A stretch of 64,000 bases of DNA from Rhodospirillaceae bacterium (lineage in GTDB: Bacteria > Pseudomonadota > Alphaproteobacteria > Rhodospirillales > UBA2165). A model generated the notes under the pieces. It ran no database searches and was not told where the DNA came from. It worked only from the letters and a program-made list of their open reading frames with translations. The DNA is taken from assembly GCA_947467145.1 (NCBI GenBank), contig CANIGJ010000016.1:1-64000 (forward strand). Reading direction: 5' to 3'. The position numbers were made by a program, and so were the translations under genes. Below are positions 1-64,000 of this stretch, one piece after another (position 1 is the first letter of the stretch; each line of letters starts with the position of its first letter).

Positions 1-228
1 CCGCCGCCGCCGCCGCCAGCCGCACCGTCAACCGGGCCGGCGCAATTGACGCCGCGCGGCGGCACGACGGCAACCGCCGCGGCGCAGCCCAAGGGTGCGG
101 TTAAGGGTGCGACCAAAGGTGCGGCGGCGCGTGCGGCCGACGATGTCGACGACGAGGATCTGCCGCCCGGTCTGCCGGGCCTGCGCGCCGACGATCCGTC
201 GCGTAACAACGAAGACATGGTGGAATAA
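1..228 (+). CDS. C-terminal end of an unidentified Pro/Ala/Gly-rich protein (5' truncated)
   Basis: The reading frame is open from the window edge to a TAA at 226-228. The visible 75 residues begin with a run of prolines, continue through an Ala/Gly/Lys/Thr-rich low-complexity stretch, and end in an acidic tail (DDVDDED followed by LPPGLPGLRADDPSRNN). Nothing in this tail identifies a family. Low-complexity tails of this kind occur on several alphaproteobacterial cell-envelope proteins, but that is only context. The gene starts upstream of the window. Confidence 0.6.
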   Translation, partial: PPPPPPAAPSTGPAQLTPRGGTTATAAAQPKGAVKGATKGAAARAADDVDDEDLPPGLPGLRADDPSRNNEDMVE

Positions 229-236
229 GTTGGTAG

Positions 237-304
237 CCTCATCCTGAGCTTGTCGAAGGACGAGGCGCGGTGCGAACTCATGCTTCGACAGGCTCAGCAT
301 GAGG
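237..304. repeat. Intergenic palindromic repeat (CTTCGACAGGCTCAG type)
   Basis: The left arm (237-259, CCTCATCCTGAGCTTGTCGA plus AGG) and right arm (279-304, CATGCTTCGACAGGCTCAGC plus ATGAGG) are inverted copies separated by about 19 bases. This is the familiar CTTCGACAAGCTCAGGATGAGG dyad found many times between genes in alphaproteobacterial genomes. It lies between two convergent genes, so it may also act as a bidirectional transcription stop. Confidence 0.75.
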
Positions 305-317
305 CCAATGCCTCAGA

Positions 318-956
318 TCACGCCGCCGTCGTCTTTCCCTTGAACGCGCATTGTTCGCGCACGACACAGACCGGGCAATCGGGCACGCGCGCCTTGCACA
401 CATAGCGGCCGTGCAGGATCAGCCAGTGATGCGCGTGCAACCGATATTTCTCGGGCGTTACCTTCTCCAACTTCAACTCGACGTCGAGCACGTTTTTGCC
501 CGGCGCCAATCCGGTGCGGTTGGAGATGCGGAAGATGTGCGTGTCGACCGCGATGGTCGGCTCGCCGAAGGCGATGTTCATGACGACGTTCGCCGTCTTG
601 CGGCCGACGCCCGGCAATTCTTGCAGCTCGTCGCGTGTCTGCGGAATTTCGCCGTTATATTTTTCGACCAGGATCTTCGACAATGCGATGACGTTTTTGG
701 CTTTGGTGTTGAACAGGCCGATGGTTTTGACGAAGCCCTTTAGTTTGGTTTCACCGAGATCGACCATCTTCTGCGGCGTATCGACGATCTTGAACAGCGG
801 CCCCGTCGCCTTGTTCACGCCGACGTCGGTCGCTTGCGCCGATAGCACGACCGCGACCAGCAAGGTGTAGGGGTTCACGTAATTGAGCTCGCCCTTGGGC
901 TCCGGCATGGCGCGCTGGAGGTTGGCGTAGAAGGCTTCGATCTTGTCCTTTTTCAT
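318..956 (-). CDS. nth: Endonuclease III, DNA glycosylase/AP lyase
   Basis: 212 residues, the normal length. Base-excision repair enzyme removing oxidised pyrimidines and nicking AP sites. Visible features: the helix-hairpin-helix LPGVGRKTANVV with catalytic Lys120, catalytic Asp138 in AVDTHIFRISNR, and the C-terminal iron-sulfur loop Cys187-x6-Cys194-x2-Cys197-x5-Cys203 that ligates a [4Fe-4S] cluster. The frame stays open further upstream to 1052, but that extension overlaps the divergent DUF2244 gene. The ATG at 956, giving MKKDKIEAF, matches the family N-terminus. Confidence 0.97.
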   Translation of the reverse strand: MKKDKIEAFYANLQRAMPEPKGELNYVNPYTLLVAVVLSAQATDVGVNKATGPLFKIVDTPQKMVDLGETKLKGFVKTIGLFNTKAKNVIALSKILVEKYNGEIPQTRDELQELPGVGRKTANVVMNIAFGEPTIAVDTHIFRISNRTGLAPGKNVLDVELKLEKVTPEKYRLHAHHWLILHGRYVCKARVPDCPVCVVREQCAFKGKTTAA

Positions 957-990
957 GGCGTCAACATAACAGGCGGGTCTAAACTTTTGC

Positions 991-1518
991 ATGCTCGAAA
1001 TCAGGCATCTGACGCCCGGCCGGTTCGGCGAGCCCGTGCTCGAAATCCGCATGATGCGCGGCGTGTCGAGCTATCCCACCGCCTTCAAATGGTTGCTCGT
1101 GGCCTTCGCGGCGCTGTGCCTGACCGTGGCGGGCATCTTCGCGGCTCTGGGGGCCGGGCCCGTGCTCGGCTTCGCCGGTCTGGAACTCATCATCTTGTTC
1201 GTGTTGCTGCGCACCTCGTTCCGGCGCGCGTCGACCGAGGAGGGCGTGAGCGTGGCCGGCGATGCGACGATCGTGCAGCGCGCCGGCGGGCCGCAGGGGC
1301 GTTACGTGGTCGCACGCCTGCAATCGTATTGGCTGCGCGTCGAGCCTAGTCGTTATGGTGCGCAAGGCATCGTGCTGCGCTCGCGCGGCACCAAAGTCTC
1401 CGTCGGTGTCGGCCTGCCCGCGAACGAAGTGCGCGACCTGACGGCGGCGATGCACGGCGCGCTGCATCGCGTGAAGAACGAGGCGCAAACGCAAAGCGGC
1501 CTCGCGTCGCCATACTAA
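991..1518 (+). CDS. DUF2244 integral membrane protein
   Basis: 175 residues. Two hydrophobic segments lie at about residues 33-52 and 56-73, followed by a soluble domain containing YWLRVEP and SRGTKVSVGVGLPANEV, as in DUF2244 proteins of alphaproteobacteria. The function of the family is not known to me. It is divergent from nth with 34 bases between start codons. An alternative ATG at 1051 would remove the first 20 residues; neither start has a strong ribosome-binding site. The stop codon lies 3 bases before the end of the convergent lipoprotein gene. Confidence 0.8.
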   Translation: MLEIRHLTPGRFGEPVLEIRMMRGVSSYPTAFKWLLVAFAALCLTVAGIFAALGAGPVLGFAGLELIILFVLLRTSFRRASTEEGVSVAGDATIVQRAGGPQGRYVVARLQSYWLRVEPSRYGAQGIVLRSRGTKVSVGVGLPANEVRDLTAAMHGALHRVKNEAQTQSGLASPY

Positions 1519-1520
1519 AG

Positions 1521-2081
1521 CTATTTTGGCGTTACGTCCGGATAACGCTGCGCGACCATGCGGTCGGCGCGCGCGGTCAATTCGCTGAGCTGGCCCGACG
1601 CATCTTCCGGGCCGCATTCGTAATCGGCGAAGAATTTTCCTTGGTCGATCAAGACGACCATCGCCGGCAGGCGCCCGTCGGTGCTGGCGCAGCCGCGCTG
1701 GCCTTTGGGCGGCGGCGGCGCCCAGGCGGCGTCCGCCATGCGCGACGCCCAGGTGTAATCGGCATCATTCAGCGGCTGGTCGCGGCGCGCGAGGATCGTG
1801 GCGGCGCGCGGCCGCACCAGCGGCGGATCGGTTTCGATGAAGGAAAACGTGCGCCGGTTGAGATCGTAGATCTTCACCGTGCCCTGATAGATCACGACGC
1901 CTTTCTGCGGCAGCGCGAAGCCCGATCCGCTCATGTTTTCCGTGGTACAGATGTCGCACGGCGCGCGCGTGGCGGTGGGGCCGCCGCCGAAGCCGAAGCC
2001 ATCGAGCACGCAGCCCGAGAGCAGCGTGGCCGCCCCAAGAAACATCAATGGGAGGATCAAAGCAGAACGTTTCGCGCGCAT
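1521..2081 (-). CDS. Hypothetical lipoprotein
   Basis: 186 residues. The ATG at 2081 gives MRAKRSALILPLMFLGAATL followed by the lipobox LSGC, a clear lipoprotein signal sequence; an upstream in-frame start at 2141 would bury it and enter pssA. The mature part has scattered cysteines (CDICTTEN, GCASTDGR, YECGPEDASG) and no domain I recognise. It follows pssA on the same strand with a 16-base gap, so the two may be cotranscribed. Function unknown. Confidence 0.75.
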   Translation of the reverse strand: MRAKRSALILPLMFLGAATLLSGCVLDGFGFGGGPTATRAPCDICTTENMSGSGFALPQKGVVIYQGTVKIYDLNRRTFSFIETDPPLVRPRAATILARRDQPLNDADYTWASRMADAAWAPPPPKGQRGCASTDGRLPAMVVLIDQGKFFADYECGPEDASGQLSELTARADRMVAQRYPDVTPK

Positions 2082-2097
2082 GGCCGGTCGTCCGTCG

Positions 2098-2826
2098 TCA
2101 GTGAGCGGTGGCGCCGTCGCGGACGCGGCGGTGGAAGGCAAGCGAAGCGAACGGCAGCAGCGCGATGTATAGACCGATCAGCACCGTCAGCGTGATCCAC
2201 GGCACCATGATCGCGGCGCCGACAATCAGAAGTGCGGCGAGGATCGGCGCCCACGCATAGCCTTTCGCGATATGCACGTTCTTGAACGAAAAAGTCGGCA
2301 GGCGGCTGACCATCAAGCCCGCCACGACGACGAGAACGCAGATCGCGGTTGCGGGATGGCGCACCACCGCCGCGTCGGTCTGAAATGACAAGATCATTGG
2401 AAACAATGCGAGGCCGGCGGCGGCCGGGGCCGGCACACCGGTGAAAAAGCCTTTCGCCCAGGCCGGCACGTTGGGCTTTTCCAGCGCGGTGTTGAAGCGC
2501 GCCAGGCGCAGCGCCATGCAGATGCAATAGAGCATGCAGATGACCCAACCGAGGCCGCCTGCCTGATGCAGCGCCCACAGATAGACCAGCATCGCCGGCG
2601 CGACGCCGAAGGCGAAGAAATCGGACAGGCTGTCGAGCTCGGCGCCGAACTTGCTGGATAAGCCCAGCAGGCGCGCGGCGCGACCGTCCAGCGTATCGAG
2701 GATGGCGGCCGCGACGATGCACAACACGGCGGCCTGCCAGTCTTCGTTGAAGGCAAAGCGGAAGGCGGTCAGCCCGCTGCACAGCGCCAGCATCGTCAGG
2801 GCATTGGGAATCATACGTTTCATCAT
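2098..2826 (-). CDS. pssA: CDP-diacylglycerol--serine O-phosphatidyltransferase
   Basis: 242 residues, polytopic. The CDP-alcohol phosphotransferase signature is complete: Asp44-x2-Asp47-Gly-x2-Ala-Arg52-x8-Gly61-x3-Asp65-x3-Asp69 (DTLDGRAARLLG and AELDSLSDF). The enzyme joins serine to CDP-diacylglycerol to make phosphatidylserine, the precursor of phosphatidylethanolamine. Length and start (MMKRMIPNALTMLALCSG) fit the type II PssA family. The usual partner psd (decarboxylase) is not next to it here. The frame on the same strand at 2057-2893 is a shadow. Confidence 0.93.
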   Translation of the reverse strand: MMKRMIPNALTMLALCSGLTAFRFAFNEDWQAAVLCIVAAAILDTLDGRAARLLGLSSKFGAELDSLSDFFAFGVAPAMLVYLWALHQAGGLGWVICMLYCICMALRLARFNTALEKPNVPAWAKGFFTGVPAPAAAGLALFPMILSFQTDAAVVRHPATAICVLVVVAGLMVSRLPTFSFKNVHIAKGYAWAPILAALLIVGAAIMVPWITLTVLIGLYIALLPFASLAFHRRVRDGATAH

Positions 2827-3005
2827 TCCACTTTAACCATCCGGCCGGCATTTGGGAGCCATCGCGATAAAAATAATCCCTGGAAAGCGGCATACAACCA
2901 CGCCGCCGCCGTTATAAACTGCGCAACGTCGAAATATCTGGCAGACGGGATTTGGGCAGCGATGCTGAGCGCTTGTTGCCGATATATAGGTGGAGTCGAT
3001 TCCAG

Positions 3006-3176
3006 ATGGCGTCGAAAGAACAGCTAGCCGAATGGCGTGTGGCGGCCGCAGGGTTTCGCGACAAAGCCGGCAAGGCCGCGTCGGACGAACTGCGAAGGGG
3101 CTATCTCGATCTGGCCAATGGTTATGACAAGCTGATCGCGGCGGAAGATCGCTCCATCAAGCCCACATCGTCCTAA
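3006..3176 (+). CDS. Small hypothetical protein (56 aa)
   Basis: Encodes MASKEQLAEWRVAAAGFRDK and continues with ASDELRRGYLDLANGYDKLI. It is a small charged helical protein of a type common in alphaproteobacteria, in which short WR...A...ELR..YL.LA..YD proteins are annotated as hypothetical. The ATG at 3006 is preferred over the upstream TTG at 2952 because the extra 18 residues do not fit this pattern. It overlaps the convergent small gene by 4 bases. Confidence 0.65.
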   Translation: MASKEQLAEWRVAAAGFRDKAGKAASDELRRGYLDLANGYDKLIAAEDRSIKPTSS

Positions 3177-3322
3177 CTCCGCAGCGGCGCCAATGTCTCC
3201 GCGAGGAGGACATAGAGGTGCGCAATTTGCTGCGCCAGGTTCTCGGTCTCGATATCCGAAAAGGGGTCGGGAGCTGTCTCGACCGCGTTCCGTTCCCATT
3301 GTTCTGCGCGTTCTTCGGTCAT
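3173..3322 (-). CDS. Small hypothetical protein (49 aa)
   Basis: An ATG at 3322 opens a 50-codon frame ending in TAG at 3173-3175. The product starts MTEERAEQWERNAVETAPDP and ends with ETENLAQQIAHLYVLLAETL. The acidic, amphipathic composition and the compact tail-to-tail packing against the 56-aa gene (4-base overlap of the stop codons) support a real gene. No family recognised. Confidence 0.45.
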   Translation of the reverse strand: MTEERAEQWERNAVETAPDPFSDIETENLAQQIAHLYVLLAETLAPLRS

Positions 3323-3415
3323 GAGTTATTTCTGCGGCATCTCGCCGAGGAAGTCCTGTGTCAACGATGAGGCCGCATAGGGCCCGTCGCAGGGGCGTGC
3401 CCCCCGGGGACCAAA

Positions 3416-3423
3416 ATAGCCGT
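3416..3423. repeat. Left 8-bp target site duplication (ATAGCCGT)
   Basis: ATAGCCGT lies immediately outside the left inverted repeat and is repeated exactly at 6015-6022 immediately outside the right one. Eight-base duplications are characteristic of IS1595-family insertions. Confidence 0.95.
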
Positions 3424-3441
3424 GGGAATTATCACCTTGAC
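3424..3441 (+). repeat. Left terminal inverted repeat of the IS1595 element
   Basis: GGGAATTATCACCTTGAC; exact reverse complement of 5997-6014. Confidence 0.95.
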
Positions 3442-3456
3442 GTAGTAGGAGACGAG

Positions 3457-3633
3457 ATGTTGGAAAATGGCCAATTCAGCACCGATGCCCCCCAATTCCG
3501 AGAGGGGGACGAGGTGACCGTTTTTTTAGCGGATGGGAAAACGCTCAACCTAAAGGTTGTTGATCTCGCAATGTCTCAGCGAAAGAAACCGTTGCCCTGT
3601 TCGCCTGGGCCGAATCGCTCATCACGCAAATGA
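3457..3633 (+). CDS. Possible small IS-encoded protein (58 aa)
   Basis: An AGGAG sequence 6 bases before the ATG at 3457 opens MLENGQFSTDAPQFREGDEV, which continues through a plausible beta-rich stretch (TVFLADGKTLNLKVVDLAM). The last 29 codons run antisense to the end of the 217-aa passenger gene and look less protein-like, so the gene may be truncated or non-functional. No family recognised. Confidence 0.35.
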   Translation: MLENGQFSTDAPQFREGDEVTVFLADGKTLNLKVVDLAMSQRKKPLPCSPGPNRSSRK

Positions 3634-4198
3634 ACATCGTATCTGGATCAAATAGAGACAGTATGTGGATGTCGAGAAGCGTCATAATCTCGCTTCTCCA
3701 TTTCATAATGGGCGCAAAGTCAGGTTTATATCCGCTTTTAGAGGCGAGCTTTTTTGCGTTCCCTCGGTGAAGGGTCTGGCCGCATTCCGCGTACAGTTTG
3801 ACCAATCGTTCTTTCGTTAAGAAGCCGCTCTGAGCGCCCTCCAGTTCATGGAGTTTCTGGTTTCCATTAGCTTTGCGGACGCCCTTGGCTCGCACCGGTA
3901 TTGGGAAAAAATGGGTGTGTAGCGTCTCTAATGCGCCAACCAGCTTGTCTGCCGACCATTCTTTCTGAAAACGATTTGTTTGTGCGGCTTCAATATCACC
4001 GTGAGCCACAACACAACCAAGGGCAATGATTTCACATAGCATCCTTAATTGGAGATAACCCATTTCTTCCGCGATGAATCCCGGCAACTTCGTGACGTTC
4101 ATGGCCAGCAGATCGATCGCCGTTATTCGCGCTTTGGCCTCCTCCATAAGGTGGGAATACAGGTTGCTCGCTTCCATCTGCCTTTTTGTAGCGGGCAT
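3545..4198 (-). CDS. IS1595 passenger protein of unknown function (217 aa)
   Basis: Begins MPATKRQMEASNLYSHLMEE at the ATG at 4198, with GGGGAG 9 bases upstream; the frame continues upstream to 4294 without a better start. Predicted mostly alpha-helical, with LRMLCEIIALGCVVAHGD in the first third and YAECGQTLHRGN in the second. It is not a transposase and I do not recognise an antibiotic-resistance, methylase or toxin motif. Helical proteins with a similar LHRGN-like motif occur in mobile-element contexts, and a HEPN-like fold is possible but unproven. Its start lies only 14 bases from the divergent 48-aa gene, suggesting a shared control region. Confidence 0.7.
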   Translation of the reverse strand: MPATKRQMEASNLYSHLMEEAKARITAIDLLAMNVTKLPGFIAEEMGYLQLRMLCEIIALGCVVAHGDIEAAQTNRFQKEWSADKLVGALETLHTHFFPIPVRAKGVRKANGNQKLHELEGAQSGFLTKERLVKLYAECGQTLHRGNAKKLASKSGYKPDFAPIMKWRSEIMTLLDIHILSLFDPDTMFICVMSDSAQANRATVSFAETLRDQQPLG

Positions 4199-4212
4199 GT
4201 TATATTCTCCCC

Positions 4213-4359
4213 ATGAACAAGCCTGATTCAGATCTTCGGCCCGATGCTTGGGAACGTTTTGAGCGCGCGGTAGACGCCGGGCTGCGCACACCACCCAAGC
4301 ACAAACCCGCTGAAAAACCGAAGAAGACCCCTTCCAAGAAGGCTATCAAAAAGGACTAG
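4213..4359 (+). CDS. Small basic IS passenger protein (48 aa)
   Basis: Starts MNKPDSDLRPDAWERFERAV and ends in a lysine/proline-rich tail (KPAEKPKKTPSKKAIKKD). The AWERFERAVDA core is one I associate with small uncharacterised alphaproteobacterial proteins, often beside toxin-antitoxin or mobile genes; that link is from memory. Divergent from the 217-aa passenger gene with 14 bases between start codons. The ribosome-binding site is weak. Confidence 0.6.
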   Translation: MNKPDSDLRPDAWERFERAVDAGLRTPPKHKPAEKPKKTPSKKAIKKD

Positions 4360-5003
4360 ATCGAGTCCAATTGCACTGGTCGACCGATCGCCCACGCAAC
4401 CAGATCATCCGTCGCCGTTCCCCAAACGTTTATGCCCTACAGGCCGCTCAGACGAGTCTGGGTGCGCGTTGTTTAAACGCGGCGTTTCCCGGCCGATGTT
4501 TCGATTTTTGCAACATGTGGTCAAATTTGCCGCCCTAGGACGCAAAATCTAGTTGCGCCACTTCCAGGAGTCCGAATACACTAAGGGCGGTTATTGACGC
4601 TACGCCTCTCTCTTTCCTTCGGGGGTAAGAGTTTCGCGCACTGATGCGCGGAAGGCAGACGGAACCTCGTTCCGTTTGAAAGGAGAGAGAGCGATGGTTG
4701 ATGTAACCAAAACGGCGAAGGCCGCAATAGTTGCGGCCTTCTTGAAGCGTAGCTAATCCAGAGCTGCAATCTCTGATAGCTATATGTGCAACCCGGGGCC
4801 ATTCTCGTGAGGGGATGGCCCCCAACTCTTTGTGGACGATAGGACATATTGTCCTAATGCGTCAACGCAAAAATGCGTTACGTTGTCGAAATAGTGGCGG
4901 ATTCCTGCGGGAGTCCCGTGACAAAATCGGTTCCATCGTATCCCATCTGATATCTCGCTAGGATCGAAGCAACTTCTCCAGCGCCGCGATAATTTCATCT
5001 CCG
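4360..5003. other. Non-coding, hairpin-rich interior of the IS1595 element
   Basis: No convincing gene in 640 bases between the 48-aa passenger gene and the transposase stop. It contains at least six perfect or near-perfect hairpins, most of them in 4603-4856: 4610-4631, 4635-4650, 4656-4678, 4717-4741, 4795-4822 and TAGGACA-TAT-TGTCCTA near 4840. Several minus-strand frames cross it (4535-4825, 4581-4847, 4780-4998), but their composition is not protein-like. Confidence 0.7.
4603..4741 (+). ncRNA. Candidate structured RNA inside the IS1595 element
   Basis: An outer helix pairs 4603-4610 (CGCCTCTC, one bulge) with 4686-4693 (AGAGAGCG) and encloses three hairpins: CTCTT/AAGAG (4610-4614/4627-4631) with a TTCG loop, CGCGCA/TGCGCG (4635-4640/4645-4650), and a 10-bp stem CAGACGGAAC/GTTCCGTTTG (4656-4665/4669-4678). 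A fourth, 11-bp hairpin GAAGGCCGCAA/TTGCGGCCTTC follows at 4717-4741. The layout resembles a four-way junction. The strand is not certain; the last hairpin could instead be a terminator for the transposase on the minus strand. Not a recognisable tRNA or known riboswitch. Confidence 0.4.
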
Positions 5004-5948
5004 CTAGGCGTTGTTCCCTGCGTCAGTCCGCCGATAGGTCATGCGCTTTCCGACGATGCCGGGAATGGCTTTCTCAAAGCGCATCTTGTCGTTGACGCCG
5101 AGCTTTTCGCGCTCGTTGTAACGGAAATCAAATTCCGCCAGATAACGCTTCAGATGCACCGGCGAAACGTGATGATAGGTGCCGGTGATGCCGCGCTTCA
5201 TGATCGCGAAATAGCTTTCCACGGTGTTGGTGTGAGCCTCACCGCGAACGTATTCCCCGATCGTATGATTGACCGACTGAGACTCGCCACGGTGATGCAG
5301 GCTGACCCGTTTCATCACATTGGCCGCATCGCTGTAGAGCTTGGTGCCCTTCTCCAACTGCTCAGCGAGGATCGGGCGCAGGGTCTTGGCCGTCACCTTT
5401 TCCAGATGTGTTGAACGGACTTTGCCGTCGCGCTCGACCAGGGAAAACGCGGGTGCTTTAACGCCCGCGCCGAACGGCTTAGCCGCGCGCTTGTCGGCGT
5501 GTTTGTTCTTCTCTTTGCCGCCGATATAGACGGTATCCATTTCAACGGTCGAACCCTCGCCACCCATCGGCGCGAGATCGGTGGGGCGAAGGCTTTCGCG
5601 GATGCGATGGCAGAGGAACCAAGCCGTCTTTTTGGACAGGCCCAATAGACGACCGATTTGAAGGGCGCTCATGCCCTTCTTGCTCGACACCATCAGATGG
5701 GTCGCGGCCAGCCACTTGTTCAGCGGAACCTTGGAACGCTCGTACAAGGTGCCCACAGTCACGGTGAAGGGCTCACGGCAAGCGTTGCACTGGTACAGGC
5801 CGGCGCGCGTCGTCTTGCCCTTCATGAGCGTGGCTTCGTCAACGACACCGCACTTAGGGCAGATCGGACCATTCGGCCAAATCCGTGCCTCAAGCCATTC
5901 GCGGGCTTTGTCGGCGTCTTGGAAGATCGGATTTAATAGGTCGGCCAT
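5004..5948 (-). CDS. IS1595-family transposase
   Basis: 314 residues, apparently intact. The N-terminal zinc ribbon is Cys30-x2-Cys33...Cys54-x2-Cys57; the catalytic triad fits Asp138 (VEMDTVYIGGKEKNKH), Asp207 (KLYSDAAN) and Glu244 (NTVESYFAIMKRG). The HRI-type central region and the C-terminal YHHVSPVHLKRYLAEFDFRYN box are typical of the family. A GGAGCG ribosome-binding site precedes the ATG at 5948. The gene points inward from the right end of the element. Confidence 0.95.
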   Translation of the reverse strand: MADLLNPIFQDADKAREWLEARIWPNGPICPKCGVVDEATLMKGKTTRAGLYQCNACREPFTVTVGTLYERSKVPLNKWLAATHLMVSSKKGMSALQIGRLLGLSKKTAWFLCHRIRESLRPTDLAPMGGEGSTVEMDTVYIGGKEKNKHADKRAAKPFGAGVKAPAFSLVERDGKVRSTHLEKVTAKTLRPILAEQLEKGTKLYSDAANVMKRVSLHHRGESQSVNHTIGEYVRGEAHTNTVESYFAIMKRGITGTYHHVSPVHLKRYLAEFDFRYNEREKLGVNDKMRFEKAIPGIVGKRMTYRRTDAGNNA

Positions 5949-5996
5949 GGGTTCGCTCCGTTTCGATAGTGCAAACTACCGATTGGGGCGTGCTAT

Positions 5997-6014
5997 GTCA
6001 AGGTGATAATTCCC
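5997..6014 (-). repeat. Right terminal inverted repeat of the IS1595 element
   Basis: GTCAAGGTGATAATTCCC, exact reverse complement of 3424-3441. Confidence 0.95.
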
Positions 6015-6022
6015 ATAGCCGT
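6015..6022. repeat. Right 8-bp target site duplication (ATAGCCGT)
   Basis: Identical to 3416-3423. Its last base is the first T of the likely -35 box (TTGACT, 6022-6027) of the padR promoter. Confidence 0.95.
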
Positions 6023-6060
6023 TGACTTCGATATAACTTAGATATATCTAAGTTATATCG
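6022..6060 (+). promoter_or_regulatory. padR promoter with 32-bp perfect palindromic operator
   Basis: TTGACT at 6022-6027 is a good -35 box. From 6029 to 6060 the sequence is a perfect palindrome with 16-base arms (CGATATAACTTAGATA and its complement) that covers the spacer and any -10 hexamer. PadR-family repressors typically bind AT-rich dyads of this kind and repress their own operon. The palindrome would therefore block the promoter when the regulator is bound. Confidence 0.8.
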
Positions 6061-6083
6061 TAAACAAAGGAGAACGATAGTTA

Positions 6084-6698
6084 ATGTTTAAATCTAAAAA
6101 CCGTAAAGACCGTAGTGAACGCCGTCAGGCCCGTGATGGGGCCCGCGAAGCCTTCTGGCACGAGGGCGGCCGCGGCCGGGGTGGCCAGCGCGGCGGTGGC
6201 ATGGGCGGTCATGGTGGCGGTCATCATCGTGGTGGCGGGCGGCGCGGCCGGCTGTTCGATCAGGGCGATTTGCGCCTGATCATGCTCAACCTCATCGCCG
6301 AGGTTCCGCGCCACGGCTACGAAAGCATCAAGCTGATCGAGGACAAAACGGGCGGCGCCTATAGCCCTTCGCCGGGTATCGTTTACCCGACCCTGACCCT
6401 GCTCGAGGAAATGGGCTTCGCCACGGTCGCGGCGAGCGAGGGGGCGCGCAAACTGTACGCGATCACCGCCGAGGGCAAAGCGCATCTGGACGCCAACCGC
6501 GCCACCTTGGATGCGATCGCCCAGCGCATGAAACAGATCGGCGACGGCCGTGACGTGAACGCACCGCAGATCGAGCGCGCGGTCGAAAACCTGCGCACGG
6601 CCTTGCGCCTGCGCCTGGAAAGGGGCTTAAACGAGGGTGACGGCCAGAAGATCGCCGATGCGCTCGACAGTGCAGCCAAGGCGATCGAGCTGACCTAA
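6084..6698 (+). CDS. PadR-family transcriptional regulator with Gly/His-rich N-terminus
   Basis: 204 residues. Residues 1-55 are basic and rich in Gly, Arg and His (GGHGGGHHRGGGRRGRLF). A PadR winged helix follows (LRLIMLNLIAEVPRHGYESI, then SPGIVYPTLTLLEEMGF, GARKLYAITAEGKAHL) and then the C-terminal helical dimerisation region. The architecture recalls the nickel-responsive PadR regulator YqjI of E. coli, whose extended N-terminus is metal-sensing, so a metal ligand is plausible but inferred. AAGGAGA lies upstream of the ATG at 6084. The gene sits 45 bases ahead of an MFS exporter it probably controls. Confidence 0.9.
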   Translation: MFKSKNRKDRSERRQARDGAREAFWHEGGRGRGGQRGGGMGGHGGGHHRGGGRRGRLFDQGDLRLIMLNLIAEVPRHGYESIKLIEDKTGGAYSPSPGIVYPTLTLLEEMGFATVAASEGARKLYAITAEGKAHLDANRATLDAIAQRMKQIGDGRDVNAPQIERAVENLRTALRLRLERGLNEGDGQKIADALDSAAKAIELT

Positions 6699-6743
6699 GA
6701 AAAGCAAAGGGGCCTCGCGTCGCCGAATAAAGGTAGTTCCGTA

Positions 6744-8051
6744 TTGTCCGAACCAGCAGCACCGGCCAGCGCATCCGGCCACCCGAGTCCTTCCGCCCAG
6801 AATCACGAGAAGCCCAAGGCCTTCGCCGCTCTTCGCCATCCGGGCTCGCGCCCGTTCCTGATCGGTATGTGGCTCGCGATGCTCGGCGATTCGATCGAAC
6901 ACGTGATCAGTTACTGGATCATCTTTCATAAGTTCCATTCGACGGCGCTCGGCGGCTTCGCGGTGATCTCGCACTGGGCGCCGTTCTTGTTCTTCTCGGT
7001 CTATGCGGGCGTGATGGCCGATCGCTACGATACGCGGCGCATCATCCAGCTCGGCATGGCGCTGTTCATGCTGGCCTCGCTCGCCTGGGGCGTGCTGTTC
7101 CTCACCGACACGCTGGAGATGTGGCACGCCTGCGTGATCTTGGTGATCCACGGCATCGCCGGTGTGCTCGCCGGGCCGGCGGTGCAGATGCTGATGCAGG
7201 ACATTACGGGGCCGGCGCAATTGCAAAGCGGCGTGCGCCTGCTGGCGACGTCACGCACGTTGGGCTTCCTTCTGGGGCCCGCCATCGGCGGCACCTTGAT
7301 GATCTGGCTCGATCCCGCCATCGCCATCATCCTCAATGCGTTCATTTACGTGTTCCTCGTGTACTGGCTGTGGAAGGCGCCGTACGGGCCGAAGTTCCGC
7401 AAGGAACCGCGCCCGGCGCGTGCCGTGCGCGGCCTCGCCGATATCATGTCGGCGATCCGTGTCGTCGCGCACAGCCCGGCAATCCTGACCATCATCGTGA
7501 TCTCGGGCTGTGCGTCGTTCTTCGTCGGCAATGCCTACCAGCCACAATTGCCGGAGTTCCTCGTCGACCTCGGTTATGGCGAGGATGAGTTCCGCTATTC
7601 GTTGATCCTGGGCGCAAACGCGACCGGCGCCGTCATCGCGGGCCTGGTGCTCGAAATGCGTGGACTGCTGGCGCCCAATCCGCGCACGGTCATCTATCTC
7701 AATATGGGATGGAGCGCTTCGATCCTCGTATTCGCCTTGTCCAACAATTACGTGCTGTCGGTCGCCGCCTTGTTGTGCGCCGGGTTCTTGTATCTGTCGT
7801 GCAATTCGATGGCGCAGACCTTGGTGCAGCTCAACGCGCCGCCCGAAAGCCGGGGCAAGGTGATCGGGCTCTACACCACGGCGGCGCAAGGCCTGATCAT
7901 GTTCAGCGGTTTGACTGTCGGCGTTGGTGGGGCGTGGATCGGCATTCGCGTGTCGCTCGCCATTAGTGCGGCAATTCTGGTGATCGTCGCGATCGGCGTG
8001 CTGCTGCTGTTGTGCCCGAAGGAGAGCGCGCGAGCACCCGTTAAGGCCTGA
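6744..8051 (+). CDS. MFS transporter (EntS/MFS_3-like exporter)
   Basis: 435 residues with about 12 hydrophobic segments and the MFS loop motif GVMADRYDTRRI between segments 2 and 3. The first segment, FLIGMWLAMLGDSIEHVISYW, and the overall pattern match MFS_3 exporters such as the enterobactin exporter EntS. TTG at 6744 is taken as start because AAAGG lies 11 bases upstream and the first ATG in frame would cut into the first membrane segment. It is the second gene of the padR operon. Substrate unknown; a siderophore, drug or metal complex is possible. Confidence 0.85.
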   Translation: MSEPAAPASASGHPSPSAQNHEKPKAFAALRHPGSRPFLIGMWLAMLGDSIEHVISYWIIFHKFHSTALGGFAVISHWAPFLFFSVYAGVMADRYDTRRIIQLGMALFMLASLAWGVLFLTDTLEMWHACVILVIHGIAGVLAGPAVQMLMQDITGPAQLQSGVRLLATSRTLGFLLGPAIGGTLMIWLDPAIAIILNAFIYVFLVYWLWKAPYGPKFRKEPRPARAVRGLADIMSAIRVVAHSPAILTIIVISGCASFFVGNAYQPQLPEFLVDLGYGEDEFRYSLILGANATGAVIAGLVLEMRGLLAPNPRTVIYLNMGWSASILVFALSNNYVLSVAALLCAGFLYLSCNSMAQTLVQLNAPPESRGKVIGLYTTAAQGLIMFSGLTVGVGGAWIGIRVSLAISAAILVIVAIGVLLLLCPKESARAPVKA

Positions 8052-8114
8052 CCCTTGCTTTCGTCCTCGTCGGGTGCGCCCAATCTGGTGACGTAAATGC
8101 GGCCAAGGGAGCGC

Positions 8115-9161
8115 ATGACACCAGATACAAAATTTGTGACGCGTCGTGCCCTATTGCGCGGGATTGCCGCCGTTGCGAGCCTTCCATTCTGTCCCGTGCG
8201 CGGCTTTGCCCAGAGCAATACGCGCGCCCAATCCATCGCGGGATGGCAGGGGCGTATCGAATCGATCCTTGCGCGCGGCCGTTTGCCGATCATCGATGTC
8301 CAAGCGACCTATGTTCCAGGTCAGACCAATGTCGCCAAAGTCATTTCGATGATGGACGAGACTGACGTGGCACAGATCGTTTTTGCGAGCGCGATGGCAG
8401 CCGACAGCTCGCCGTCGATCGAGGCTCATCGGGCGAACCCGGCGCACGTCATTCCGGCGAGCAATAGCGGTGAGTTTCCGCGGTGGTGGACGCGTCCCGA
8501 GCCGTTTGTCGACGGTGTTGCGCGCGATCTTAAAGGCGGCGGCTATTTCATGATGGGCGAGCATGAATTCCGCCATTATCCGTCGCCGGAGCAGGTGGAG
8601 GCGGGACAGTTCCAACGCGATATCACGGTGGACATCACGGGCGCCGCCGGACATGCGCTGTTCAAACTCTCCGAGGAAACCGGCCTTGCCTTCCAGATCC
8701 ATAACGAGATCGAAGATCGGTTGCTGGCACCGTTGGAATCTATGCTTACGCGCTATCGCGGCGCGAAGGTGATCTGGTGCCATCTCGGGATGATCCGTTA
8801 TCCCAACCGTTCAACGATCTACGGCCCGGCTTATGTCACGGGGCTCATCGAAAAATTCCCCAATCTGCATTTCGATCTTGCGAGCCCGCCGGCGCAGAAC
8901 ATCTACAAGCCGTCCGGTGCGCATGACGGCACGCTTTATGATCCGGCATCCGGCAAGTTGCGGGACGATTGGCGGAATGTACTCGAAAGCCATTCCGGGC
9001 GTTTCCTTGCCGCCAGCGACTATCGTCCGCAGGTGGAGCAAAATTATACACGTGCCATCGGGTTCCAGCGCCGCCTCCTGGAACAACTCAGTCGCACGTC
9101 GGGCGAGGCAATCGCATTCAAGAATGCGTGGCGACTCGTGACCGGGACGAATTGGGGTTAA
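8115..9161 (+). CDS. Tat-exported amidohydrolase-like protein with an altered metal site
   Basis: 348 residues from the ATG at 8115 (AAGGGA 6 bases upstream; the ATG at 8097 is less likely). The N-terminus carries a twin-arginine signal (TRRALLRG) with cleavage near GFAQS. The rest resembles the amidohydrolase_2 TIM barrel: FQIHNEIEDR, IWCHLGMIRYPN and FLAASDYRP align with the later His, His and Asp ligands. The usual first-strand Asp-x-His-x-His reads IIDVQATY, so both histidines are missing. It may be a binding or degenerate member of the family. Monocistronic, between the MFS gene and convergent dapB. Confidence 0.7.
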   Translation: MTPDTKFVTRRALLRGIAAVASLPFCPVRGFAQSNTRAQSIAGWQGRIESILARGRLPIIDVQATYVPGQTNVAKVISMMDETDVAQIVFASAMAADSSPSIEAHRANPAHVIPASNSGEFPRWWTRPEPFVDGVARDLKGGGYFMMGEHEFRHYPSPEQVEAGQFQRDITVDITGAAGHALFKLSEETGLAFQIHNEIEDRLLAPLESMLTRYRGAKVIWCHLGMIRYPNRSTIYGPAYVTGLIEKFPNLHFDLASPPAQNIYKPSGAHDGTLYDPASGKLRDDWRNVLESHSGRFLAASDYRPQVEQNYTRAIGFQRRLLEQLSRTSGEAIAFKNAWRLVTGTNWG

Positions 9162-9185
9162 GGCGTGCGCCGCTCGCCGGCGCGT

Positions 9186-9992
9186 TTAGTCGGTGAAGCC
9201 GAGCACATCGGCCATCGCATAGCGGCCGGGCTTTTGCGTCGCGACCCAGAGCGCTGCACGCACCGCGCCGCGTGCGAACACTTCGCGCGACGATGCCTTG
9301 TGCGTCAGCTCGATGCGCTCGTGATCGGATGCGAACATCACCGTATGATCGCCGACGACTTCGCCGCCGCGTAACGCGGCAAAACCGATATCGCCCTTTT
9401 TGCGTTCGCCGGTCAGGCCGTCGCGGCCGCGTGCCGATACATCCTTCAGGTTCACGCCGCGCCCGAGCGCCGCCATCTCGCCAAGCGTCAGCGCGGTGCC
9501 GGATGGTGCATCGACCTTATGGCGGTGATGCATTTCCAAAATCTCGATATCGAAATCGTCGCCCAGCACGCCGGCCAGGCGCTTGGTCAGCGCGAACAGC
9601 ACATTGACGCCGACGGCGTAGTTCGATGCCCACACGATGGGAATGTCTTTGGCGGCTTTTTCGATTTCGGCCGTGCCCTGCGCATCGATGCCGGTGGTGC
9701 CGATGACCAGCGGCTTCTTGAGGCGAGCGGCCACGATCGCGTGTGACGGTGAGGCGTGTGCGTGCGTGAAGTCAATGACGACGTCCGACGCAGCAAAAAC
9801 CTTGCTTGCGTCGGTACCGAGTAGAAGTCTGCAAGCCGCTAGTCCGGCGATCGTGGCGATATCTTGGCCTTGGAATTGATTGTCGACGTGGTCGGCACCG
9901 CCCGCGAGCACGGCGCCGTCCGTGTTCGTGATTTCACGCACCAGCATTTGTCCCATGCGCCCGGCTGCACCGAGAATTCCGATCTTCGTCAT
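9186..9992 (-). CDS. dapB: 4-hydroxy-tetrahydrodipicolinate reductase
   Basis: 268 residues from MTKIGILG at 9992 (an upstream start at 10004 adds four residues). N-terminal NAD(P)H site GILGAAGRMGQM; family motif LEMHHRHKVDAPSGTA with the catalytic His pair and Lys. Catalyses the second step of the diaminopimelate/lysine branch from aspartate semialdehyde. It is separated from dnaJ by a short palindromic repeat; asd, which feeds the same pathway, lies 15 kb away. Confidence 0.97.
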   Translation of the reverse strand: MTKIGILGAAGRMGQMLVREITNTDGAVLAGGADHVDNQFQGQDIATIAGLAACRLLLGTDASKVFAASDVVIDFTHAHASPSHAIVAARLKKPLVIGTTGIDAQGTAEIEKAAKDIPIVWASNYAVGVNVLFALTKRLAGVLGDDFDIEILEMHHRHKVDAPSGTALTLGEMAALGRGVNLKDVSARGRDGLTGERKKGDIGFAALRGGEVVGDHTVMFASDHERIELTHKASSREVFARGAVRAALWVATQKPGRYAMADVLGFTD

Positions 9993-10007
9993 TGCCGCCC
10001 CCAAAAT

Positions 10008-10035
10008 GGATGCCCCGCATGAAGCGGGGCATGAC
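10008..10035. repeat. Short palindromic repeat (ATGCCCCGC...GCGGGGCAT)
   Basis: GGATGCCCCGC-ATGAA-GCGGGGCATGAC, a 9-bp perfect stem between dnaJ and dapB. It matches the single-hairpin units at the ends of the larger repeats at 52908-53016 and 60881-60991. Confidence 0.75.
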
Positions 10036-10063
10036 GATTATTACTATCCTACCGGCGGGGCGG

Positions 10064-11200
10064 CTAGTCCTTCAAATCTTCCCACAGGTCTTTGACCTTG
10101 GCGAAGAAGCCTTCCGATTCCGGGTTGTTCTTGGCATTGCCGGATTCGCCGTCGAATTCGGCGAGCAATTCCTTCTGGCGCTTGGTGAGGTTCACCGGCG
10201 TCTCGATGGCGGCCTGCACGAACATATCGCCGCGTTCCTTGGAACGCAGGATCGACATGCCCTTGCCCTTGAGGCGGAACTGATGGCCGGACTGCGTGCC
10301 TGCCGGGATGGTGATGCGCGCGCGCGATCCATCGACGCTCGGCACTTCGACCTGGCCGCCGAGCGCCGCGGTGGTGAAGGGCAGCGGCACCTTGCAATAG
10401 ATGTTGGCGCCGTCGCGATGGAACACATTGTGTTGCGCGATGGCGATGAAGATGTAGAGATCGCCGGCCGGTGCGCCGTTGAGCCCGGCTTCGCCTTCGC
10501 CGGCGAGGCGGATGCGCGTTCCTTCCTCGACACCCGGCGGCACGGTGACCGATAGCGTCTTTTCCTGGCGCGTGCGGCCCGACCCCGAACATTTCGGGCA
10601 GGCGTCCTTGATCACGCGGCCTTGGCCGCCGCACGACGGACAGGTGCGTTCGATGGTGAAGAAGCCTTGCTGCGCGCGCACCTTGCCGTGGCCGTGACAG
10701 GTGGTGCAGGTTTCCGGTGCCGCACCGTTCTTGGAGCCGATGCCGCTGCACGCCGCGCAGGCGATCGAATTGGGCACGCGGATGTTTTGTTTGATGCCCT
10801 TGAAGGCGTCGGCGAGGCTGATCTGCATGTTGTAGCGCAAGTCCGCGCCGCGCGCCGCGCGTTGGCCGCCGCGCCCACCGCGCGCCCCCATGAAATCGCC
10901 GAACATCTCTTCGAAAATGTCGGAGAAGCCCGAGCCGAAACCTTCACCGCCTTGGCCCCCGCCGCCCTGCTCGAACGCGGCATGGCCGAAGCGATCATAC
11001 GCGCTGCGTTTCTGTTCGTCCGACAGAACGTCGTTGGCTTCGTTGATTTCCTTGAACTTGCGTTCGGCCTCGGCATCGCCCGGATTGCGATCCGGATGAT
11101 ATTGCTTGGCGAGCGTGCGATAGGCCTTCTTGATTTCGTCCGGCTTCGCGGTGCGCTCGATGCCGAGCGCCTTGTAATAATCTTGTTTCGTCGTCGCCAT
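10064..11200 (-). CDS. dnaJ: Chaperone DnaJ (Hsp40)
   Basis: 378 residues. J-domain with His35-Pro36-Asp37, Gly/Phe-rich linker ([20 protein letters not shown]), four CxxCxGxG zinc repeats ([32 protein letters not shown]) and the C-terminal substrate-binding domains. It stimulates DnaK ATPase and delivers unfolded clients. Located downstream of dnaK on the same strand with a 99-base gap that holds a terminator-like hairpin, so its expression is probably lower than that of dnaK. Confidence 0.98.
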
Positions 11201-11222
11201 CGAACGGACCCACCAACCTGCG

Positions 11223-11264
11223 AAAACCCGAGTGGCCCACCTTACATCTGTGCGGCCACCCGGG
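11223..11264 (-). terminator. Terminator-like hairpin between dnaK and dnaJ
   Basis: On the minus strand CCCGGGTGGCC pairs with GGCCACTCGGG (one mismatch) and is followed by TTTT. It likely attenuates read-through from dnaK into dnaJ. Confidence 0.65.
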
Positions 11265-11299
11265 CTTTATCCCCTAACTCAGCTTAACATAAAGCGAAC

Positions 11300-13225
<1,926 letters not shown>

Positions 13226-13334
13226 GACTGTCTCTGTCCTTTCGCGTCAGCAACAGAATTTCGCGGTCCTCATGTCTGGGGAGGCCCCGCGACAGTTCGG
13301 CGTTTTATTGGGTAAGCCGTGGAAACCTGCGGAG

Positions 13335-13363
13335 TATATAGGGTGGCACTGTGGGGGGCGCAA
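13335..13363 (-). promoter_or_regulatory. Probable dnaK promoter
   Basis: Reading the minus strand, TTGCGC (13358-13363) and TATATA (13335-13340) are spaced 17 bases apart, giving a housekeeping-type promoter and an untranslated leader of about 100 bases. CCCTATAT over the same -10 also resembles a heat-shock (RpoH) -10 element; the heat-shock -35 is not clear. No CIRCE operator is visible. Confidence 0.5.
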
Positions 13364-13631
13364 CAGCCCCAAGCCCTGGAAAGTGCAGCGAAAATGGCAT
13401 TTTTAAGGTTGTTTGGGCGAATTTTTCGCGATTTTGCGGGTTTTTGCCCAGCGAGCGCCTAGACCCCGCGAAATCCTCTGGCCCACGATACAAATCGCGC
13501 CCAGTTCATGATTTGGGCAGCCCTTTAAAAACCATGTCCGTGCGGGATGATTTGTCACAGTCAGGCATTCATATCCTTAGATATGCTCGGCCAAGGTGGT
13601 TCGAGTGGCCTGTGCGGCCTAGGAGTTGGTC
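13364..13631. other. Intergenic region upstream of the dnaK promoter and the secreted protein gene
   Basis: Together with the dnaK leader and promoter, the divergent gap is about 400 bases. I see no gene in it. T-rich stretches at 13399-13450 and the small dyad ATATCCTTAGATAT (13569-13582) are the only visible structure; a promoter for the downstream gene must lie here but is not obvious. Confidence 0.5.
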
Positions 13632-14045
13632 ATGTTTCGCCAAATGGTTCGTCAGTCGGCTGTGTCGGTTCGTTCTTGGATCTTCCTGGGGCTGCTCGCC
13701 TGCGTCGCGGTGATGACGAGCTTCCCGGCTCATGCCGGCGGCAGCGTCGGCTTCAGCTATTGGTCGGGCCCGGGCTATTACCCGCACCATCGCCCCTATT
13801 ACGGCCCGCGTTACCGCTCCAGCGTCGTGATCTATCCGGCGCCGGTCTATTATGGCCCGCCGCCGCCGCGCTATTACCCGTACCCGGCGCCGTATCCGGT
13901 CTATGCGCCCCCGCCGGTGCCGGTGGTCCAGGCGACGCAGCAATGCATGCAATATAACGGCGACGCCGTCATCGATAATTCGGGCCAGCCGTTCTATGGC
14001 CGCGCCTGCCTCTTCACCGACGGCCGCTGGCACATCGTCCCGTAA
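13632..14045 (+). CDS. Secreted Tyr/Pro-rich protein of unknown function
   Basis: 137 residues from the ATG at 13632, with AGGAG directly upstream. A signal peptide (SWIFLGLLACVAVMTSFPAHA) precedes a low-complexity Tyr/Pro/Gly segment (PGYYPHHRPYYGPRY, then repeated YYGPPPPRYYPYP) and a small C-terminal region with two Cys (QQCMQYNGDAV, GRACLFTDGRWHIVP). Periplasmic or surface proteins of this composition are common in alphaproteobacteria. The C-terminal part resembles small SH3-like or DUF modules, but no family can be asserted. Confidence 0.7.
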   Translation: MFRQMVRQSAVSVRSWIFLGLLACVAVMTSFPAHAGGSVGFSYWSGPGYYPHHRPYYGPRYRSSVVIYPAPVYYGPPPPRYYPYPAPYPVYAPPPVPVVQATQQCMQYNGDAVIDNSGQPFYGRACLFTDGRWHIVP

Positions 14046-14095
14046 TTCTGGCCGTAGTCTCAGTTTTCTGTCCCATTAGGGACAGCGCGTCCAAA

Positions 14096-14137
14096 TCGCC
14101 CGACCGCGCATAAAGCACGGCCGGGCGACGTGTTTTT
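14096..14137 (+). terminator. Rho-independent terminator after the secreted protein gene
   Basis: TCGCCCGACCG pairs with CGGCCGGGCGA across an 11-base loop, and TTTTT follows at 14133-14137. Confidence 0.75.
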
Positions 14138-14153
14138 GCGCTAATCTTTTCTC

Positions 14154-14507
14154 ATGGCGTATGACGAAAAACTGGCCGACCGCATCCGCGCAACGCTCGC
14201 CGACAAGCGCGGCGTGACGGAGTGCAAAATGATGGGCGGCATCTGCTTCATGCTCGGCGGCAATATGTGCTGCGGCGTGACGGGTGACGCCCTCATGGTG
14301 CGGGTCGGCCCGGACGGTTATGCCGCCGCGCTCGCCAAACCGCATGTCCGCCCGCTCGAATTCGGTGGTCGCCGCCCCGGCGGCTTCGTGCTCGTCGATC
14401 CGGCGGGCTTTGCCCGATCCTTTGCCAAGTGGGTGCAGACCGGGATCGATGTTGCGGCGGCGTTACCGAAGAAGCCTGCAAAAAAGAAGAGCGCAAGGAT
14501 CGGATAG
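14154..14507 (+). CDS. TfoX N-terminal domain protein
   Basis: 117 residues. The TfoX/Sxy N-terminal fold is visible: ADRIRATLADKRGVTECKMMGGICFMLGGNMCCGV, VRVGPDGYAAAL and GFVLVDPAGF. It lacks the C-terminal domain of competence regulator TfoX and ends in a Lys/Ala-rich tail (PKKPAKKKSARIG). Free-standing copies are common in alphaproteobacteria with no assigned role. Read in the same direction as the DMT transporter that follows 33 bases later. Confidence 0.8.
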   Translation: MAYDEKLADRIRATLADKRGVTECKMMGGICFMLGGNMCCGVTGDALMVRVGPDGYAAALAKPHVRPLEFGGRRPGGFVLVDPAGFARSFAKWVQTGIDVAAALPKKPAKKKSARIG

Positions 14508-14540
14508 ATCGGGCGCGCGACGTTGGCCATGGTCTCACCC

Positions 14541-15464
14541 ATGAAAAATCTGGGCGCCATCCTGGTTCTGCTGTTCGTCGTCGCCGGTGCGGCGCGCGAT
14601 GTGTTCTTCGGCGAAGTGTTCCAGCGCCACCGTTTCTTCGATGTCGTGCTGATCGGCTTCGGCCTGGCGACATTGCTGTTCCTGATCGTGGTGACGTTCA
14701 AGGCGCCGCAGCAATTCAAGGTGCTGGCGCAGAATTGGCGCATGGCATTGCTCGCCAATCTCGGCACCGCCTGCGCCTGGCTGTCCTATTTCTTCGCGCT
14801 CAAAATGCTGGAACCGGCGGCGGTGCAGACCATCCATGCCGGCACCGGGGCGGTCACCTTGGTGGGTTTGAGCGCACTCGGCTTGCACATCTCGCGTCCC
14901 GTCGCGGTCAAGGTTACGGAAAAGTTTTTGCACCTCGGCGTGTTCCTGGTGCTGCTGGCGCTGGCTTATGTCGTGCTCGCCGGCCTATCGGGTGTGCGCG
15001 AACGCGCATTGTCCGACACAATGCTTGGCCTCGCCCTGGCCTTCGGCAGCGGCGTGTTCATCTCGCTGACCTCCGATGTCACCAAACGCATGCACGAACA
15101 TGGCGTGTCGGCCGAAGCCGTGCTGGCGGTGCGCTTCATTTTGATTGTGAGTGTCGCGGGAACGATGAGCTGGCTGAAAGTCGGCAGCGGTGCGCCCATC
15201 GCTGATCTTGCCGCCTTCGCCAAGATCGCCGGCGCCGCATTGGCGTTGATCGTCTTGCCGCTTTACGTGCTGCAGTTGGGCCTGGTGCGCACCTCGGCGG
15301 TGACGACCTGGGTCATCATGGCGCTCGGGCCGTGCCTGGTCTTTGGCTTACAGGCGCTGGACGGGCGGATTATCACCTCGCCCTACACGCTCGCCTGCAT
15401 CGTCGCCTATTCGGCGCTGGTGATTGTGGCGAACGTCGTTCGCGCAAAAACCTTGGCGCGTTAA
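14541..15464 (+). CDS. EamA/DMT-type membrane transporter
   Basis: 307 residues from the ATG at 14541 (MKNLGAILVLLFVVAG); an ATG at 14529 adds four residues and neither start has a clear ribosome-binding site. About 9-10 hydrophobic segments in two halves, with ALKMLEPAAVQTIHAGTGAV in the first half and LGLVRTSAVTTWVIMALGP in the second, as in drug/metabolite transporters. Substrate unknown. It converges on grpE with a 4-base stop overlap. Confidence 0.75.
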   Translation: MKNLGAILVLLFVVAGAARDVFFGEVFQRHRFFDVVLIGFGLATLLFLIVVTFKAPQQFKVLAQNWRMALLANLGTACAWLSYFFALKMLEPAAVQTIHAGTGAVTLVGLSALGLHISRPVAVKVTEKFLHLGVFLVLLALAYVVLAGLSGVRERALSDTMLGLALAFGSGVFISLTSDVTKRMHEHGVSAEAVLAVRFILIVSVAGTMSWLKVGSGAPIADLAAFAKIAGAALALIVLPLYVLQLGLVRTSAVTTWVIMALGPCLVFGLQALDGRIITSPYTLACIVAYSALVIVANVVRAKTLAR

Positions 15465-16147
15465 AGCTCGATATCGATCTTCTTCGCCGCCGGATTTTCG
15501 TTGGCGGCGCCGAGCGACGTCGAGGCTTCCTTCGGCCCGCCCTTGGCGACGCCGACCATGGCCGGACGCAGCAGGCGTTCGTGCAGCACATAACCCTGCT
15601 GGATCACTTGCACGACCGTGCCGGCGGTGACGCTCGGATCTTCGACCTCGAACATCGCCTGATGCAGGTTGGGGTCGAGCTTCTTGCCGACGGCCTCGAT
15701 CATCTTGATGCCGTTGCGTTCGAACGCGGTCTTCAATTCGTTCTGCGTCATCTCCAGGCCGATGCACAGATTCTTCAGGCTCTCGTTGGCGGCGCGCGCT
15801 TCTTCGGGGGCACTTTGCAGCGCGCGGTCGAGATTGTCGGCGACCGGCAACACGGCTTTGGCGAAGGCTGAAACGGCGAACTTGGTCGCGTCCTGCTTTT
15901 CGCGCTCGAGGCGGCGGCGGACATTTTCGACCTCGGCCAGGGCGCGCAGCACCTGATCTTTTTGCTGGGCCAATTCGGCGCGCAGCGCTTCCTCGACGGC
16001 CGAAGCAATGGAGCCGTCTTCCGCCGCTAAGGTTTCGCCGAGTGCGGTATCGAGCGAAGACATCATGTCCTCGACCCCGGTATCGTTCGGGTTGCGGTCG
16101 GTCGAGGGATTGAGGTCGAGGGTCGGTTCCTGCCGTTCGTCTGCCAT
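15461..16147 (-). CDS. grpE: Nucleotide exchange factor GrpE
   Basis: 228 residues. Long N-terminal helix (ALAEVENVRRRLEREKQDAT), FAKAVLPVADNLDRAL and the C-terminal beta domain with NLHQAMFEV, TVVQVIQQGYVLHERLLRPAMVGVAK. Releases ADP from DnaK. Downstream of hrcA on the same strand with about 100 bases between them, the common hrcA-grpE arrangement. Confidence 0.97.
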   Translation of the reverse strand: MADERQEPTLDLNPSTDRNPNDTGVEDMMSSLDTALGETLAAEDGSIASAVEEALRAELAQQKDQVLRALAEVENVRRRLEREKQDATKFAVSAFAKAVLPVADNLDRALQSAPEEARAANESLKNLCIGLEMTQNELKTAFERNGIKMIEAVGKKLDPNLHQAMFEVEDPSVTAGTVVQVIQQGYVLHERLLRPAMVGVAKGGPKEASTSLGAANENPAAKKIDIEL

Positions 16148-16245
16148 GAGATCCGTTCTAGCCGTAATGCGAAGATGGGGGTGAGATAGGGCGTCGCGCG
16201 CGGCAACTCAAGTCTTGTGAACCTGAACTGTTGACCCAGACCTTA

Positions 16246-17310
16246 CTAACTCAGGACTTGGCCAATAAGTTTCGAGGTATAATCCACCATCGGGATGATC
16301 CGCGCATAATTCATCCGCGTCGGGCCGATCACGCCGATGGCGCCGACCACCTTATTGCTGGTCTGATAGGGCGCCACGATGAAGGAACAACCCGACAGGT
16401 TGAACAGTTCGTTATCCGCCCCGATATAGATGCGCACGCCTTCGGCGCCGTCGGCCATGTCCAAGACCTTGACCATCAATTCGCCGGTTTCCATGGCGGA
16501 AAAGAGGGCCCGCACGCGTTCCAGATCGGCCAATGCGCCGACATCCAACAGGTTGGCTTGGCCGCGCACGATCAGTGTGCCCTTGGACCCGCCGCCCCAG
16601 GTCGCCAGGCCTTCGTGCACCAGACGCGTCGACAATTGATCGATCTGTGCGCGGTTCTCAGCCAGTTCGCGGTTCAATTCCGTGCGCGCCTGGCCGATGG
16701 TCCGCCCGGCCAATTTGGCGGTCAGGAAGTTCGACGCCTCGATAAAGGCCGAGCCCGGCAGATCGGGCGGCACCTCGATCAGGCGGTTTTCGACGATGCC
16801 GTCGGCGGTGACCATGACGACGAGCGCCCGGCCCGGGCCGAGATTGACGAATTCGATATGTTTGAGCGCGGAATCGGTCTTGGGCGCCAGCACGATGCCG
16901 GCGCAGCGCGACAGGCCTGACAGGGTGGAGGTCGCCTGCTCGAGCAGGGATTCCACACTTTTGCCGGTGCCGGCGATGCGGCTCTGGATTTCCTTGCGCT
17001 CGCTTTCGCCGAGCTGACCGAGTTCGAGCATGCCATCGACGAACATGCGCAGGCCCATATCGGTGGGCAGGCGCCCGGCCGAGGTATGCGGCGCATAGAG
17101 CAGCCCCCATTCCTCCAGATCGGCCATGACATTGCGGATGGTGGCGGGCGACAGGTTGGACGTCAGACGCCGCGACAGCGAGCGCGAGCCGATCGGCTCG
17201 CCGGTCTCGACATAGGCATCGACGATTTTCGCGAAAATGTCGCGCGAGCGGTCGTTCAGCTCGGCGAAAACCGAGCGTTGGGTGTCCAGCGGCTTCAAGG
17301 TATCGGCCAT
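16246..17310 (-). CDS. hrcA: Heat-inducible transcription repressor HrcA
   Basis: 354 residues from MADTLKPLDTQR at 17310. N-terminal winged helix RDIFAKIVDAYVETGEPIGSRSL and SPATIRNVMADLEEWGLLYAPHTSAGRLPT is diagnostic. Represses chaperone genes through CIRCE operators (TTAGCACTC-N9-GAGTGCTAA), usually before groESL; no CIRCE is visible upstream of hrcA, grpE or dnaK here, so its targets probably lie outside the window. The longer frame to 17478 runs into the inverted-repeat element and is not used. Confidence 0.96.
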   Translation of the reverse strand: MADTLKPLDTQRSVFAELNDRSRDIFAKIVDAYVETGEPIGSRSLSRRLTSNLSPATIRNVMADLEEWGLLYAPHTSAGRLPTDMGLRMFVDGMLELGQLGESERKEIQSRIAGTGKSVESLLEQATSTLSGLSRCAGIVLAPKTDSALKHIEFVNLGPGRALVVMVTADGIVENRLIEVPPDLPGSAFIEASNFLTAKLAGRTIGQARTELNRELAENRAQIDQLSTRLVHEGLATWGGGSKGTLIVRGQANLLDVGALADLERVRALFSAMETGELMVKVLDMADGAEGVRIYIGADNELFNLSGCSFIVAPYQTSNKVVGAIGVIGPTRMNYARIIPMVDYTSKLIGQVLS

Positions 17311-17345
17311 GCCTCTATATCTAGACGTGGGTGGTGCCGTCGTCC

Positions 17346-17617
17346 AGAGCATGACTTTCCCGGAGAAAGGCGCTTGCGTTGCGTTTTCGGCGAGACGAGC
17401 CGCTAGGCGCGCCGCGCACGGGCGATGGGCGTCCATCGGCCAAGCGGTGCAACGATGCGGTCGTCCGCCGAAGCGCAACCCGGAGGGCCGGTGTCTTTTG
17501 CTGCGAGGGATGCGTCCCGGCGCTTGCCCGTAGCGCCGCTACGCGCTTCGCCCCGCTCCTGTCCTCGCGGCAAAATCTCACCGGCGCAGGCGCTTTTCTC
17601 CGGGCGAGTCATGCTCT
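17346..17617. mobile_element. Possible MITE (272 bp) between hrcA and rph
   Basis: About 33-base terminal inverted repeats (left starts AGAGCATGACTTTCCCGGAG at 17346; right ends GGGCGAGTCATGCTCT at 17617) match at roughly 29 of 33 positions. The interior is GC-rich, non-coding, and holds hairpins such as GCGATGG-GCGT-CCATCG and GTAGC-GCC-GCTAC. Ends beginning GAGCATGA...CCGGA resemble a repeat widespread in Bradyrhizobium-type genomes. No target duplication could be identified. Confidence 0.5.
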
Positions 17618-17664
17618 ACGGTGCGCGCCATCCCGCATATACTTACAAGAATAAAGGTGGCGCT

Positions 17665-18396
17665 ATGACTTCTGCCGTTTCTCGCCCGTCCGGCCGTTCC
17701 TTCGACACGATGCGCCCCGTCACCTTCGAGACCGGCGTCAATAAATATGCCGAGGGTTCCTGCCTCGCGAAGTTTGGCGATACCCATGTTCTGTGCCTGG
17801 CCACCGTCGAGGAACGCGTTCCGGGCTGGCTCAAGGGTTCGGGCAGGGGCTGGGTAACGGCGGAATACGGCATGCTGCCGCGCGCCACCAACGAACGCAC
17901 GTCGCGCGAAGCGACCAAGGGCCAGCAGGGCGGCCGCACCCAGGAAATCCAGCGTCTGGTTGGCCGTTCGCTTCGCGCCGTCACCGATCTCACCAAGGTG
18001 GCCGAGCTGCAGATCCGCGTCGATTGCGACGTGATCCAGGCCGATGGCGGCACGCGTACGGCCTCGATCAGCGGCGGGTTCGTCGCCTTGCACATGGCCT
18101 GCACGAAACTGGTGCAACTCGGCATGCTCAAGGAATTGCCGTTCACCGGCCATGTCGCGGCGATTTCCTGCGGAATCTACAAAGGGGCCGCCGTCCTCGA
18201 TCTCGATTATGCCGAGGATTCCTCGGCCGAGACGGATGCGAACTTCGTCCTGCACGGCAACGGCAAGCTGATCGAAGTACAGGCGACCGCCGAGGGCGCG
18301 CCGTTCAGCGAAGACGAACTGGGCGAGATGCTGCGCCTGGCGCGCAAGGGTACCGGCGAGCTGGTCGCGCTGCAGAAAGCCGCTTTAGGGCTTTAA
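17665..18396 (+). CDS. rph: Ribonuclease PH
   Basis: 243 residues from [11 protein letters not shown] at 17665. Family motifs: [54 protein letters not shown] and [16 protein letters not shown]. Phosphorolytic 3'-5' exoribonuclease trimming tRNA 3' ends. Divergent from hrcA and facing the IalB-like gene. Confidence 0.97.
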
Positions 18397-18403
18397 ACGC
18401 GAA

Positions 18404-19018
18404 CTATTTAACCGCCGCCATGCCGGCCGTGAAGCCGGCGAGCGGCACCTCGACGCGGACATTGTTGCCGCCGACCGGCGCGAACGACACCATCGCCGTC
18501 TTGCCCTTGCGCAGCAGATCCATTGCGTCCTCCTGTAGCAGGAACGGCACGCGGCAGCCTTGCAGCACGCAGGTATCGACCCGGCTCTTGAGGCCCATGT
18601 TCGAGCCGTCGACGATGAGCGTCACGTCCTGCTGCACGGCGGCGCCGAACGGCAGGAAAACGAACAGGATGGGTTGGCGCTCCGCGCCCACGCCGATACG
18701 CGACACATTGACCAGCAGAACGCGGCTCTGCTCGCCGCGCTCGTTGGTCGTCGCGCGCGCCTGCGTGAGGTAACAGCTCGGCGGGGTGCCGTTCGCCACA
18801 TCTTTTCCTTGGTCGTCGCATTGATAGGTCCACTCGCCGAACTGATCGCCCGGCTTGACTGTCGCGCTGCCCTTGGCCGCCGCTTTGGGCGCTTCGCTTT
18901 TGGCGGGTGCCTTCGGCGCGGCCTTCTGGGCAGCGGGCGGGTTCGCTTGCTGGGCCATGCTTGGTGCGGCACAGACGAGGACGGCAAAAGACAGCGCAAC
19001 GGCAATCGTACGGATCAT
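18404..19018 (-). CDS. Invasion-associated locus B (IalB) family protein
   Basis: 204 residues from [20 protein letters not shown] at 19018; this start gives a clean signal peptide ending SMAQQ, unlike the longer frame to 19231. An Ala/Pro/Lys linker ([22 protein letters not shown]) leads into the IalB domain: [38 protein letters not shown] and [13 protein letters not shown] with conserved Cys. Named after Bartonella IalB, but the domain is widespread in non-pathogenic alphaproteobacteria. Faces rph, and is divergent from rdgB with a 157-base gap. Confidence 0.88.
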
Positions 19019-19175
19019 CACGGGCGAACCAATACTTGTTTCAAACAGGTGGTATTTAAAGTTGGGGCATATTCTCCCGATGACCGGTGAAAAGCCAGCG
19101 CGCGAAAAAAACCTTGCAACAGTTGGGGTGATCGGGCGCTTTAGGACGCAAAACCGGACGATAGAAAGGTGTTCG

Positions 19176-19772
19176 ATGGCGCGCAAATTCGACGGCAATA
19201 AACTCGTCATTGCCAGCCACAACAAGGGCAAGCTGGTCGAGATCCGCGACCTGCTGGCGGCCTATGTTCCCGACATCGTTTCGGCGGGCGATCTGGGATT
19301 GTCCGAACCCGACGAAACCGGAACCACCTTCATCGCGAACGCCGAATTGAAGGCATTGGCCTCGGCGCTCGGCTCGGGCCTGCCGGCGCTCGCCGATGAT
19401 TCCGGGCTTGCGGTGAATGCGCTCAACGGCGATCCCGGCATCTATTCCGCGCGCTGGGCGGGGCCGGAGAAGGATTTCGACTATGCCATGCAGCGCATCG
19501 AAGATTTGTTGAAGGGCAAAAGCGATCGCACGGCGAGCTTCATCTGCGCGTTGTCTTTGGCGTGGCCCGACGGGCATTGCGAAACCGTCGAAGGCATCGT
19601 GCACGGCTCGCTCATCTGGCCGGCGCGCGGCGACAATGGCTTCGGCTACGATCCGATGTTCGTCGCCGACGGCATGCTCGAAAGCTACGGCGAGATCGAA
19701 CCCGAATGGAAACATGCGATCAGCCACCGCGCCGATGCGTTCAAGAAGCTGATGGATAAGGTGTTCAAGTAA
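19176..19772 (+). CDS. rdgB: XTP/dITP diphosphatase (Ham1/RdgB)
   Basis: 198 residues from [19 protein letters not shown] at 19176. Motifs [53 protein letters not shown] and [11 protein letters not shown] are complete. Hydrolyses non-canonical purine triphosphates. Reads in the same direction as hemW 219 bases later. Confidence 0.97.
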
Positions 19773-19841
19773 CGTGGGCCACCTTGCATCGCGACGAAAT
19801 CGGCACATATAGAGAACGTCGCTTTGAACTTGGGGATAGCG

Positions 19842-19991
19842 ATGCTTCCGCGCCGACATCAGGCTTTCGACAATTCCGCAGTGCCGCGTGACAAAACGCG
19901 GCGCGCGATAGGCTGCGCATCGACATCGCATAGACAGCGGATCGACATTTATCGACAGGGAATGTCGAGATTTGTCGATTTCTGTCTATAA
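19842..19991 (+). CDS. Possible 49-aa protein immediately upstream of hemW
   Basis: GGGGA lies 5 bases before an ATG at 19842 that opens MLPRRHQAFDNSAVPRDKTR and runs to a TAA at 19989-19991, which abuts the hemW ATG at 19992. That spacing would allow translational coupling and would explain why hemW has no visible ribosome-binding site. The Arg-rich sequence has no recognisable family, and the same DNA carries a phased repeat, so it may not be a gene. Confidence 0.3.
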   Translation: MLPRRHQAFDNSAVPRDKTRRAIGCASTSHRQRIDIYRQGMSRFVDFCL

Positions 19992-20008
19992 ATGCTTATG
20001 AATGTCGA
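19920..20008. promoter_or_regulatory. Phased TCGACA/TGTCGA cluster before hemW
   Basis: TCGACA occurs at 19920, 19942 and 19952, and its complement TGTCGA at 19963, 19973 and 20003. The central four are spaced 10, 11 and 10 bases apart, one per helical turn, and form a dyad TCGACA-N4-TCGACA-N5-TGTCGA-N4-TGTCGA (19942-19978). It lies 13 bases before the hemW start. A further TCGACA lies at 19867. This looks like an operator for a dimer-of-dimers, but no regulator can be named. Confidence 0.45.
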
Positions 20009-21158
20009 TGCGCAAAATCGCGACGCCGAAGCCTTCGGCGTTTATGTCCATTGGCCGTTCTGCGAATCCAAGTGCCCGTACTGCGACTTCAACAGCCACG
20101 TCGCTGAAACTATCGATCACGCTGCGTGGGCCGATGCTTACAAGCGCGAGATCGCGCGCTGGGCGGATCTAACCGGCCCGCGCATCGTCACCAGTATTTT
20201 TTTCGGCGGCGGCACGCCGACCCTGATGAAGCCGACAACGATGCAAGTGATCTTGGACGAGATCGCGCAGCATTGGACGTTAGCGTCGGATGTCGAGATT
20301 ACGGCGGAGGCCAATCCGTCATCGGCCGAGATCGAAACCTTCCGCGCCTTCCGCAGCGCGGGCGTGAACCGTCTGTCGCTCGGCGTGCAGAGCTTCGATA
20401 GCGCGGCACTGAAATTTCTTGGGCGGCGTCACGATGCCGAGCAGGCGCTGCGGGCGATTGATGAATCGCAAAAAGTTTTTGCGCGCACGTCGTTCGATCT
20501 GATCTATGCGCGCCCCGATCAGACGGCGGACACGTGGCGCGAAGAACTATCGAAGGCGCTCTCGCTCGCGGGCGAACATCTGTCGGTCTATCAGCTCACC
20601 ATCGAGCCCGGCACGGAATTTCGCCGCCGCAAGATCCAGCCCGCGCCCGAAGGCCCGGCGGCCGATATGTATGAACTCACCCATACGATGATGAACGCGG
20701 CGGGGATGCCGGCTTACGAGATTTCCAACCATGCGCGGCCCGGCGCGGAATGCCGTCACAATCTCGTCTATTGGCGGGGCGACGATTACGCCGGCATCGG
20801 GCCCGGCGCGCATGGACGTGTACGTGAAGACGGCGTGACCTATGCGACCGAGGAAATCCGCTCGCCCGCATCCTGGCTGGCGGCGACGCATTTGGCTGGC
20901 GCCACACAGGCACGCACCGCGCTGAGCGCCGATGAGCGTCTCGACGAATTGGTGTTCATGGGCTTGCGTCTGACCGAAGGTTTGTCCGAGCCGCGCGTCC
21001 AGGCGCAGACCGGCAAAACGTTCGATACGATCTTTCCGCGCGCGAAAGTCGCCGCACTTGTTGCGGAAGGATTGCTTGAACGCACGAACGAAAGTTTGCG
21101 CGCCACGCCGGCCGGCGCGCAACGACTCAATTCCGTGATCTCTTACCTGCTGACATAG
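19992..21158 (+). CDS. hemW: Radical SAM heme chaperone HemW
   Basis: 388 residues. GVYVHWPFCESKCPYCDFNSHV holds the radical SAM cluster ligands Cys24, Cys28 and Cys31 (CX3CX2C, lacking the extra Cys of coproporphyrinogen dehydrogenase HemN). Further motifs: FFGGGTPTLM, SLGVQSFDSAALKFLGRRHD, DLIYARPDQT and GIGPGAHGR. Binds heme and probably delivers it to respiratory proteins. Start at 19992 or 19998; no Shine-Dalgarno sequence. The 3' end overlaps the convergent membrane-protein gene by 32 bases. Confidence 0.95.
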   Translation: MLMNVDAQNRDAEAFGVYVHWPFCESKCPYCDFNSHVAETIDHAAWADAYKREIARWADLTGPRIVTSIFFGGGTPTLMKPTTMQVILDEIAQHWTLASDVEITAEANPSSAEIETFRAFRSAGVNRLSLGVQSFDSAALKFLGRRHDAEQALRAIDESQKVFARTSFDLIYARPDQTADTWREELSKALSLAGEHLSVYQLTIEPGTEFRRRKIQPAPEGPAADMYELTHTMMNAAGMPAYEISNHARPGAECRHNLVYWRGDDYAGIGPGAHGRVREDGVTYATEEIRSPASWLAATHLAGATQARTALSADERLDELVFMGLRLTEGLSEPRVQAQTGKTFDTIFPRAKVAALVAEGLLERTNESLRATPAGAQRLNSVISYLLT

Positions 21159-21519
21159 GAATCGGGCGCGTCGCCGGGTTCGGCACCATCTCGACCGGCG
21201 TCGGCCCTTTGAGGGCTTCTTCCTCTTCATGGCGCATGCGCTTGCGGATGACATAGCCGATGATCAGGAAGATCAGCACAAAGGCCGCGATCAAGCCGCC
21301 GTAAATCGCCAGCACATATTCGCGCGTCATATGTCCGCTGAGATTAAGCTCCCACAGCCAGTCGAATACGATCGCGATGACCAGCAGCGCGGGCAGCAGC
21401 AGAAAGATGAAAAACATCCGATAGCGCAGGGTTCGCAGCTTGCGCGCCTTGTCCTGTAGTTTGGCGCGCGCCGCCTCGCTCATCTCACCCAAAGGATCGG
21501 TGAGGTGGCCGCCGGTCAT
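21127..21519 (-). CDS. Small membrane protein, unknown function
   Basis: 130 residues: a charged N-terminal helix (EAARAKLQDKARKLRTLRYR), two membrane segments (MFFIFLLLPALLVIAIVFDW and AIYGGLIAAFVLIFLIIGYV) and a charged tail. Composition and topology look genuine, though the tail overlaps the end of hemW. Lies 16 bases downstream of the penicillin-binding-protein activator on the same strand. No family recognised. Confidence 0.65.
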   Translation of the reverse strand: MTGGHLTDPLGEMSEAARAKLQDKARKLRTLRYRMFFIFLLLPALLVIAIVFDWLWELNLSGHMTREYVLAIYGGLIAAFVLIFLIIGYVIRKRMRHEEEEALKGPTPVEMVPNPATRPIPMSAGKRSRN

Positions 21520-21535
21520 TTAATTCGTCGCCATG

Positions 21536-22972
21536 TTAGTTGGTGACTGGTGCGAAGGTGGTCGGCGCCGCGCTGATCTCGGTCGATGCGTTGGCATTGA
21601 CCTGATGCACCGACAGGCCACGTTCGGCGACGCCGTCGGGCAGGAAGCGGAACACGCCGTCGCGGCCGGCGAAACCTTGCGGCGAGGTGAGAGTGGCTTC
21701 GTCGATCAGCCCTTGCGCCGGCGCGAACAGGGCGGCCAGCGCGGTCGCGTCATAGGCGAGTGTGGCGAGACGCGACGGCGCCGCGCCATAGATCTCGGCA
21801 TATTGTTTTTCAAACGCGGCGCGCGCTCCCGGCGAGGGTGCGGCGTACCATGCGCCCAGCAACGCCGGCTCCTTGCCGATGCCCGGCGTGTCCCATAGGC
21901 CGGTGCCCAGCATGCGCGTGCGTTTCGGATCGATGTCGTAATAGGGCAGCAGCGCCGCCAGCGCTTCGAGACGCTTGCCGCCGTCGGCGATCAACAAGGC
22001 ATCGAACGGCACATCGCCCGCCGTCTGCTGCGTTTCGAGCCGGCGCAGCGCGGCTTTCGCCGCCTCGTCGTCTTTCTGCGCGGCGAGCTCCTTTTTCTGC
22101 TCGAGCAGGTTCGCGCGCCGGCCATCGTATTCAGCCAAGCGGCGCACGATGGGCGCAAAGTCATGCGCGTTCGGATCGTACATCGCGACCTGTACCAGTT
22201 CCGCGCCGGCTAGCTGGGGGATCGCTGCCTGCATCGCATCGCGGATGGTCAGGCCGTAGGTATCCTCGGGCCCTAAGAACGCGAAACGCCGCACGCCGCG
22301 TCCATAGGCGTAGCGCATGACGCGTTCGACCTGTTCGTCGGGGCGGAAGCCCATCACATACACGCCGTCGCGCGCCACGCGCTTGTCGCTGGTAAAGCCG
22401 ATGACCTTGACCCCGGCGGCGCGGGCAGCGGGTGCGACGGCCTCGACCTCGAAATTGAACAAGGGGCCGAGGATCAGCGACGCACCATCGGAAATGGCGA
22501 AGCGCGCCGCATCGGCCGCACCTTCGGCAGTGCCGCGCGTGTCGTGCGGCAGCAACTCGAACTTGCGATCGGCGAAATGGAATAGGGCCAATTGCGCGGC
22601 ATTGAGCAGCGCCGTGCCGATGGCGGCATTCTGGCCGCTCAGCGGCAGCAGGATGGCGACGCGCGGCACGCCCGCCTCCATGCGCGGGATGGCCGGCGGA
22701 ACGAAATTTTCATCCTCGGGGTTGGGGATGTCGGCTTGCACGCCCGGGGCCTGGAGCGCCGGATCGCCGGGCGGCAGGACCATGCCGGGGCCGGCCTCTG
22801 GCGCGGTGGGCACGGGGGTGGGCGGCGGCGCGGTTCCCTGTCCGGCTTGTCTGGGACCGAAAATCGTCGAAAACTGCTGGCGCTTCTCACACGCGCTCAG
22901 GGTAAGCGCGAGGGCGAGCACCGCGAGCAGCGGCACGATTTTCGGTTTCAGTATGGACGGTAGGCGTGGCAC
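21536..22972 (-). CDS. Penicillin-binding protein activator (LppC/LpoA-like lipoprotein)
   Basis: 478 residues from the GTG at 22972, chosen because TTGGAG lies 6 bases upstream; TTG at 22984 would absorb that site. Signal plus lipobox LALTLSAC, a Pro/Ala-rich linker, then a type I periplasmic-binding fold (VPRVAILLPLSGQNAAIGTA, LILGPLFNFEVEAVAPAARA, FDALLIADGGKRLEALAAL). In gammaproteobacteria LpoA activates PBP1A from the outer membrane; in alphaproteobacteria this role is inferred. The start codon overlaps that of rsmI on the other strand. Confidence 0.85.
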   Translation of the reverse strand: MPRLPSILKPKIVPLLAVLALALTLSACEKRQQFSTIFGPRQAGQGTAPPPTPVPTAPEAGPGMVLPPGDPALQAPGVQADIPNPEDENFVPPAIPRMEAGVPRVAILLPLSGQNAAIGTALLNAAQLALFHFADRKFELLPHDTRGTAEGAADAARFAISDGASLILGPLFNFEVEAVAPAARAAGVKVIGFTSDKRVARDGVYVMGFRPDEQVERVMRYAYGRGVRRFAFLGPEDTYGLTIRDAMQAAIPQLAGAELVQVAMYDPNAHDFAPIVRRLAEYDGRRANLLEQKKELAAQKDDEAAKAALRRLETQQTAGDVPFDALLIADGGKRLEALAALLPYYDIDPKRTRMLGTGLWDTPGIGKEPALLGAWYAAPSPGARAAFEKQYAEIYGAAPSRLATLAYDATALAALFAPAQGLIDEATLTSPQGFAGRDGVFRFLPDGVAERGLSVHQVNANASTEISAAPTTFAPVTN

Positions 22973-23919
22973 GGCACACTCCAAACGCGCGCGAACATCA
23001 ATCCGTTCCCGGATCGCCAGACATTAATCCTGGCGAGGGGGAGCCTAACGGCGCGCCAAGTCCAAGTACAGGCGCAAGTAAACGCCTCGCACCGGGCCTG
23101 CATCTGGTGGCGACGCCGATCGGCAATCTCGGCGATATGTCGCAGCGCGCCCGCGATGTCCTGGCCGCGGCGGCCGTGGTCGCGTGCGAAGATACGCGGG
23201 TGACCGGCAGTCTGCTGTCGAAGTTCGGCTTCAAGTCCGCGCTCGCGCCCTATCACGAACATAACGCCGAAGAGATGCGCCCGCGCCTGCTGGCGCGCAT
23301 GCAGGCGGGCGAGGCGGTGGCCTTGGTCTCGGATGCCGGCACCCCGGCGATCTCCGATCCCGGCTACAAACTGGTGCGCGCCTGCATCGAGGCCGGCATC
23401 GCGGTCACCGGCGTGCCCGGCGCCAATGCGGCGATCCTGGCTTTGGTCATCTCCGGCCTGCCGACCGACCGGTTTTTGTTCGAAGGGTTTCTGTCGGCGA
23501 AGTCGGGCGCGCGCAAAACCGCCCTGCAAAAAATCGCCGCCGTGCCGGCCAGTCTGATCTTTTATGAAACCGGTCCGCGCCTGGCCGACTCGCTCGCCGA
23601 CATGGCCGCCGTGCTGGGCAACCGCGAGGCGGCGGTGGCGCGCGAGCTTACCAAACTGTTCGAGGAAGTCCGGCGCGGCACACTGTCCGAGTTGGCCGCT
23701 GCCTATGAAGCGAGCGGCGCGCCCAAGGGCGAGATCGTCGTGATCGTGGCGCCGCCTGCGGAAGAAGAAGCCGCGAGCGCGGAAAGCATCGAGGAGATGT
23801 TGAGCAAGGCGCTCGCCACCATGAGCGTGCGCGATGCCGCCGATGCGGTCGCCAAAGCGAGCGGGCGGCCGAAGCGCGAGGTGTACACGCTCGCTTTATC
23901 CTTGAGTGAGAAAGCTTAA
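22966..23919 (+). CDS. rsmI: 16S rRNA (cytidine1402-2'-O)-methyltransferase
   Basis: 317 residues with GTG start at 22966. Tetrapyrrole-methylase fold: LHLVATPIGNLGDMSQRARD, VACEDTRVTGSLL, VALVSDAGTPAISDPGYKLV, GVPGANAAILALVISGLPTDRF. The first 40 residues are unusually long and hydrophilic and contain no other in-frame ATG or GTG, so the start is uncertain. yraN follows directly and asd is next; rsmI-yraN is a widely conserved pair. Confidence 0.93.
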   Translation: MARHTPNAREHQSVPGSPDINPGEGEPNGAPSPSTGASKRLAPGLHLVATPIGNLGDMSQRARDVLAAAAVVACEDTRVTGSLLSKFGFKSALAPYHEHNAEEMRPRLLARMQAGEAVALVSDAGTPAISDPGYKLVRACIEAGIAVTGVPGANAAILALVISGLPTDRFLFEGFLSAKSGARKTALQKIAAVPASLIFYETGPRLADSLADMAAVLGNREAAVARELTKLFEEVRRGTLSELAAAYEASGAPKGEIVVIVAPPAEEEAASAESIEEMLSKALATMSVRDAADAVAKASGRPKREVYTLALSLSEKA

Positions 23920-24315
23920 ATGAAAGCCGCCCACACTCGAACAAATAAGCGAGTTGCGGCGTTCACCTTCGGGCTCACATCGGAAACGCGTGCCGCTTGG
24001 TTGTTGCGCTTCAAGGGCTATCGCATCTTGGCGCGCCGCGCCAAACATCCGGTCGGTGAAATCGACCTGGTTGTGAAGCGCGGAAAATTGTTGGCCTTCG
24101 TCGAGGTCAAAGCGCGGCGCAGCGTCTGCGAGGCGATCCATTCGATCACCCATAATCAGCGTCGCCGCATCGAACGCGCGGCCGAGGCATTCGTTGCGCA
24201 TAACTCTACGCTGGCCGGGTGCGATTGGCGTTTCGATGTCGTCATCCTCGAAGGGCGCTGGGGCTGGCCGAAACATGTGCCCGATGCCTGGCGACCGGAT
24301 GAATCACCGGATTGA
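23920..24315 (+). CDS. yraN: YraN family (UPF0102) nuclease-like protein
   Basis: 131 residues; ATG directly follows the rsmI stop. Restriction-endonuclease-like core: AAWLLRFKGYRILARRAKHPVGEIDLVVKRGKLLAFVEVKARRS, with the conserved GEIDL Asp and VEVK Glu-Lys. Function unproven; a Holliday-junction-resolvase-like fold has been proposed for the family. Confidence 0.92.
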   Translation: MKAAHTRTNKRVAAFTFGLTSETRAAWLLRFKGYRILARRAKHPVGEIDLVVKRGKLLAFVEVKARRSVCEAIHSITHNQRRRIERAAEAFVAHNSTLAGCDWRFDVVILEGRWGWPKHVPDAWRPDESPD

Positions 24316-24340
24316 CGGCAAAACGGATCGCGGGTAATTT
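24312..24340 (+). promoter_or_regulatory. Promoter of the asd leader transcript
   Basis: TTGACG (24312-24317) and TAATTT (24335-24340) are 17 bases apart. The predicted transcript start, near 24346-24348, lies only a few bases before the leader-peptide ATG, so the leader would be translated from an essentially leaderless mRNA, as known for the trp leader of Sinorhizobium. Confidence 0.5.
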
Positions 24341-24350
24341 CCGCGCCACC

Positions 24351-24443
24351 ATGATGCACCGCGCCCATACAATTATTGTGCAAGCTACGACCAAACGCAA
24401 AACGACCACCTTGGGTGGGCGTTCGAGGTCGTGCATGCGCTAA
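24351..24443 (+). CDS. Threonine-rich leader peptide upstream of asd (30 aa)
   Basis: An ATG-ATG start opens a 30-codon frame ending in TAA at 24441-24443. The peptide begins MMHRAHTIIVQATTKRKTTT: six of its first 20 residues are Thr (ACA, ACG, ACC, ACG, ACC, ACC), with two Ile and two Lys. Threonine and lysine are end products of the pathway that asd serves. Ribosome stalling on the Thr codons would control the downstream hairpins, as with thrL of E. coli. Too short for any homology argument; the evidence is composition, position and the alternative RNA folds. Confidence 0.6.
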   Translation: MMHRAHTIIVQATTKRKTTTLGGRSRSCMR

Positions 24444-24500
24444 GCGCAACCATCACCAACTCGAAGGGCCCCACCGGATCGGATGGGGCCTTTGTCATTT
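24415..24500 (+). promoter_or_regulatory. Attenuator: terminator and competing antiterminator before asd
   Basis: Terminator stem AAGGGCCCCA/TGGGGCCTTT (24464-24473/24484-24493) with a T-rich tail TTTGTCATTT. The competing antiterminator pairs GGGCGTTCGAG (about 24417-24427) with CTCGAAGGGCCCC (24460-24472). An earlier pairing ACGACC/GGTCGT, between the leader codons and 24427-24432, would release the terminator when the ribosome does not stall. This is the classic three-state amino-acid attenuator geometry. Confidence 0.55.
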
Positions 24501-24540
24501 CTGGGCCGCGTCTCTCCGGTTTCATCAGGAGAACACGTCC

Positions 24541-25596
24541 ATGAATGCCATTGATCAAATAAGCAATTCCCAACGTAACGCGGCGCAGAGATCCGCTCCC
24601 AAGACCGTTGCCGTCGTCGGCGCGACCGGCGCGGTTGGGCTGGAATTCCTCACCTGCCTCGCCGAACGCAACTTCCCCATCAAGCAGCTCAAACTGCTGG
24701 CCTCAAAGCGCTCGGCCGGCAAGGTCTTGTCCTTCAAGGGCCAGGACATCGTCGTCGAGGAATTGACCGAACACAGCTTCCACGGCGTCGATATCGCGCT
24801 GTTCTCGGCGGGCGGCGATATCTCCAAGCAATATGCTCCGATCGCCGTTAAGGCCGGTTGCGTCGTCGTCGATAATTCGTCGGCCTTCCGCATGACCGAC
24901 GGCGTGCCGCTGGTGGTGCCGGAAATCAACCCGGAAGCGGTCGCCGCGCATAACGGCATCATCGCCAATCCCAATTGTTCGACCATCATCGCTATGACGC
25001 CGCTGTGGCCGATCCACAAGGTGAACCCGCTGCGCCGCGTGACGGCCGCGACCTATCAGGCAGCGTCGCGTGCGGGTGCGGCGGCCATGGCGGAGCTGGA
25101 GGATTCGACCCGCGCTTATCTCGACGGGCAGGAGTACGCGCCGAAGGTGCTGCCGCACCCTTACGCGTTCAACCTGTTCAGCCATAACAGCAAGATCGAC
25201 CCGCAGACCGGCTACAACGACGAAGAAGCCAAGATGACGCGCGAAAGCCGCAAAATCTTCGGCGTGCCGGATCTGCGCGTCTCGGCGACCTGCGTGCGCG
25301 TGCCGGTGCTGCGCGCCCACGCCGTGGCGATCACCTTCGAATGCGAACGTCCCATCGGCTGGCAGACCGTGCGTCACATCATCGCCGATGCGCCGGGTGT
25401 GCAGCTGGTCGACGACCGCGAGCACAATCTGTTCCCGATGCCGCGCGACGCGTCGCACCAGGACGACATCCTGGTCGGGCGCATCCGCCAGGATCTGAGC
25501 GATCCGACCGGTCATTCGGTGTCGCTGTTCGTCGCCGGCGATCAGCTGCTGAAGGGGGCCGCGCTCAACGCCGTGCAGATCGCCGAACTTCTTTAG
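24541..25596 (+). CDS. asd: Aspartate-semialdehyde dehydrogenase
   Basis: 351 residues from the ATG at 24541, with AGGAGA upstream. NADP-binding VAVVGATGAVGLEFL, phosphate-contact VDNSSAFRM, catalytic Cys146 in IIANPNCSTIIAM. Reduces aspartyl phosphate to the semialdehyde at the branch point to lysine/diaminopimelate, threonine, isoleucine and methionine. The only gene behind the leader attenuator. Terminated by a strong hairpin. Confidence 0.98.
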   Translation: MNAIDQISNSQRNAAQRSAPKTVAVVGATGAVGLEFLTCLAERNFPIKQLKLLASKRSAGKVLSFKGQDIVVEELTEHSFHGVDIALFSAGGDISKQYAPIAVKAGCVVVDNSSAFRMTDGVPLVVPEINPEAVAAHNGIIANPNCSTIIAMTPLWPIHKVNPLRRVTAATYQAASRAGAAAMAELEDSTRAYLDGQEYAPKVLPHPYAFNLFSHNSKIDPQTGYNDEEAKMTRESRKIFGVPDLRVSATCVRVPVLRAHAVAITFECERPIGWQTVRHIIADAPGVQLVDDREHNLFPMPRDASHQDDILVGRIRQDLSDPTGHSVSLFVAGDQLLKGAALNAVQIAELL

Positions 25597-25604
25597 CCGA
25601 CCGA

Positions 25605-25642
25605 GAGCCTTCCACCTCCGATCGGGTGGAAGGCTCTTGCCT
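25605..25642 (+). terminator. Terminator after asd
   Basis: A 12-bp perfect stem GAGCCTTCCACC/GGTGGAAGGCTC with an 8-base loop begins 8 bases after the asd stop; the tail TTGCCT is only weakly T-rich. Confidence 0.7.
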
Positions 25643-25688
25643 TCCAAAAACCGTATAATATAACATAATAATAGTTATAGTATATCAT
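25637..25688 (+). promoter_or_regulatory. Zur-like boxes and promoter of the zinc operon
   Basis: Inverted arms TATAATATAAC (25654-25664) and GTTATAGTATA (25674-25684) match at 10 of 11 positions around a 9-base AT spacer. Each arm also looks like its own half-symmetric GTTATA/TATAAC box, the pattern I associate with Zur sites in alphaproteobacteria. TTGCCT (25637-25642) and TATAAC (25659-25664), 16 apart, would give a promoter that these boxes overlap. Confidence 0.55.
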
Positions 25689-25711
25689 CCGGTTTTGTGG
25701 GGAGAGGGCAG

Positions 25712-27082
25712 ATGCGGCAAGAGACTGGACTTGCAGCCGTTTTCGGGTGCGTTTTGACGGGATTTCTGGCCTATCCCGGGCCAGTTGCTGCACAAGATGC
25801 CGATTTGAGCGCGGTGCGGCGGCAGATCGAGGCCCTGAAGAGCGATTACGAAGGCAAAATCCGCGATCTGGAGCAAAGACTGGCCAAAACAGAGTCCAAT
25901 ACGGCCCAGATTGCCGCGAAAACCGATCAAATCGCCGCACAACCGGTTGCCCCGCCAGTCGCCAAGGCCGACACCAAAAACGCCAGCGCGTTCAATCCGC
26001 AAATCAGCGGCGTGCTCAATGGCGGCTATACCCATTTCAGCGACGATCCGGCCGGACGGGCCCGGATTCCGGGCTTCGTTACGGCTCCGGAATCATCGCT
26101 GGGGAGCCGTGGGTTTTCGCTCGGCGAGTCCGAATTGTCGTTCAAGGCCAATATCGACCAAGCCATCACCGGCCAGCTCACTGTGTCGCTGAACGGCGAG
26201 AATGAGGTCGAGGTCGAAGAGGCTTTTATCGAAAGCCTGAGCCTGCCCCTCGGCCTGACGGCGCGCGGCGGACGCTTCCTGTCGGGCATCGGGTACCTGA
26301 ATCAGAAGCACACGCACGATTGGGAATTCATCGATGCGCCGCTGCCCTACATCGCGTTTCTCGGCAACCAATACCGCGACGATGGCGTGCAGCTCCGTTG
26401 GCTGGCGCCGCCTGAAATTTCTGGGGACATGTTCCTCGAATTCGGCGGCGAACTGTTTCGCGGCAATAGTTTCCCCGGCGCCAATCCGAGCCACGGCAAG
26501 GGCGCCTATTCGACCTTCGTGCATTTCGGCGACGATATCGGCGTCAGCTCATCCTGGCAGGCGGGATTGTCGTATTTGCGGACCGAGGCGCGCGGGCGCG
26601 ATCTGGGGGCCGCGACCGACGACGGCGCGGAAGTCTTCACCGGCTTTGACAATCTGGGCATCGCCAGCTTCGTCTATAAATGGGCGCCCGACGGCAATCC
26701 CACCGAAACCAACCTGAAGCTGTCCGGCGAATATTTCTACCGGCGCGAGACCGGCAGCTTCGATACGGCCGCGGTGAAGCTCGATCAGAACGGCTGGTAC
26801 CTGCAAGGCGTCTATCAATTCATGCCGCAATGGAAAGCCGGCCTGCGTTATGACCGGTTGGCCAGCGACGATGTGTCGGATCCGGCGTTGATCGGTACCG
26901 CGCTCGATGGCCGGAACGGCACACCGCAACGCGGCTCGGCGCTGCTCGAATACGACACCAGCGAGTTCGGCCGCATCCGCCTGCAATACAGCCGCGACGA
27001 TTCCCTGGTCGGCGAGTCCAACAACATCGTGCGCCTGCAATACACCGTGATCTTCGGGCCGCACGCGGCGCACGGCTTCTGA
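25712..27082 (+). CDS. Outer-membrane porin-like protein of the zinc operon
   Basis: 456 residues from the ATG at 25712 with GGAGAG upstream. Signal peptide ending at VAAQD; short coiled coil (VRRQIEALKSDYEGKIRDLEQRL); then a long stretch of alternating beta-strand sequence with Gly/aromatic residues, ending IVRLQYTVIFGPHAAHGF. The pattern fits a 12-18-strand outer-membrane barrel. Placed directly ahead of a metal-binding protein and permease behind Zur-like boxes, it may pass zinc or a zinc complex across the outer membrane. Confidence 0.75.
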   Translation: MRQETGLAAVFGCVLTGFLAYPGPVAAQDADLSAVRRQIEALKSDYEGKIRDLEQRLAKTESNTAQIAAKTDQIAAQPVAPPVAKADTKNASAFNPQISGVLNGGYTHFSDDPAGRARIPGFVTAPESSLGSRGFSLGESELSFKANIDQAITGQLTVSLNGENEVEVEEAFIESLSLPLGLTARGGRFLSGIGYLNQKHTHDWEFIDAPLPYIAFLGNQYRDDGVQLRWLAPPEISGDMFLEFGGELFRGNSFPGANPSHGKGAYSTFVHFGDDIGVSSSWQAGLSYLRTEARGRDLGAATDDGAEVFTGFDNLGIASFVYKWAPDGNPTETNLKLSGEYFYRRETGSFDTAAVKLDQNGWYLQGVYQFMPQWKAGLRYDRLASDDVSDPALIGTALDGRNGTPQRGSALLEYDTSEFGRIRLQYSRDDSLVGESNNIVRLQYTVIFGPHAAHGF

Positions 27083-27089
27083 GGAGAAG

Positions 27090-27989
27090 ATGATGAGAGT
27101 TTTATTTTGCGCGCTCGCGTTCTGCCTGGCTGCGCTTCCCGCCCATGCTGATCTCAAGATCTTCGCCTGCGAGCCGGAATGGGGCGCACTCGCCAAGGAA
27201 CTCGGCGGCGATAAAGTCGACGTCTATGTCGCAACGAGTGCGCAACAAGACCCGCATCATATCGAGGCGCGTCCCAGCCTGATCGCACGGGCGCGCGCCG
27301 CCGACATGCTGGTGTGCACGGGCGCGGAATTGGAGGTCGGCTGGTTGCCCGCGGTGCAGCGCCAGGCCGCGAACCAGAAGATCCAGCCGGGCACACCGGG
27401 CGAATTCGAAGCGGCCTCTTTCGTGCGCATGTTGGATGTGCCGGGCCGGCTCGATCGCGCCGACGGCGATGTGCATGCGCAAGGCAATCCGCACATCCAG
27501 ACCGATCCGCGCAATATCGCGCTCGTGGCGAATGCTTTGGCCACGCGCTTTGTCCTGCTCGATGTTGCCAACGGCGCGCTCTATGAGGCGCGCCATACGG
27601 CGTTCGATGAAAAGTGGCGCGCGGCCCTTGCCCGCTGGACGACGGCCGCCGCACCGCTGCGTGGCAAACCGATCGCGGTGCAGCATCCCAACTGGGCCTA
27701 TCTCAACGATTGGCTCGGGCTCAATCAGATCGTCTCACTTGAGCCCAAACCCGGCGTGCCGCCCTCCGCGGGCTATTTGTCGGAGGTCGTAACAAGGGTA
27801 CGCAGCATGCCGGTCGCGGTCGTCATCCGCGCCCCGCATGAAAGCGCCAAGCCATCCGAATTCCTATCCGCGCAAACGAATGTGCCGGCGGTGCTGCTCC
27901 CTTTCACTGTCGGTGGGACGCCCGGTGCGGGCGATCTCACCGCGCTTTATGACGATACCGTCACGCGCCTGCTAGCGGCGGTGAAATGA
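27090..27989 (+). CDS. Metal ABC transporter substrate-binding protein (ZnuA-like)
   Basis: 299 residues, signal peptide to PAHAD. Cluster A-I metal-binding fold: LKIFACEPEWGALAKELGGDKV, QQDPHHIEARPSL (His56/His57), HAQGNPHIQTDPRN (His129, His135). It lacks the long His-rich loop of many ZnuA proteins. Overlaps the permease by ATGA. Zinc is the likely substrate given the operon and boxes; manganese is not excluded. Confidence 0.88.
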   Translation: MMRVLFCALAFCLAALPAHADLKIFACEPEWGALAKELGGDKVDVYVATSAQQDPHHIEARPSLIARARAADMLVCTGAELEVGWLPAVQRQAANQKIQPGTPGEFEAASFVRMLDVPGRLDRADGDVHAQGNPHIQTDPRNIALVANALATRFVLLDVANGALYEARHTAFDEKWRAALARWTTAAAPLRGKPIAVQHPNWAYLNDWLGLNQIVSLEPKPGVPPSAGYLSEVVTRVRSMPVAVVIRAPHESAKPSEFLSAQTNVPAVLLPFTVGGTPGAGDLTALYDDTVTRLLAAVK

Positions 27990-28744
27990 CAGTCGATCTT
28001 ACGTTACTGGCGCCGGCGTTCGTCGCCGGATTGCTTGTCATCATCACGCACGTGCCGCTCGGGCGGCGCGTGCTGGCACGCGGCGTCGTCTTTCTCGATC
28101 TCGCCATCGCGCAGATTGCGTCGCTCGGCGTCATCGCCGCGATCGGCCTGGGGTTGGATCTCGAGGGCTGGATCGCGCAAGCAACCGCGATCGGGGCGGC
28201 CCTGGTGGCGGCAGTGGTGCTGGTGTGGACCGATCGGCATTGGCCCCAGGTGCAGGAAGCCCTGATCGGCGTTCTGTTCGTTTCGGCGGCGAGTGCGGAA
28301 TTTCTGATCCTCGCCGACAATCCGCATGCCGGCGAACATGTGAAGGATATGCTGGCCGGCCAGATCCTCTGGGTCGGTTGGGAGATGCTATGGCCGGTCG
28401 CGCTCTTTTATGTAGCACTCCTGGCGGTCTGGTTTGCGGCCCGTGACCGGCTCAGCCCGCTGGGGTTCTATATCCTCTTTGCGCTGGCGGTGACCCAGTC
28501 GGTCCAGATCGTTGGCATCTATCTGGTGTTCGCCAGCCTGATCCTGCCCGCCTTGGCGGCGCGCTGCGTGCCCGCTCGTTGGGGTTTGGCAACGGGATAT
28601 GCCGTCGGGATCGTTGGTTATGGCGGCGGATTGCTGATCTCGGCCTTGGCCGATCTGCCAAGTGGGCCGACCATCGTTTTGACGTTATTGGCGGCTTTCC
28701 TGGCGGTGGCGCTCGTCTGTCATCGATCTGTCACGCCAGCTTAG
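27986..28744 (+). CDS. Metal ABC transporter permease (ABC-3 family, ZnuB-like)
   Basis: 252 residues with seven or eight hydrophobic segments. The family core GVVFLDLAIAQIASLGVIAAIGLG and TQSVQIVGIYLVFASLILPALAA (the EAA-like coupling region) is clear. Start ATG overlaps the binding-protein stop. No ATP-binding subunit gene follows or precedes it, so the cassette as seen is incomplete. Confidence 0.88.
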   Translation: MTVDLTLLAPAFVAGLLVIITHVPLGRRVLARGVVFLDLAIAQIASLGVIAAIGLGLDLEGWIAQATAIGAALVAAVVLVWTDRHWPQVQEALIGVLFVSAASAEFLILADNPHAGEHVKDMLAGQILWVGWEMLWPVALFYVALLAVWFAARDRLSPLGFYILFALAVTQSVQIVGIYLVFASLILPALAARCVPARWGLATGYAVGIVGYGGGLLISALADLPSGPTIVLTLLAAFLAVALVCHRSVTPA

Positions 28745-28850
28745 AGTGGCGTTGCCCGATGTGGCGACTCGGCCACCGGTGGCGGGCGTTGCCCGCCCCG
28801 GCGACTCGGGTAAGAATGTGCCAAACCGTGGCTTCGTCAGGAATGATCTT

Positions 28851-29453
28851 ATGATCCGTCGCACCGTTTCCATTCTTCCCGTGGTTCTTGCTGCATGCCT
28901 CGCGGCTGCATCCCTCAACGGCTGCGCCGTCGCCGTCGGTGGCGCCGCGATGGTCGGTGGGGCTGCCGCCGAGGAACGCGGCGTGCGCGGCCGCGCCAGC
29001 GATCTCGCGGTCGAGGCGCGCATCACGGATAAATTCCTGCAGGAGCGTTTGAAACTGCTGACCAATATCGGCGTCGAGGTCTATGAGGGCCGCGTGCTGC
29101 TGACGGGTGCGACGACCGACGTGGCCCTGGCGGATCGCGCGGTGGCGCTCGCTTGGCAATGCGAAGGCGTGCAGGCGGTGCTCAACGAGATCCAGCTTGT
29201 CGATTCCGGCTTCGCCGTGTTCGCCCACGACACCGTCATCACCAGCAAGCTGTTGTCGGCGATCACCTTCGACAAGGATATCCTATCGATCAATTATTCG
29301 GTCGAAACGGTGAACCGCGTCGTCTATCTCATCGGCATCGCGCAGAACAAAGCCGAGGTCGACAAGGTCATCGCGCACGCCAGCAACATCGAATATGTCA
29401 CCAAGGTGGTGAACCACGTGCGCATCAAGCAGGCGTCTGTTCCCGCCGCTTAA
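28851..29453 (+). CDS. BON-domain lipoprotein
   Basis: 200 residues from the ATG at 28851 with AGGAA upstream; the longer frame from 28746 lacks a signal. Lipobox AASLNGC, then two BON domains: [17 protein letters not shown]...[17 protein letters not shown] and [18 protein letters not shown]...[16 protein letters not shown]. Related to DolP/OsmY proteins that attach to outer-membrane phospholipids. Confidence 0.88.
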
Positions 29454-29487
29454 TACGTTCGCCGCTTTTTCTCCGATAGGATTCGCC

Positions 29488-30426
29488 ATGTCTCTCGTCG
29501 TCGCCATCCAGATGGACCCGATGGAAACCGTCAATATCGACGGCGATTCGACTTTTGTTTTGGCGCTCGAGGCGCAAGCGCGCGGGCATCAGATCTATCA
29601 TTACCTGCCGCAGGACATGGCGCTGAACCATAAGCGCGTGCTCGCCCATGCGCGTCCGCTGAGTGTGCGGCGCGAACGCGGCAATCATTTCAGCTTCGGT
29701 GCGGCCGAATGGCTGGACCTCGCGAAGGTCGACGTTGTGCTGATGCGCCAGGACCCGCCGTTCGATATGGCCTATATCACGGCGACGCATCTGCTCGAAC
29801 ACATCCATCCGGATACGCTTGTGGTCAACGATCCGGCCAGCGTACGCAATGCGCCGGAAAAACTGTTCGTCACGCACTTTCCGAATTTGATGCCGCCGAC
29901 GGTGATCACGTCGAACCGTCAGCAGATCATGGAGTTCCGCGCCGAGCATAAGGACATCATCGTCAAGCCGCTGTTCGGCAATGGCGGTGCCGGCGTATTC
30001 CATATCAAGCCGGACGATGAGAACCTGAACTCGCTGCTCGAAACCTTCACGCTTCTCTTCCGCGAACCGATCATCGTGCAGAAATACATGCCGGCCGTGC
30101 GCCAGGGCGACAAGCGCATCATCCTGATCGACGGCAAGGCAGCCGGTGCGGTCAATCGCGTGCCGGCAGCGGGGGAATCGCGCTCCAACATGCATGTCGG
30201 CGGCAAGCCGGTGCAGAGCAAGCTGACCAAGCGCGAAGAGGAAATCTGCGAAGCCATCGGCCCGGCGCTCAAGGAACGCGGGCTCATCTTCGTCGGCATC
30301 GATGTCATCGGCGATTATATGACCGAGATCAACGTGACCTCGCCGACCGGCTTGCAGGAAATCAATCGCTTCGATGGCACCAAGCTCGAAGGCGATATCT
30401 GGGATGCGATCGAAGCCAAGCTTTGA
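29488..30426 (+). CDS. gshB: Glutathione synthetase
   Basis: 312 residues. ATP-grasp enzyme joining gamma-glutamylcysteine and glycine. Motifs [66 protein letters not shown] and [12 protein letters not shown] are all present. Follows the BON gene by 34 bases; gshA is not nearby. Confidence 0.97.
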
Positions 30427-30435
30427 AGACTGGGC

Positions 30436-31242
30436 TTAAGTAAAAACCCAGCCGCCCGGCGCGTTCGCATCCTCGCGCGCGGTGATCCCCAGAACCTCCG
30501 TCGCATAACGCAGCATCAGGCCTTTGCGTTCGCCCTTGAAATGCACGAGGCCCGCGTTGGGTATCGGTGCAAAGACCGGTTTGTTGTTGGCATCAAGCGC
30601 GAGGCTCGCGTTCCAATCCGCGGCGGGAAAGGCGCGGATGCGGATCGCATCGTTCTCGCGTGTCACGATGCCTTGCCAATTGGCGACATCGTCGGTGCCG
30701 ACTGCTTCGACCAGCGCCATCTGATCGCCGTACCATTCCTGATATTCGGGCACGAGATCGGCGACATATTCGTCGAGGATCGCGAAGAAATTGACGCCGG
30801 GCGATGGTTTGAGCGTCGGATCGATCAGCAGCACGCCGGCATTGAACGGATGCAAGGTCGGCTCCTTGGTATAAGTCAGACCGATATCGAACGATCCGTC
30901 GAACAGGCCTGAGGGATCGCGCTGCAAAAGGATATCGATATCCATCAGCACCGTCGGCCCGCGCACCGCATCCGACGCGACATATTCCCGCCAAGTCTGC
31001 GTCTCGGCGCGCATGAGATGGGTGAAGCTGTCCTTGATGCTTTCATGCGCCTCGCGGCGATAGATGCCGTTGGCGGGGATGCCGTCCGGCACGTCGGCTT
31101 CGGCATGGGTCAGCAGATGGATCTGGGCGTCGGGGACAACGCGCCGCACGCTGGCGCACATCAGCGCGAACAGCGCCCAATAGGTCTTGGCGGTGCCGGC
31201 GTTGGGGGCGGGGAGATGGAAACAGGCGAAGGTGAGGGGCAC
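30436..31242 (-). CDS. Putative glycosyltransferase-like protein
   Basis: 268 residues with GTG start at 31242. The centre holds GPTVLMDIDILLQRDPSGLF, a DxD-like motif in the position expected for a GT-A nucleotide-sugar transferase, followed by FNAGVLLIDPTL, as in family 8-like enzymes, and a C-terminal GLVHFKGERKGLM resembling the HF.G.KPW motif. No signal peptide. Likely cotranscribed with the upstream six-hairpin protein (13-base gap). Confidence 0.5.
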   Translation of the reverse strand: MPLTFACFHLPAPNAGTAKTYWALFALMCASVRRVVPDAQIHLLTHAEADVPDGIPANGIYRREAHESIKDSFTHLMRAETQTWREYVASDAVRGPTVLMDIDILLQRDPSGLFDGSFDIGLTYTKEPTLHPFNAGVLLIDPTLKPSPGVNFFAILDEYVADLVPEYQEWYGDQMALVEAVGTDDVANWQGIVTRENDAIRIRAFPAADWNASLALDANNKPVFAPIPNAGLVHFKGERKGLMLRYATEVLGITAREDANAPGGWVFT

Positions 31243-31255
31243 GTCAATTCACTCT

Positions 31256-32482
31256 CTAGCGCACTTTTTGGCCCGTGAACGGATTCCACCCGGTCGCCGC
31301 CAGCGCCGCCCAGGCGGTGGCGCCCAGATGCGGCAGGCGATAATAGCGAAAGTCGTCGGTAACGCTATCGGGCCCAATGGCGAGACCGGTGGTGATCTCC
31401 GGCTCGCGCGTCGCCCAGATATATCCGCCCGGGCTGATATGTTTGGCGACCTCGTCGAGCGCGCGTGCGGCATCACCGGCGCGACCCAGATAGCGATAGA
31501 CCAACGCAGCCTGCGCCGTGCCTTCGAGCCACAAGCCGTCGCGGTCGTCGTTGAAGTCGAACCCGCCCGCCACACCATGCGCCTTCTCGGCATAGCCGAG
31601 CGCGCCTTGCCATTCCTGTGGAGCATCGGGCAGCAACAGCGGCCACAGTTGCGCATCGAGGCCCGACGTCGCGCGGTTGATGGTTTCGCCGTCGGGGCCG
31701 ACGCCGGTCGGGAAATGGCCGCTACGTTTATCGAACACGTAGCCGAGGAACAGCCGCGCATTGCGATGCGGCTCTGGCATCTTGAGGCGCGCGAACAGCG
31801 CGGCGAGATCGGCGGCATGTTCCGTCGATTTCCAGGTTTCCTTTTTCGACGCATTCACATCGCCGAAGATGCCACCGGTGAAGCCGCCCTTTTTATCCAT
31901 CGTGTTGGCGACGATCCAGTCGGCGAGCTTGCGCGCGCCGGCCAGGTAGCGCTCGTCCTTCGTCGTCTCCGCGAGTGTTGCCAGAGCCAAGCCCGCCCAG
32001 GCGACGTTACCGGTCGCGGTGCCGACCTGATAGGCGTCTTCGCGCCAGCGTTGATCGGTGCTGTTCCACCAGCCCATCGGCGGGATCGGGTGCTGTTCCT
32101 GCGCGCCGGGGCGGTAGGCATTGCGCAGCCGTCCCATGACGGGGCCGGCGCGATCCTCACGCGCCGCCAGCAGCAGGGCTTCGCCGATGCGCGCCGCCTG
32201 TTTGGGTTGGCCGCAGGCGATCAGCGCGATGGCGGCCAACGCGTTATCGTACGTGAACGCGCCGTTGAGCGCCGGTTCGGCGTTCGGGCCTTCGCCGTCG
32301 GCATGATCGTAACTGCGCAAGAAGACCGGGCCGGGTCCGGCGACGGCATCGACGCGCGAACCGATCGCCGCGCAGGCTTGCGCGGCAAGCGGATGATCGG
32401 CGGCATGCGCGGGTATTGCGAGGGCGATCATCGCCGCTCCCATGATTGCCAAGATTGTCCGACTATGGTGGGCTCGCTGCAT
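31256..32482 (-). CDS. Secreted alpha/alpha-barrel (six-hairpin glycosidase-like) protein
   Basis: 408 residues with signal peptide (TILAIMGAAMIALAIPAHAAD). Repeating helical hairpins with conserved aromatic and acidic positions (FLRSYDHADGEGPNAEPALN, WWNSTDQRWREDAYQVGTATGNVAWAGLALATL, FDFNDDRDGLWLEGTAQAALVYR) suggest an (alpha/alpha)6 barrel as in glycoside hydrolases or epimerases. No precise family. The 436-aa frame on the opposite strand is a shadow. Confidence 0.6.
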   Translation of the reverse strand: MQRAHHSRTILAIMGAAMIALAIPAHAADHPLAAQACAAIGSRVDAVAGPGPVFLRSYDHADGEGPNAEPALNGAFTYDNALAAIALIACGQPKQAARIGEALLLAAREDRAGPVMGRLRNAYRPGAQEQHPIPPMGWWNSTDQRWREDAYQVGTATGNVAWAGLALATLAETTKDERYLAGARKLADWIVANTMDKKGGFTGGIFGDVNASKKETWKSTEHAADLAALFARLKMPEPHRNARLFLGYVFDKRSGHFPTGVGPDGETINRATSGLDAQLWPLLLPDAPQEWQGALGYAEKAHGVAGGFDFNDDRDGLWLEGTAQAALVYRYLGRAGDAARALDEVAKHISPGGYIWATREPEITTGLAIGPDSVTDDFRYYRLPHLGATAWAALAATGWNPFTGQKVR

Positions 32483-32515
32483 AAGCGCACTCTATAATAA
32501 AGGGAGAAGCCACGC

Positions 32516-32809
32516 ATGATTCTCGAATCCGCGATGCTGAGCGTCAAACCGGGCCAAAATGCGGCCTTCGAGGCGGCGATGACAGAAGCGCGCCCGTTGA
32601 TCGCGGCCTCGCCCGGCTTCCAGGGCATCGAAGTGCGGCCCTGCATCGAACGCCCGGGCAATTATCTGCTGCTGGTGCGTTGGGCGCGGCTGGAGGATCA
32701 CACCGAAGGTTTCCGCACATCGGATCGCTACGAGAAATGGCGGGGCCTGCTGCACCATTTCTACGATCCGTTCCCCATCGTCGAACATTTTGCGGATTCG
32801 GTGGTGTGA
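32516..32809 (+). CDS. Antibiotic biosynthesis monooxygenase (ABM) domain protein
   Basis: 97 residues, a single dimeric ferredoxin-like ABM domain: MLSVKPGQNAAFEAAMTEAR, SPGFQGIEVRPCIERPGNYLLLVRW, DHTEGFRTSDRYEKW, FYDPFPIVEHF. AAGGGAG precedes the ATG at 32516. Translationally coupled to the GMC oxidoreductase by a GTGA overlap. Confidence 0.88.
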   Translation: MILESAMLSVKPGQNAAFEAAMTEARPLIAASPGFQGIEVRPCIERPGNYLLLVRWARLEDHTEGFRTSDRYEKWRGLLHHFYDPFPIVEHFADSVV

Positions 32810-34410
32810 CGGGCTACGACTACATCATCGTCGGCGCGGGCACGTCGGGCTGCGTGCTCGCCGAACGCCTGAGCGCCGACCCCCATTGCCGCGTGCTGCT
32901 GCTCGAAGCGGGCAAGGACGATACCGACATCCGCGTCCGTCTGCCGCTCGCGGCACGACATCTGTGGGTCCATCCCGGATTCAATTGGGGCTATGTGAGC
33001 GAGCCAGAGCCGCACGCCGACAACCGGCGCATCGCGGTGCCGCGCGGTAAAATCGTCGGCGGTTCATCCTCGATCAACGGCATGCTCTATACGCGCGGCC
33101 ATCCCAGCGATTTCGATCAATGGCGCCAGATGGGCTGCACGGGGTGGAGCTACGACGACGTGCTGCCGATCTACAAACGGCTGGAAACCGATTGGCGCGG
33201 CGCCGGGCCGTATCACGGCGGCGCTGGACCGATGCACATTGCACGTGCGCGCACGATGGAGGCGCTGGTGGCGCCCTTGCGGGAAGCGGCGCGCAAGGCG
33301 GGCTTCCCATCGACTGACGATCATCAGGGCGCGTCACCCGAAGGATATGGCGTGCCCGATCTGAACATCGCGCACGGCAAACGCGCGAGCGCGGCCAGCG
33401 TATTCCTGAAACCGGCGCGGCGGCGCGCGAATTTCACGCTCGAGATTCATGCCCAGACGACGCGGTTGATCATCGAGAATGGGCGCGCGGTCGGCGTCGA
33501 ATATGTGCAGAACGGAAGCGTTAAGCGCGTTCACGCCGCGCGCGAGATCATCCTGGCGGGTGGCGTCTATAACTCGCCGCAGCTGTTGATGCTCTCTGGC
33601 ATCGGTCCGGCCGATGAGCTGGCGCGGCATAATATCAAGGTCGCGTGCGATCTGCCCGGTGTCGGCAAAAATCTGCAAGATCATGCCGGTGTCGGCGTCG
33701 ATATGACCTGCACCGAGCCCGTCGCCTTCGAGCGCGAATTGCGCGCCGATCGCCTGACGCTCTCCGTCTTACGCTGGGCACTGACGGGCACCGGTGCCGC
33801 TGCCAGCATGCCGGTGATCTGCAACGGCTTCATCCGCACCCGGCCGGAGCTGGACCGCCCCGACATCCAGACCCTGTTCACCGCGTCGTCGCCCTTTGCG
33901 CGCGTGTGGTTTCCGGGTTTGCGCACAGGCATCGGCCATCGCTTCGCCAGCCGTTCGGTGCTGCTGCATCCGGAAAGCCGCGGGCATGTGGCGCTGGCGT
34001 CATCCGATCCGCTCGCCAAGCCACGTATCTTTTTCAATCTGCTGGCGACGCAGACGGATCGCGTCACCCTGCGCAACTCCATCCGCACGACGCGCGCGGT
34101 GTTTGCCGAAGATCCGTTTGCGGCTTTGTGCGGGATCGAGCTGGCGCCCGGGCGCGACATCCACAGCGACGATGACATCGATGCTTATGTGCGCCGCACG
34201 GTGACGACGGCGTTCCATGGCGTCGGTACCTGCAAGATGGGTATCGACGATCGGGCCGTCGTAGATCCGCAATTGCGGGTGCGCGGTATCGACGGTCTGC
34301 GCGTTGCCGATGCCTCGATCATGCCGACCATCACCGGTGGCAATACCCATGCGCCGGCGCTGATGATCGGCGCGAAAGCGGCTGAACTTGTTTTAGGTTC
34401 TACTTCTTGA
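32806..34410 (+). CDS. GMC-family FAD oxidoreductase
   Basis: 534 residues from the GTG at 32806. N-terminal FAD motif YIIVGAGTSGCVLAERLS, GMC signature 1 around RGKIVGGSSSINGMLYTRGH, signature 2 GGVYNSPQLLMLSGIGP, C-terminal TAFHGVGTCKMG and GGNTHAPALMIGAKAAELVL with the catalytic His pair region. Acts on an alcohol such as choline, glucose or an aryl alcohol; substrate unknown. The upstream ABM protein may be a partner. Confidence 0.92.
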   Translation: MTGYDYIIVGAGTSGCVLAERLSADPHCRVLLLEAGKDDTDIRVRLPLAARHLWVHPGFNWGYVSEPEPHADNRRIAVPRGKIVGGSSSINGMLYTRGHPSDFDQWRQMGCTGWSYDDVLPIYKRLETDWRGAGPYHGGAGPMHIARARTMEALVAPLREAARKAGFPSTDDHQGASPEGYGVPDLNIAHGKRASAASVFLKPARRRANFTLEIHAQTTRLIIENGRAVGVEYVQNGSVKRVHAAREIILAGGVYNSPQLLMLSGIGPADELARHNIKVACDLPGVGKNLQDHAGVGVDMTCTEPVAFERELRADRLTLSVLRWALTGTGAAASMPVICNGFIRTRPELDRPDIQTLFTASSPFARVWFPGLRTGIGHRFASRSVLLHPESRGHVALASSDPLAKPRIFFNLLATQTDRVTLRNSIRTTRAVFAEDPFAALCGIELAPGRDIHSDDDIDAYVRRTVTTAFHGVGTCKMGIDDRAVVDPQLRVRGIDGLRVADASIMPTITGGNTHAPALMIGAKAAELVLGSTS

Positions 34411-35164
34411 CGCGCGTGTAGGTCGTGCGGTCGGCGAGATCGATGATGTGGCCGCCGGTCATGTGCTCCGCGTCATCCATCTCGAACTTATAAGACAGCT
34501 TGCCGGTCGTGCGCATCGGCAGGATCGCCAGCGGCAATTGTTCGTCGGTCACATATTCGGTGTAGGGGAACGACATGCCGGCGCTGGCGAGATCGCTCTC
34601 GCCGCCCCAACTCTGTTTGGCTTTCAGCTCCCACGCGATCTTCTGTTTGTTGCGCGTGATCGTATCGATGACCAACAGCTTGGGCTGGCCGCGCAATGAA
34701 ATGCCGCTCCACACGCCGCACAGCGCTTTGAGGCTGTCGGGCGCGGCGCCGCAATCGGCGCGCAACGACGGCGGCGACATGAGTTTTACCCGATCGAGGC
34801 TCGCCTTGCCGGTCAGCGGGGCGCCGATATCGGGCGCATAGATGACGCTTGCCTCGACACCACCGCGCGTCACGCGAAGCCCGCGCAACGAGACCTGAAG
34901 CTGCTCGCCGCTGGCGGTCACCTCGAAGCTGCCGTCGGTGGCCGGATCGATGGCGACGACGGGCAGCGCCTTGTTGATGTTCTCGAGATAGAGCTGATTG
35001 CCATTCGGCCCGATATGCAGCGCCGCCCTGGTCTCGATTTTCGAGTCCTTCGCGCGCGCACTTTCGACTGTGAGCGCGCCACGCCACACGCCGGGTTCAA
35101 GTTCGGCGGCGAAAGCGGGTCCCGCAAAAAGAATCAGAGCGGCTGCAAAAAGTCTCAGTAACAT
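34400..35164 (-). CDS. Secreted protein of unknown function
   Basis: 254 residues with signal peptide LFAAALILFAGPAFAAELE. Predominantly beta (GVWRGALTVESARAKDSKIE, QLQVSLRGLRVTRGGVEAS, KLSYKFEMDDAEHMTGGHII), with two Cys (RADCGAAPDSLKALCG) that could form a disulfide. Overlaps the GMC gene tail by 11 bases. Family not recognised. Confidence 0.65.
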   Translation of the reverse strand: MLLRLFAAALILFAGPAFAAELEPGVWRGALTVESARAKDSKIETRAALHIGPNGNQLYLENINKALPVVAIDPATDGSFEVTASGEQLQVSLRGLRVTRGGVEASVIYAPDIGAPLTGKASLDRVKLMSPPSLRADCGAAPDSLKALCGVWSGISLRGQPKLLVIDTITRNKQKIAWELKAKQSWGGESDLASAGMSFPYTEYVTDEQLPLAILPMRTTGKLSYKFEMDDAEHMTGGHIIDLADRTTYTRVKK

Positions 35165-35276
35165 GGCCTGACTGTACGGAGGTTCGTCCTACCCCAATGT
35201 TAATAGAAACGCTCTTGACCGGCGGGGCATTCCGAATCCAGAATAAGAACAATAGGGGAACACAAGGCAGGCGACG

Positions 35277-36821
35277 ATGACAGCCCGCATCACCACGGTC
35301 GCGTTCCAAGGCATCGATGTGCTGGAGGTGGACGTCCAGGTCCAGGTGGCGGGCGGTTTGCCGGCCTTCCGGGTCGTCGGCCTCGCCGATAAGGCAGTGG
35401 GGGAATCGCGCGAACGGGTGCGCGCCGCGCTCAATGCGCTGGGCCTGTCCCTGCCGCCCAAGCGCATCACGGTGAACCTGTCACCCGCCGATCTGGTGAA
35501 AGAAGGCAGCCATTTCGATCTGCCGATCGCGTTGGGCCTGCTGACCGCGATGGGGGTGTTGCCGGGCGACGATCTCGCGACCTATTGCGTGCTCGGCGAA
35601 TTGTCGTTGGATGGTTCGGTGCGGTCCGTCGCCGGTGTGCTGCCGGCCGCCATCCATGCCGCGGCGACATCGCGCGGACTTATATGTCCGGGCGCGCAAG
35701 GCGGCGAAGCGGCCTGGGCGAGCGGGATTGAGGTCTTGGCGCCCGACTCGCTACTGGCGCTGATCAATCATTTCAAAGGGACACAAGTTCTCTCGGTGCC
35801 GCAGCCGAAATTCGCGGAGAGTTCCACGCGCGACGGCGTGCCCGATCTGGCCGACATCAAAGGTCAGGAAAGTGCGAAACGCGCGCTCGAAATCGCCGCT
35901 GCCGGCGGGCATAACCTGTTGATGATCGGCCCGCCCGGTGCGGGTAAGTCGATGTTGGCAGCGCGCCTCGGCGGGCTTTTGCCCGATCTCGACGCGGCCG
36001 AGGCGCTCGAAGTCTCCATGATCCATTCGGTCGCGGGCGAATTGGAAGAGGGCCGTCTGATCCGCCGCCGCCCGTTCCGCAATCCGCATCATTCCGCCTC
36101 CATGCCGTCCTTGGTCGGCGGCGGGCAGCGCGTGAAGCCGGGCGAAGTCAGCCTCGCGCATCTGGGGGTGTTGTTCCTGGACGAATTGCCGGAATTCCAG
36201 CGCGCGGCCTTGGAGGCACTGCGCCAGCCGCTGGAAACGGGATCGAGCGTGGTGGCGCGCGCCAACGCGCATGTGCGCTACCCGGCGCGCTTCCAACTGG
36301 TGGCGGCCATGAATCCCTGCCGCTGCGGCTATCTCGACGATCCGCAACAATGTTGTTCGCGCGCCCCCATCTGTGCGGCGGATTACCAATCCAAGATTTC
36401 CGGCCCTTTGTTCGATCGCATCGATATCGCCATCGACGTGCCGGCGGTCAGCCCGAGTGACTTGTCCTTGCCGCCGCCGTCCGAAAATTCCGCAGCGGTT
36501 GCCTTGCGTGTCCGGTTGGCGCGCGATCTGCAGCGTAAACGCTTCGCGGGCCGAATGAATAACGATCGCCGGGTGCGCACCAATGCCGATGCCGACGGCG
36601 CGTTGTTGGAAGACATCGCGGCCCCCGACGCCGACGGTCGGAAGCTTTTGACCGACGCGGCGGAACGCATGAAGCTGACCGCGCGCGGCTATCATCGGGT
36701 CTTAAGGGTCGCGCGCACCCTGGCCGATCTCGACGGCAGCGCCCAAGTGCGGCGCATTCATATCGCCGAGGCGGTGTCCTATCGCCGCACGGTGCCGGGG
36801 CGGCAGGGCATACTGGCCTAA
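35277..36821 (+). CDS. yifB: YifB-family Mg-chelatase-like AAA ATPase
   Basis: 514 residues. N-terminal ChlI-like domain (FQGIDVLEVDVQVQVAGGLPAFRVVGLADKAVGESRERVRAAL), AAA core with Walker A IGPPGAGKSMLA, Walker B VLFLDELPEFQ, the RNPHHSAS and AMNPCRCGY motifs, C-terminal helical domain with ARGYHRVLRVARTLADL. Related to competence helicase ComM, a branch-migration factor. No competence genes adjoin. Confidence 0.93.
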   Translation: MTARITTVAFQGIDVLEVDVQVQVAGGLPAFRVVGLADKAVGESRERVRAALNALGLSLPPKRITVNLSPADLVKEGSHFDLPIALGLLTAMGVLPGDDLATYCVLGELSLDGSVRSVAGVLPAAIHAAATSRGLICPGAQGGEAAWASGIEVLAPDSLLALINHFKGTQVLSVPQPKFAESSTRDGVPDLADIKGQESAKRALEIAAAGGHNLLMIGPPGAGKSMLAARLGGLLPDLDAAEALEVSMIHSVAGELEEGRLIRRRPFRNPHHSASMPSLVGGGQRVKPGEVSLAHLGVLFLDELPEFQRAALEALRQPLETGSSVVARANAHVRYPARFQLVAAMNPCRCGYLDDPQQCCSRAPICAADYQSKISGPLFDRIDIAIDVPAVSPSDLSLPPPSENSAAVALRVRLARDLQRKRFAGRMNNDRRVRTNADADGALLEDIAAPDADGRKLLTDAAERMKLTARGYHRVLRVARTLADLDGSAQVRRIHIAEAVSYRRTVPGRQGILA

Positions 36822-36867
36822 TCACGCCCGGCCGGGAACTTCCTTCCGTCCCATCAGTTTAGTATCC

Positions 36868-38076
36868 GTGGACGGGACCGCTTCTAGTCGTGACGTGCTT
36901 CAGATCGCTGCCGTCGAGGCCGCGCTCGAGAACCCGCAAGCGAGCGATGTGAAGGCCGACCCGCAGGCCTTTTCGATCCCGCACCCGTCCTATGCCCTGA
37001 CCGGCATCTTCGTGCTCGGTCTTTTCTATACGGCCTATTTCGCGCGCGCGGTGCTGATTCCGATCACCATGGCGGTGATCCTTAATTTCGTCCTGGCGCC
37101 ATTGACCCGCGAAATCACCAAGCGCGTGCGCTGGCCGCATCCGATTTCCGCCGTGCTGGTTGTCATCTTGTTTTTCGGCGCGATCGTCCTGTCCTTCATG
37201 GCGCTGTCGTCGCCTGCCGCCGATTGGATGGTGAGACTGCCGAACGAGATGAGTTCCATCGAACGCAAGCTGCGCCCGATCAGCGGCGCGGTGCAGAACG
37301 TACAGGACGCGGCCAAGTCGGTCGAGGACATGGCGCAAGGCCCCGATGCCAAAGGCGCCGCCGCGGCGCGCGAACCGATGCAGGTTGTGGTGCGCGGCCC
37401 GAGCCTGACGCAATTGTTCCTCGGTCAGACGATGAGCCTCACCATGGGGATCCTCGTCACCTTCGGTCTGTTGCTGTTCCTGCTGGCGAGCGGCGATGCG
37501 CTGTTGCGTCAGGCGGTGACCATCGCGCCCAATTGGACCGACAAGAAAAAAGTCGTCGAGATCGCGCGCCAGACCGAAGGCGAGATTTCGCATTATCTCG
37601 CCTCGATCACCTGCATCAATATCGGCATCGGCTGCTTGATCGGCTGCGCCATGTGGTGGCTTGGCCTACCCAATCCGGCCTTGTGGGGCGTGATGGCGGC
37701 GATCTTGAATTTCGTGCCGGTCGCCGGTCCGTTTGCGAGTGTCGCGGTGATTTCGCTGGTTTCGATCATGACGTTCGAAGGGCTGGCCGACACGATCGTG
37801 CCCCCGCTCGTCTATCTCGGCATCCATCTGCTCGAAAGCCAGGTGCTGACGCCCATTTTCGTGTCGCGCCGCCTGTTGCTCAATCCGGTCGCCGTGCTGC
37901 TGTCCTTGATCTTCTGGACCTGGATGTGGGGCATCCCGGGCGCGCTGCTCGCCGTGCCGATCCTCGCCGCCTTCAAGATCGCCTGTGAACGCGTCGAAGG
38001 ATTTCAAGGGCTGGCCGTTATGCTGACCAGCCCGACCAAGATTCCCGATCCCACAAAAGAAGAAGCCAAGGCTTAG
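36868..38076 (+). CDS. AI-2E family transporter (PerM-like)
   Basis: 402 residues from the GTG at 36868. Seven or eight membrane segments with the family C-terminal half: FGLLLFLLASGDALLRQAV, CINIGIGCLIGCAMWWLGLPNPALWGVMAAILNFVPVAGPF, HLLESQVLTPIFVSRRLLLNPVAVLLSLIFW. Despite the name, substrates differ between members and none can be assigned. Confidence 0.85.
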   Translation: MDGTASSRDVLQIAAVEAALENPQASDVKADPQAFSIPHPSYALTGIFVLGLFYTAYFARAVLIPITMAVILNFVLAPLTREITKRVRWPHPISAVLVVILFFGAIVLSFMALSSPAADWMVRLPNEMSSIERKLRPISGAVQNVQDAAKSVEDMAQGPDAKGAAAAREPMQVVVRGPSLTQLFLGQTMSLTMGILVTFGLLLFLLASGDALLRQAVTIAPNWTDKKKVVEIARQTEGEISHYLASITCINIGIGCLIGCAMWWLGLPNPALWGVMAAILNFVPVAGPFASVAVISLVSIMTFEGLADTIVPPLVYLGIHLLESQVLTPIFVSRRLLLNPVAVLLSLIFWTWMWGIPGALLAVPILAAFKIACERVEGFQGLAVMLTSPTKIPDPTKEEAKA

Positions 38077-38103
38077 TTTATCTGCGACGCGAGGCCGCTT
38101 TGC

Positions 38104-39639
38104 TCAACGCCAGCTCACATCGAGAATGGTGAAGCCGGCGGTTTGCCAGCGGCCGCGTGCATCTATGGCCACGTCCGCGTTATGCACGGCAAGCGTCGGT
38201 AACGGCGCGATCGGAATCACATAATCATTGGTGGCGGCCAGGGCGACGGCGCGTGCGGTGACCTCGCGGCGCTGGGCATCGTCGGTTGCCGCGCTGCTTT
38301 GCGCGGCCAGGGCATGTAACGCTGAATCGTTATGCAAATCCCAAAAGCCCGGCGCGAATAGCATCTGCACGGTATCCTGCACGTCCGGCATCGCACCGCC
38401 ATGCCAGGGAAAGATCGCCGCGTCGAGCTGATGATCGCGCACGCGCATGTACAGTTCTTCGGGGATGGCGGCCTCGATGCGCACCGTAACGCCGATGGCG
38501 CGCCACGAGAACGCGACGCGTTCGGCGACCTGTGCCGCCGTCGCACCTTGCGCGGTCAGCGCGATTTCGACCGGGCGGCCGTACTCTTTCAACAATGCAC
38601 GCGCCGCATTGATGTTCTGCATCGCCGGCGCGGGTGCGGCGCCGCAGCCGGCCTGTTCGCGCCAGCATAAGCCCGTCGGCACGCGTCCGCCGGGCGGCAG
38701 CACGCGCGCCGCCGCGTCGCGGTCGAGCGCCAGATCGAGCGCCTTGCGCACGCGTGCATCGCCCATGGCGCGGTTTTTGTCGCGCGCATCGTAGGCCAGC
38801 ACCAACATGCCGTAACCCGCCACCGGTGTGAGGCCTATCGTTTTTTCCTTCGCGAGATCAGTCACGAGTTTCGGATCGGCGTCGAGCAAGATATCGAGTT
38901 TGCCTTCGCGCCATTGGGCAACGCGCTCCGCATAGTCCCAGCCGCCCGTGACCTGCACGCGCGCGATCTTGGGTAACGGCTTGGTCGCACCGCCGTGGGC
39001 ATAGCTGTCGACGCGCGCCACAGTCGCCTGGGTGTGGTCGAGCGAGACGAATTTATAAGGCCCGCTGCCGATGGGGCTGCGGCCGAAATAATATTTTTCG
39101 CCGAGCAGGATGCCATGTTTGTGTTCGGGCAGGATCGGGATGTGCATGGCGAGGCGTGGGAGATCGTAGGCGACCGGGCGCTTGGTGATCAGGCGCAGTT
39201 TGGTTCGGCCAAGCTTTTCGACGTGATCGATCCAGTCCCACTTATATTCGTCATGCAGGCGCGTGGCGGGATCGCTCAGCCAGTCCAAGGTATAGATGAC
39301 ATCGTCGACATCGACACGGGTGCCGTCGTGCCATTTGGCATCCTCGCGGATCTCGAACTCCAAAGTGCGCTCGTCGGTGCGCTTCCAGGATGTCGCAAGT
39401 AGCGGTTGATAGCTGTTGGTGCGCTCGTCATAGGCGATCAAGGTGTCGAACAGGCCGTGGCTCAGGAAATGCGAAACCGGTGTTGAATCGTGATAGATGC
39501 TCAAGGTCGCGATCGTGCCGGCCATGCCGATGCGCATCGTGTCGTCACTCTTTTGCGCAAGCGCACCGTGTGTAGCGAAGATCGTCGCAAACGCCGCTGC
39601 AAAGATATATTTGCGACGCGAGGACGCTTTGCTGTTCAC
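38104..39639 (-). CDS. ABC transporter substrate-binding protein, peptide/opine type (SBP_bac_5)
   Basis: 511 residues from the GTG at 39639, which overlaps the tsaD stop as GTGA. Signal peptide SSRRKYIFAAAFATIFATHGALAQ; SBP_bac_5 landmarks LFDTLIAYDERTNSYQPLLATSW, EFEIREDAKWHDGTRVDVDDVIYTLDWL, PIGSGPYKF. No permease or ATPase genes are linked, so it is an orphan binding protein; coupling to tsaD is probably only positional. Confidence 0.85.
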   Translation of the reverse strand: MNSKASSRRKYIFAAAFATIFATHGALAQKSDDTMRIGMAGTIATLSIYHDSTPVSHFLSHGLFDTLIAYDERTNSYQPLLATSWKRTDERTLEFEIREDAKWHDGTRVDVDDVIYTLDWLSDPATRLHDEYKWDWIDHVEKLGRTKLRLITKRPVAYDLPRLAMHIPILPEHKHGILLGEKYYFGRSPIGSGPYKFVSLDHTQATVARVDSYAHGGATKPLPKIARVQVTGGWDYAERVAQWREGKLDILLDADPKLVTDLAKEKTIGLTPVAGYGMLVLAYDARDKNRAMGDARVRKALDLALDRDAAARVLPPGGRVPTGLCWREQAGCGAAPAPAMQNINAARALLKEYGRPVEIALTAQGATAAQVAERVAFSWRAIGVTVRIEAAIPEELYMRVRDHQLDAAIFPWHGGAMPDVQDTVQMLFAPGFWDLHNDSALHALAAQSSAATDDAQRREVTARAVALAATNDYVIPIAPLPTLAVHNADVAIDARGRWQTAGFTILDVSWR

Positions 39640-40721
39640 GCTTTCACTCCGGCGCCGATGGCGGGCGGTGCATCGGGATCGAGCGGCCAGCGCGGACGCG
39701 GCTTGAAATCCAGGCCATCGGTATCGCCGAGGCGCAAACGTTCGAGGCCGGCCCAGGCGATCATCGCCGCGTTGTCGGTGCACAAAGATATCGGTGGCGT
39801 GTGCAGGGTGAGCTTCTGCGTGGCGGCGAGATCGGCCAGCCGCGCGCGCAACGCCGAGTTGGCGGCGACGCCGCCTGCGACGACGAGATGGACGGAGCCA
39901 CTCTTATTAAGATGAGCATATTTGTCGCGGAACAATTCGACCGCGCGTTTGGTGCGATCGAACGCGACATCGGCGACGGCGGCCTGGAAACTGGCGGCGA
40001 GATCGCGCGCGTCTTCTTCTTGCAACGGTAAGCCGCCCAAGGTTTCGACATGGCGACGCACGGCGGTCTTCAATCCCGAAAACGAAAACAAACAATCGGG
40101 CCGTCCCTTCATCGGGCGCGGCAATGGGAAGCGCGTTGCATCGCCGCCCTTGGCCGCGCGCTCGACGGCGGGGCCGCCGGGAAAGCCGAGACCGAGAAGT
40201 TTTGCCGTCTTGTCGAACGCCTCGCCCATCGCATCGTCCAAGGTGGTCCCGAGACGCGTATAGCGGCCGACCCCTTCGACGATCAGCAATTGGCAATGCC
40301 CACCCGACACCAGCAGCAGCAGGAAGGGAAATTCGACCGCGCCGTTCAGGCGTTCGGTCAGCGCGTGCCCCTCCAGATGATTGACGGCGATGAAGGGAAT
40401 GTCGCGCACGGCGGCGATGGCCTTGGCGGTCATCACGCCGACAATCACGCCGCCGATCAGGCCGGGCCCACCGGTCGCCGCGACCGCATCGAGATCGTCA
40501 AAGCCGATACACGCCTCGTCGAGCGCCGCCTTCACGATGGCGTCAATATTAGCAAGATGCGCGCGCGCCGCGACTTCCGGTACGACGCCTTCATAGGGCG
40601 TGTGCTCGGCGATCTGGCTCAGAACCACGGAGGACCGGATGCGTTCGGCGGGTGTCCCGGCATCGCTGACTACGGCGGCGGCCGTTTCGTCGCAACTTGT
40701 TTCGATCCCCAGCACCAGCAC
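39636..40721 (-). CDS. tsaD: tRNA N6-adenosine threonylcarbamoyltransferase
   Basis: 361 residues, GTG start at 40721. MLVLGIETSCDETAAAVV, the iron-binding NHLEGH motif, LLLVSGGHCQLL, LGLGFPGGPAVERAAKGG and GGVAANSALRARL are diagnostic. Catalyses the last step of t6A37 formation on ANN-decoding tRNAs. Divergent from hemC with an 83-base gap; the tsaD-hemC divergence is common in alphaproteobacteria. Confidence 0.97.
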   Translation of the reverse strand: MLVLGIETSCDETAAAVVSDAGTPAERIRSSVVLSQIAEHTPYEGVVPEVAARAHLANIDAIVKAALDEACIGFDDLDAVAATGGPGLIGGVIVGVMTAKAIAAVRDIPFIAVNHLEGHALTERLNGAVEFPFLLLLVSGGHCQLLIVEGVGRYTRLGTTLDDAMGEAFDKTAKLLGLGFPGGPAVERAAKGGDATRFPLPRPMKGRPDCLFSFSGLKTAVRRHVETLGGLPLQEEDARDLAASFQAAVADVAFDRTKRAVELFRDKYAHLNKSGSVHLVVAGGVAANSALRARLADLAATQKLTLHTPPISLCTDNAAMIAWAGLERLRLGDTDGLDFKPRPRWPLDPDAPPAIGAGVKA

Positions 40722-40804
40722 GGCAGTCCCGTCACGTAAAAAGGCGTTTACCCGAATGGGTCCGGACTTTACTCTGCCGCATCCTTTAAATCCACGTAGG
40801 GCTC

Positions 40805-41791
40805 ATGGCCGATCAACCCGTCCTTCGCATCGGTACGCGCGGCAGCCCGCTCGCACTGACCCAGACCAAGATGGTGCAGGAACGCCTGGTGGCGTCGCAT
40901 CCCCGCCTGGCCGAACCGCGCGCCATCGAGATCGTCGTTATCAAGACGACGGGCGATCGCGTGCAGGATGTCGTGCTGTCGGCGATCGGCGGCAAAGGCC
41001 TGTTCACCAAGGAACTGGACGAGGCGCTGCTCGACGGGCGCATCGATTTCGCCATCCATTCCATGAAGGATGTGCCGACCTTCCTGCCCGAAGGCATCGT
41101 GCTGTCGAGCCTGATGGTGCGCGAAGACGTACGCGATGCGTTCGTGTCGCAGCGTTATAAATCGTTTGCCGAGTTGCCGGAACAGGCCCTCGTCGGCACC
41201 GCGTCGACTCGTCGTCGTGCCCAAATCCTCAAACGTCGGCCGGATCTCAGGGTCGAACCGCTGCGCGGCAATGTCGAAACCCGTCTCGGCAAGCTGGCCG
41301 AAGGCGGCATGGCGGCAACCTTCCTGGCCTATGCCGGGCTCAAACGCCTGGGTAAGGCCGATGCCGCCACCGAAATCATGCCGGTCGAAACCATGCTGCC
41401 GGCCGTGGGCCAGGGTGCCTTGGCCGCGACGTTCCGCGCCGACGACCGCCGGGTCCGGGCATTGTTGCAGCCGCTGGTCGATCCCGCGACCGAGGCCGCG
41501 GTCTGGGCCGAACGGGCCATGCTCGCCATCCTCGACGGGTCCTGCCAGACGCCGATTGCCGCTTATGGCAGCCTGGATGAGGCCAAAATCCTGACCCTCA
41601 AAGGCATGATCGCCCATCCCGGCGGCATCCAGGTGGTCGAGGCCCAGGCCTCCGGCCCGGCCGGCGAAGCCGACCAGATCGGGGTGCGGGTCGCCAACGA
41701 ACTGCTGTTCCAGGCCGGCCCGGCCCTGATGCGGGCGATCAAGAGCGAGCAGCCGCACGTTTACCGGGTGCCGACGGACGGCCCGACTTAA
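40805..41791 (+). CDS. hemC: Hydroxymethylbilane synthase (porphobilinogen deaminase)
   Basis: 328 residues. LRIGTRGSPLALTQTKMV, KELDEALLDGRIDFAIHSMKDVP, GTASTRRRAQIL, LPAVGQGALA and the dipyrromethane-cofactor Cys in LDGSCQTPIAAYG. Polymerises four porphobilinogens into hydroxymethylbilane, the substrate of the downstream HemD. Confidence 0.98.
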   Translation: MADQPVLRIGTRGSPLALTQTKMVQERLVASHPRLAEPRAIEIVVIKTTGDRVQDVVLSAIGGKGLFTKELDEALLDGRIDFAIHSMKDVPTFLPEGIVLSSLMVREDVRDAFVSQRYKSFAELPEQALVGTASTRRRAQILKRRPDLRVEPLRGNVETRLGKLAEGGMAATFLAYAGLKRLGKADAATEIMPVETMLPAVGQGALAATFRADDRRVRALLQPLVDPATEAAVWAERAMLAILDGSCQTPIAAYGSLDEAKILTLKGMIAHPGGIQVVEAQASGPAGEADQIGVRVANELLFQAGPALMRAIKSEQPHVYRVPTDGPT

Positions 41792-41867
41792 ACGACGACT
41801 TAAGGGGCCGATTGCTCCTTATAGAGGCAGGCTTCTATATGTGGCGAACCTGCTCTAGTATCCCCGG

Positions 41868-43658
41868 ATGCATCTGCTGATCACCCGACCCGGCGACGAC
41901 GGCGCCCGGCTTGCCGAGACGCTGCGTCAGATGGGTCACGATCCGATCCTCGAACCGCTCCTGACGATTCGTCATTTTGACGGCCCGGCGCTTGATCTTT
42001 CGGGCGCGCAGGCAATTCTGGCGACGAGTGCGAACGGCGTTCGCGCAATTGCTGACAGAACGCCGGAGCGCATCCTACCTTTGTACGCAGTTGGCGATGC
42101 CACTGCGCGCGCCGCCAAAGAGGCCGGATTTCTCGATGTTTCCAGTGCTGCCGGCGATGTCGAGGCGTTGGCCCGGTTGGTGCGCGAAAAGCTCGATCCG
42201 GCCAAAGGGCCGCTCGTCCATGTCGCCGGATCGGAGGTCGCGGGCGATCTCGCCGGCGATCTGGGTGCTTCTGGGTTCACCGTCCGGCGCGAGGTTCTCT
42301 ACGAGTCCGAATCGGCTTATAGCCTGTCACCCTCGACCATCGCCGCCATCAAGGAAGAACGCATCGATGGGGTGCTTGCCTATTCGCCGCGTACCGCCGC
42401 GACCCTGGCCCGGCTCATCCGCAAGGCGCGCCTGGTGCGCGATTGCCGCCGCATCGAATTACTCGGCCTCAGTCAGGCGGTGGCCGACGCCGCCAACGAT
42501 ATCCCCTGGGCGAACATCCGGATCGCCGCAGAACCGACACAGGAGGCCATGTTGGCGCTCGCCCGTAGCCTGAACGACACCCCGTCCCAATCTCATAATA
42601 CGGCGCCTAATATCTCACCGGATCCGGTGCCGCCGAGTTTGCCGCCGCAAGGTAAGCCCGGGATCGGTGCTTTCCGCATCGTCCTGGTGACCCTGTTCGC
42701 GGTCATCGTGCTGGGCATCGCCGCGTATCTGACGCAGCCGCATTGGCGGCCGCAGCTAGCAGCTTATCTGCCGTTCCTGTCGCCCGGCGACTCGGCGCAA
42801 ATCCGTCTGGCCGCGCTCGATCGCCGCATCGCGCAGCTCGAAGCGCAGGGCAAGCCGCTCCCCGTACCGGGGACTGATCCGAACGCGCAAGCCGAACGCG
42901 AACGCCTGCTCGCGCGCATCGAAAAATTGGAAGCGACCTTTGAGCAGGTACGCACGACAGCGCTGCAGGGCAGCGCCGCCGATGAAGGTGCTGCGCGCGA
43001 AGCGCTGCGTCAGGTCGGCGATCGGCTGAATTCGGTGGCGAGCGATACCGCCGTGCGCATCGATCGTCTGGCGCGCCAGATCGAAACCATCGAACAATCC
43101 AGCCCTCGCGAAGACGCCGATGCGGTGCGCAATGCGCGTTTGGTTTTCGCCATCGGCCGCTTGCGCGACGCGGTGTTGTCGACTCATCCGTTCCGCATCG
43201 AGCTTGCCGCACTCAAGGCCTTGTCGACCGACGATCCCGGTATCAACCAAGCGCTCGATCGCCTGAGCCCGCATGCCGATGGCGGCGTGCCGACGGCCGA
43301 CGCATTGCGCCAACGCTTTCGTCCGTTGGCGAGCGCCATCGTCAATGCCGGGCGGGAACCGGTCAGCGACAGTTGGGTCGACCGATCCATCGCGCGCGTG
43401 CTCAGCGCGATCAATATCCGCCGCACCGACGATCTGACCGGCAGCGACATCGAGGCGATCGTGGCGCGAACCGAGAAGGCGCTGGAACGCAACGACGTAA
43501 AACAAGCAACCACCGAGCTTGCCGGTCTGCCCGATCGTGTGGCGGCGGTTGCCAAGCCGTGGCTCAATGATGCCGAAGCGCATCTCGTGGCCAGCACCGC
43601 ATTGGTCGATCTGCAAACGCGCGCCTTCGCCGAGCTCGGCGTGAAACGCGGCAATTGA
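41868..43658 (+). CDS. hemD: Fusion of uroporphyrinogen-III synthase (HemD) and alphaproteobacterial mitofilin (Mic60)
   Basis: 596 residues in one open frame. Residues 1 to about 235 are HemD: MHLLITRPGDDGARLAETL, AILATSANGVRAIADRTP, LPLYAVGDATARAAKEAGF, VHVAGSEVAGDL, DGVLAYSPRTAATLARLIRKA. A Pro/Ser linker (about 236-254) leads to a membrane segment (FRIVLVTLFAVIVLGIAAYL, about 256-276), a coiled coil (LAALDRRIAQLEAQGKPLP onward to about 410) and a helical C-terminal domain (INIRRTDDLTGSDIEAIVAR) as in COG4223/Mic60 proteins. In many relatives the two parts are adjacent separate genes. Mic60 shapes intracytoplasmic membranes and contacts the outer membrane. Confidence 0.85.
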   Translation: MHLLITRPGDDGARLAETLRQMGHDPILEPLLTIRHFDGPALDLSGAQAILATSANGVRAIADRTPERILPLYAVGDATARAAKEAGFLDVSSAAGDVEALARLVREKLDPAKGPLVHVAGSEVAGDLAGDLGASGFTVRREVLYESESAYSLSPSTIAAIKEERIDGVLAYSPRTAATLARLIRKARLVRDCRRIELLGLSQAVADAANDIPWANIRIAAEPTQEAMLALARSLNDTPSQSHNTAPNISPDPVPPSLPPQGKPGIGAFRIVLVTLFAVIVLGIAAYLTQPHWRPQLAAYLPFLSPGDSAQIRLAALDRRIAQLEAQGKPLPVPGTDPNAQAERERLLARIEKLEATFEQVRTTALQGSAADEGAAREALRQVGDRLNSVASDTAVRIDRLARQIETIEQSSPREDADAVRNARLVFAIGRLRDAVLSTHPFRIELAALKALSTDDPGINQALDRLSPHADGGVPTADALRQRFRPLASAIVNAGREPVSDSWVDRSIARVLSAINIRRTDDLTGSDIEAIVARTEKALERNDVKQATTELAGLPDRVAAVAKPWLNDAEAHLVASTALVDLQTRAFAELGVKRGN

Positions 43659-43668
43659 GCATGACGCC

Positions 43669-45060
43669 GTGATCCGCGCCCTCATCTATCTGATCATCCT
43701 CGGCGCACTTAGCCTGTTGGCGGCGTCGGTCGCCGACACGCCGGGCGCGGTCACCTTGGATTGGCTCGGCTATCGCATCGAAACGTCGGTGCTCGCACTG
43801 TTGATTGTCATGCTGGGTGCCTCGGTCGCCCTTGCCGGGCTGTGGCGTCTGTGGTCGGCCGTCACGGGCAGTCCTCGTCGCGTGCGGCGCTGGCAGGCCG
43901 ATCGGCGTCAGCGCCTCGGCTACAAAGCATTGACCCAGGGCATGGTCGCGGTTGCCGCCGGCGATGCGGTCGAAGCGCGCCGTCTCGCGCGCAAAGCCGA
44001 AACTTTATTGGGCGAGCCACCACTCACCATGCTGCTGTCGGCGCAGGCCGCGCAATTGTCGGGCGACGAAAAGGCGGCGGGCAAATTCTTCCACGCCATG
44101 GCCGAACAAAGCGAACCCGAAACGCGCTATCTCGGCCTGCACGGCATGTTGACCCAGGCGATGCATGACGGCGATCAGGAACAAGCGCTCGAGCTGGCCA
44201 AACAGGCGTCCGAGCTGAAACCGAAAACTGAAGAAGTCGCCCAGACCCTGTTCGACCTGCAGGTCAAAACCGGCGATTGGACCGACGCCGAAGACACCGT
44301 GAAAAAAGCGGTGAAGGCGAAACATCTCGACGCCGATGCGGCGAAACGCCGCCGCGCCGTGCTCGCTTTCCAACAAAGCATCGAAGCGCAATCGGAAGGT
44401 CGCTTCGACGATGCGCTCGATCAAGCCAAGCGCGCGGTGAACCTGTCGTCGGCGTTCGTGCCGGCGGCGGTGCGCTACGCCGATCTGTTGAACGATGCCG
44501 GCAAGCGCCGTCGCGCGGTGTCGGTGATCGAAGAAACCTGGGTGCGTCAGCCGCATCCGCATCTGGCCGCCGCGATGGAGCGCTTGGCCGCCGGCGGCGC
44601 CGAAGATCGCTTGCATGCCATCGAAAAGCTCGCGGGCTACAATCGCGAACATGAAGAAAGCCATGTTGCCTTGGCGCGCGCCGCACTGGCTGCCAAACGC
44701 TGGAGCGAAGCACGCGAACATCTGGAAAGCCTGGCGCGTACGCATGCGACATCCCGCGTCGCGCGCCTGATGGCGGAATTGGAAGAAGGCGAAAAGAACG
44801 ATACCGAGGCCTCGCGCGCCTGGCTCAAGCGCGCCACCACGGCCGAGCCCGACGCCGCCTGGGTGTGCGATCATTGCGGCAATGTGGTTGCCGATTGGGA
44901 ACCGGTCTGTGGCCGCTGCGAAACCTTCGATGGTTTCTTCTGGATGCCGCCGCCGCGCGTCACGCATTTCACGCCGGCCGATGCGCCGAAGGCAGGCCCA
45001 GAAATTGACGGTGCAATTGATAGTGCTGATGGCGACGGCCTGCCCAAAGGCGGCGCATAG
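43669..45060 (+). CDS. HemY-type heme biosynthesis TPR membrane protein
   Basis: 463 residues from the GTG at 43669, 10 bases after hemD-mic60. Two N-terminal membrane segments (LIYLIILGALSLLAASVADT and LALLIVMLGASVALAGLWRL) precede the HemY_N domain and TPR-like helical pairs. The C-terminus has a rubredoxin-like zinc site (VCDHCGNVVADWEPVCGRCETF) followed by FFWMPPP. In alphaproteobacteria this family (COG3898) follows hemD and mic60; it is not the protoporphyrinogen oxidase also called HemY. Confidence 0.9.
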   Translation: MIRALIYLIILGALSLLAASVADTPGAVTLDWLGYRIETSVLALLIVMLGASVALAGLWRLWSAVTGSPRRVRRWQADRRQRLGYKALTQGMVAVAAGDAVEARRLARKAETLLGEPPLTMLLSAQAAQLSGDEKAAGKFFHAMAEQSEPETRYLGLHGMLTQAMHDGDQEQALELAKQASELKPKTEEVAQTLFDLQVKTGDWTDAEDTVKKAVKAKHLDADAAKRRRAVLAFQQSIEAQSEGRFDDALDQAKRAVNLSSAFVPAAVRYADLLNDAGKRRRAVSVIEETWVRQPHPHLAAAMERLAAGGAEDRLHAIEKLAGYNREHEESHVALARAALAAKRWSEAREHLESLARTHATSRVARLMAELEEGEKNDTEASRAWLKRATTAEPDAAWVCDHCGNVVADWEPVCGRCETFDGFFWMPPPRVTHFTPADAPKAGPEIDGAIDSADGDGLPKGGA

Positions 45061-45073
45061 TGACGCTGCGCTA

Positions 45074-46540
45074 ATGAACCGTGCGGAGGAGAAAACCGCG
45101 TTCGATGCGGCGCTCCGCGATCATCAAGCCGGCAATCTGCCTGCGGCCATCGCCGCCTATCGCGGCATCCTCGATCGCGATCCCGAAATGCCCGATGTCT
45201 GGCATCTGCTGGGCGTGGCGCTGCATCAAACCGGCAATTCCACGGTCGCGCGCCAGATGATCGAAACCGCCATCGCGCTCAACGATGGCGTGGCCGATTA
45301 TCACAATAATCTCGGCATGATTCTGGTCGCACTTGGCGAACGCGCGGCGGCCGAACATACGCTGCGTCAGGCTATCCGTATCGCGCCGACCGGCGGCAAG
45401 GCGCTCGCCAATCTCGCCGGACTGTTGCGCACGCGTGGGGCGCTCGACGAAGCCTTCGATCTGTCGGCGCGCGCGGTGGCGATGGCGCCAGGCGATGCCG
45501 AGGTACAGAACAATCTCGGCAATGTGCTGAAGGATGTCGCGCGGCTCGACGATGCGCTGGCCGCCTACGATCGTGCGATTGCCTTGCGCGGCGATTTTGC
45601 GCTGGCGCATTGGAACCGCGCACTGGCCTTGCTCACCTTGGGGCGCTACCCCGAAGGCTTCGCCGAGCTGGCCTGGCGTTGGCGGTGGGGCGGCTTTCCG
45701 GCGAAACCGCGCACCTATCCGGCGCCCTTGTGGAACGGCGGTGATATTCATGGCCGCACGTTGTTCATCTATCCCGAACAGGGCCTCGGCGACACGATCC
45801 AGTTCGTGCGCTATGCAGCCCTCGCGCAGGCGTGCGGCGCGCGCGTGATCGTCGAGGCGCCGGCCGATCTCGCCCCGCTCATCGAACGCGCGAACATTGC
45901 CGACATCGTGACGACGGACGACGCTACCGCCATCGTCGAGGGCTTCGATTTTCACGCGCCGCTGCTCGATCTGCCGCATCGCTTCGCGGTCAGCCTCGAT
46001 GTGGTTCTGGCGCCACCGTCCTATCTCGTCGCCGATCCGGCGCGCATCGCCGAATTGCGTGTGGCCACGCCGGGCGCCGGTGGTCTTCGCGTCGGCATCA
46101 ATTGGTCGGGCAATCCCAACTCGCCGGTCGAACGTTTCCGCAGTCTGCCGCTCGATGCGCTGGCACCCTTTGCCGACCTCACAGGTGTCGATTGGATCAG
46201 CCTGCAGCGTGGTCCGGGCGGCGATGCGTTGCCGCGCCCCTTGGGGCTGACGGTGATTGAAACCGGCGAAGGCCTGCTCGGCGATACGGCGGCGCTGATT
46301 GCCGGGCTCGATCTGGTGGTGACCACCGATACGGCGGTCGCCCATCTGGCGGGTGCCTTAGGCGTGCCGACCTTCGTCATGCTGCATCAGGCGCCCGATT
46401 GGCGTTGGCTTTTGGCGCGCTCCGACAGCCCCTGGTACCCCTCCATCCGCCTGTTCCGCCAAGGAAAACCGGGCGATTGGCCCCCCGTGATCGCCGCCGT
46501 TGCCGACGCGGTTGATAAAATGCGGGCGGAGCGCGTATAA
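45074..46540 (+). CDS. TPR-repeat glycosyltransferase-like protein
   Basis: 488 residues from the ATG at 45074. Residues 1-190 are about five TPR repeats (AAIAAYRGILDRDPEMPDVW, ARQMIETAIALNDGVADYHN, AAEHTLRQAIRIAPTGGKAL and on). The C-terminal half resembles the GT-B domain of ADP-heptose/O-GlcNAc-type transferases: FIYPEQGLGDTIQFVRYA, VGINWSGNPNSPVERFRSLP, DTAALIAGLDLVVTTDTAVAHLAGALGVP. Sits 13 bases after hemY. Acceptor unknown; similar genes are linked to flagellin or surface glycans elsewhere. Confidence 0.85.
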   Translation: MNRAEEKTAFDAALRDHQAGNLPAAIAAYRGILDRDPEMPDVWHLLGVALHQTGNSTVARQMIETAIALNDGVADYHNNLGMILVALGERAAAEHTLRQAIRIAPTGGKALANLAGLLRTRGALDEAFDLSARAVAMAPGDAEVQNNLGNVLKDVARLDDALAAYDRAIALRGDFALAHWNRALALLTLGRYPEGFAELAWRWRWGGFPAKPRTYPAPLWNGGDIHGRTLFIYPEQGLGDTIQFVRYAALAQACGARVIVEAPADLAPLIERANIADIVTTDDATAIVEGFDFHAPLLDLPHRFAVSLDVVLAPPSYLVADPARIAELRVATPGAGGLRVGINWSGNPNSPVERFRSLPLDALAPFADLTGVDWISLQRGPGGDALPRPLGLTVIETGEGLLGDTAALIAGLDLVVTTDTAVAHLAGALGVPTFVMLHQAPDWRWLLARSDSPWYPSIRLFRQGKPGDWPPVIAAVADAVDKMRAERV

Positions 46541-46551
46541 AGGCGCCGCAA

Positions 46552-46583
46552 CCGGCGGATACCGCCGGGTTTGTCTCGTTTTT
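46552..46583 (+). terminator. Hairpin after the TPR glycosyltransferase gene
   Basis: A 7-bp stem CCGGCGG-ATA-CCGCCGG followed by a T-rich tail (GTTTGTCTCGTTTTT) just before the tRNA. Confidence 0.6.
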
Positions 46584-46585
46584 GG

Positions 46586-46661
46586 GCCGCCTTAGCTCAG
46601 TCGGTAGAGCATCGCATTCGTAATGCGGGGGTCGCGTGTTCGAGTCACGCAGGCGGCACCA
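46586..46661 (+). tRNA. tRNA-Thr (anticodon CGT)
   Basis: 76 bases with encoded CCA (46659-46661). Acceptor stem GCCGCCT/AGGCGGC, D arm GCTCAGTCGGTAGAGC, anticodon stem TCGCA/TGCGG (one T-G pair) with loop TTCGTAA giving anticodon CGT at 46619-46621, T arm GCGTG-TTCGAGT-CACGC. All arms pair; the discriminator base is A. Confidence 0.97.
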
Positions 46662-46677
46662 TCTTCCCCTCGATCCA

Positions 46678-47655
46678 TCATTTTATCCAACCGCGCTCGC
46701 GGTAGAAGCGCAGCGCGCCGGGATGGGCGGGTGCGCTCGGGCCGATGTCGGCCATGTGATCGACCGACAGCATGGCGAACAGCGGATGCAGGCGGCGGAA
46801 ATCGTCGAAGTTATCGAAGACGCTCTTGGTAATGTCGAAAGCCAGGGCATCGGACAGGCGCGTCGTCGCCACGACCACGGCGCGAACGCCCATGGTTTGC
46901 ACATCTGTCGGATTGTCGAGGTAGGTTCCGCCCGCAATGACGGCGCGCTCATATTCCAGATGGCTCGCCAACACCGCATCGATCGGCGGGCCGCTGACAT
47001 CGAGCAGCACGCCGCGGCACATGCGCACGACATCCGCGATCAAGCCATTCGGATGGCCGACCGAATAGACAATGGCATCGAGTTCATTGGCGCAGAGCGC
47101 ACGATGCTGTTCGGCCGCCGAGAATTCATGGACCGCTGCGAAATCCTTCGGCGTCACGCCGAGCGCGGTCATAATGCGCGCCATGCCGAGCTGTTCGCCC
47201 GATCCCGGGCTGCCCATATTGATGCGTTTGCCGCGCAGGCCGGCGACATTGCGGATGCCGAGTTCGCGCCGCGCCACGATGGTGAAGGCGTCGGCGTGCC
47301 CGGTGAACAGAACGCGCAAGTTCGTGTCCGGTCCGCGCAACGCGAACGGCCCTTGGCCCGCGACCGCGTCGGCCAGCACGTCCGACGGCACGATGGCGAT
47401 ATCGATCCGCTTGTTGCGCAGCGCGTCGAGATTGGCGATGGGACCGGCCGCGACCTCGGCCACGCAGCGCCGTTCGCCCTGCGCCGCATCGAGATTGAAC
47501 AGACGACAGACCGAACCGCCCAAGGGATAATAGGTGCCGCTCGGCGTTCCGGTGCCGATAACCACATCGGGCCGCACGATCGGGTTCGCACATCCGGATA
47601 GGGCTAAAGCGACAAGTCCGGCCAAGATCGCGTGTCGGTCAGCTGACCAGCGCAT
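46678..47655 (-). CDS. TAXI-family TRAP transporter solute-binding lipoprotein
   Basis: 325 residues; lipobox LALSGC near residue 22. TAXI features: VVIGTGTPSGTYYPLGGSVCRL, AEVAAGPIANLDALRNKRIDIAIVPSDVL, LRGKRINMGSPGSGEQLGMARIM, LDAIVYSVGHPNGLI. Binds a small carboxylate such as glutamate or oxoglutarate for a TRAP importer, but no DctM-type permease gene is linked. Overlaps the upstream DUF6134-like gene by 17 bases. Confidence 0.85.
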   Translation of the reverse strand: MRWSADRHAILAGLVALALSGCANPIVRPDVVIGTGTPSGTYYPLGGSVCRLFNLDAAQGERRCVAEVAAGPIANLDALRNKRIDIAIVPSDVLADAVAGQGPFALRGPDTNLRVLFTGHADAFTIVARRELGIRNVAGLRGKRINMGSPGSGEQLGMARIMTALGVTPKDFAAVHEFSAAEQHRALCANELDAIVYSVGHPNGLIADVVRMCRGVLLDVSGPPIDAVLASHLEYERAVIAGGTYLDNPTDVQTMGVRAVVVATTRLSDALAFDITKSVFDNFDDFRRLHPLFAMLSVDHMADIGPSAPAHPGALRFYRERGWIK

Positions 47656-48331
47656 ATTCGAGAATCTCCCCTTGCCGTTCGATGAAGCCTTTCACCCAAC
47701 GGCCGTCCGTGTCGTAAAAGATGCTGCCCGCGTAATGCGGCGTGATGATGTGATGGCGGGTGGCGCGGATGCGGCCCGACGGTGTGTCGACGAGTTCTTC
47801 GCCGATCCGCTTGGCGACCATGCCGACTTCGCTGCCGTGCTGCACATCGATCAGCTTGCTCTCGCCGATGAGCTTGCTGTTCCACAAGGTATTCGATGTC
47901 AGCAGATTGGCCGGCGCCAGGAAGGGTCCGTCCGCGCCGAGGATGCGAAAGCCTTCGGCGGCCGCGTAGCCTGAAACCGTCAGGGCGACGCCGTCGTCGT
48001 TCGTCGTGCTTTGGACCGAAATCAAGCGTCCGGCTTCCCAGATTTCCTCGGCGTCGTGTTTCAACCGAAACGCGGTGAAGAACAGGACTTTGACGGTGAT
48101 GTCGATATGTGTGACGACCGATAGGCGCGTACCGTCGGTGCGGAAGATGACGCTATGTTCGCCGACCTTGGTGTCGCGATGCGAGGCGCGGAAGCGGATA
48201 TTGGCAGGTGGGGCGGCTTCGGTGGCGCGCGCGGGAAACGCGCCGAGCAGCGGCAGCAGGCTTGCGCCCGCTGCCAGGCCCAGAAAGCGCCGCCGGGTCA
48301 CATTGTGAATGCTGTCTGCGGCATCCGTCAT
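47639..48331 (-). CDS. Tat-exported DUF6134-like protein
   Basis: 230 residues with a twin-arginine signal (VTRRRFLGLAAGASLLPLLGAFPARA). The mature part is beta-rich: FRASHRDTKVGEHSVIFRTD, VLFFTAFRLKHDAEEIWEAGRLISVQSTTNDDG, SIFYDTDGRWVKGFIERQGE, matching my memory of DUF6134 proteins. Function unknown. Likely cotranscribed with the TAXI receptor. Confidence 0.7.
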   Translation of the reverse strand: MTDAADSIHNVTRRRFLGLAAGASLLPLLGAFPARATEAAPPANIRFRASHRDTKVGEHSVIFRTDGTRLSVVTHIDITVKVLFFTAFRLKHDAEEIWEAGRLISVQSTTNDDGVALTVSGYAAAEGFRILGADGPFLAPANLLTSNTLWNSKLIGESKLIDVQHGSEVGMVAKRIGEELVDTPSGRIRATRHHIITPHYAGSIFYDTDGRWVKGFIERQGEILEYALVS

Positions 48332-48344
48332 GTGACGGACGCCG

Positions 48345-48659
48345 TTATTTGACGATTAGATTGTTGCGCACCGACTGCACGCCGGGAACGTTGCGCGCCA
48401 ATTCGCCCGCGCGCAGCGCTTTTTGGTTCGTGTCGACGAAGCCGCTCAGCTGAACGACATTCTTCATCGTTTCGACGCCGACTTCGGATGCCTTCAAGGT
48501 CGGATCGTTCACGATTTCGGCGAGGACACGGCTGGTGATCGCCGTATCGTCGACATAGTTGCCGGCTGTTTCGCGGCCGGAGATGGCGTCGCAGGCCGAC
48601 AGTGATCCTGCGAGGACCAGCATGGCGGCGAGCGTCTTGAAGCGATTGTGGTTCGTCAT
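48345..48659 (-). CDS. Small BON-domain lipoprotein
   Basis: 104 residues; lipobox AGSLSAC. One BON domain: DDTAITSRVLAEIVNDPTLKASEVGVETMKNVVQLSGFVDTNQ, AGELARNVPGVQSVRNNLIV. Predicted periplasmic or outer-membrane stress protein. Follows the glycine-zipper lipoprotein on the same strand, separated by a terminator. Confidence 0.9.
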   Translation of the reverse strand: MTNHNRFKTLAAMLVLAGSLSACDAISGRETAGNYVDDTAITSRVLAEIVNDPTLKASEVGVETMKNVVQLSGFVDTNQKALRAGELARNVPGVQSVRNNLIVK

Positions 48660-48678
48660 GGTCGAAGTCTTTCAAAGT

Positions 48679-48713
48679 AAAAAGAAGTTGCGGCCGGCAT
48701 TGCTGCCGGCCGC
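48679..48713 (-). terminator. Terminator after the glycine-zipper lipoprotein gene
   Basis: On the minus strand a 10-bp perfect stem GCGGCCGGCA-GCAA-TGCCGGCCGC precedes TTCTTTTT. Confidence 0.85.
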
Positions 48714-48720
48714 TGCTGGA

Positions 48721-48963
48721 TTATTTCCAGGCCGGCTTGCCGAGATCGATCTGGTCCTTGTCGGTGAGCGCACCTGCGCCCGCGCCGAGCGCGCCGCCGA
48801 TCAATGCACCCGTCAGCGGATCGCCGAGGAGAAGGCCGCCGACGGCGCCCGCGCCCTCGCCGATGCCCGCACCCGACAGGGCGCGATCCGATTTGGTGTT
48901 GCCGCACGCACTCAAGGAGAACAGTGCGATGGCGGCCAGCATGGAGATGGAAATGAGTTTCAT
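48721..48963 (-). CDS. Glycine-zipper small lipoprotein
   Basis: 80 residues from the ATG at 48963. Signal and lipobox (LFSLSAC), then a Gly/Ala-rich zipper (GAGIGEGAGAVGGLLLGDPL, TGALIGGALGAGAGAL), resembling YMGG-type glycine-zipper lipoproteins. Probably an outer-membrane-associated structural or stress protein. Confidence 0.85.
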   Translation of the reverse strand: MKLISISMLAAIALFSLSACGNTKSDRALSGAGIGEGAGAVGGLLLGDPLTGALIGGALGAGAGALTDKDQIDLGKPAWK

Positions 48964-49296
48964 AGTAATTCCCGATTCGGGTTGTCGTGTCGTACGTCGA
49001 TGGCAAATGCCATGAGCGTGTCGTGAGGCGCGCATGCGGGTGCACGGCGCCGTCATGGGCGTCATGGATGCAAACCGCGAAGGCGTCTGTATGAGAGCGC
49101 AGTGCGCGCGGATCGGTTTGTCGGCACGGCGGCGATCGATTTTTCGATCTCCGCATGGCGACCCCGATCATGGAACCGGTTTCAGTACGGGTTGTAACTC
49201 GCCCTGGATCTGGTTTGGAACGTACAATTCACAAGGGCGATGAGCTGTTATATGCCCGATTAGACTGTGCGCCGAGTGTCAAATAAGGGCGCGTCG
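48964..49296. other. Intergenic region without a visible gene
   Basis: About 330 bases between the lipoprotein start and the terminator of the UPF0016 gene. Contains the dyad CGATCGATTTTTCGATC near 49133-49149 but no open frame with coding character and no obvious RNA fold. Confidence 0.5.
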
Positions 49297-49344
49297 CGCG
49301 CGGCCCGCTCAGCCGGAATTGTCCGGCCGAGCGGGCCGCCGATG
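49297..49344 (-). terminator. Terminator-like hairpin after the UPF0016 gene
   Basis: CGGCCCGCTC (49301-49310) pairs with GAGCGGGCCG (49329-49338), extended by GCCGG/CCGGC inside. It begins within the last codons of the gene on the minus strand; no T tract directly follows. Confidence 0.5.
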
Positions 49345-49346
49345 CG

Positions 49347-49964
49347 TCAGCTTCCGAGCCACCCCGCCGTTTGTGCCAGCAGCCAGACACCGATGACGAA
49401 GAACAGCGCCGCTGCGATCATGTGCACGACGCGGAGCGGGATGCGCTTCACCAACTCGTTGCCGAGATACACCGCCGGTACGTTGGCCAGCATCATGCCG
49501 AGTGTCGTGCCGACGGTGACCATCACGACCTCGTGAAAACGCGCACCCAGCGCGATGGTCGCGATCTGCGTCTTGTCGCCCATCTCGACAATGAAGAACG
49601 CAAAAAGTGTCGTGAGGAAAGCACCGTAGGCGGCGGGCTTGTCGTTGATATCGTCGAGCTTGTCCGGGATCAGGGTCCAGGCCGCCATGGCGATGAACGA
49701 GACCGCGACCAGATAGCGGAACCATTCGCCGTCCAGGAACGAGGCGACCTGCGATCCGATCAGGGCGGCCAGGAAATGATTGGCGATGGTGGCAACGAAA
49801 ATGCCGGCGACGATGGGCAGCGGCTGCTTGAACCGGGTCGCCAGCACGATGGCCAACAATTGGGTTTTGTCGCCCATTTCGGCGAGGGCGACGATGATTG
49901 TGGAGGTGAGTAGGGCTTCCAAGGTGTGTACTCCGAGCCGGGCGATCCACGATTCCGATGACAT
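49347..49964 (-). CDS. UPF0016/TMEM165-GDT1 family manganese transporter
   Basis: 205 residues from the ATG at 49964 with GGGAGG upstream. Two inverted halves each carry the family signature: ALAEMGDKTQLLAIVLATRF and FIVEMGDKTQIATIALGARF, with six membrane segments. Bacterial members (for example MneA of Vibrio cholerae) export Mn2+. The leader contains a yybP-ykoY manganese riboswitch, which strongly supports manganese export here. Confidence 0.95.
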   Translation of the reverse strand: MSSESWIARLGVHTLEALLTSTIIVALAEMGDKTQLLAIVLATRFKQPLPIVAGIFVATIANHFLAALIGSQVASFLDGEWFRYLVAVSFIAMAAWTLIPDKLDDINDKPAAYGAFLTTLFAFFIVEMGDKTQIATIALGARFHEVVMVTVGTTLGMMLANVPAVYLGNELVKRIPLRVVHMIAAALFFVIGVWLLAQTAGWLGS

Positions 49965-49998
49965 CGCTCCTCCCGCCCGGCTAAGGCGAAGGTGCAAT

Positions 49999-50120
49999 GT
50001 CATTGGTCTCGTCTGAACGCCAGAGCATGCTCCGGCACGTTCCAACCGCGCCACGGCCTCTCGACCGAGTATGTTGACGCGGAGCCCGCCCTTAAGGCGG
50101 CTGACTACTCCCCAGATGAC
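49999..50120 (-). promoter_or_regulatory. yybP-ykoY manganese riboswitch
   Basis: On the minus strand the aptamer runs from GTCAT (50116-50120) pairing with ATGAC (49999-50003). Conserved elements appear in order: TGGGGAGTAG near the 5' side, GTCAACATACTCG in the middle and GACGAGACCA at the 3' side, the hallmark sequences of this Mn2+-sensing class. About 35 bases separate it from the UPF0016 start; GC-rich sequence overlapping the ribosome-binding site suggests translational control. Confidence 0.94.
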
Positions 50121-50126
50121 GGGGCG

Positions 50127-50155
50127 AAGCTAAGGCTAGAGCCTGGGATTTTCAA
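50127..50155 (-). promoter_or_regulatory. Probable promoter of the riboswitch-UPF0016 transcript
   Basis: On the minus strand TTGAAA (50150-50155) and TAGCTT (50127-50132) are 17 bases apart, just upstream of the aptamer. Confidence 0.5.
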
Positions 50156-50166
50156 GCCTGGATGAA

Positions 50167-50868
50167 TTAGCGCGGGGAGACTGGTTCGCGGGTGACCAAG
50201 CTCGCCGGAACGACGGCGCGCCCATCGGGAATGCCAAGATGCGCCAGCATCTTGTCGGCCTGTTGGTTGAGGCGCGCGATCAGGCCGGACATGCCGCCCT
50301 GGGTGAGCGCGCCTGCGAATTCCGACTTGCGGACCGTCAATTCGCTGATGCCGCCGCCGAAAACCAGATCGACGATGCGCCAGTCGTCGTCGAATTTCTG
50401 CGTTACATAAGTAACGGACATATCCGGGCGTTTGGGACGGACCAGGCGGGTTGCGACGCGCGTGGTCCCGTCGAGGCTCGGCTGCTCGCCGGTTACGACG
50501 AAATATTCGCCGGTATAATCCTCGAACCGCGTCAGGTACGTACCGATACTCATGCGCAAAAAGGCGTCCGTGAGGCGAGTGCGGTCGTCCGCATCGGCGG
50601 CGCGCCAGCGCGCTCCGGTGGCCGCCTCCATCATCGCGGGTAGATTGAAGCCTTTGCTGACCAAGCCGCTGAGCTGGTGATAGCGGCCCTCGGGGGAGGG
50701 GGCGGCCGCGTCGCCTTTGACGGCGGCGATAATGGCCGCGCTGAACCGATCGACGGCTTCGCTCGCGGTATCCGCGGAAGCTTCCACGCGCAAGGTCGTC
50801 ATGATCAGCACGAGCGCTGCGGCGGCGCCGTAGAACAAGGAGCGAAGCACCAACCGGATTTTAAGCAT
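50167..50868 (-). CDS. MlaC/HpnM-family periplasmic phospholipid-binding protein (copy 1)
   Basis: 233 residues, N-terminal signal (SLFYGAAAALVLIMTTLRVEA). MlaC (Ttg2D/Tol_Tol_Ttg2) features: LSGLVSKGFNLPAMMEAATGARW, FLRMSIGTYLTRFEDYTGEYF, DWRIVDLVFGGGISELTVRKSEFAGAL. Binds phospholipid or hopanoid-type lipids in the periplasm. Tandem with a paralogue 65 bases upstream; in hopanoid producers such proteins are called HpnM. Confidence 0.88.
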   Translation of the reverse strand: MLKIRLVLRSLFYGAAAALVLIMTTLRVEASADTASEAVDRFSAAIIAAVKGDAAAPSPEGRYHQLSGLVSKGFNLPAMMEAATGARWRAADADDRTRLTDAFLRMSIGTYLTRFEDYTGEYFVVTGEQPSLDGTTRVATRLVRPKRPDMSVTYVTQKFDDDWRIVDLVFGGGISELTVRKSEFAGALTQGGMSGLIARLNQQADKMLAHLGIPDGRAVVPASLVTREPVSPR

Positions 50869-50933
50869 GACTGAAACTATGCGGCGGGTGGCGCTCTTGA
50901 GTGTGTTCTTTGTGGGACAGCCTGGCGCGAAAA

Positions 50934-51614
50934 TCAGTTCGTGCTGGCGTAGGTCCGCGCGGCGGCGTCGCGTTGCAAGGGGGCGCGGAAGTCCGCGATG
51001 ATCTTGTCGGCCTGATCGTTGAGCTTGGCGGTGAGGCCCCTGAGGCCGCGCCGATTGAGGGTTTCGGCGAATTCCGCCTTGCGGGTGGCGACTTCGCTGG
51101 CGCCGCCGCCGAAAATCACATCGACGATGCGGGCTTCGCCGTGCGTTTGGCGCACGATGTAGGTCACGGAAACGTTGATGCGGCCCGGGCGGATCAGTTT
51201 GGTCGTGATGCGGGTATTGCCGTCGCGGCCCTGCTCTTCGCCCAGGATCTGGAAATATTCACCCGAATAGCTTTCGAAGCGCGATAGATACGTGCTGACG
51301 CTGAAGCGCAGGAAGGCATCGACCGCGACCGTGCGATCGAACTCGCTGGCATAGGCCCATTGCGTACCGGTCGCCTGTTCCAGCATCTCGGGAATATCGA
51401 AATTCTCAGCTAGATGATCGCTGAGGCGGCGATAGCGGCCGGGCTGGCCGGGTGCGACGAGCCGGTCGTCGGTGCGCAGGATGTCGATGAAGGAGAGATT
51501 GAATTGCTCGATCAGGGTCATCGCCGGTCCGGCGACCGCCGGACGTGCCGCCAAGCCGGCGCACAGCGCCAACGCGAAAACGACGATCCGGAGTGTGTGA
51601 CTGAGCAATGACAT
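50934..51614 (-). CDS. MlaC/HpnM-family periplasmic phospholipid-binding protein (copy 2)
   Basis: 226 residues, signal peptide IVVFALALCAGLAARPAVAGP. Same fold as the downstream copy, with recognisably related blocks: LSDHLAENFDIPEMLEQATGTQW, FLRFSVSTYLSRFESYSGEYF, EARIVDVIFGGGASEVATRKAEFAETL. The pair arose by tandem duplication and has diverged widely. No hopanoid biosynthesis genes lie within the window. Confidence 0.88.
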   Translation of the reverse strand: MSLLSHTLRIVVFALALCAGLAARPAVAGPAMTLIEQFNLSFIDILRTDDRLVAPGQPGRYRRLSDHLAENFDIPEMLEQATGTQWAYASEFDRTVAVDAFLRFSVSTYLSRFESYSGEYFQILGEEQGRDGNTRITTKLIRPGRINVSVTYIVRQTHGEARIVDVIFGGGASEVATRKAEFAETLNRRGLRGLTAKLNDQADKIIADFRAPLQRDAAARTYASTN

Positions 51615-51746
51615 GCCCAGACATTAGCTATGATGCGGTGGCCGTTAGGGTGTCCTAATCATGTCAAACATGTGGCGAATACGGCAACGGGACGGCTGGG
51701 TCTTCCCCAACCGCCCCGCGCGATGAACCCGAGAAAGGAGCAGCGC

Positions 51747-52853
<1,107 letters not shown>

Positions 52854-52907
52854 GGAACCCTCCGTCAGAACGAATATGAGAAAACTGTATCATGCATTAT
52901 TAAGACC

Positions 52908-53016
52908 GTCATCGCCGGGCTTGACCCGGCGATCCACGAAAGCGCGATAGCGCGAAAAGACTCTTATCGGCGCAGACGCGCCTCTCGTGGATGCCCGGAT
53001 CAAGTCCGGGCATGAC
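52908..53016. repeat. Composite palindromic repeat, copy A
   Basis: 109 bases made of two hairpins (CGCCGGGCTTGACCCGGCG at the left end, GCCCGGATCAAGTCCGGGC at the right) joined by a conserved middle with GAAAGCGCGATAGCGCG and GACTCTTATCGGCGC. It is an inverted, roughly 85-90% identical copy of 60881-60991. Lies between livF and livJ, ending 3 bases before the livF stop. Confidence 0.9.
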
Positions 53017-53019
53017 GAG

Positions 53020-53733
53020 TCAGGCGGCACCGCTACCGAGATAGGCGGCGCGCACCTCGTCATTGGCCAAAAGTTCGGCCCCGGTACCGGTCAGCACGAT
53101 CGAGCCGGTCTGCAGCACATAGCCGCGCGTCGCGACCTTGAGCGCCTGATGCGCGTTCTGTTCGACCAGCAGGACGGTGAGGCCCTGGCTGCGATTGAGA
53201 TCGGCGATGACCTCGAAAATGCGTTTGGTGATCAGCGGCGCCAGGCCGAGCGACGGTTCGTCGAGCAGCAACAATTTCGGCCGCGCCATCAAAGCGCGCG
53301 CGATGGCCAGCATCTGCTGTTCGCCGCCGGACAAGGTGCCACCGCGTTGATCGCGCCGCGTGCCCAGAATGGGAAACAGTTCGAACATGCGTTCGGTGTC
53401 TTCGGCCACGTGCGCGTCGCCGGCGATGGTGGCCCCGAGGTGCAGATTCTCCAGCACGCTGAGGCGGGCAAAGATGCGCCGCCCTTCGGGCGCGTGGGCA
53501 ATGCCGCGATGCATGATGGCGCGCATGGGCTCATTGGTGATGTTGGCGCCGTCGAACATGATGCGTCCGGTCTGGGCGCGCGGCTTGCCGCAGATGGTCA
53601 TCAGCAGTGTCGATTTGCCGGCACCATTGGCGCCGATCAGCGCCACGATCTCGCCCGCCTGTACGGTCACATCGACGCCTTTAAGCGCCGCGATGGGGCC
53701 GTAACCGGCATGTAGGCCTGTGATCTCCAGCAT
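53020..53733 (-). CDS. livF: Branched-chain amino-acid ABC transporter ATPase LivF
   Basis: 237 residues. Walker A GANGAGKST, signature LSGGEQQ, Walker B LLLLDEPSLGLAP, His switch VLLVEQNAH. LivF is the shorter of the paired ATPases. Start overlaps the livG stop as TAATG. Confidence 0.97.
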   Translation of the reverse strand: MLEITGLHAGYGPIAALKGVDVTVQAGEIVALIGANGAGKSTLLMTICGKPRAQTGRIMFDGANITNEPMRAIMHRGIAHAPEGRRIFARLSVLENLHLGATIAGDAHVAEDTERMFELFPILGTRRDQRGGTLSGGEQQMLAIARALMARPKLLLLDEPSLGLAPLITKRIFEVIADLNRSQGLTVLLVEQNAHQALKVATRGYVLQTGSIVLTGTGAELLANDEVRAAYLGSGAA

Positions 53734-54521
53734 TACGCGGCGTCTCCTTCCGGCTCGCCCAGATAAGCGCGGATGACGGCCGGGTCGGCGCGTATTTCGG
53801 CTGGCGTGCCGTCGGCGATGCGTTTGCCGTAATCCAGCACCACGATATGGTCGGAAATCCCCATCACCACATTCATGTCATGCTCGATCAGCAGCAGGGA
53901 CACACCATCGCGTTGACGGATATCGAGCAGCAGACGATTAAGCTCGGCCGATTCGCGCGCATTCAATCCGGCGGCCGGCTCGTCGAGGCACAGCAGGACG
54001 GGATCGGTGCACATGGCGCGGGCGATCTCCAATCGGCGCTGCGCGCCATAGGGCAGATTGCCCGCTTCGTCGTCGGCGCGGCCCAGCAGATCAATACGGT
54101 CGAGCCAAGCCTTCGCTTTCTCCACCGCGGCTTTTTCGGCTTGGCGATAACCGGGCAGGCCGAACAGTCCGGCCAGGGTGAAGCCGCTCGCCCGCATCAG
54201 CTTGTTGTGCTGCGCGACGATCAGGTTCTCCAGCACGGTCATGCGCGGAAACAGCCGAATGTTCTGGAAGGTGCGCGCGACCCGCGCGTTGGCTGCAATC
54301 GTGTGGCCGCTCATCTGCGCGAGATCGAGCGCGCCCAATCCAATGCGCCCGCGTGTCGGTTTATAAAAACCGGTGATGCAATTGAAGACGGTGGTTTTGC
54401 CGGCACCGTTCGGCCCGATGATCGCGGTGATATCGCCGGCGTTCGCCGTGAAGGACAGATCGTCCACGGCCGTGAGTCCGCCAAAGCGCATCGTCAGGTT
54501 CTCGACCTTGAGCAAGGTCAT
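53733..54521 (-). CDS. livG: Branched-chain amino-acid ABC transporter ATPase LivG
   Basis: 262 residues from MTLLKVENLTMRFGGLTAVD at 54521; the longer frame to 54881 is a shadow of livM. Walker A GPNGAGKTT, altered signature LPYGAQRRLEIARA, Walker B LLCLDEPAAGLN, switch LLIEHDMNVVM. The C-terminal extension typical of LivG (HIVVLDYGKRIADGTPAEIR) is present. ATGA overlap with livM. Confidence 0.97.
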   Translation of the reverse strand: MTLLKVENLTMRFGGLTAVDDLSFTANAGDITAIIGPNGAGKTTVFNCITGFYKPTRGRIGLGALDLAQMSGHTIAANARVARTFQNIRLFPRMTVLENLIVAQHNKLMRASGFTLAGLFGLPGYRQAEKAAVEKAKAWLDRIDLLGRADDEAGNLPYGAQRRLEIARAMCTDPVLLCLDEPAAGLNARESAELNRLLLDIRQRDGVSLLLIEHDMNVVMGISDHIVVLDYGKRIADGTPAEIRADPAVIRAYLGEPEGDAA

Positions 54522-55777
54522 GCGCCGCCGCTCCCCAGCGTAATCGTCGGCGCGCGGCGCGACAGCAGGCCATAGGGGCGCCACACCATGATGGCGATCA
54601 TGGCGGCGCCGAACAGCAACATGCGGAACTCGGCGAATTCGCGCCCGACCTCGGGCAGCACGACGAGTAGCAGTGCCGCGATGACGATGCCGGTCTGGCT
54701 GCCCATGCCGCCCAGCACGACGATGGCGAGGATGAAGGCGGATTCGAGGAAGTTGAAACTTTCCGGACTGATGAAGCCCTGACGCGTGGCGAAGAACGCG
54801 CCGGCGAACCCGCCGAACATGGCGCCGATGGCAAAGGCGGTGAGCTTGGTGTTGGTCGGATTGATGCCGAGCGCCTTGCACGCGATTTCGTCTTCGCGCA
54901 GCGCTTCCCAGGCTCGCCCGATCGGCAGCTTGCGGATCCGCATGGTGAAGGCGTTGGTGATCAGCGCCAGCACTAGGATGATGAAATACAGAAAAATGAA
55001 ACGGTGCTGGGTCGAATACTCGATGCCCAATAGTTCATGGAACGGCATCACGCCGTCTTCTACCTCGCGCGCGAAGGGAAAGCCGAAGAAGCTCGGGCGC
55101 GGGATGCCGCTGACACCATTGGGCCCGCCGGTGAAGCCCTGCAGATTGATGATGAGCAGGCGGATCATCTCGCCGAAACCAAGTGTGACGATGGCGAGGT
55201 AATCGCCGCGCAAGCGCAACACCGGAAAGCCCAGCAGCATGCCGAGCATGGCGGCGAGGGCGCCGGCCAAGGGCAGCGCTTCCCAGAAATTGAGGCCCCA
55301 ATATTGGGCGCCGAGCGCGAAGGAATAGGCGCCGACGGCATAGAACGCGACATAGCCGAGATCGAGCAGACCCGCGAGGCCGACGACGATATTCAATCCC
55401 CAGCCCAGCATGATGTAGATCAGTACGGTGATGGCGAGGTCGACGACATAACGATCGGCGAAAGGCAGGAAGGGCAAGGCAACGGCGAAACCGACGCCGC
55501 CGAGCGCCACCAGTTTCATCGTCGTTTGATGCTGTGCATTGCTCGTTTGCTGTGCGCGCTGCGGGCGCAAGCGCCACGTATTGGGCCAGACATTGAGCAG
55601 CAGGCGGCCGATGAACACCGCGATCACGCCATAGGCGACCCAGTCGAAGCGTGTTTGGAGTGTGAGGCCGCTGGGGCCTTCGATGGTGCGGAATCCAACC
55701 AAGGGCACGGCGAGCATCAGGGCGACGAAGCCGGCGATCCCGGCATCCTTCAGTGCGGCGGCGTTAGCTCGGGGCAC
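54518..55777 (-). CDS. livM: Branched-chain amino-acid ABC transporter permease LivM
   Basis: 419 residues from the GTG at 55777, which has GGAGAAGG 7 bases upstream; an ATG at 55795 is also possible. Two N-terminal membrane segments and a hydrophilic stretch precede the BPD_transp_2 core: VGLAGLLDLGYVAFYAVGAY, RLRGDYLAIVTLGFGEMIRLL, GRAWEALREDEIACKALGINPT (EAA loop), LESAFILAIVVLGGMGSQTG. Confidence 0.95.
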   Translation of the reverse strand: MPRANAAALKDAGIAGFVALMLAVPLVGFRTIEGPSGLTLQTRFDWVAYGVIAVFIGRLLLNVWPNTWRLRPQRAQQTSNAQHQTTMKLVALGGVGFAVALPFLPFADRYVVDLAITVLIYIMLGWGLNIVVGLAGLLDLGYVAFYAVGAYSFALGAQYWGLNFWEALPLAGALAAMLGMLLGFPVLRLRGDYLAIVTLGFGEMIRLLIINLQGFTGGPNGVSGIPRPSFFGFPFAREVEDGVMPFHELLGIEYSTQHRFIFLYFIILVLALITNAFTMRIRKLPIGRAWEALREDEIACKALGINPTNTKLTAFAIGAMFGGFAGAFFATRQGFISPESFNFLESAFILAIVVLGGMGSQTGIVIAALLLVVLPEVGREFAEFRMLLFGAAMIAIMVWRPYGLLSRRAPTITLGSGGA

Positions 55778-55778
55778 T

Positions 55779-56693
55779 CTAGACCTTCTCCACATCCGGG
55801 CGGCCGAGCAGGCCGGTGGGGCGGAAGATCAGCACTAAGATCAGAATTGAGAAGGTCGCGATGTCCTTATATTCGATCGAGAAATAAGCCGACCAATAGG
55901 CCTCGACGAGACCGATCAGGAAGCCGCCCAACATCGCGCCCGGCAAGGAGCCGATGCCGCCGAGCACGGCCGCCGCGAACGCTTTGAGCCCCGCCTGGAA
56001 ACCGATGAAGAAATCGACGACGCCGTAATAGAGCGTGACCATGACGCCGGCGACGGCGGCGAGGATCGCGCCGATCATGAAGGTCATCGAGATCGTGCGA
56101 TCGACATCGATGCCGAGCAGGGCGGCCATCGTCTGGTCCTGCTCGCAGGCGCGTTGCGCGCGCCCGAAGCGCGTGCGGGTGATGAGAAGCGAGAAGCCAA
56201 TCATGAGCAGGACGGTGAGCACGATGATCAGGATCTGGATATAGGTGACGGCGACCTGGAAATGCCCGGTCTCGATCAGTGGGATGGCGCCGGTGACGAC
56301 GGGCTGGATCGATTTGACCCGCGCCCCCTGCAACAGCTGCACATAGTTTTGCAGGAAGATCGACATGCCGATGGCGCTGATCAGCGGCGCCAGACGGAAC
56401 GAGCCGCGCAACGGCCGGTACGCGATGCGCTCGACCGCCCAGCCATAGGCGGCGGTGAACAGCATGGATGTCACGAGCACGATGAGCACGGCCGCCGGCA
56501 CCCAGGTGACGCCCATCATGCCCAGAAGCGTGAACACGATGACCGCGACGAAGGCGCCGATCATGTAGATCTCGCCGTGCGCGAAATTGATCATGCCGAC
56601 GATGCCGTAGACCATCGTGTAACCGATGGCGATCAGGCCGTAGACCGCGCCGAGCGTGATGCCGTTGATGGTCTGTTGGAGGAAATACTCCAC
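55779..56693 (-). CDS. livH: Branched-chain amino-acid ABC transporter permease LivH
   Basis: 304 residues, about eight membrane segments. GITLGAVYGLIAIGYTMVYGIVGMINFAHGEIYMIGAF and GRAQRACEQDQTMAALLGIDVDRTI (EAA loop), then AAVLGGIGSLPGAMLGGFLIGLVEAYW. First transporter gene of the operon, 21 bases after the SnoaL-PPOX gene. Confidence 0.96.
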   Translation of the reverse strand: MEYFLQQTINGITLGAVYGLIAIGYTMVYGIVGMINFAHGEIYMIGAFVAVIVFTLLGMMGVTWVPAAVLIVLVTSMLFTAAYGWAVERIAYRPLRGSFRLAPLISAIGMSIFLQNYVQLLQGARVKSIQPVVTGAIPLIETGHFQVAVTYIQILIIVLTVLLMIGFSLLITRTRFGRAQRACEQDQTMAALLGIDVDRTISMTFMIGAILAAVAGVMVTLYYGVVDFFIGFQAGLKAFAAAVLGGIGSLPGAMLGGFLIGLVEAYWSAYFSIEYKDIATFSILILVLIFRPTGLLGRPDVEKV

Positions 56694-56714
56694 GCTCGGC
56701 TTCTGCTCCTTGGT

Positions 56715-57503
56715 CTATTTAGCTCGCACCAGCCGGACCGGTTCGATCGGGCCGGTGGGGCTGAGCCCGGCCTGGCCCTGCACCATGTCGAGATCGATGA
56801 TCAAGGCGACGCCGGTGCGGGCGTAATCGTGATCGCGTTCGACCTGCGTCATGGTCTGATAGACCTTCTCGCGTGTCGCCGCATCTGTGGCCACCTTGGC
56901 GCGGCCCTGGAACTGATAGGTCGCCTTCGAATCCTCGTTGCGATACATCAGCGCGACGTTGGGATTCTTCTGGATCGCTTTCAGGAACGAGCCGCCCGCG
57001 TTACGCACCCACATGGCGAGCTGATCGTCGCTATAGGCCTGGGTCGAGCCGCGATAGCTCAACACCGGCTGGCCGTTCTCGTCGGTATAGGCGACGACCA
57101 TCGGATGTTTGTCGTGCAGCGCTTGCGTGACGAAATTCTTGATCGTCGGCGTCAACTTCATCTCGCTGGGTGCCCGCGGCGCACCCGGGATGTTCTGCTG
57201 CTGCACGGCGGCAATTTTGTCGCCCTCGAACAGCATGGTGACGATGACGCCGCCAACGCCGCTGGCCGGTGTGCCTTTGATCTGGATGCCGTCGAACTTG
57301 TCGGCGGCGGGCGCACCCCAGGTGACGCCCTTATAGACCTTCGATGTGTTTTCGCCGGTCAGGCGTTCGAGCACGGCGGCCTTGCCCGGAATGTTGAAAT
57401 TGAGTGCCCGGAACACCGCGTTGTCGGCGAGGAGGTCGGCCTTGGGCGCGCCGGCGGATACCGAATCCATGAAGCTGCGCGTGATTTCGAGTTTGTCGGC
57501 CAT
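56715..57503 (-). CDS. Two-domain SnoaL-like / PPOX FMN-binding split-barrel protein
   Basis: 262 residues from MADKLEITRSFMDSVSAG at 57503, with GGGAGA upstream. Residues 1 to about 115 resemble the SnoaL/NTF2-like fold (FNIPGKAAVLERLTGENTSK, VGGVIVTMLFEGDKIAAVQQQNIP). Residues 125-262 resemble a pyridoxamine-phosphate-oxidase-type split barrel (MVVAYTDENGQPVLSYRGSTQ, LAMWVRNAGGSFLKAIQKNPNVALMYRNEDSKATYQFQGRAKV). Probably binds FMN or F420. Cotranscribed with livH by position; relevance to amino-acid uptake unclear. Confidence 0.7.
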   Translation of the reverse strand: MADKLEITRSFMDSVSAGAPKADLLADNAVFRALNFNIPGKAAVLERLTGENTSKVYKGVTWGAPAADKFDGIQIKGTPASGVGGVIVTMLFEGDKIAAVQQQNIPGAPRAPSEMKLTPTIKNFVTQALHDKHPMVVAYTDENGQPVLSYRGSTQAYSDDQLAMWVRNAGGSFLKAIQKNPNVALMYRNEDSKATYQFQGRAKVATDAATREKVYQTMTQVERDHDYARTGVALIIDLDMVQGQAGLSPTGPIEPVRLVRAK

Positions 57504-57701
57504 ATTTTCTCTCCCTGAATTTTGGCAAAGCGACCTCGCGTCGCGAGTGCATTCTTGGATTTTAGTCATAACCGCGCCGTGGAGTCCCTATCAAGCGCCA
57601 CCTGAAAACGTCATTCCGTGTGTCCTTTCCTGGCCCTACGGAACTGTGGATCGGGGGATGGGTTGAATCCCCATCATATTGACCCGCAAAGGAGCGACAT
57701 C

Positions 57702-57779
57702 ATGAAAGGCCTGGTTCTCTGGATCATGGGCGTGCCGATCTCGGTAATCATCCTGCTCTATATCTTCGTCTTTAATTAA
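57702..57779 (+). CDS. 25-residue single-pass membrane peptide
   Basis: AAAGGAGCG precedes an ATG at 57702 that opens MKGLVLWIMGVPISVIILLY followed by IFVFN and a TAA at 57777-57779. The peptide is one transmembrane helix. A strong terminator follows 25 bases later and a free-standing ribosome-binding site precedes it, so it is a complete small transcription unit. Very short proteins of the form MKGL-LW--G-P--IIILLY recur in alphaproteobacteria as hypothetical proteins; that comparison is from memory. Confidence 0.7.
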   Translation: MKGLVLWIMGVPISVIILLYIFVFN

Positions 57780-57804
57780 AGACGGGCCTTACGGCCCACC
57801 GAAC

Positions 57805-57841
57805 GGCCCGACGGTGCAAAAACCGTCGGGCCTCTTTTTTT
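57805..57841 (+). terminator. Rho-independent terminator after the 25-residue peptide gene
   Basis: An 11-bp perfect stem GGCCCGACGGT/ACCGTCGGGCC with a 6-base loop is followed by TCTTTTTTT. Confidence 0.95.
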
Positions 57842-57870
57842 GCTTGCCTTCCGTCCCTGATCTCGTCATA

Positions 57871-57892
57871 TTGCGAACAATTCTTATTTGCA
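57871..57892 (+). promoter_or_regulatory. Fur-like box upstream of the imelysin operon
   Basis: TTGCGAACAATTCTTATTTGCA; read on the other strand it is TGCAAATAAGAATTGTTCGCAA, close to GCAAAT-AGAAT-style Fur boxes and partly symmetric. It lies 26 bases before the imelysin start, where it would cover the promoter. Confidence 0.5.
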
Positions 57893-57917
57893 CCGTAACG
57901 GACGCCTCGGGAAGCCA

Positions 57918-59210
57918 ATGCGTTTTCTTACCTCCGCCAACGCCGCCCGCCTTGTTTTCGCTGGGCTTTTTGCCCTAGCGCCGATTGGACAAGCCAGGGC
58001 GGCTGACGCCGCGGGCGTGCTGACGACCTATTCCGACATCGCGCTGGCCAAGTATGAAGACGCGCTGACGACGGCGCAGACGCTGCAGGCGCGCGTCCAA
58101 GCCCTCATCGACAAGCCGAGTGCCGCGGCGCTGACCGCGGCGCGCAATGCGTGGAAGGCCGCGCGCGTGCCCTATCAGCAGAGCGAGGTCTATCGCTTCG
58201 GCAACAAGATCGTCGACGATTGGGAAGGCCAGGTGAATTCCTGGCCACTCGACGAAGGCATGATCGATTACGTCGATGCCAAGACCTATGGCGAGTCGAA
58301 CGAGGACAATCCGCTCTATACCGCGAACGTCATCGCCCATCCGAAACTGAAAATCGCCGGCGAAGATTTCGACGCGACTGAGTTGAACGCCGTCACTTTG
58401 CGCAAACTGCACGAGGCCGATGGGGTCGAAGCCAACGTGGCGACCGGCTATCACGCCATCGAATTTTTGCTGTGGGGCCAAGACATCAACGGCACCGGCA
58501 AGGGTGCGGGCAATCGCCCGTGGACCGATTACGCCAAGGGTGCTTCCTGCACGCACGGCAATTGCGATCGGCGCGGCGCGTATCTCACGGCCGTCACCGG
58601 CTTGCTCGTCGAAGATCTCGAAGAAATGGTCGGCAATTGGCAGGCCGACGGTGCGGCGCGCAAGGCCATGACCGCGGATGGGATGGATCGTGGGCTGGCC
58701 ATGATCTTCATCGGCATGGGCAGCCTGTCCTATGGCGAGCTGGCCGGGCAGCGCATGAAGCTCGGCTTGATGTTGCACGATCCGGAAGAGGAGCATGACT
58801 GCTTCTCCGACAACACACACAACTCGCACTATTACGATGCGATGGGCATTCGCGACGCCTATCTCGGCAGCTACAAGCGCATCGACGGCAAAACCGTCGT
58901 GAAGGGCCCGGCACTCGCCGATCTGGTGAAGGCAAAAGCGCCGGCCGTCGATACCGAGCTGCGCAAGCTGCTGAGTGCGACGATGGACAAGATGACGGTC
59001 CTGAAAAAGACCGCCGATTCCGGCGAGATGGCCTACGACCAGATGATCGGCGAGGCCAATCCGAAAGGGAACGCCATCGTGCAGGCCGCGATCGATGCGC
59101 TGCTCGCGCAGACCAAAGGATTTGAAAAAGCCATCGAGACCTTGGGTCTCGGCGCGGTGCAGTTTGAAGGCTCCGAGAGCCTCGATGAGCCGCAAAAAGT
59201 TTTCAAGTGA
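57918..59210 (+). CDS. Imelysin-family iron-regulated protein (ICMP-like)
   Basis: 430 residues from the ATG at 57918, signal peptide ARLVFAGLFALAPIGQARAAD. Imelysin domain with the GxHxxE motif in NVATGYHAIEFLLWGQDING and two helical bundles (AARNAWKAARVPYQQSEVYRF, GLAMIFIGMGSLSYGELAGQRM). Related to IrpA/ICMP and EfeO; periplasmic, implicated in iron uptake. First gene of a four-gene operon with a DUF1111 protein, a second imelysin and a DUF1513 protein. Confidence 0.92.
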   Translation: MRFLTSANAARLVFAGLFALAPIGQARAADAAGVLTTYSDIALAKYEDALTTAQTLQARVQALIDKPSAAALTAARNAWKAARVPYQQSEVYRFGNKIVDDWEGQVNSWPLDEGMIDYVDAKTYGESNEDNPLYTANVIAHPKLKIAGEDFDATELNAVTLRKLHEADGVEANVATGYHAIEFLLWGQDINGTGKGAGNRPWTDYAKGASCTHGNCDRRGAYLTAVTGLLVEDLEEMVGNWQADGAARKAMTADGMDRGLAMIFIGMGSLSYGELAGQRMKLGLMLHDPEEEHDCFSDNTHNSHYYDAMGIRDAYLGSYKRIDGKTVVKGPALADLVKAKAPAVDTELRKLLSATMDKMTVLKKTADSGEMAYDQMIGEANPKGNAIVQAAIDALLAQTKGFEKAIETLGLGAVQFEGSESLDEPQKVFK

Positions 59211-59266
59211 CAGCCATTTGAAGGTCGGCCGTCCATTGATGGCCGCCAGACAGTAAGAGGTTTCAA

Positions 59267-60847
59267 GTGAGCATCGGCCCTAGCCCCCGCCCCTTCTTCA
59301 GAAAGGGTGGGGGTCTTTTTTCGTGTTGCATCTGCTTCTTAGTTGCACTTTTGGCACTCGGCCTGGCGATGGTTTCGCCGAATGGCCCGCAGGCGGCCGA
59401 GCGCAAAAGCAAAGACAGTAGCGATGCCGCGCAGGATCGTTCCGCGATAAGTCGTTCGGAGATTCTGGCCCCCACGACGGATTTCTCGAAACCCGAGCGC
59501 TGGGAAGAATTGCCCGGCGGCACCGCGACCAATCGCACGCGGTTCGATGCCGACGCCTTCTCGCAGCCCTCGGTCAGCCTGTCGTTCGAGGATCGCGCAA
59601 AATTCTTTATCGGCGACGGCTTCTTCCGCCGCACCTGGGTGACGGCACCGTCGTCCTCGCAATCGGCCGACGGGCTCGGCCCGCTCTACAACGCGCGCGC
59701 CTGCCAGGATTGCCACGTGAAGGACGGGCGTGGCCATCCGCCCGCGCGCAATGACAACAATGCGGTGTCGATGTTTTTGCGGCTGTCCGTGCCGCCCATC
59801 AGCGCGGAAGAAAAACAGCTGATTGCCGAAGGGGCGCGTGTGATCCCCGAGCCGACCTATGGCGGGCAGCTGCAGGATATCGCGATCCCGGGATTGCTCC
59901 GCGAAGGCCGCATGGTCATCACCTATGCCGATCTGCCGGTGACCCTGGCGGGCGGCGAGGTCGTGACTTTGCGCAAGCCCGCCTACAGCGCTGCCGATCT
60001 CAATTACGGCCCGATGCGCGCCGATGCACTGCTCTCTCCGCGCGTCGCCCCGCCGATGATCGGGCTCGGTCTGCTCGAAGCGATCGCCGACGAAGATATT
60101 CTCGCGCATGCCGACCCCGACGATAAAGACGGCGACGGCATTTCGGGGCGGCCCAACCGCGCCTTCAGCAAAATGGCCGGCGGCATTACGCTCGGCCGCT
60201 TCGGCTGGAAGGCGGGCCAGGCGCGCATCGCGGAACAAAGCGCCGATGCGGCGGCCGGCGATATCGGCTTGTCCAACCCGCGCGCTCCGTTTGCGTGGGG
60301 CGATTGCACACCGGCGCAGACCGCGTGCCGTGTTGCGCCCAACGGCAATAATGAAGACGGCTTCGAAGCACCCGCCGAGGTGATGGACCTCATTACCTTC
60401 TATTCGCAAAATCTGGCCGTGCCGATGCGCCGCAATGTGGCAGAGCCGCAAGTGCTGCGCGGCAAGAAATTGATGTATGAAGCGGGCTGCATTTCCTGCC
60501 ATACGCCGAAATTCGCCACGCGCAAGGATTACGAAGTTTCCGCACTCGGCGGCGAATTGATCTTCCCCTATTCCGATCTGTTGCTGCACGACATGGGCGA
60601 GGGCTTGGCCGATGGCCGCCCCGAAGCCGAGGCAAGTGGCGCGGAGTGGCGCACGGCACCGCTCTGGGGCCTGGGCTATACCAAGGTTGTGAACGGGCAT
60701 ACATTCTTGCTGCACGATGGGCGCGCGCGCGACGTCGTCGAGGCGATCCTGTGGCATGGCGGCGAGGCGCAAAAAGCGCGTGATGCCTTTGCCGGATTAC
60801 CCAAGACAGATCGCGACGCCATCGTCGCATTTTTGAATTCTCTTTGA
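59267..60847 (+). CDS. Di-heme DUF1111 (thiol-oxidoreductase-like) cytochrome
   Basis: 526 residues from the GTG at 59267. N-terminal signal with hydrophobic core CCICFLVALLALGLAMV; two heme c sites ACQDCHVKDGRGH and GCISCHTPKF; a calcium-type loop DPDDKDGDGISGRPN; C-terminal APLWGLGYTKVVNGHTFLLHDGRARDVVEAILWHGGEA. Part of the iron-uptake operon, probably passing electrons for iron reduction. An internal hairpin lies within codons 6-19. An ATG at 59369 would omit the signal and is unlikely. Confidence 0.92.
   Translation: MSIGPSPRPFFRKGGGLFSCCICFLVALLALGLAMVSPNGPQAAERKSKDSSDAAQDRSAISRSEILAPTTDFSKPERWEELPGGTATNRTRFDADAFSQPSVSLSFEDRAKFFIGDGFFRRTWVTAPSSSQSADGLGPLYNARACQDCHVKDGRGHPPARNDNNAVSMFLRLSVPPISAEEKQLIAEGARVIPEPTYGGQLQDIAIPGLLREGRMVITYADLPVTLAGGEVVTLRKPAYSAADLNYGPMRADALLSPRVAPPMIGLGLLEAIADEDILAHADPDDKDGDGISGRPNRAFSKMAGGITLGRFGWKAGQARIAEQSADAAAGDIGLSNPRAPFAWGDCTPAQTACRVAPNGNNEDGFEAPAEVMDLITFYSQNLAVPMRRNVAEPQVLRGKKLMYEAGCISCHTPKFATRKDYEVSALGGELIFPYSDLLLHDMGEGLADGRPEAEASGAEWRTAPLWGLGYTKVVNGHTFLLHDGRARDVVEAILWHGGEAQKARDAFAGLPKTDRDAIVAFLNSL
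59284..59321 (+). terminator. Terminator-like hairpin inside the 5' end of the DUF1111 gene
   Basis: CCCCCGCCCCTT pairs with AAAGGGTGGGGG (one G-T pair, one bulge) and is followed by TCTTTTTT. It lies 17 bases after the start codon, within the coding frame, so it may reduce downstream expression of the operon. Confidence 0.5.
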
Positions 60848-60880
60848 GATGAACATGGAAGCAAGAATTCAAATAAAACC

Positions 60881-60991
60881 GTCATGCCCGGGCTTGACCC
60901 GGGCATCCACGGAGAGGCGCGTCGGCGCCGATAAGAGTCATGCCGCGCTATCGCGCTTTCGTGGATGGCCGGGTCTGCGCCCGGCCATGAC
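60881..60991. repeat. Composite palindromic repeat, copy B
   Basis: 111 bases, inverted copy of 52908-53016: GCCCGGGCTTGACCCGGGC hairpin at the left, GGCCGGGTCTGCGCCCGGCC at the right, with the shared middle. Its last bases GGCCATGAC supply the ATG used here as the start of the second imelysin gene. Confidence 0.9.
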
Positions 60992-62084
60992 GATCGTGTT
61001 TATGGCCGCCTCGCTTTTGACCGCCTCCGCGCAGGCCGACGAAGCCTTCACGCCGACCAAGAACCTGCCCTACGCCGCCCTTAATAAGGCGCTCACCGAA
61101 CAGGTCGCCGTGCCGGCCTATCAGGCGTTGGTCCCGGCGATGAGTGCGCTGGCGACGGCGAGTGCGGAATTCTGCCTCGATCCGCCGACCGGCGTTTATG
61201 CGCGCGTGGTCGATTCCTTCCATGGCGCGATGACGGCTTGGCAGCGTGCCCAGCCCATCGGTTTCGGCCCGGTCTCGAAAGACAACCGCCAGGCGCGGTT
61301 CGAATTCTGGCCCGATACGGGTGGCTCGACCGATCGCCAGATCCGCCGCGTGCTGAACGATCGCGACCCAGCCTTGGTCGCCGACGGCGGGCTCACCGGC
61401 AAAAGTGTCGCCTTGCAGAGCCTCGCGATCTTCGAGCGCCTGATGGCCGAGAACGTGTCGCGCCTTGCCGGTGCGGGCAAAGACGGCACGGCCGAAGACA
61501 AATATGCCTGCGCCTGGATGAGCGAGATCGCCCGCTTCCAGGCGCGCCTTGCCGTTGCCGTTGCCGACGAATGGGCCAATGGTTTTGCCGCGACGATGCT
61601 CGGTGCGGAATCCGGTAACGCGTCCTATGCGGATGCACGCGCCGCCACCACCGATTATCTCAAATCGCTGTCCGGCATCGTCGATATCGTCATCCGCCAG
61701 AAGCTCGAACGCCCGATGGATGTCAGCGTCGCCAAGGCGCGGGCCGCGCGCGCCGAAAGCTGGCGCACCAAACGCTCGATGAACAATATCGTCGCCAATC
61801 TCGAAAGTGCGCGGGCCCTGATCGCGACGCCCGACGGTTTCGCCGATCTTATGAAAGCTGCCGGATCGGGCGCGCTCGGCACCGGCATGGTCGGTCAGTT
61901 CGATACGGCCATCGCGTCGGCCAAGGCCATCGGCAATCTGGAAGACGCGCTGGGCGATACCGGCATGCGCCCGAAGCTGGAGGATCTGTTGCGCCAGCTT
62001 CGCGCCATCCGCACGTTGCTCCAGGGTCCGCTGTCGCAGGACACGGAACTCACGGTCGGCTTCACGTCCCTGGACGGCGATTGA
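60987..62084 (+). CDS. Second imelysin-domain protein
   Basis: 365 residues from the ATG at 60987, giving the signal peptide MTIVFMAASLLTASAQADE. The frame is open back to an ATG at 60849, but those 46 codons are mostly the palindromic repeat. Imelysin-like helical bundle: LNKALTEQVAVPAYQALVPAM, VDSFHGAMTAWQRAQPIGFGPVS, SLAIFERLMAENVSRL. It lacks the clear GxHxxE of the first imelysin, as is usual for the partner subunit in such operons. Confidence 0.88.
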   Translation: MTIVFMAASLLTASAQADEAFTPTKNLPYAALNKALTEQVAVPAYQALVPAMSALATASAEFCLDPPTGVYARVVDSFHGAMTAWQRAQPIGFGPVSKDNRQARFEFWPDTGGSTDRQIRRVLNDRDPALVADGGLTGKSVALQSLAIFERLMAENVSRLAGAGKDGTAEDKYACAWMSEIARFQARLAVAVADEWANGFAATMLGAESGNASYADARAATTDYLKSLSGIVDIVIRQKLERPMDVSVAKARAARAESWRTKRSMNNIVANLESARALIATPDGFADLMKAAGSGALGTGMVGQFDTAIASAKAIGNLEDALGDTGMRPKLEDLLRQLRAIRTLLQGPLSQDTELTVGFTSLDGD

Positions 62085-63157
62085 TGCTGACGAGGCGAAA
62101 TTTCCTCGCCGGTCTTTCTGCGGTTCCGCTCGTTAGCCGCATAAGTTTTGCAAGCACATCTTCCCTCTTTCTCAGCTGTGCCGACGACCGCGCGCGCAAT
62201 CACCATGTCGTCGGCTTCGACCTCACAGGTGCGCCGCATTTCAAGATCAAGCTGCCGGCGCGCGGGCACGGTTATGCGCAACATGCGACTCGCGCGGAAA
62301 CAATTGTGTTTGGCCGCCGCCCGGGATCGTTCGCGGCCCTGGTCGATACGCGCGCGGGCACGCTCGCCGGCATGATCGATCCGCCCCAGGGGCGCTGCTT
62401 CTACGGACACGGCACGTTCTCCGCAGATGGCGCGCTCCTCTATGTCTGCGAACATGACGACGCGACCGGCAACGGCTTCATTGGCGTTTACGATGCGCAG
62501 CACAGCTACAAACGCATCGGCGATTTTGCGGCCGGCGGCATCGGCCCACACGAGGTGCGGTTGCTGCCGGATGGCCAAACGCTTGTCGTCGCGGTCGGCG
62601 GCATCCTGACCGACGGCAAGCGCGACAAGCTCAATATCGCCACCATGGATCCGAGCATCGCTTACCTAGATGCCGCATCGGGCAAAGTGGTCGAACAGGT
62701 CCGCGCGCCTGCGGAATGGCATCAGCTGTCGATTCGCCATATCGATCTCGATGCACAAGGTCGCGTTGCCATCGCCATGCAATATGAGGGCGATGCCGGC
62801 GCGAGCGTCCCGCTGGCGGCGTTGCATGTGCGCGGGCAAACCGCGCTGCAGTTTTTGCGTGCCGGCGAAGACGATGCGATGCGCTTGAAACAGTATCTCG
62901 GCGATATCGCGTTTTCGGTTGATGGCGCAACGATCTGCGCCACCAGCCCGGTCGGTTCGGTCGTGGCACTGTGGGACGCGCGGAGCGGCGCTTATATCGA
63001 GATGACCGACGCCGCCGACGGCTGCGGCATCGTGTCGCTCGGCGAGGCGTTCGTGGTCAGCGGCGGCGACGGACGTTTGCGCCGTCTCGATACCGCCGCC
63101 AACGAGCCGCTCGCCGCAACGAGCTGGACTTGGGACAATCACATGGCGGTCATCTGA
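62084..63157 (+). CDS. DUF1513 family Tat-exported protein
   Basis: 357 residues from the ATG at 62084 (TGATG overlap with the preceding stop). Twin-arginine signal LTRRNFLAGLSAVP; beta-propeller-like repeats: HHVVGFDLTGAPHFKIKLPARGHGYAQHA, CFYGHGTFSADGALLYVCEHDD, GGIGPHEVRLLPDGQTLVVAVGG. DUF1513 proteins regularly end imelysin-DUF1111-imelysin operons, as here, supporting an iron-acquisition role. Confidence 0.92.
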   Translation: MLTRRNFLAGLSAVPLVSRISFASTSSLFLSCADDRARNHHVVGFDLTGAPHFKIKLPARGHGYAQHATRAETIVFGRRPGSFAALVDTRAGTLAGMIDPPQGRCFYGHGTFSADGALLYVCEHDDATGNGFIGVYDAQHSYKRIGDFAAGGIGPHEVRLLPDGQTLVVAVGGILTDGKRDKLNIATMDPSIAYLDAASGKVVEQVRAPAEWHQLSIRHIDLDAQGRVAIAMQYEGDAGASVPLAALHVRGQTALQFLRAGEDDAMRLKQYLGDIAFSVDGATICATSPVGSVVALWDARSGAYIEMTDAADGCGIVSLGEAFVVSGGDGRLRRLDTAANEPLAATSWTWDNHMAVI

Positions 63158-63228
63158 CCGCGGGCACGTGGCGTTGGTCAGCGCCGCCCGAGCCTGCTAC
63201 GCTCCTGGCCGGGGATCGGAGGGGTGGC

Positions 63229-63483
63229 ATGACCGACGGCACGCGCGCAGAGATACTCAACGCATTCGGTTTGCGCGATCGCGCGATTTTCGATGTCGGC
63301 CCCGATAGCGGTTGCCGCGCCGGAGCGGCGCAGGTTCGCGTCGCGGCGACGGGCGATCCCTGCCAGCATTTTTCGGCCGATCATGCGGCCAAGCTCGCGC
63401 GCGCTTTGGATGGCGTGGACGTTCCGCTGGCCGCGCGCATCCGTCGCGCTGTTGCGGACGCGGCCAAACACGCGAAAGGCTAA
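63229..63483 (+). CDS. Small hypothetical protein (84 aa)
   Basis: From the ATG at 63229, with GGAGGGG upstream: MTDGTRAEILNAFGLRDRAI continuing to FDVGPDSGCRAGAAQVRVAA and ARIRRAVADAAKHAKG. No signal or recognised domain. Stop overlaps the start of the DUF3667 gene as TAATG, so the two are translationally coupled. Confidence 0.7.
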   Translation: MTDGTRAEILNAFGLRDRAIFDVGPDSGCRAGAAQVRVAATGDPCQHFSADHAAKLARALDGVDVPLAARIRRAVADAAKHAKG

Positions 63484-64000
63484 TGGCGGATCTCTCTTCG
63501 CCGGTCTGGACCTGCCCGACCTGTCACACTGAAATCGCCTCGTCGTTTTGTCCGGGCTGCGGCGAAAAGCCGCTCGATCCGCGCGACCTCACCATGCCCG
63601 GTCTCGCCGAGCAGGTCTTCAATGCACTGAGCTCCATCGATAGCCGTTTGTTGCGCAGCCTGCACGATCTCGTCGTGCGGCCGGGTGCCTTGACCTTGGC
63701 GTATGTGCGCGGACAACGCCGGCCGTACTTGACGCCGATCCCATTGTTCCTGATCTGCAACGTCATCTTTTTCGCGGTGCAGTCGCTCACCGATCTCAAG
63801 ATCTTTGCGCCGATCCTCGACGACCAGATCACGACCCAGCCGTTAAGCGATCTCGCCCGCGCGATGATGACGGATCGTCTGACCGGGCTCGGCACGGGCC
63901 TCGATCAATACCGCCCGTTGTTCAACCAGGCGGAAGCGTCCAACGCCAAGACGCTCATCGGTTTGATGATGCTGCCCTTCGCGCTGGTGCCGCCGCTGCT
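63483..64000 (+). CDS. DUF3667-type membrane protein (3' truncated by window edge)
   Basis: 172 visible residues. N-terminal zinc ribbon WTCPTCHTEIASSFCPGCGEK (two CxxC pairs), then SRLLRSLHDLVVRPGALTLAYVRGQRRPYLTPIPLFLICNVIFFAVQS, the beginning of the multi-pass DUF3667 domain (Pro-Gly before the first helix is conserved). Function unknown. Continues beyond the window. Confidence 0.85.
   Translation, partial: MADLSSPVWTCPTCHTEIASSFCPGCGEKPLDPRDLTMPGLAEQVFNALSSIDSRLLRSLHDLVVRPGALTLAYVRGQRRPYLTPIPLFLICNVIFFAVQSLTDLKIFAPILDDQITTQPLSDLARAMMTDRLTGLGTGLDQYRPLFNQAEASNAKTLIGLMMLPFALVPPL

Follow-up and report, generated by a model that had tools for sequence, protein, structure and literature searches.

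Structure of the locus upstream of asd

The window, by which we mean the complete 64,000-nucleotide stretch of Rhodospirillaceae bacterium contig CANIGJ010000016.1 that was analysed, harbors a gene for an aspartate-semialdehyde dehydrogenase (asd), whose translated product matches the TIGR01296 asd_B model (404.4 bits; cut-off 324.2) as well as the Pfam domains Semialdhyde_dh and Semialdhyde_dhC. The region between this gene and the preceding yraN contains a predicted promoter, a short reading frame and a series of complementary segments (Table 1). According to the initial annotation, asd is preceded by a promoter, by a leader of 30 codons of which six among the first 20 encode Thr, and by mutually exclusive stems; this description is confirmed both in the sequence and in its relatives. 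The six Thr codons occupy positions 7, 13, 14, 18, 19 and 20 of the leader, with Lys codons at positions 15 and 17, while no Shine-Dalgarno site could be found before the leader AUG of the window. Segment 3 is common to the terminator and the antiterminator, rendering the two stems mutually exclusive. Most relatives carry a -35 box TTGACG or TTTACA at an equal distance, and many have C-rich and G-rich arms flanking a short loop that are comparable, by eye, to the 1:2 hairpin.

Table 1. Coordinates of the predicted leader element and of the asd gene in the window.
Feature	Position	Strand	Remarks
-35 box TTGACG	24312-24317	+	Read from sequence; overlaps the end of yraN
-10 box TAATTT	24335-24340	+	17-nt spacer after the -35 box; ends 10 nt before the leader AUG
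Leader frame MMHRAHTIIVQATTKRKTTTLGGRSRSCMR	24351-24443	+	ATG at 24351, stop at 24441-24443; 30 codons
Segment 1 ACGACCACC	24402-24410	+	Three Thr codons; pairs as 5' arm with GGTGGG (24414-24419) in the 1:2 hairpin
Segment 2 GGTGGGCGTTCGAG	24414-24427	+	5' arm of the antiterminator
Segment 3 CTCGAAGGGCCCCACC	24460-24475	+	Antiterminator 3' arm; also terminator 5' arm
Antiterminator (2:3) GGTGGGcgTTCGAG : CTCGAAgggcCCCACC	24414-24427 : 24460-24475	+	Predicted pairing
Terminator hairpin (3:4) AAGGGCCCCACCGGATCGGATGGGGCCTTT	24464-24493	+	Predicted; -20.5 kcal/mol
U-rich tail TTTGTCATT	24491-24499	+	Read from sequence; interrupted
Possible hairpin TCTCC : GGAGA (24513-24517 : 24528-24532)	24513-24532	+	Covers the asd Shine-Dalgarno site; tentative
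asd, second copy	24541-25596	+	Aspartate-semialdehyde dehydrogenase (TIGR01296 and Pfam); proposed regulated gene

A consensus scan of the window called neither a promoter nor a + strand terminator at the element, and both terminator-like sites that it reported lie on the opposite strand. The promoter matches 8 of 12 consensus bases, where the scanner threshold is 9, while the terminator hairpin includes one unpaired A and is followed by a broken U-tract (TTTGTCATT), and the scanner made no call. Given these weak matches, the case for the element rests on its conservation rather than on consensus scores. Among 200 shuffles of the leader RNA, one reached a fold as good as that of the window (z -2.67). 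No Rfam family, amino-acid operon leaders included, matches the element at the gathering threshold, and at E-values of up to 10 the only match was ftsZ-DE (E-value: 0.45; bit score 17.2, where the gathering score is 72.2). The sole Rfam match in the window at the gathering threshold is a tRNA at 46586-46658.

Genomic context of the second asd gene

A further asd gene is located elsewhere in the same genome. It shares 46% identity with the window copy and lacks the element, and the asd of the window is a second, divergent copy. A single asd match was obtained in each of 23 other genomes sampled from the same family (42-46% identical), all of them of the other asd kind. In the window, asd and its leader (24316-25697) sit between yraN and a gene starting at 25697, the counterparts of which are adjacent in a genome of the same genus (G001, locus L252). 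In G001 a yraN-like frame is followed directly by the counterpart of the 25697 gene (461 aa, without a Pfam match and porin-like by eye), leaving no room for asd or a leader. On this arrangement, asd and its leader appear to constitute a single cassette that was either acquired in the genome of the window or lost in G001. The neighbouring rsmI is closest to that of G001 (72%; next best 61%), which argues against the window being a stray contig.

Two asd matches were found in all twenty leader-bearing hosts tallied (G000, G163, G198, G245, G251, G280, G298, G325, G332, G339, G357, G362, G388, G421, G427, G436, G482, G513, G516 and G622), and likewise in nine more hosts of family f96. The f96 loci L133-L151 carry an asd of a 57%-identity type, several of which have their own AUG a few bases past a TATGTT-like box, and the asd mRNA of these loci may itself be leaderless. 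Four further asd genes near the alphaproteobacterial type lie on contigs titled Marinimicrobia (L060), Bryobacterales (L061), Bordetella parapertussis (L066) and Phycisphaerales (L072); the titles of these metagenome-assembled genomes (MAGs) may be wrong, or the asd may have been transferred.

Conservation of the leader element

Relatives of the window asd were collected from a class-wide sample of 385 genomes and two narrower searches. All parts of the element, from the leader frame and the spacing of the promoter to the antiterminator and the hairpin, are found again in front of related asd genes (asd2) in one named MAG and in 13 alphaproteobacterial families of the sample. In a maximum-likelihood tree of 71 asd rows, obtained with a quick, non-exhaustive search, the element is present in 23/23 rows of the clade holding the window asd (SH-aLRT 92) and in 0/13 of the other rows of the enclosing group (support 99), the presence labels having been assigned by reading the upstream regions. 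The tree excludes 23 redundant asd2 rows, namely 22 of f96 (seven with a leader) and L064, as well as the fragment L116, while its 25 rows outside the asd2 set were chosen by hand. The element also occurs in L122, which falls outside the clade.

A fixed rule of at least seven Thr and Lys codons in 14, with at least two Thr, is passed by 19 of 22 clade loci (all rows except L124, which was omitted from this count), where shuffles would give approximately none. None of the 13 neighbouring loci passes, and neither do the 12 canonical asd copies that were scored, which come from 12 hosts among the 20 that bear asd2. The three clade loci that fail (L111, L112 and L113) retain the RNA frame but have a smaller number of control codons. 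An absence of the hairpins or of the Thr-rich frame from relatives had been named as grounds for rejecting the initial reading; both are conserved before related asd genes.

The position of the leader start is similarly constrained. The first in-frame AUG past the -10 box lies at 6-10 nt in 29 of 31 leader loci, the exceptions L115 and L129 being kept in the denominator. In a stricter test, the best promoter within 100 nt upstream was located in each of 20 representative loci, and in 17 of them its end falls 5-11 nt ahead of the leader AUG (6.1% in shuffles; L104, L117 and L118 fall outside this range and are counted), in agreement with the earlier claim that the AUG stands a few bases from the predicted transcript start. 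For this test the leader starts of L060, L113 and L152 were shifted manually to an in-frame ATG further on, the longest frame having its start within or close to the -10 box. A Shine-Dalgarno-like string precedes the leader in one of the 20 representatives only, where it falls within the -10 box of that locus. Transcription generally starts approximately 7-9 nt past the -10 box and, combined with the gap between this box and the AUG, this would leave a 5' UTR of approximately 0-4 nt. As such, promoter spacing points to a near-leaderless frame with a predicted transcript start at or close to its AUG.

Co-variation of the alternative stems

Pairing was analysed in the same 20 representatives, drawn one per close group where possible, with three from f70. 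The antiterminator arms aligned too poorly for RNAalifold, which on MAFFT alignments recovered the terminator stem only, and a swap test was therefore chosen, in which the pairing of each locus's own arms is compared with that of arms exchanged between loci over 20,000 permutations. The antiterminator arms paired at -32.2 kcal/mol with their own partners, compared to -28.1 kcal/mol when swapped, and 0/20,000 permutations were as good; the terminator arms gave p = 5e-5. As the loci share ancestry, these permutation and rank p values overstate their independence. The antiterminator was furthermore better than dinucleotide shuffles (p < 0.05) in 17 of the 20 representatives. Its arms have changed while remaining paired, as in the window (TTCGAG:CTCGAA), L114 (TTCTGGT:AACCAGAA), L118 (TCGGTG:CACCGA) and L122 (CTCGTGG:CCACGAG), and the 2:3 pairing thus co-varies across loci in this computational comparison.

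The terminator hairpin was located by means of a fixed GCCCC/GGGG anchor, and its CCCC:GGGG core is paired in 21 or 22 of 22 sequences. An automatic hairpin search was discarded, since in L100 and L109 it settled on the 4:5 hairpin and in other loci on hairpins that were too long. The U-rich tails among the relatives range from TTTTTT to none, and the U-tract is absent in seven loci (L114, L115, L117, L118, L119, L120 and L152), which means that not all members can have intrinsic termination as their output.

Occurrence of the RNA frame at thrS and dapA

A covariance model of the element (R1), built from 22 sequences, yielded 88 matches at an E-value of at most 0.01 in the 385 genomes; matches to the 22 training sequences themselves carry no evidential weight. 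Among 53 distinct places examined, 14 precede a threonyl-tRNA synthetase gene (thrS), recognized by Pfam in two cases (L240 and L241) and by eye in the remainder (L189, L196, L197, L199, L201, L207, L208, L211, L216, L218, L227 and L233). One of these, L240, is located in the genome of the window (G000:C3:43175-43263, - strand; R1 E-value: 0.013), where a Thr-rich leader (MHKSASTTATTTATTFWGP) and a hairpin precede thrS. Two places in this genome without a Thr-rich leader score better in R1 (E-values of 1.0e-4 and 0.004), and the evidence for L240 is therefore its Thr run and position rather than its score. On that evidence, this genome likely has a Thr regulon of which L240 is a second member. 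The thrS leaders resemble that of asd in being found with R1 and in having a Thr run, followed by GG in most, and a similar type of hairpin ahead of the gene, but they combine Thr with little Lys and have threonyl-tRNA synthetase as their target.

R1 matches were also found before dapA, identified by Pfam in L225 and L231 and by eye in L219, L229, L230 and L234. Adjacent Lys codons are present in the leaders of L229, L230 and L234, two separate Lys codons in L231 and one each in L219 and L225, by which lysine attenuation at dapA is only suggested. The model is not specific, as it also retrieved ABC transporter and GNAT acetyltransferase loci and apparent ordinary terminators among the 385 genomes. 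The peptides are not Thr-rich in L212, L228, L237 and L238 (ABC transporter) or in L215 and L245 (GNAT). The RNA frame may have been reused with other sensor codons, or R1 may be catching plain terminators.

Amino acid content of the leader peptides

Among 300 leader-core residues from 19 asd2 loci, 110 (37%) are Thr, compared to 41±5 in shuffles, and 51 are Lys, compared to 16±3. This enrichment is restricted to the leader frame, the other two frames being rich in P/R or D/H instead. The initial annotation had termed the attenuator threonine-type; the Thr enrichment stands, but the label is incomplete, as the Lys codons are enriched too. At least two Lys are present in each of the 19 asd2 cores, with both AAA and AAG used across the set, and the mean number of Lys per core is 2.68 at asd2 against 0.62 in 13 thrS leaders (p = 1.4e-6; L233, the leader of which is identical to that of L227, was left out). 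The number of Thr per leader is about equal at thrS and asd2 (5.7 and 5.8, respectively).

The canonical asd genes of the window's order are preceded by an attenuator-like element that is built differently, in which 6/40 regions pass the rule for Thr and Lys codons (0.4% in shuffles), others being recognized by eye. In 40 further asd upstream regions of the class, which were picked by hand and have no shuffle control, at least six Thr and Lys codons in 14 are found in seven. Three of these from f68 and L286 have clear hairpins, and no such clear terminator was observed in L275, L278 and L285. Thr/Lys runs are situated at or near the leader stop before canonical asd in L009, L019, L028, L052, L053, L054, L058, L059, L267-L269 and L286. 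The recurrence of the same residue pair in different RNA architectures supports joint sensing, and the composition of the asd2 leader suggests that it would respond to Thr and Lys together.

Proposed mechanism and alternative explanations

We propose, with a probability of roughly 0.83, that the element is a ribosome-mediated attenuator which would sense charged tRNA-Thr, and probably tRNA-Lys, and control the second asd. The frame, the near-leaderless spacing, the co-varying antiterminator and the terminator hairpin are conserved in the computational comparison, and from them we infer a transcript start, ribosome stalling, termination and a response to each amino acid. Transcription would start at or within approximately 4 nt of the leader AUG, and a ribosome would load on the near-leaderless 5' end. 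With an ample supply of Thr (or Lys), this ribosome would reach the stop codon and cover segment 2, allowing the 3:4 terminator to form. When either is scarce, it would stall in the Thr/Lys run and disrupt the 1:2 hairpin, upon which segment 2 would pair with segment 3 and RNA polymerase would read through into asd. The mixture of Thr and Lys codons would be explained by aspartate semialdehyde feeding both threonine and lysine synthesis.

It is possible, though we consider it rather unlikely, that the leader senses threonine only and that its Lys codons are incidental. Thr is the most frequent leader-core residue, the window leader has six Thr against two Lys, and at thrS, too, this RNA frame is rich in Thr. 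A threonine-only sensor is, however, difficult to reconcile with the two or more Lys, encoded by both codons, in every asd2 core when the thrS leaders have so few, or with the recurrence of Thr and Lys runs at other asd genes in differently built elements. Similarly, the Sinorhizobium frame SEP5 is described as having three Lys codons alongside six Thr codons (PMC10117765). The Lys codons could instead serve an unstructured 5' arm, against which the contrast with thrS also argues. That the hairpin is simply the terminator of yraN, with a Thr-rich frame arising by chance, is very improbable: although the promoter overlaps the end of yraN and the consensus scan is weak, the same element precedes this asd behind a different upstream gene in L060 (an accA-like frame by eye), the yraN-like frame of G001 adjoins the counterpart of the 25697 gene with neither asd nor leader between them, and the frame, antiterminator and promoter spacing are conserved. 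We give equally little credence to a metabolite-binding riboswitch, rather than a leader peptide, driving the terminator. A structured and conserved RNA before a biosynthetic gene would suit one, but the conservation tracks codons and hairpin arms, and no Rfam family is present in the element at the gathering threshold, the best weak match being ftsZ-DE.

The loci without a U-tract are the reason for retaining a second layer of control as a rival or an addition, the probability of which we judge to be low, though not negligible. In such a dual-level cascade the 3:4 hairpin would stop transcription and a 5:6 hairpin, with segment 5 at 24510-24517 in the window, would hide the asd Shine-Dalgarno site, while the antiterminated state would pair 4:5 and free that site. 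Loci that lack a U-tract would then act at the translational level alone, with an erm-like output. The 5:6 arms of each locus outperform swapped arms (p = 0.003 in 20 representatives; p = 0.01 in 15, with five loci dropped), and by eye they vary yet pair, as in L100 (GTCTCC:GGAGAC), L115 (GTCTCTC:GAGAGAC) and L120 (GACCCTGT:ACAGGGTC). In the six U-tract-less representatives, furthermore, the 5:6 duplex has a predicted energy of between -13 and -22 kcal/mol. Against this, the 4:5 pairing does not co-vary (swap p = 0.23 and 0.46) and exceeds shuffles (p < 0.05) in 5/20 representatives, while 5:6 does so in 4/20, with L114, L117 and L118 among the U-tract-less loci in which it does not, and the 5:6 hairpin of the window itself is no better than shuffles (p = 0.10). 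In equilibrium folding, exposure of the Shine-Dalgarno site was higher in the ON state in 8/20 representatives and lower in 2/20 (p = 0.20), and the U count was uncorrelated with exposure of the site (p = 0.51).

The loci can be arranged in a series, from a strong U-tract with little or no Shine-Dalgarno hairpin (L106, L108 and L110), through both features (the window, L095, L104 and L109), to the hairpin with no U-tract (L114, L115, L117-L120 and L152). A broader scenario, which we put forward as speculative and somewhat less probable still than the cascade, is that the asd2 clade has a single Thr and Lys leader whose output shifted in evolution from termination, through termination combined with six-segment translational masking, to masking alone. 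The wider frame family, at thrS for Thr and perhaps at dapA for Lys, would then constitute an aspartate-family attenuation regulon.

Relation to known systems and biological significance

The thr operon leader of E. coli, thrL, pairs Thr with Ile and controls thrABC. The asd element resembles thrL in its Thr-rich leader peptide, its exclusive antiterminator and terminator and its aspartate-family target, but it pairs Thr with Lys, targets asd, has a predicted near-leaderless start and was matched by no Rfam model. A single close precedent, SEP5, was found in the open-licence literature, while Vitreschak 2004 and Lopatovskaya 2010, which are reportedly comparative surveys of attenuation, may hold earlier predictions. 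The available parts of PMC4833913, PMC2965389, PMC1262725, PMC4117421 and PMC10272879 do not describe the element.

SEP5 of S. meliloti is a translated small frame, containing the six Thr codons and three Lys codons mentioned above, that lies in the 5' UTR of a gene named 'aspartate dehydrogenase' by the authors, who suggest a leader peptide and report conservation only in Sinorhizobium (PMC10117765). It shares with the window asd the presence of Thr and Lys codons in a 5' UTR frame. In contrast, its control run is near the 3' end, closer to the leaders of canonical asd than to that of the window, and the description available gives no RNA structure for it (PMC10117765). The same source describes the S. 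meliloti trpL (rnTrpL) attenuator leader as a leaderless frame that begins at the first base of the transcript and encodes a 14-aa peptide (PMC10117765). That system is a Trp attenuator of 14 aa, whereas the window leader has 30 codons, is rich in Thr and Lys and has a start predicted from promoter spacing.

Ribosome-mediated attenuation itself is known; the asd target, the combination of Thr and Lys as sensor residues and the near-leaderless design look new. On comparative evidence the predicted attenuator is real and conserved, to which the present analysis adds lysine and the recognition of its gene as a second asd. Small frames of this kind are easily missed by annotation. The predicted near-leaderless start, which is conserved, represents a natural system for ribosome loading on short 5' ends while coupled to polymerase, and the range of outputs among the relatives, if real, would show one sensor moving between transcriptional and translational control. 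The routes to lysine, threonine and methionine diverge at asd, and a single peptide reading two of the end products would, if true, provide a compact ribosome-based check on a branched pathway.
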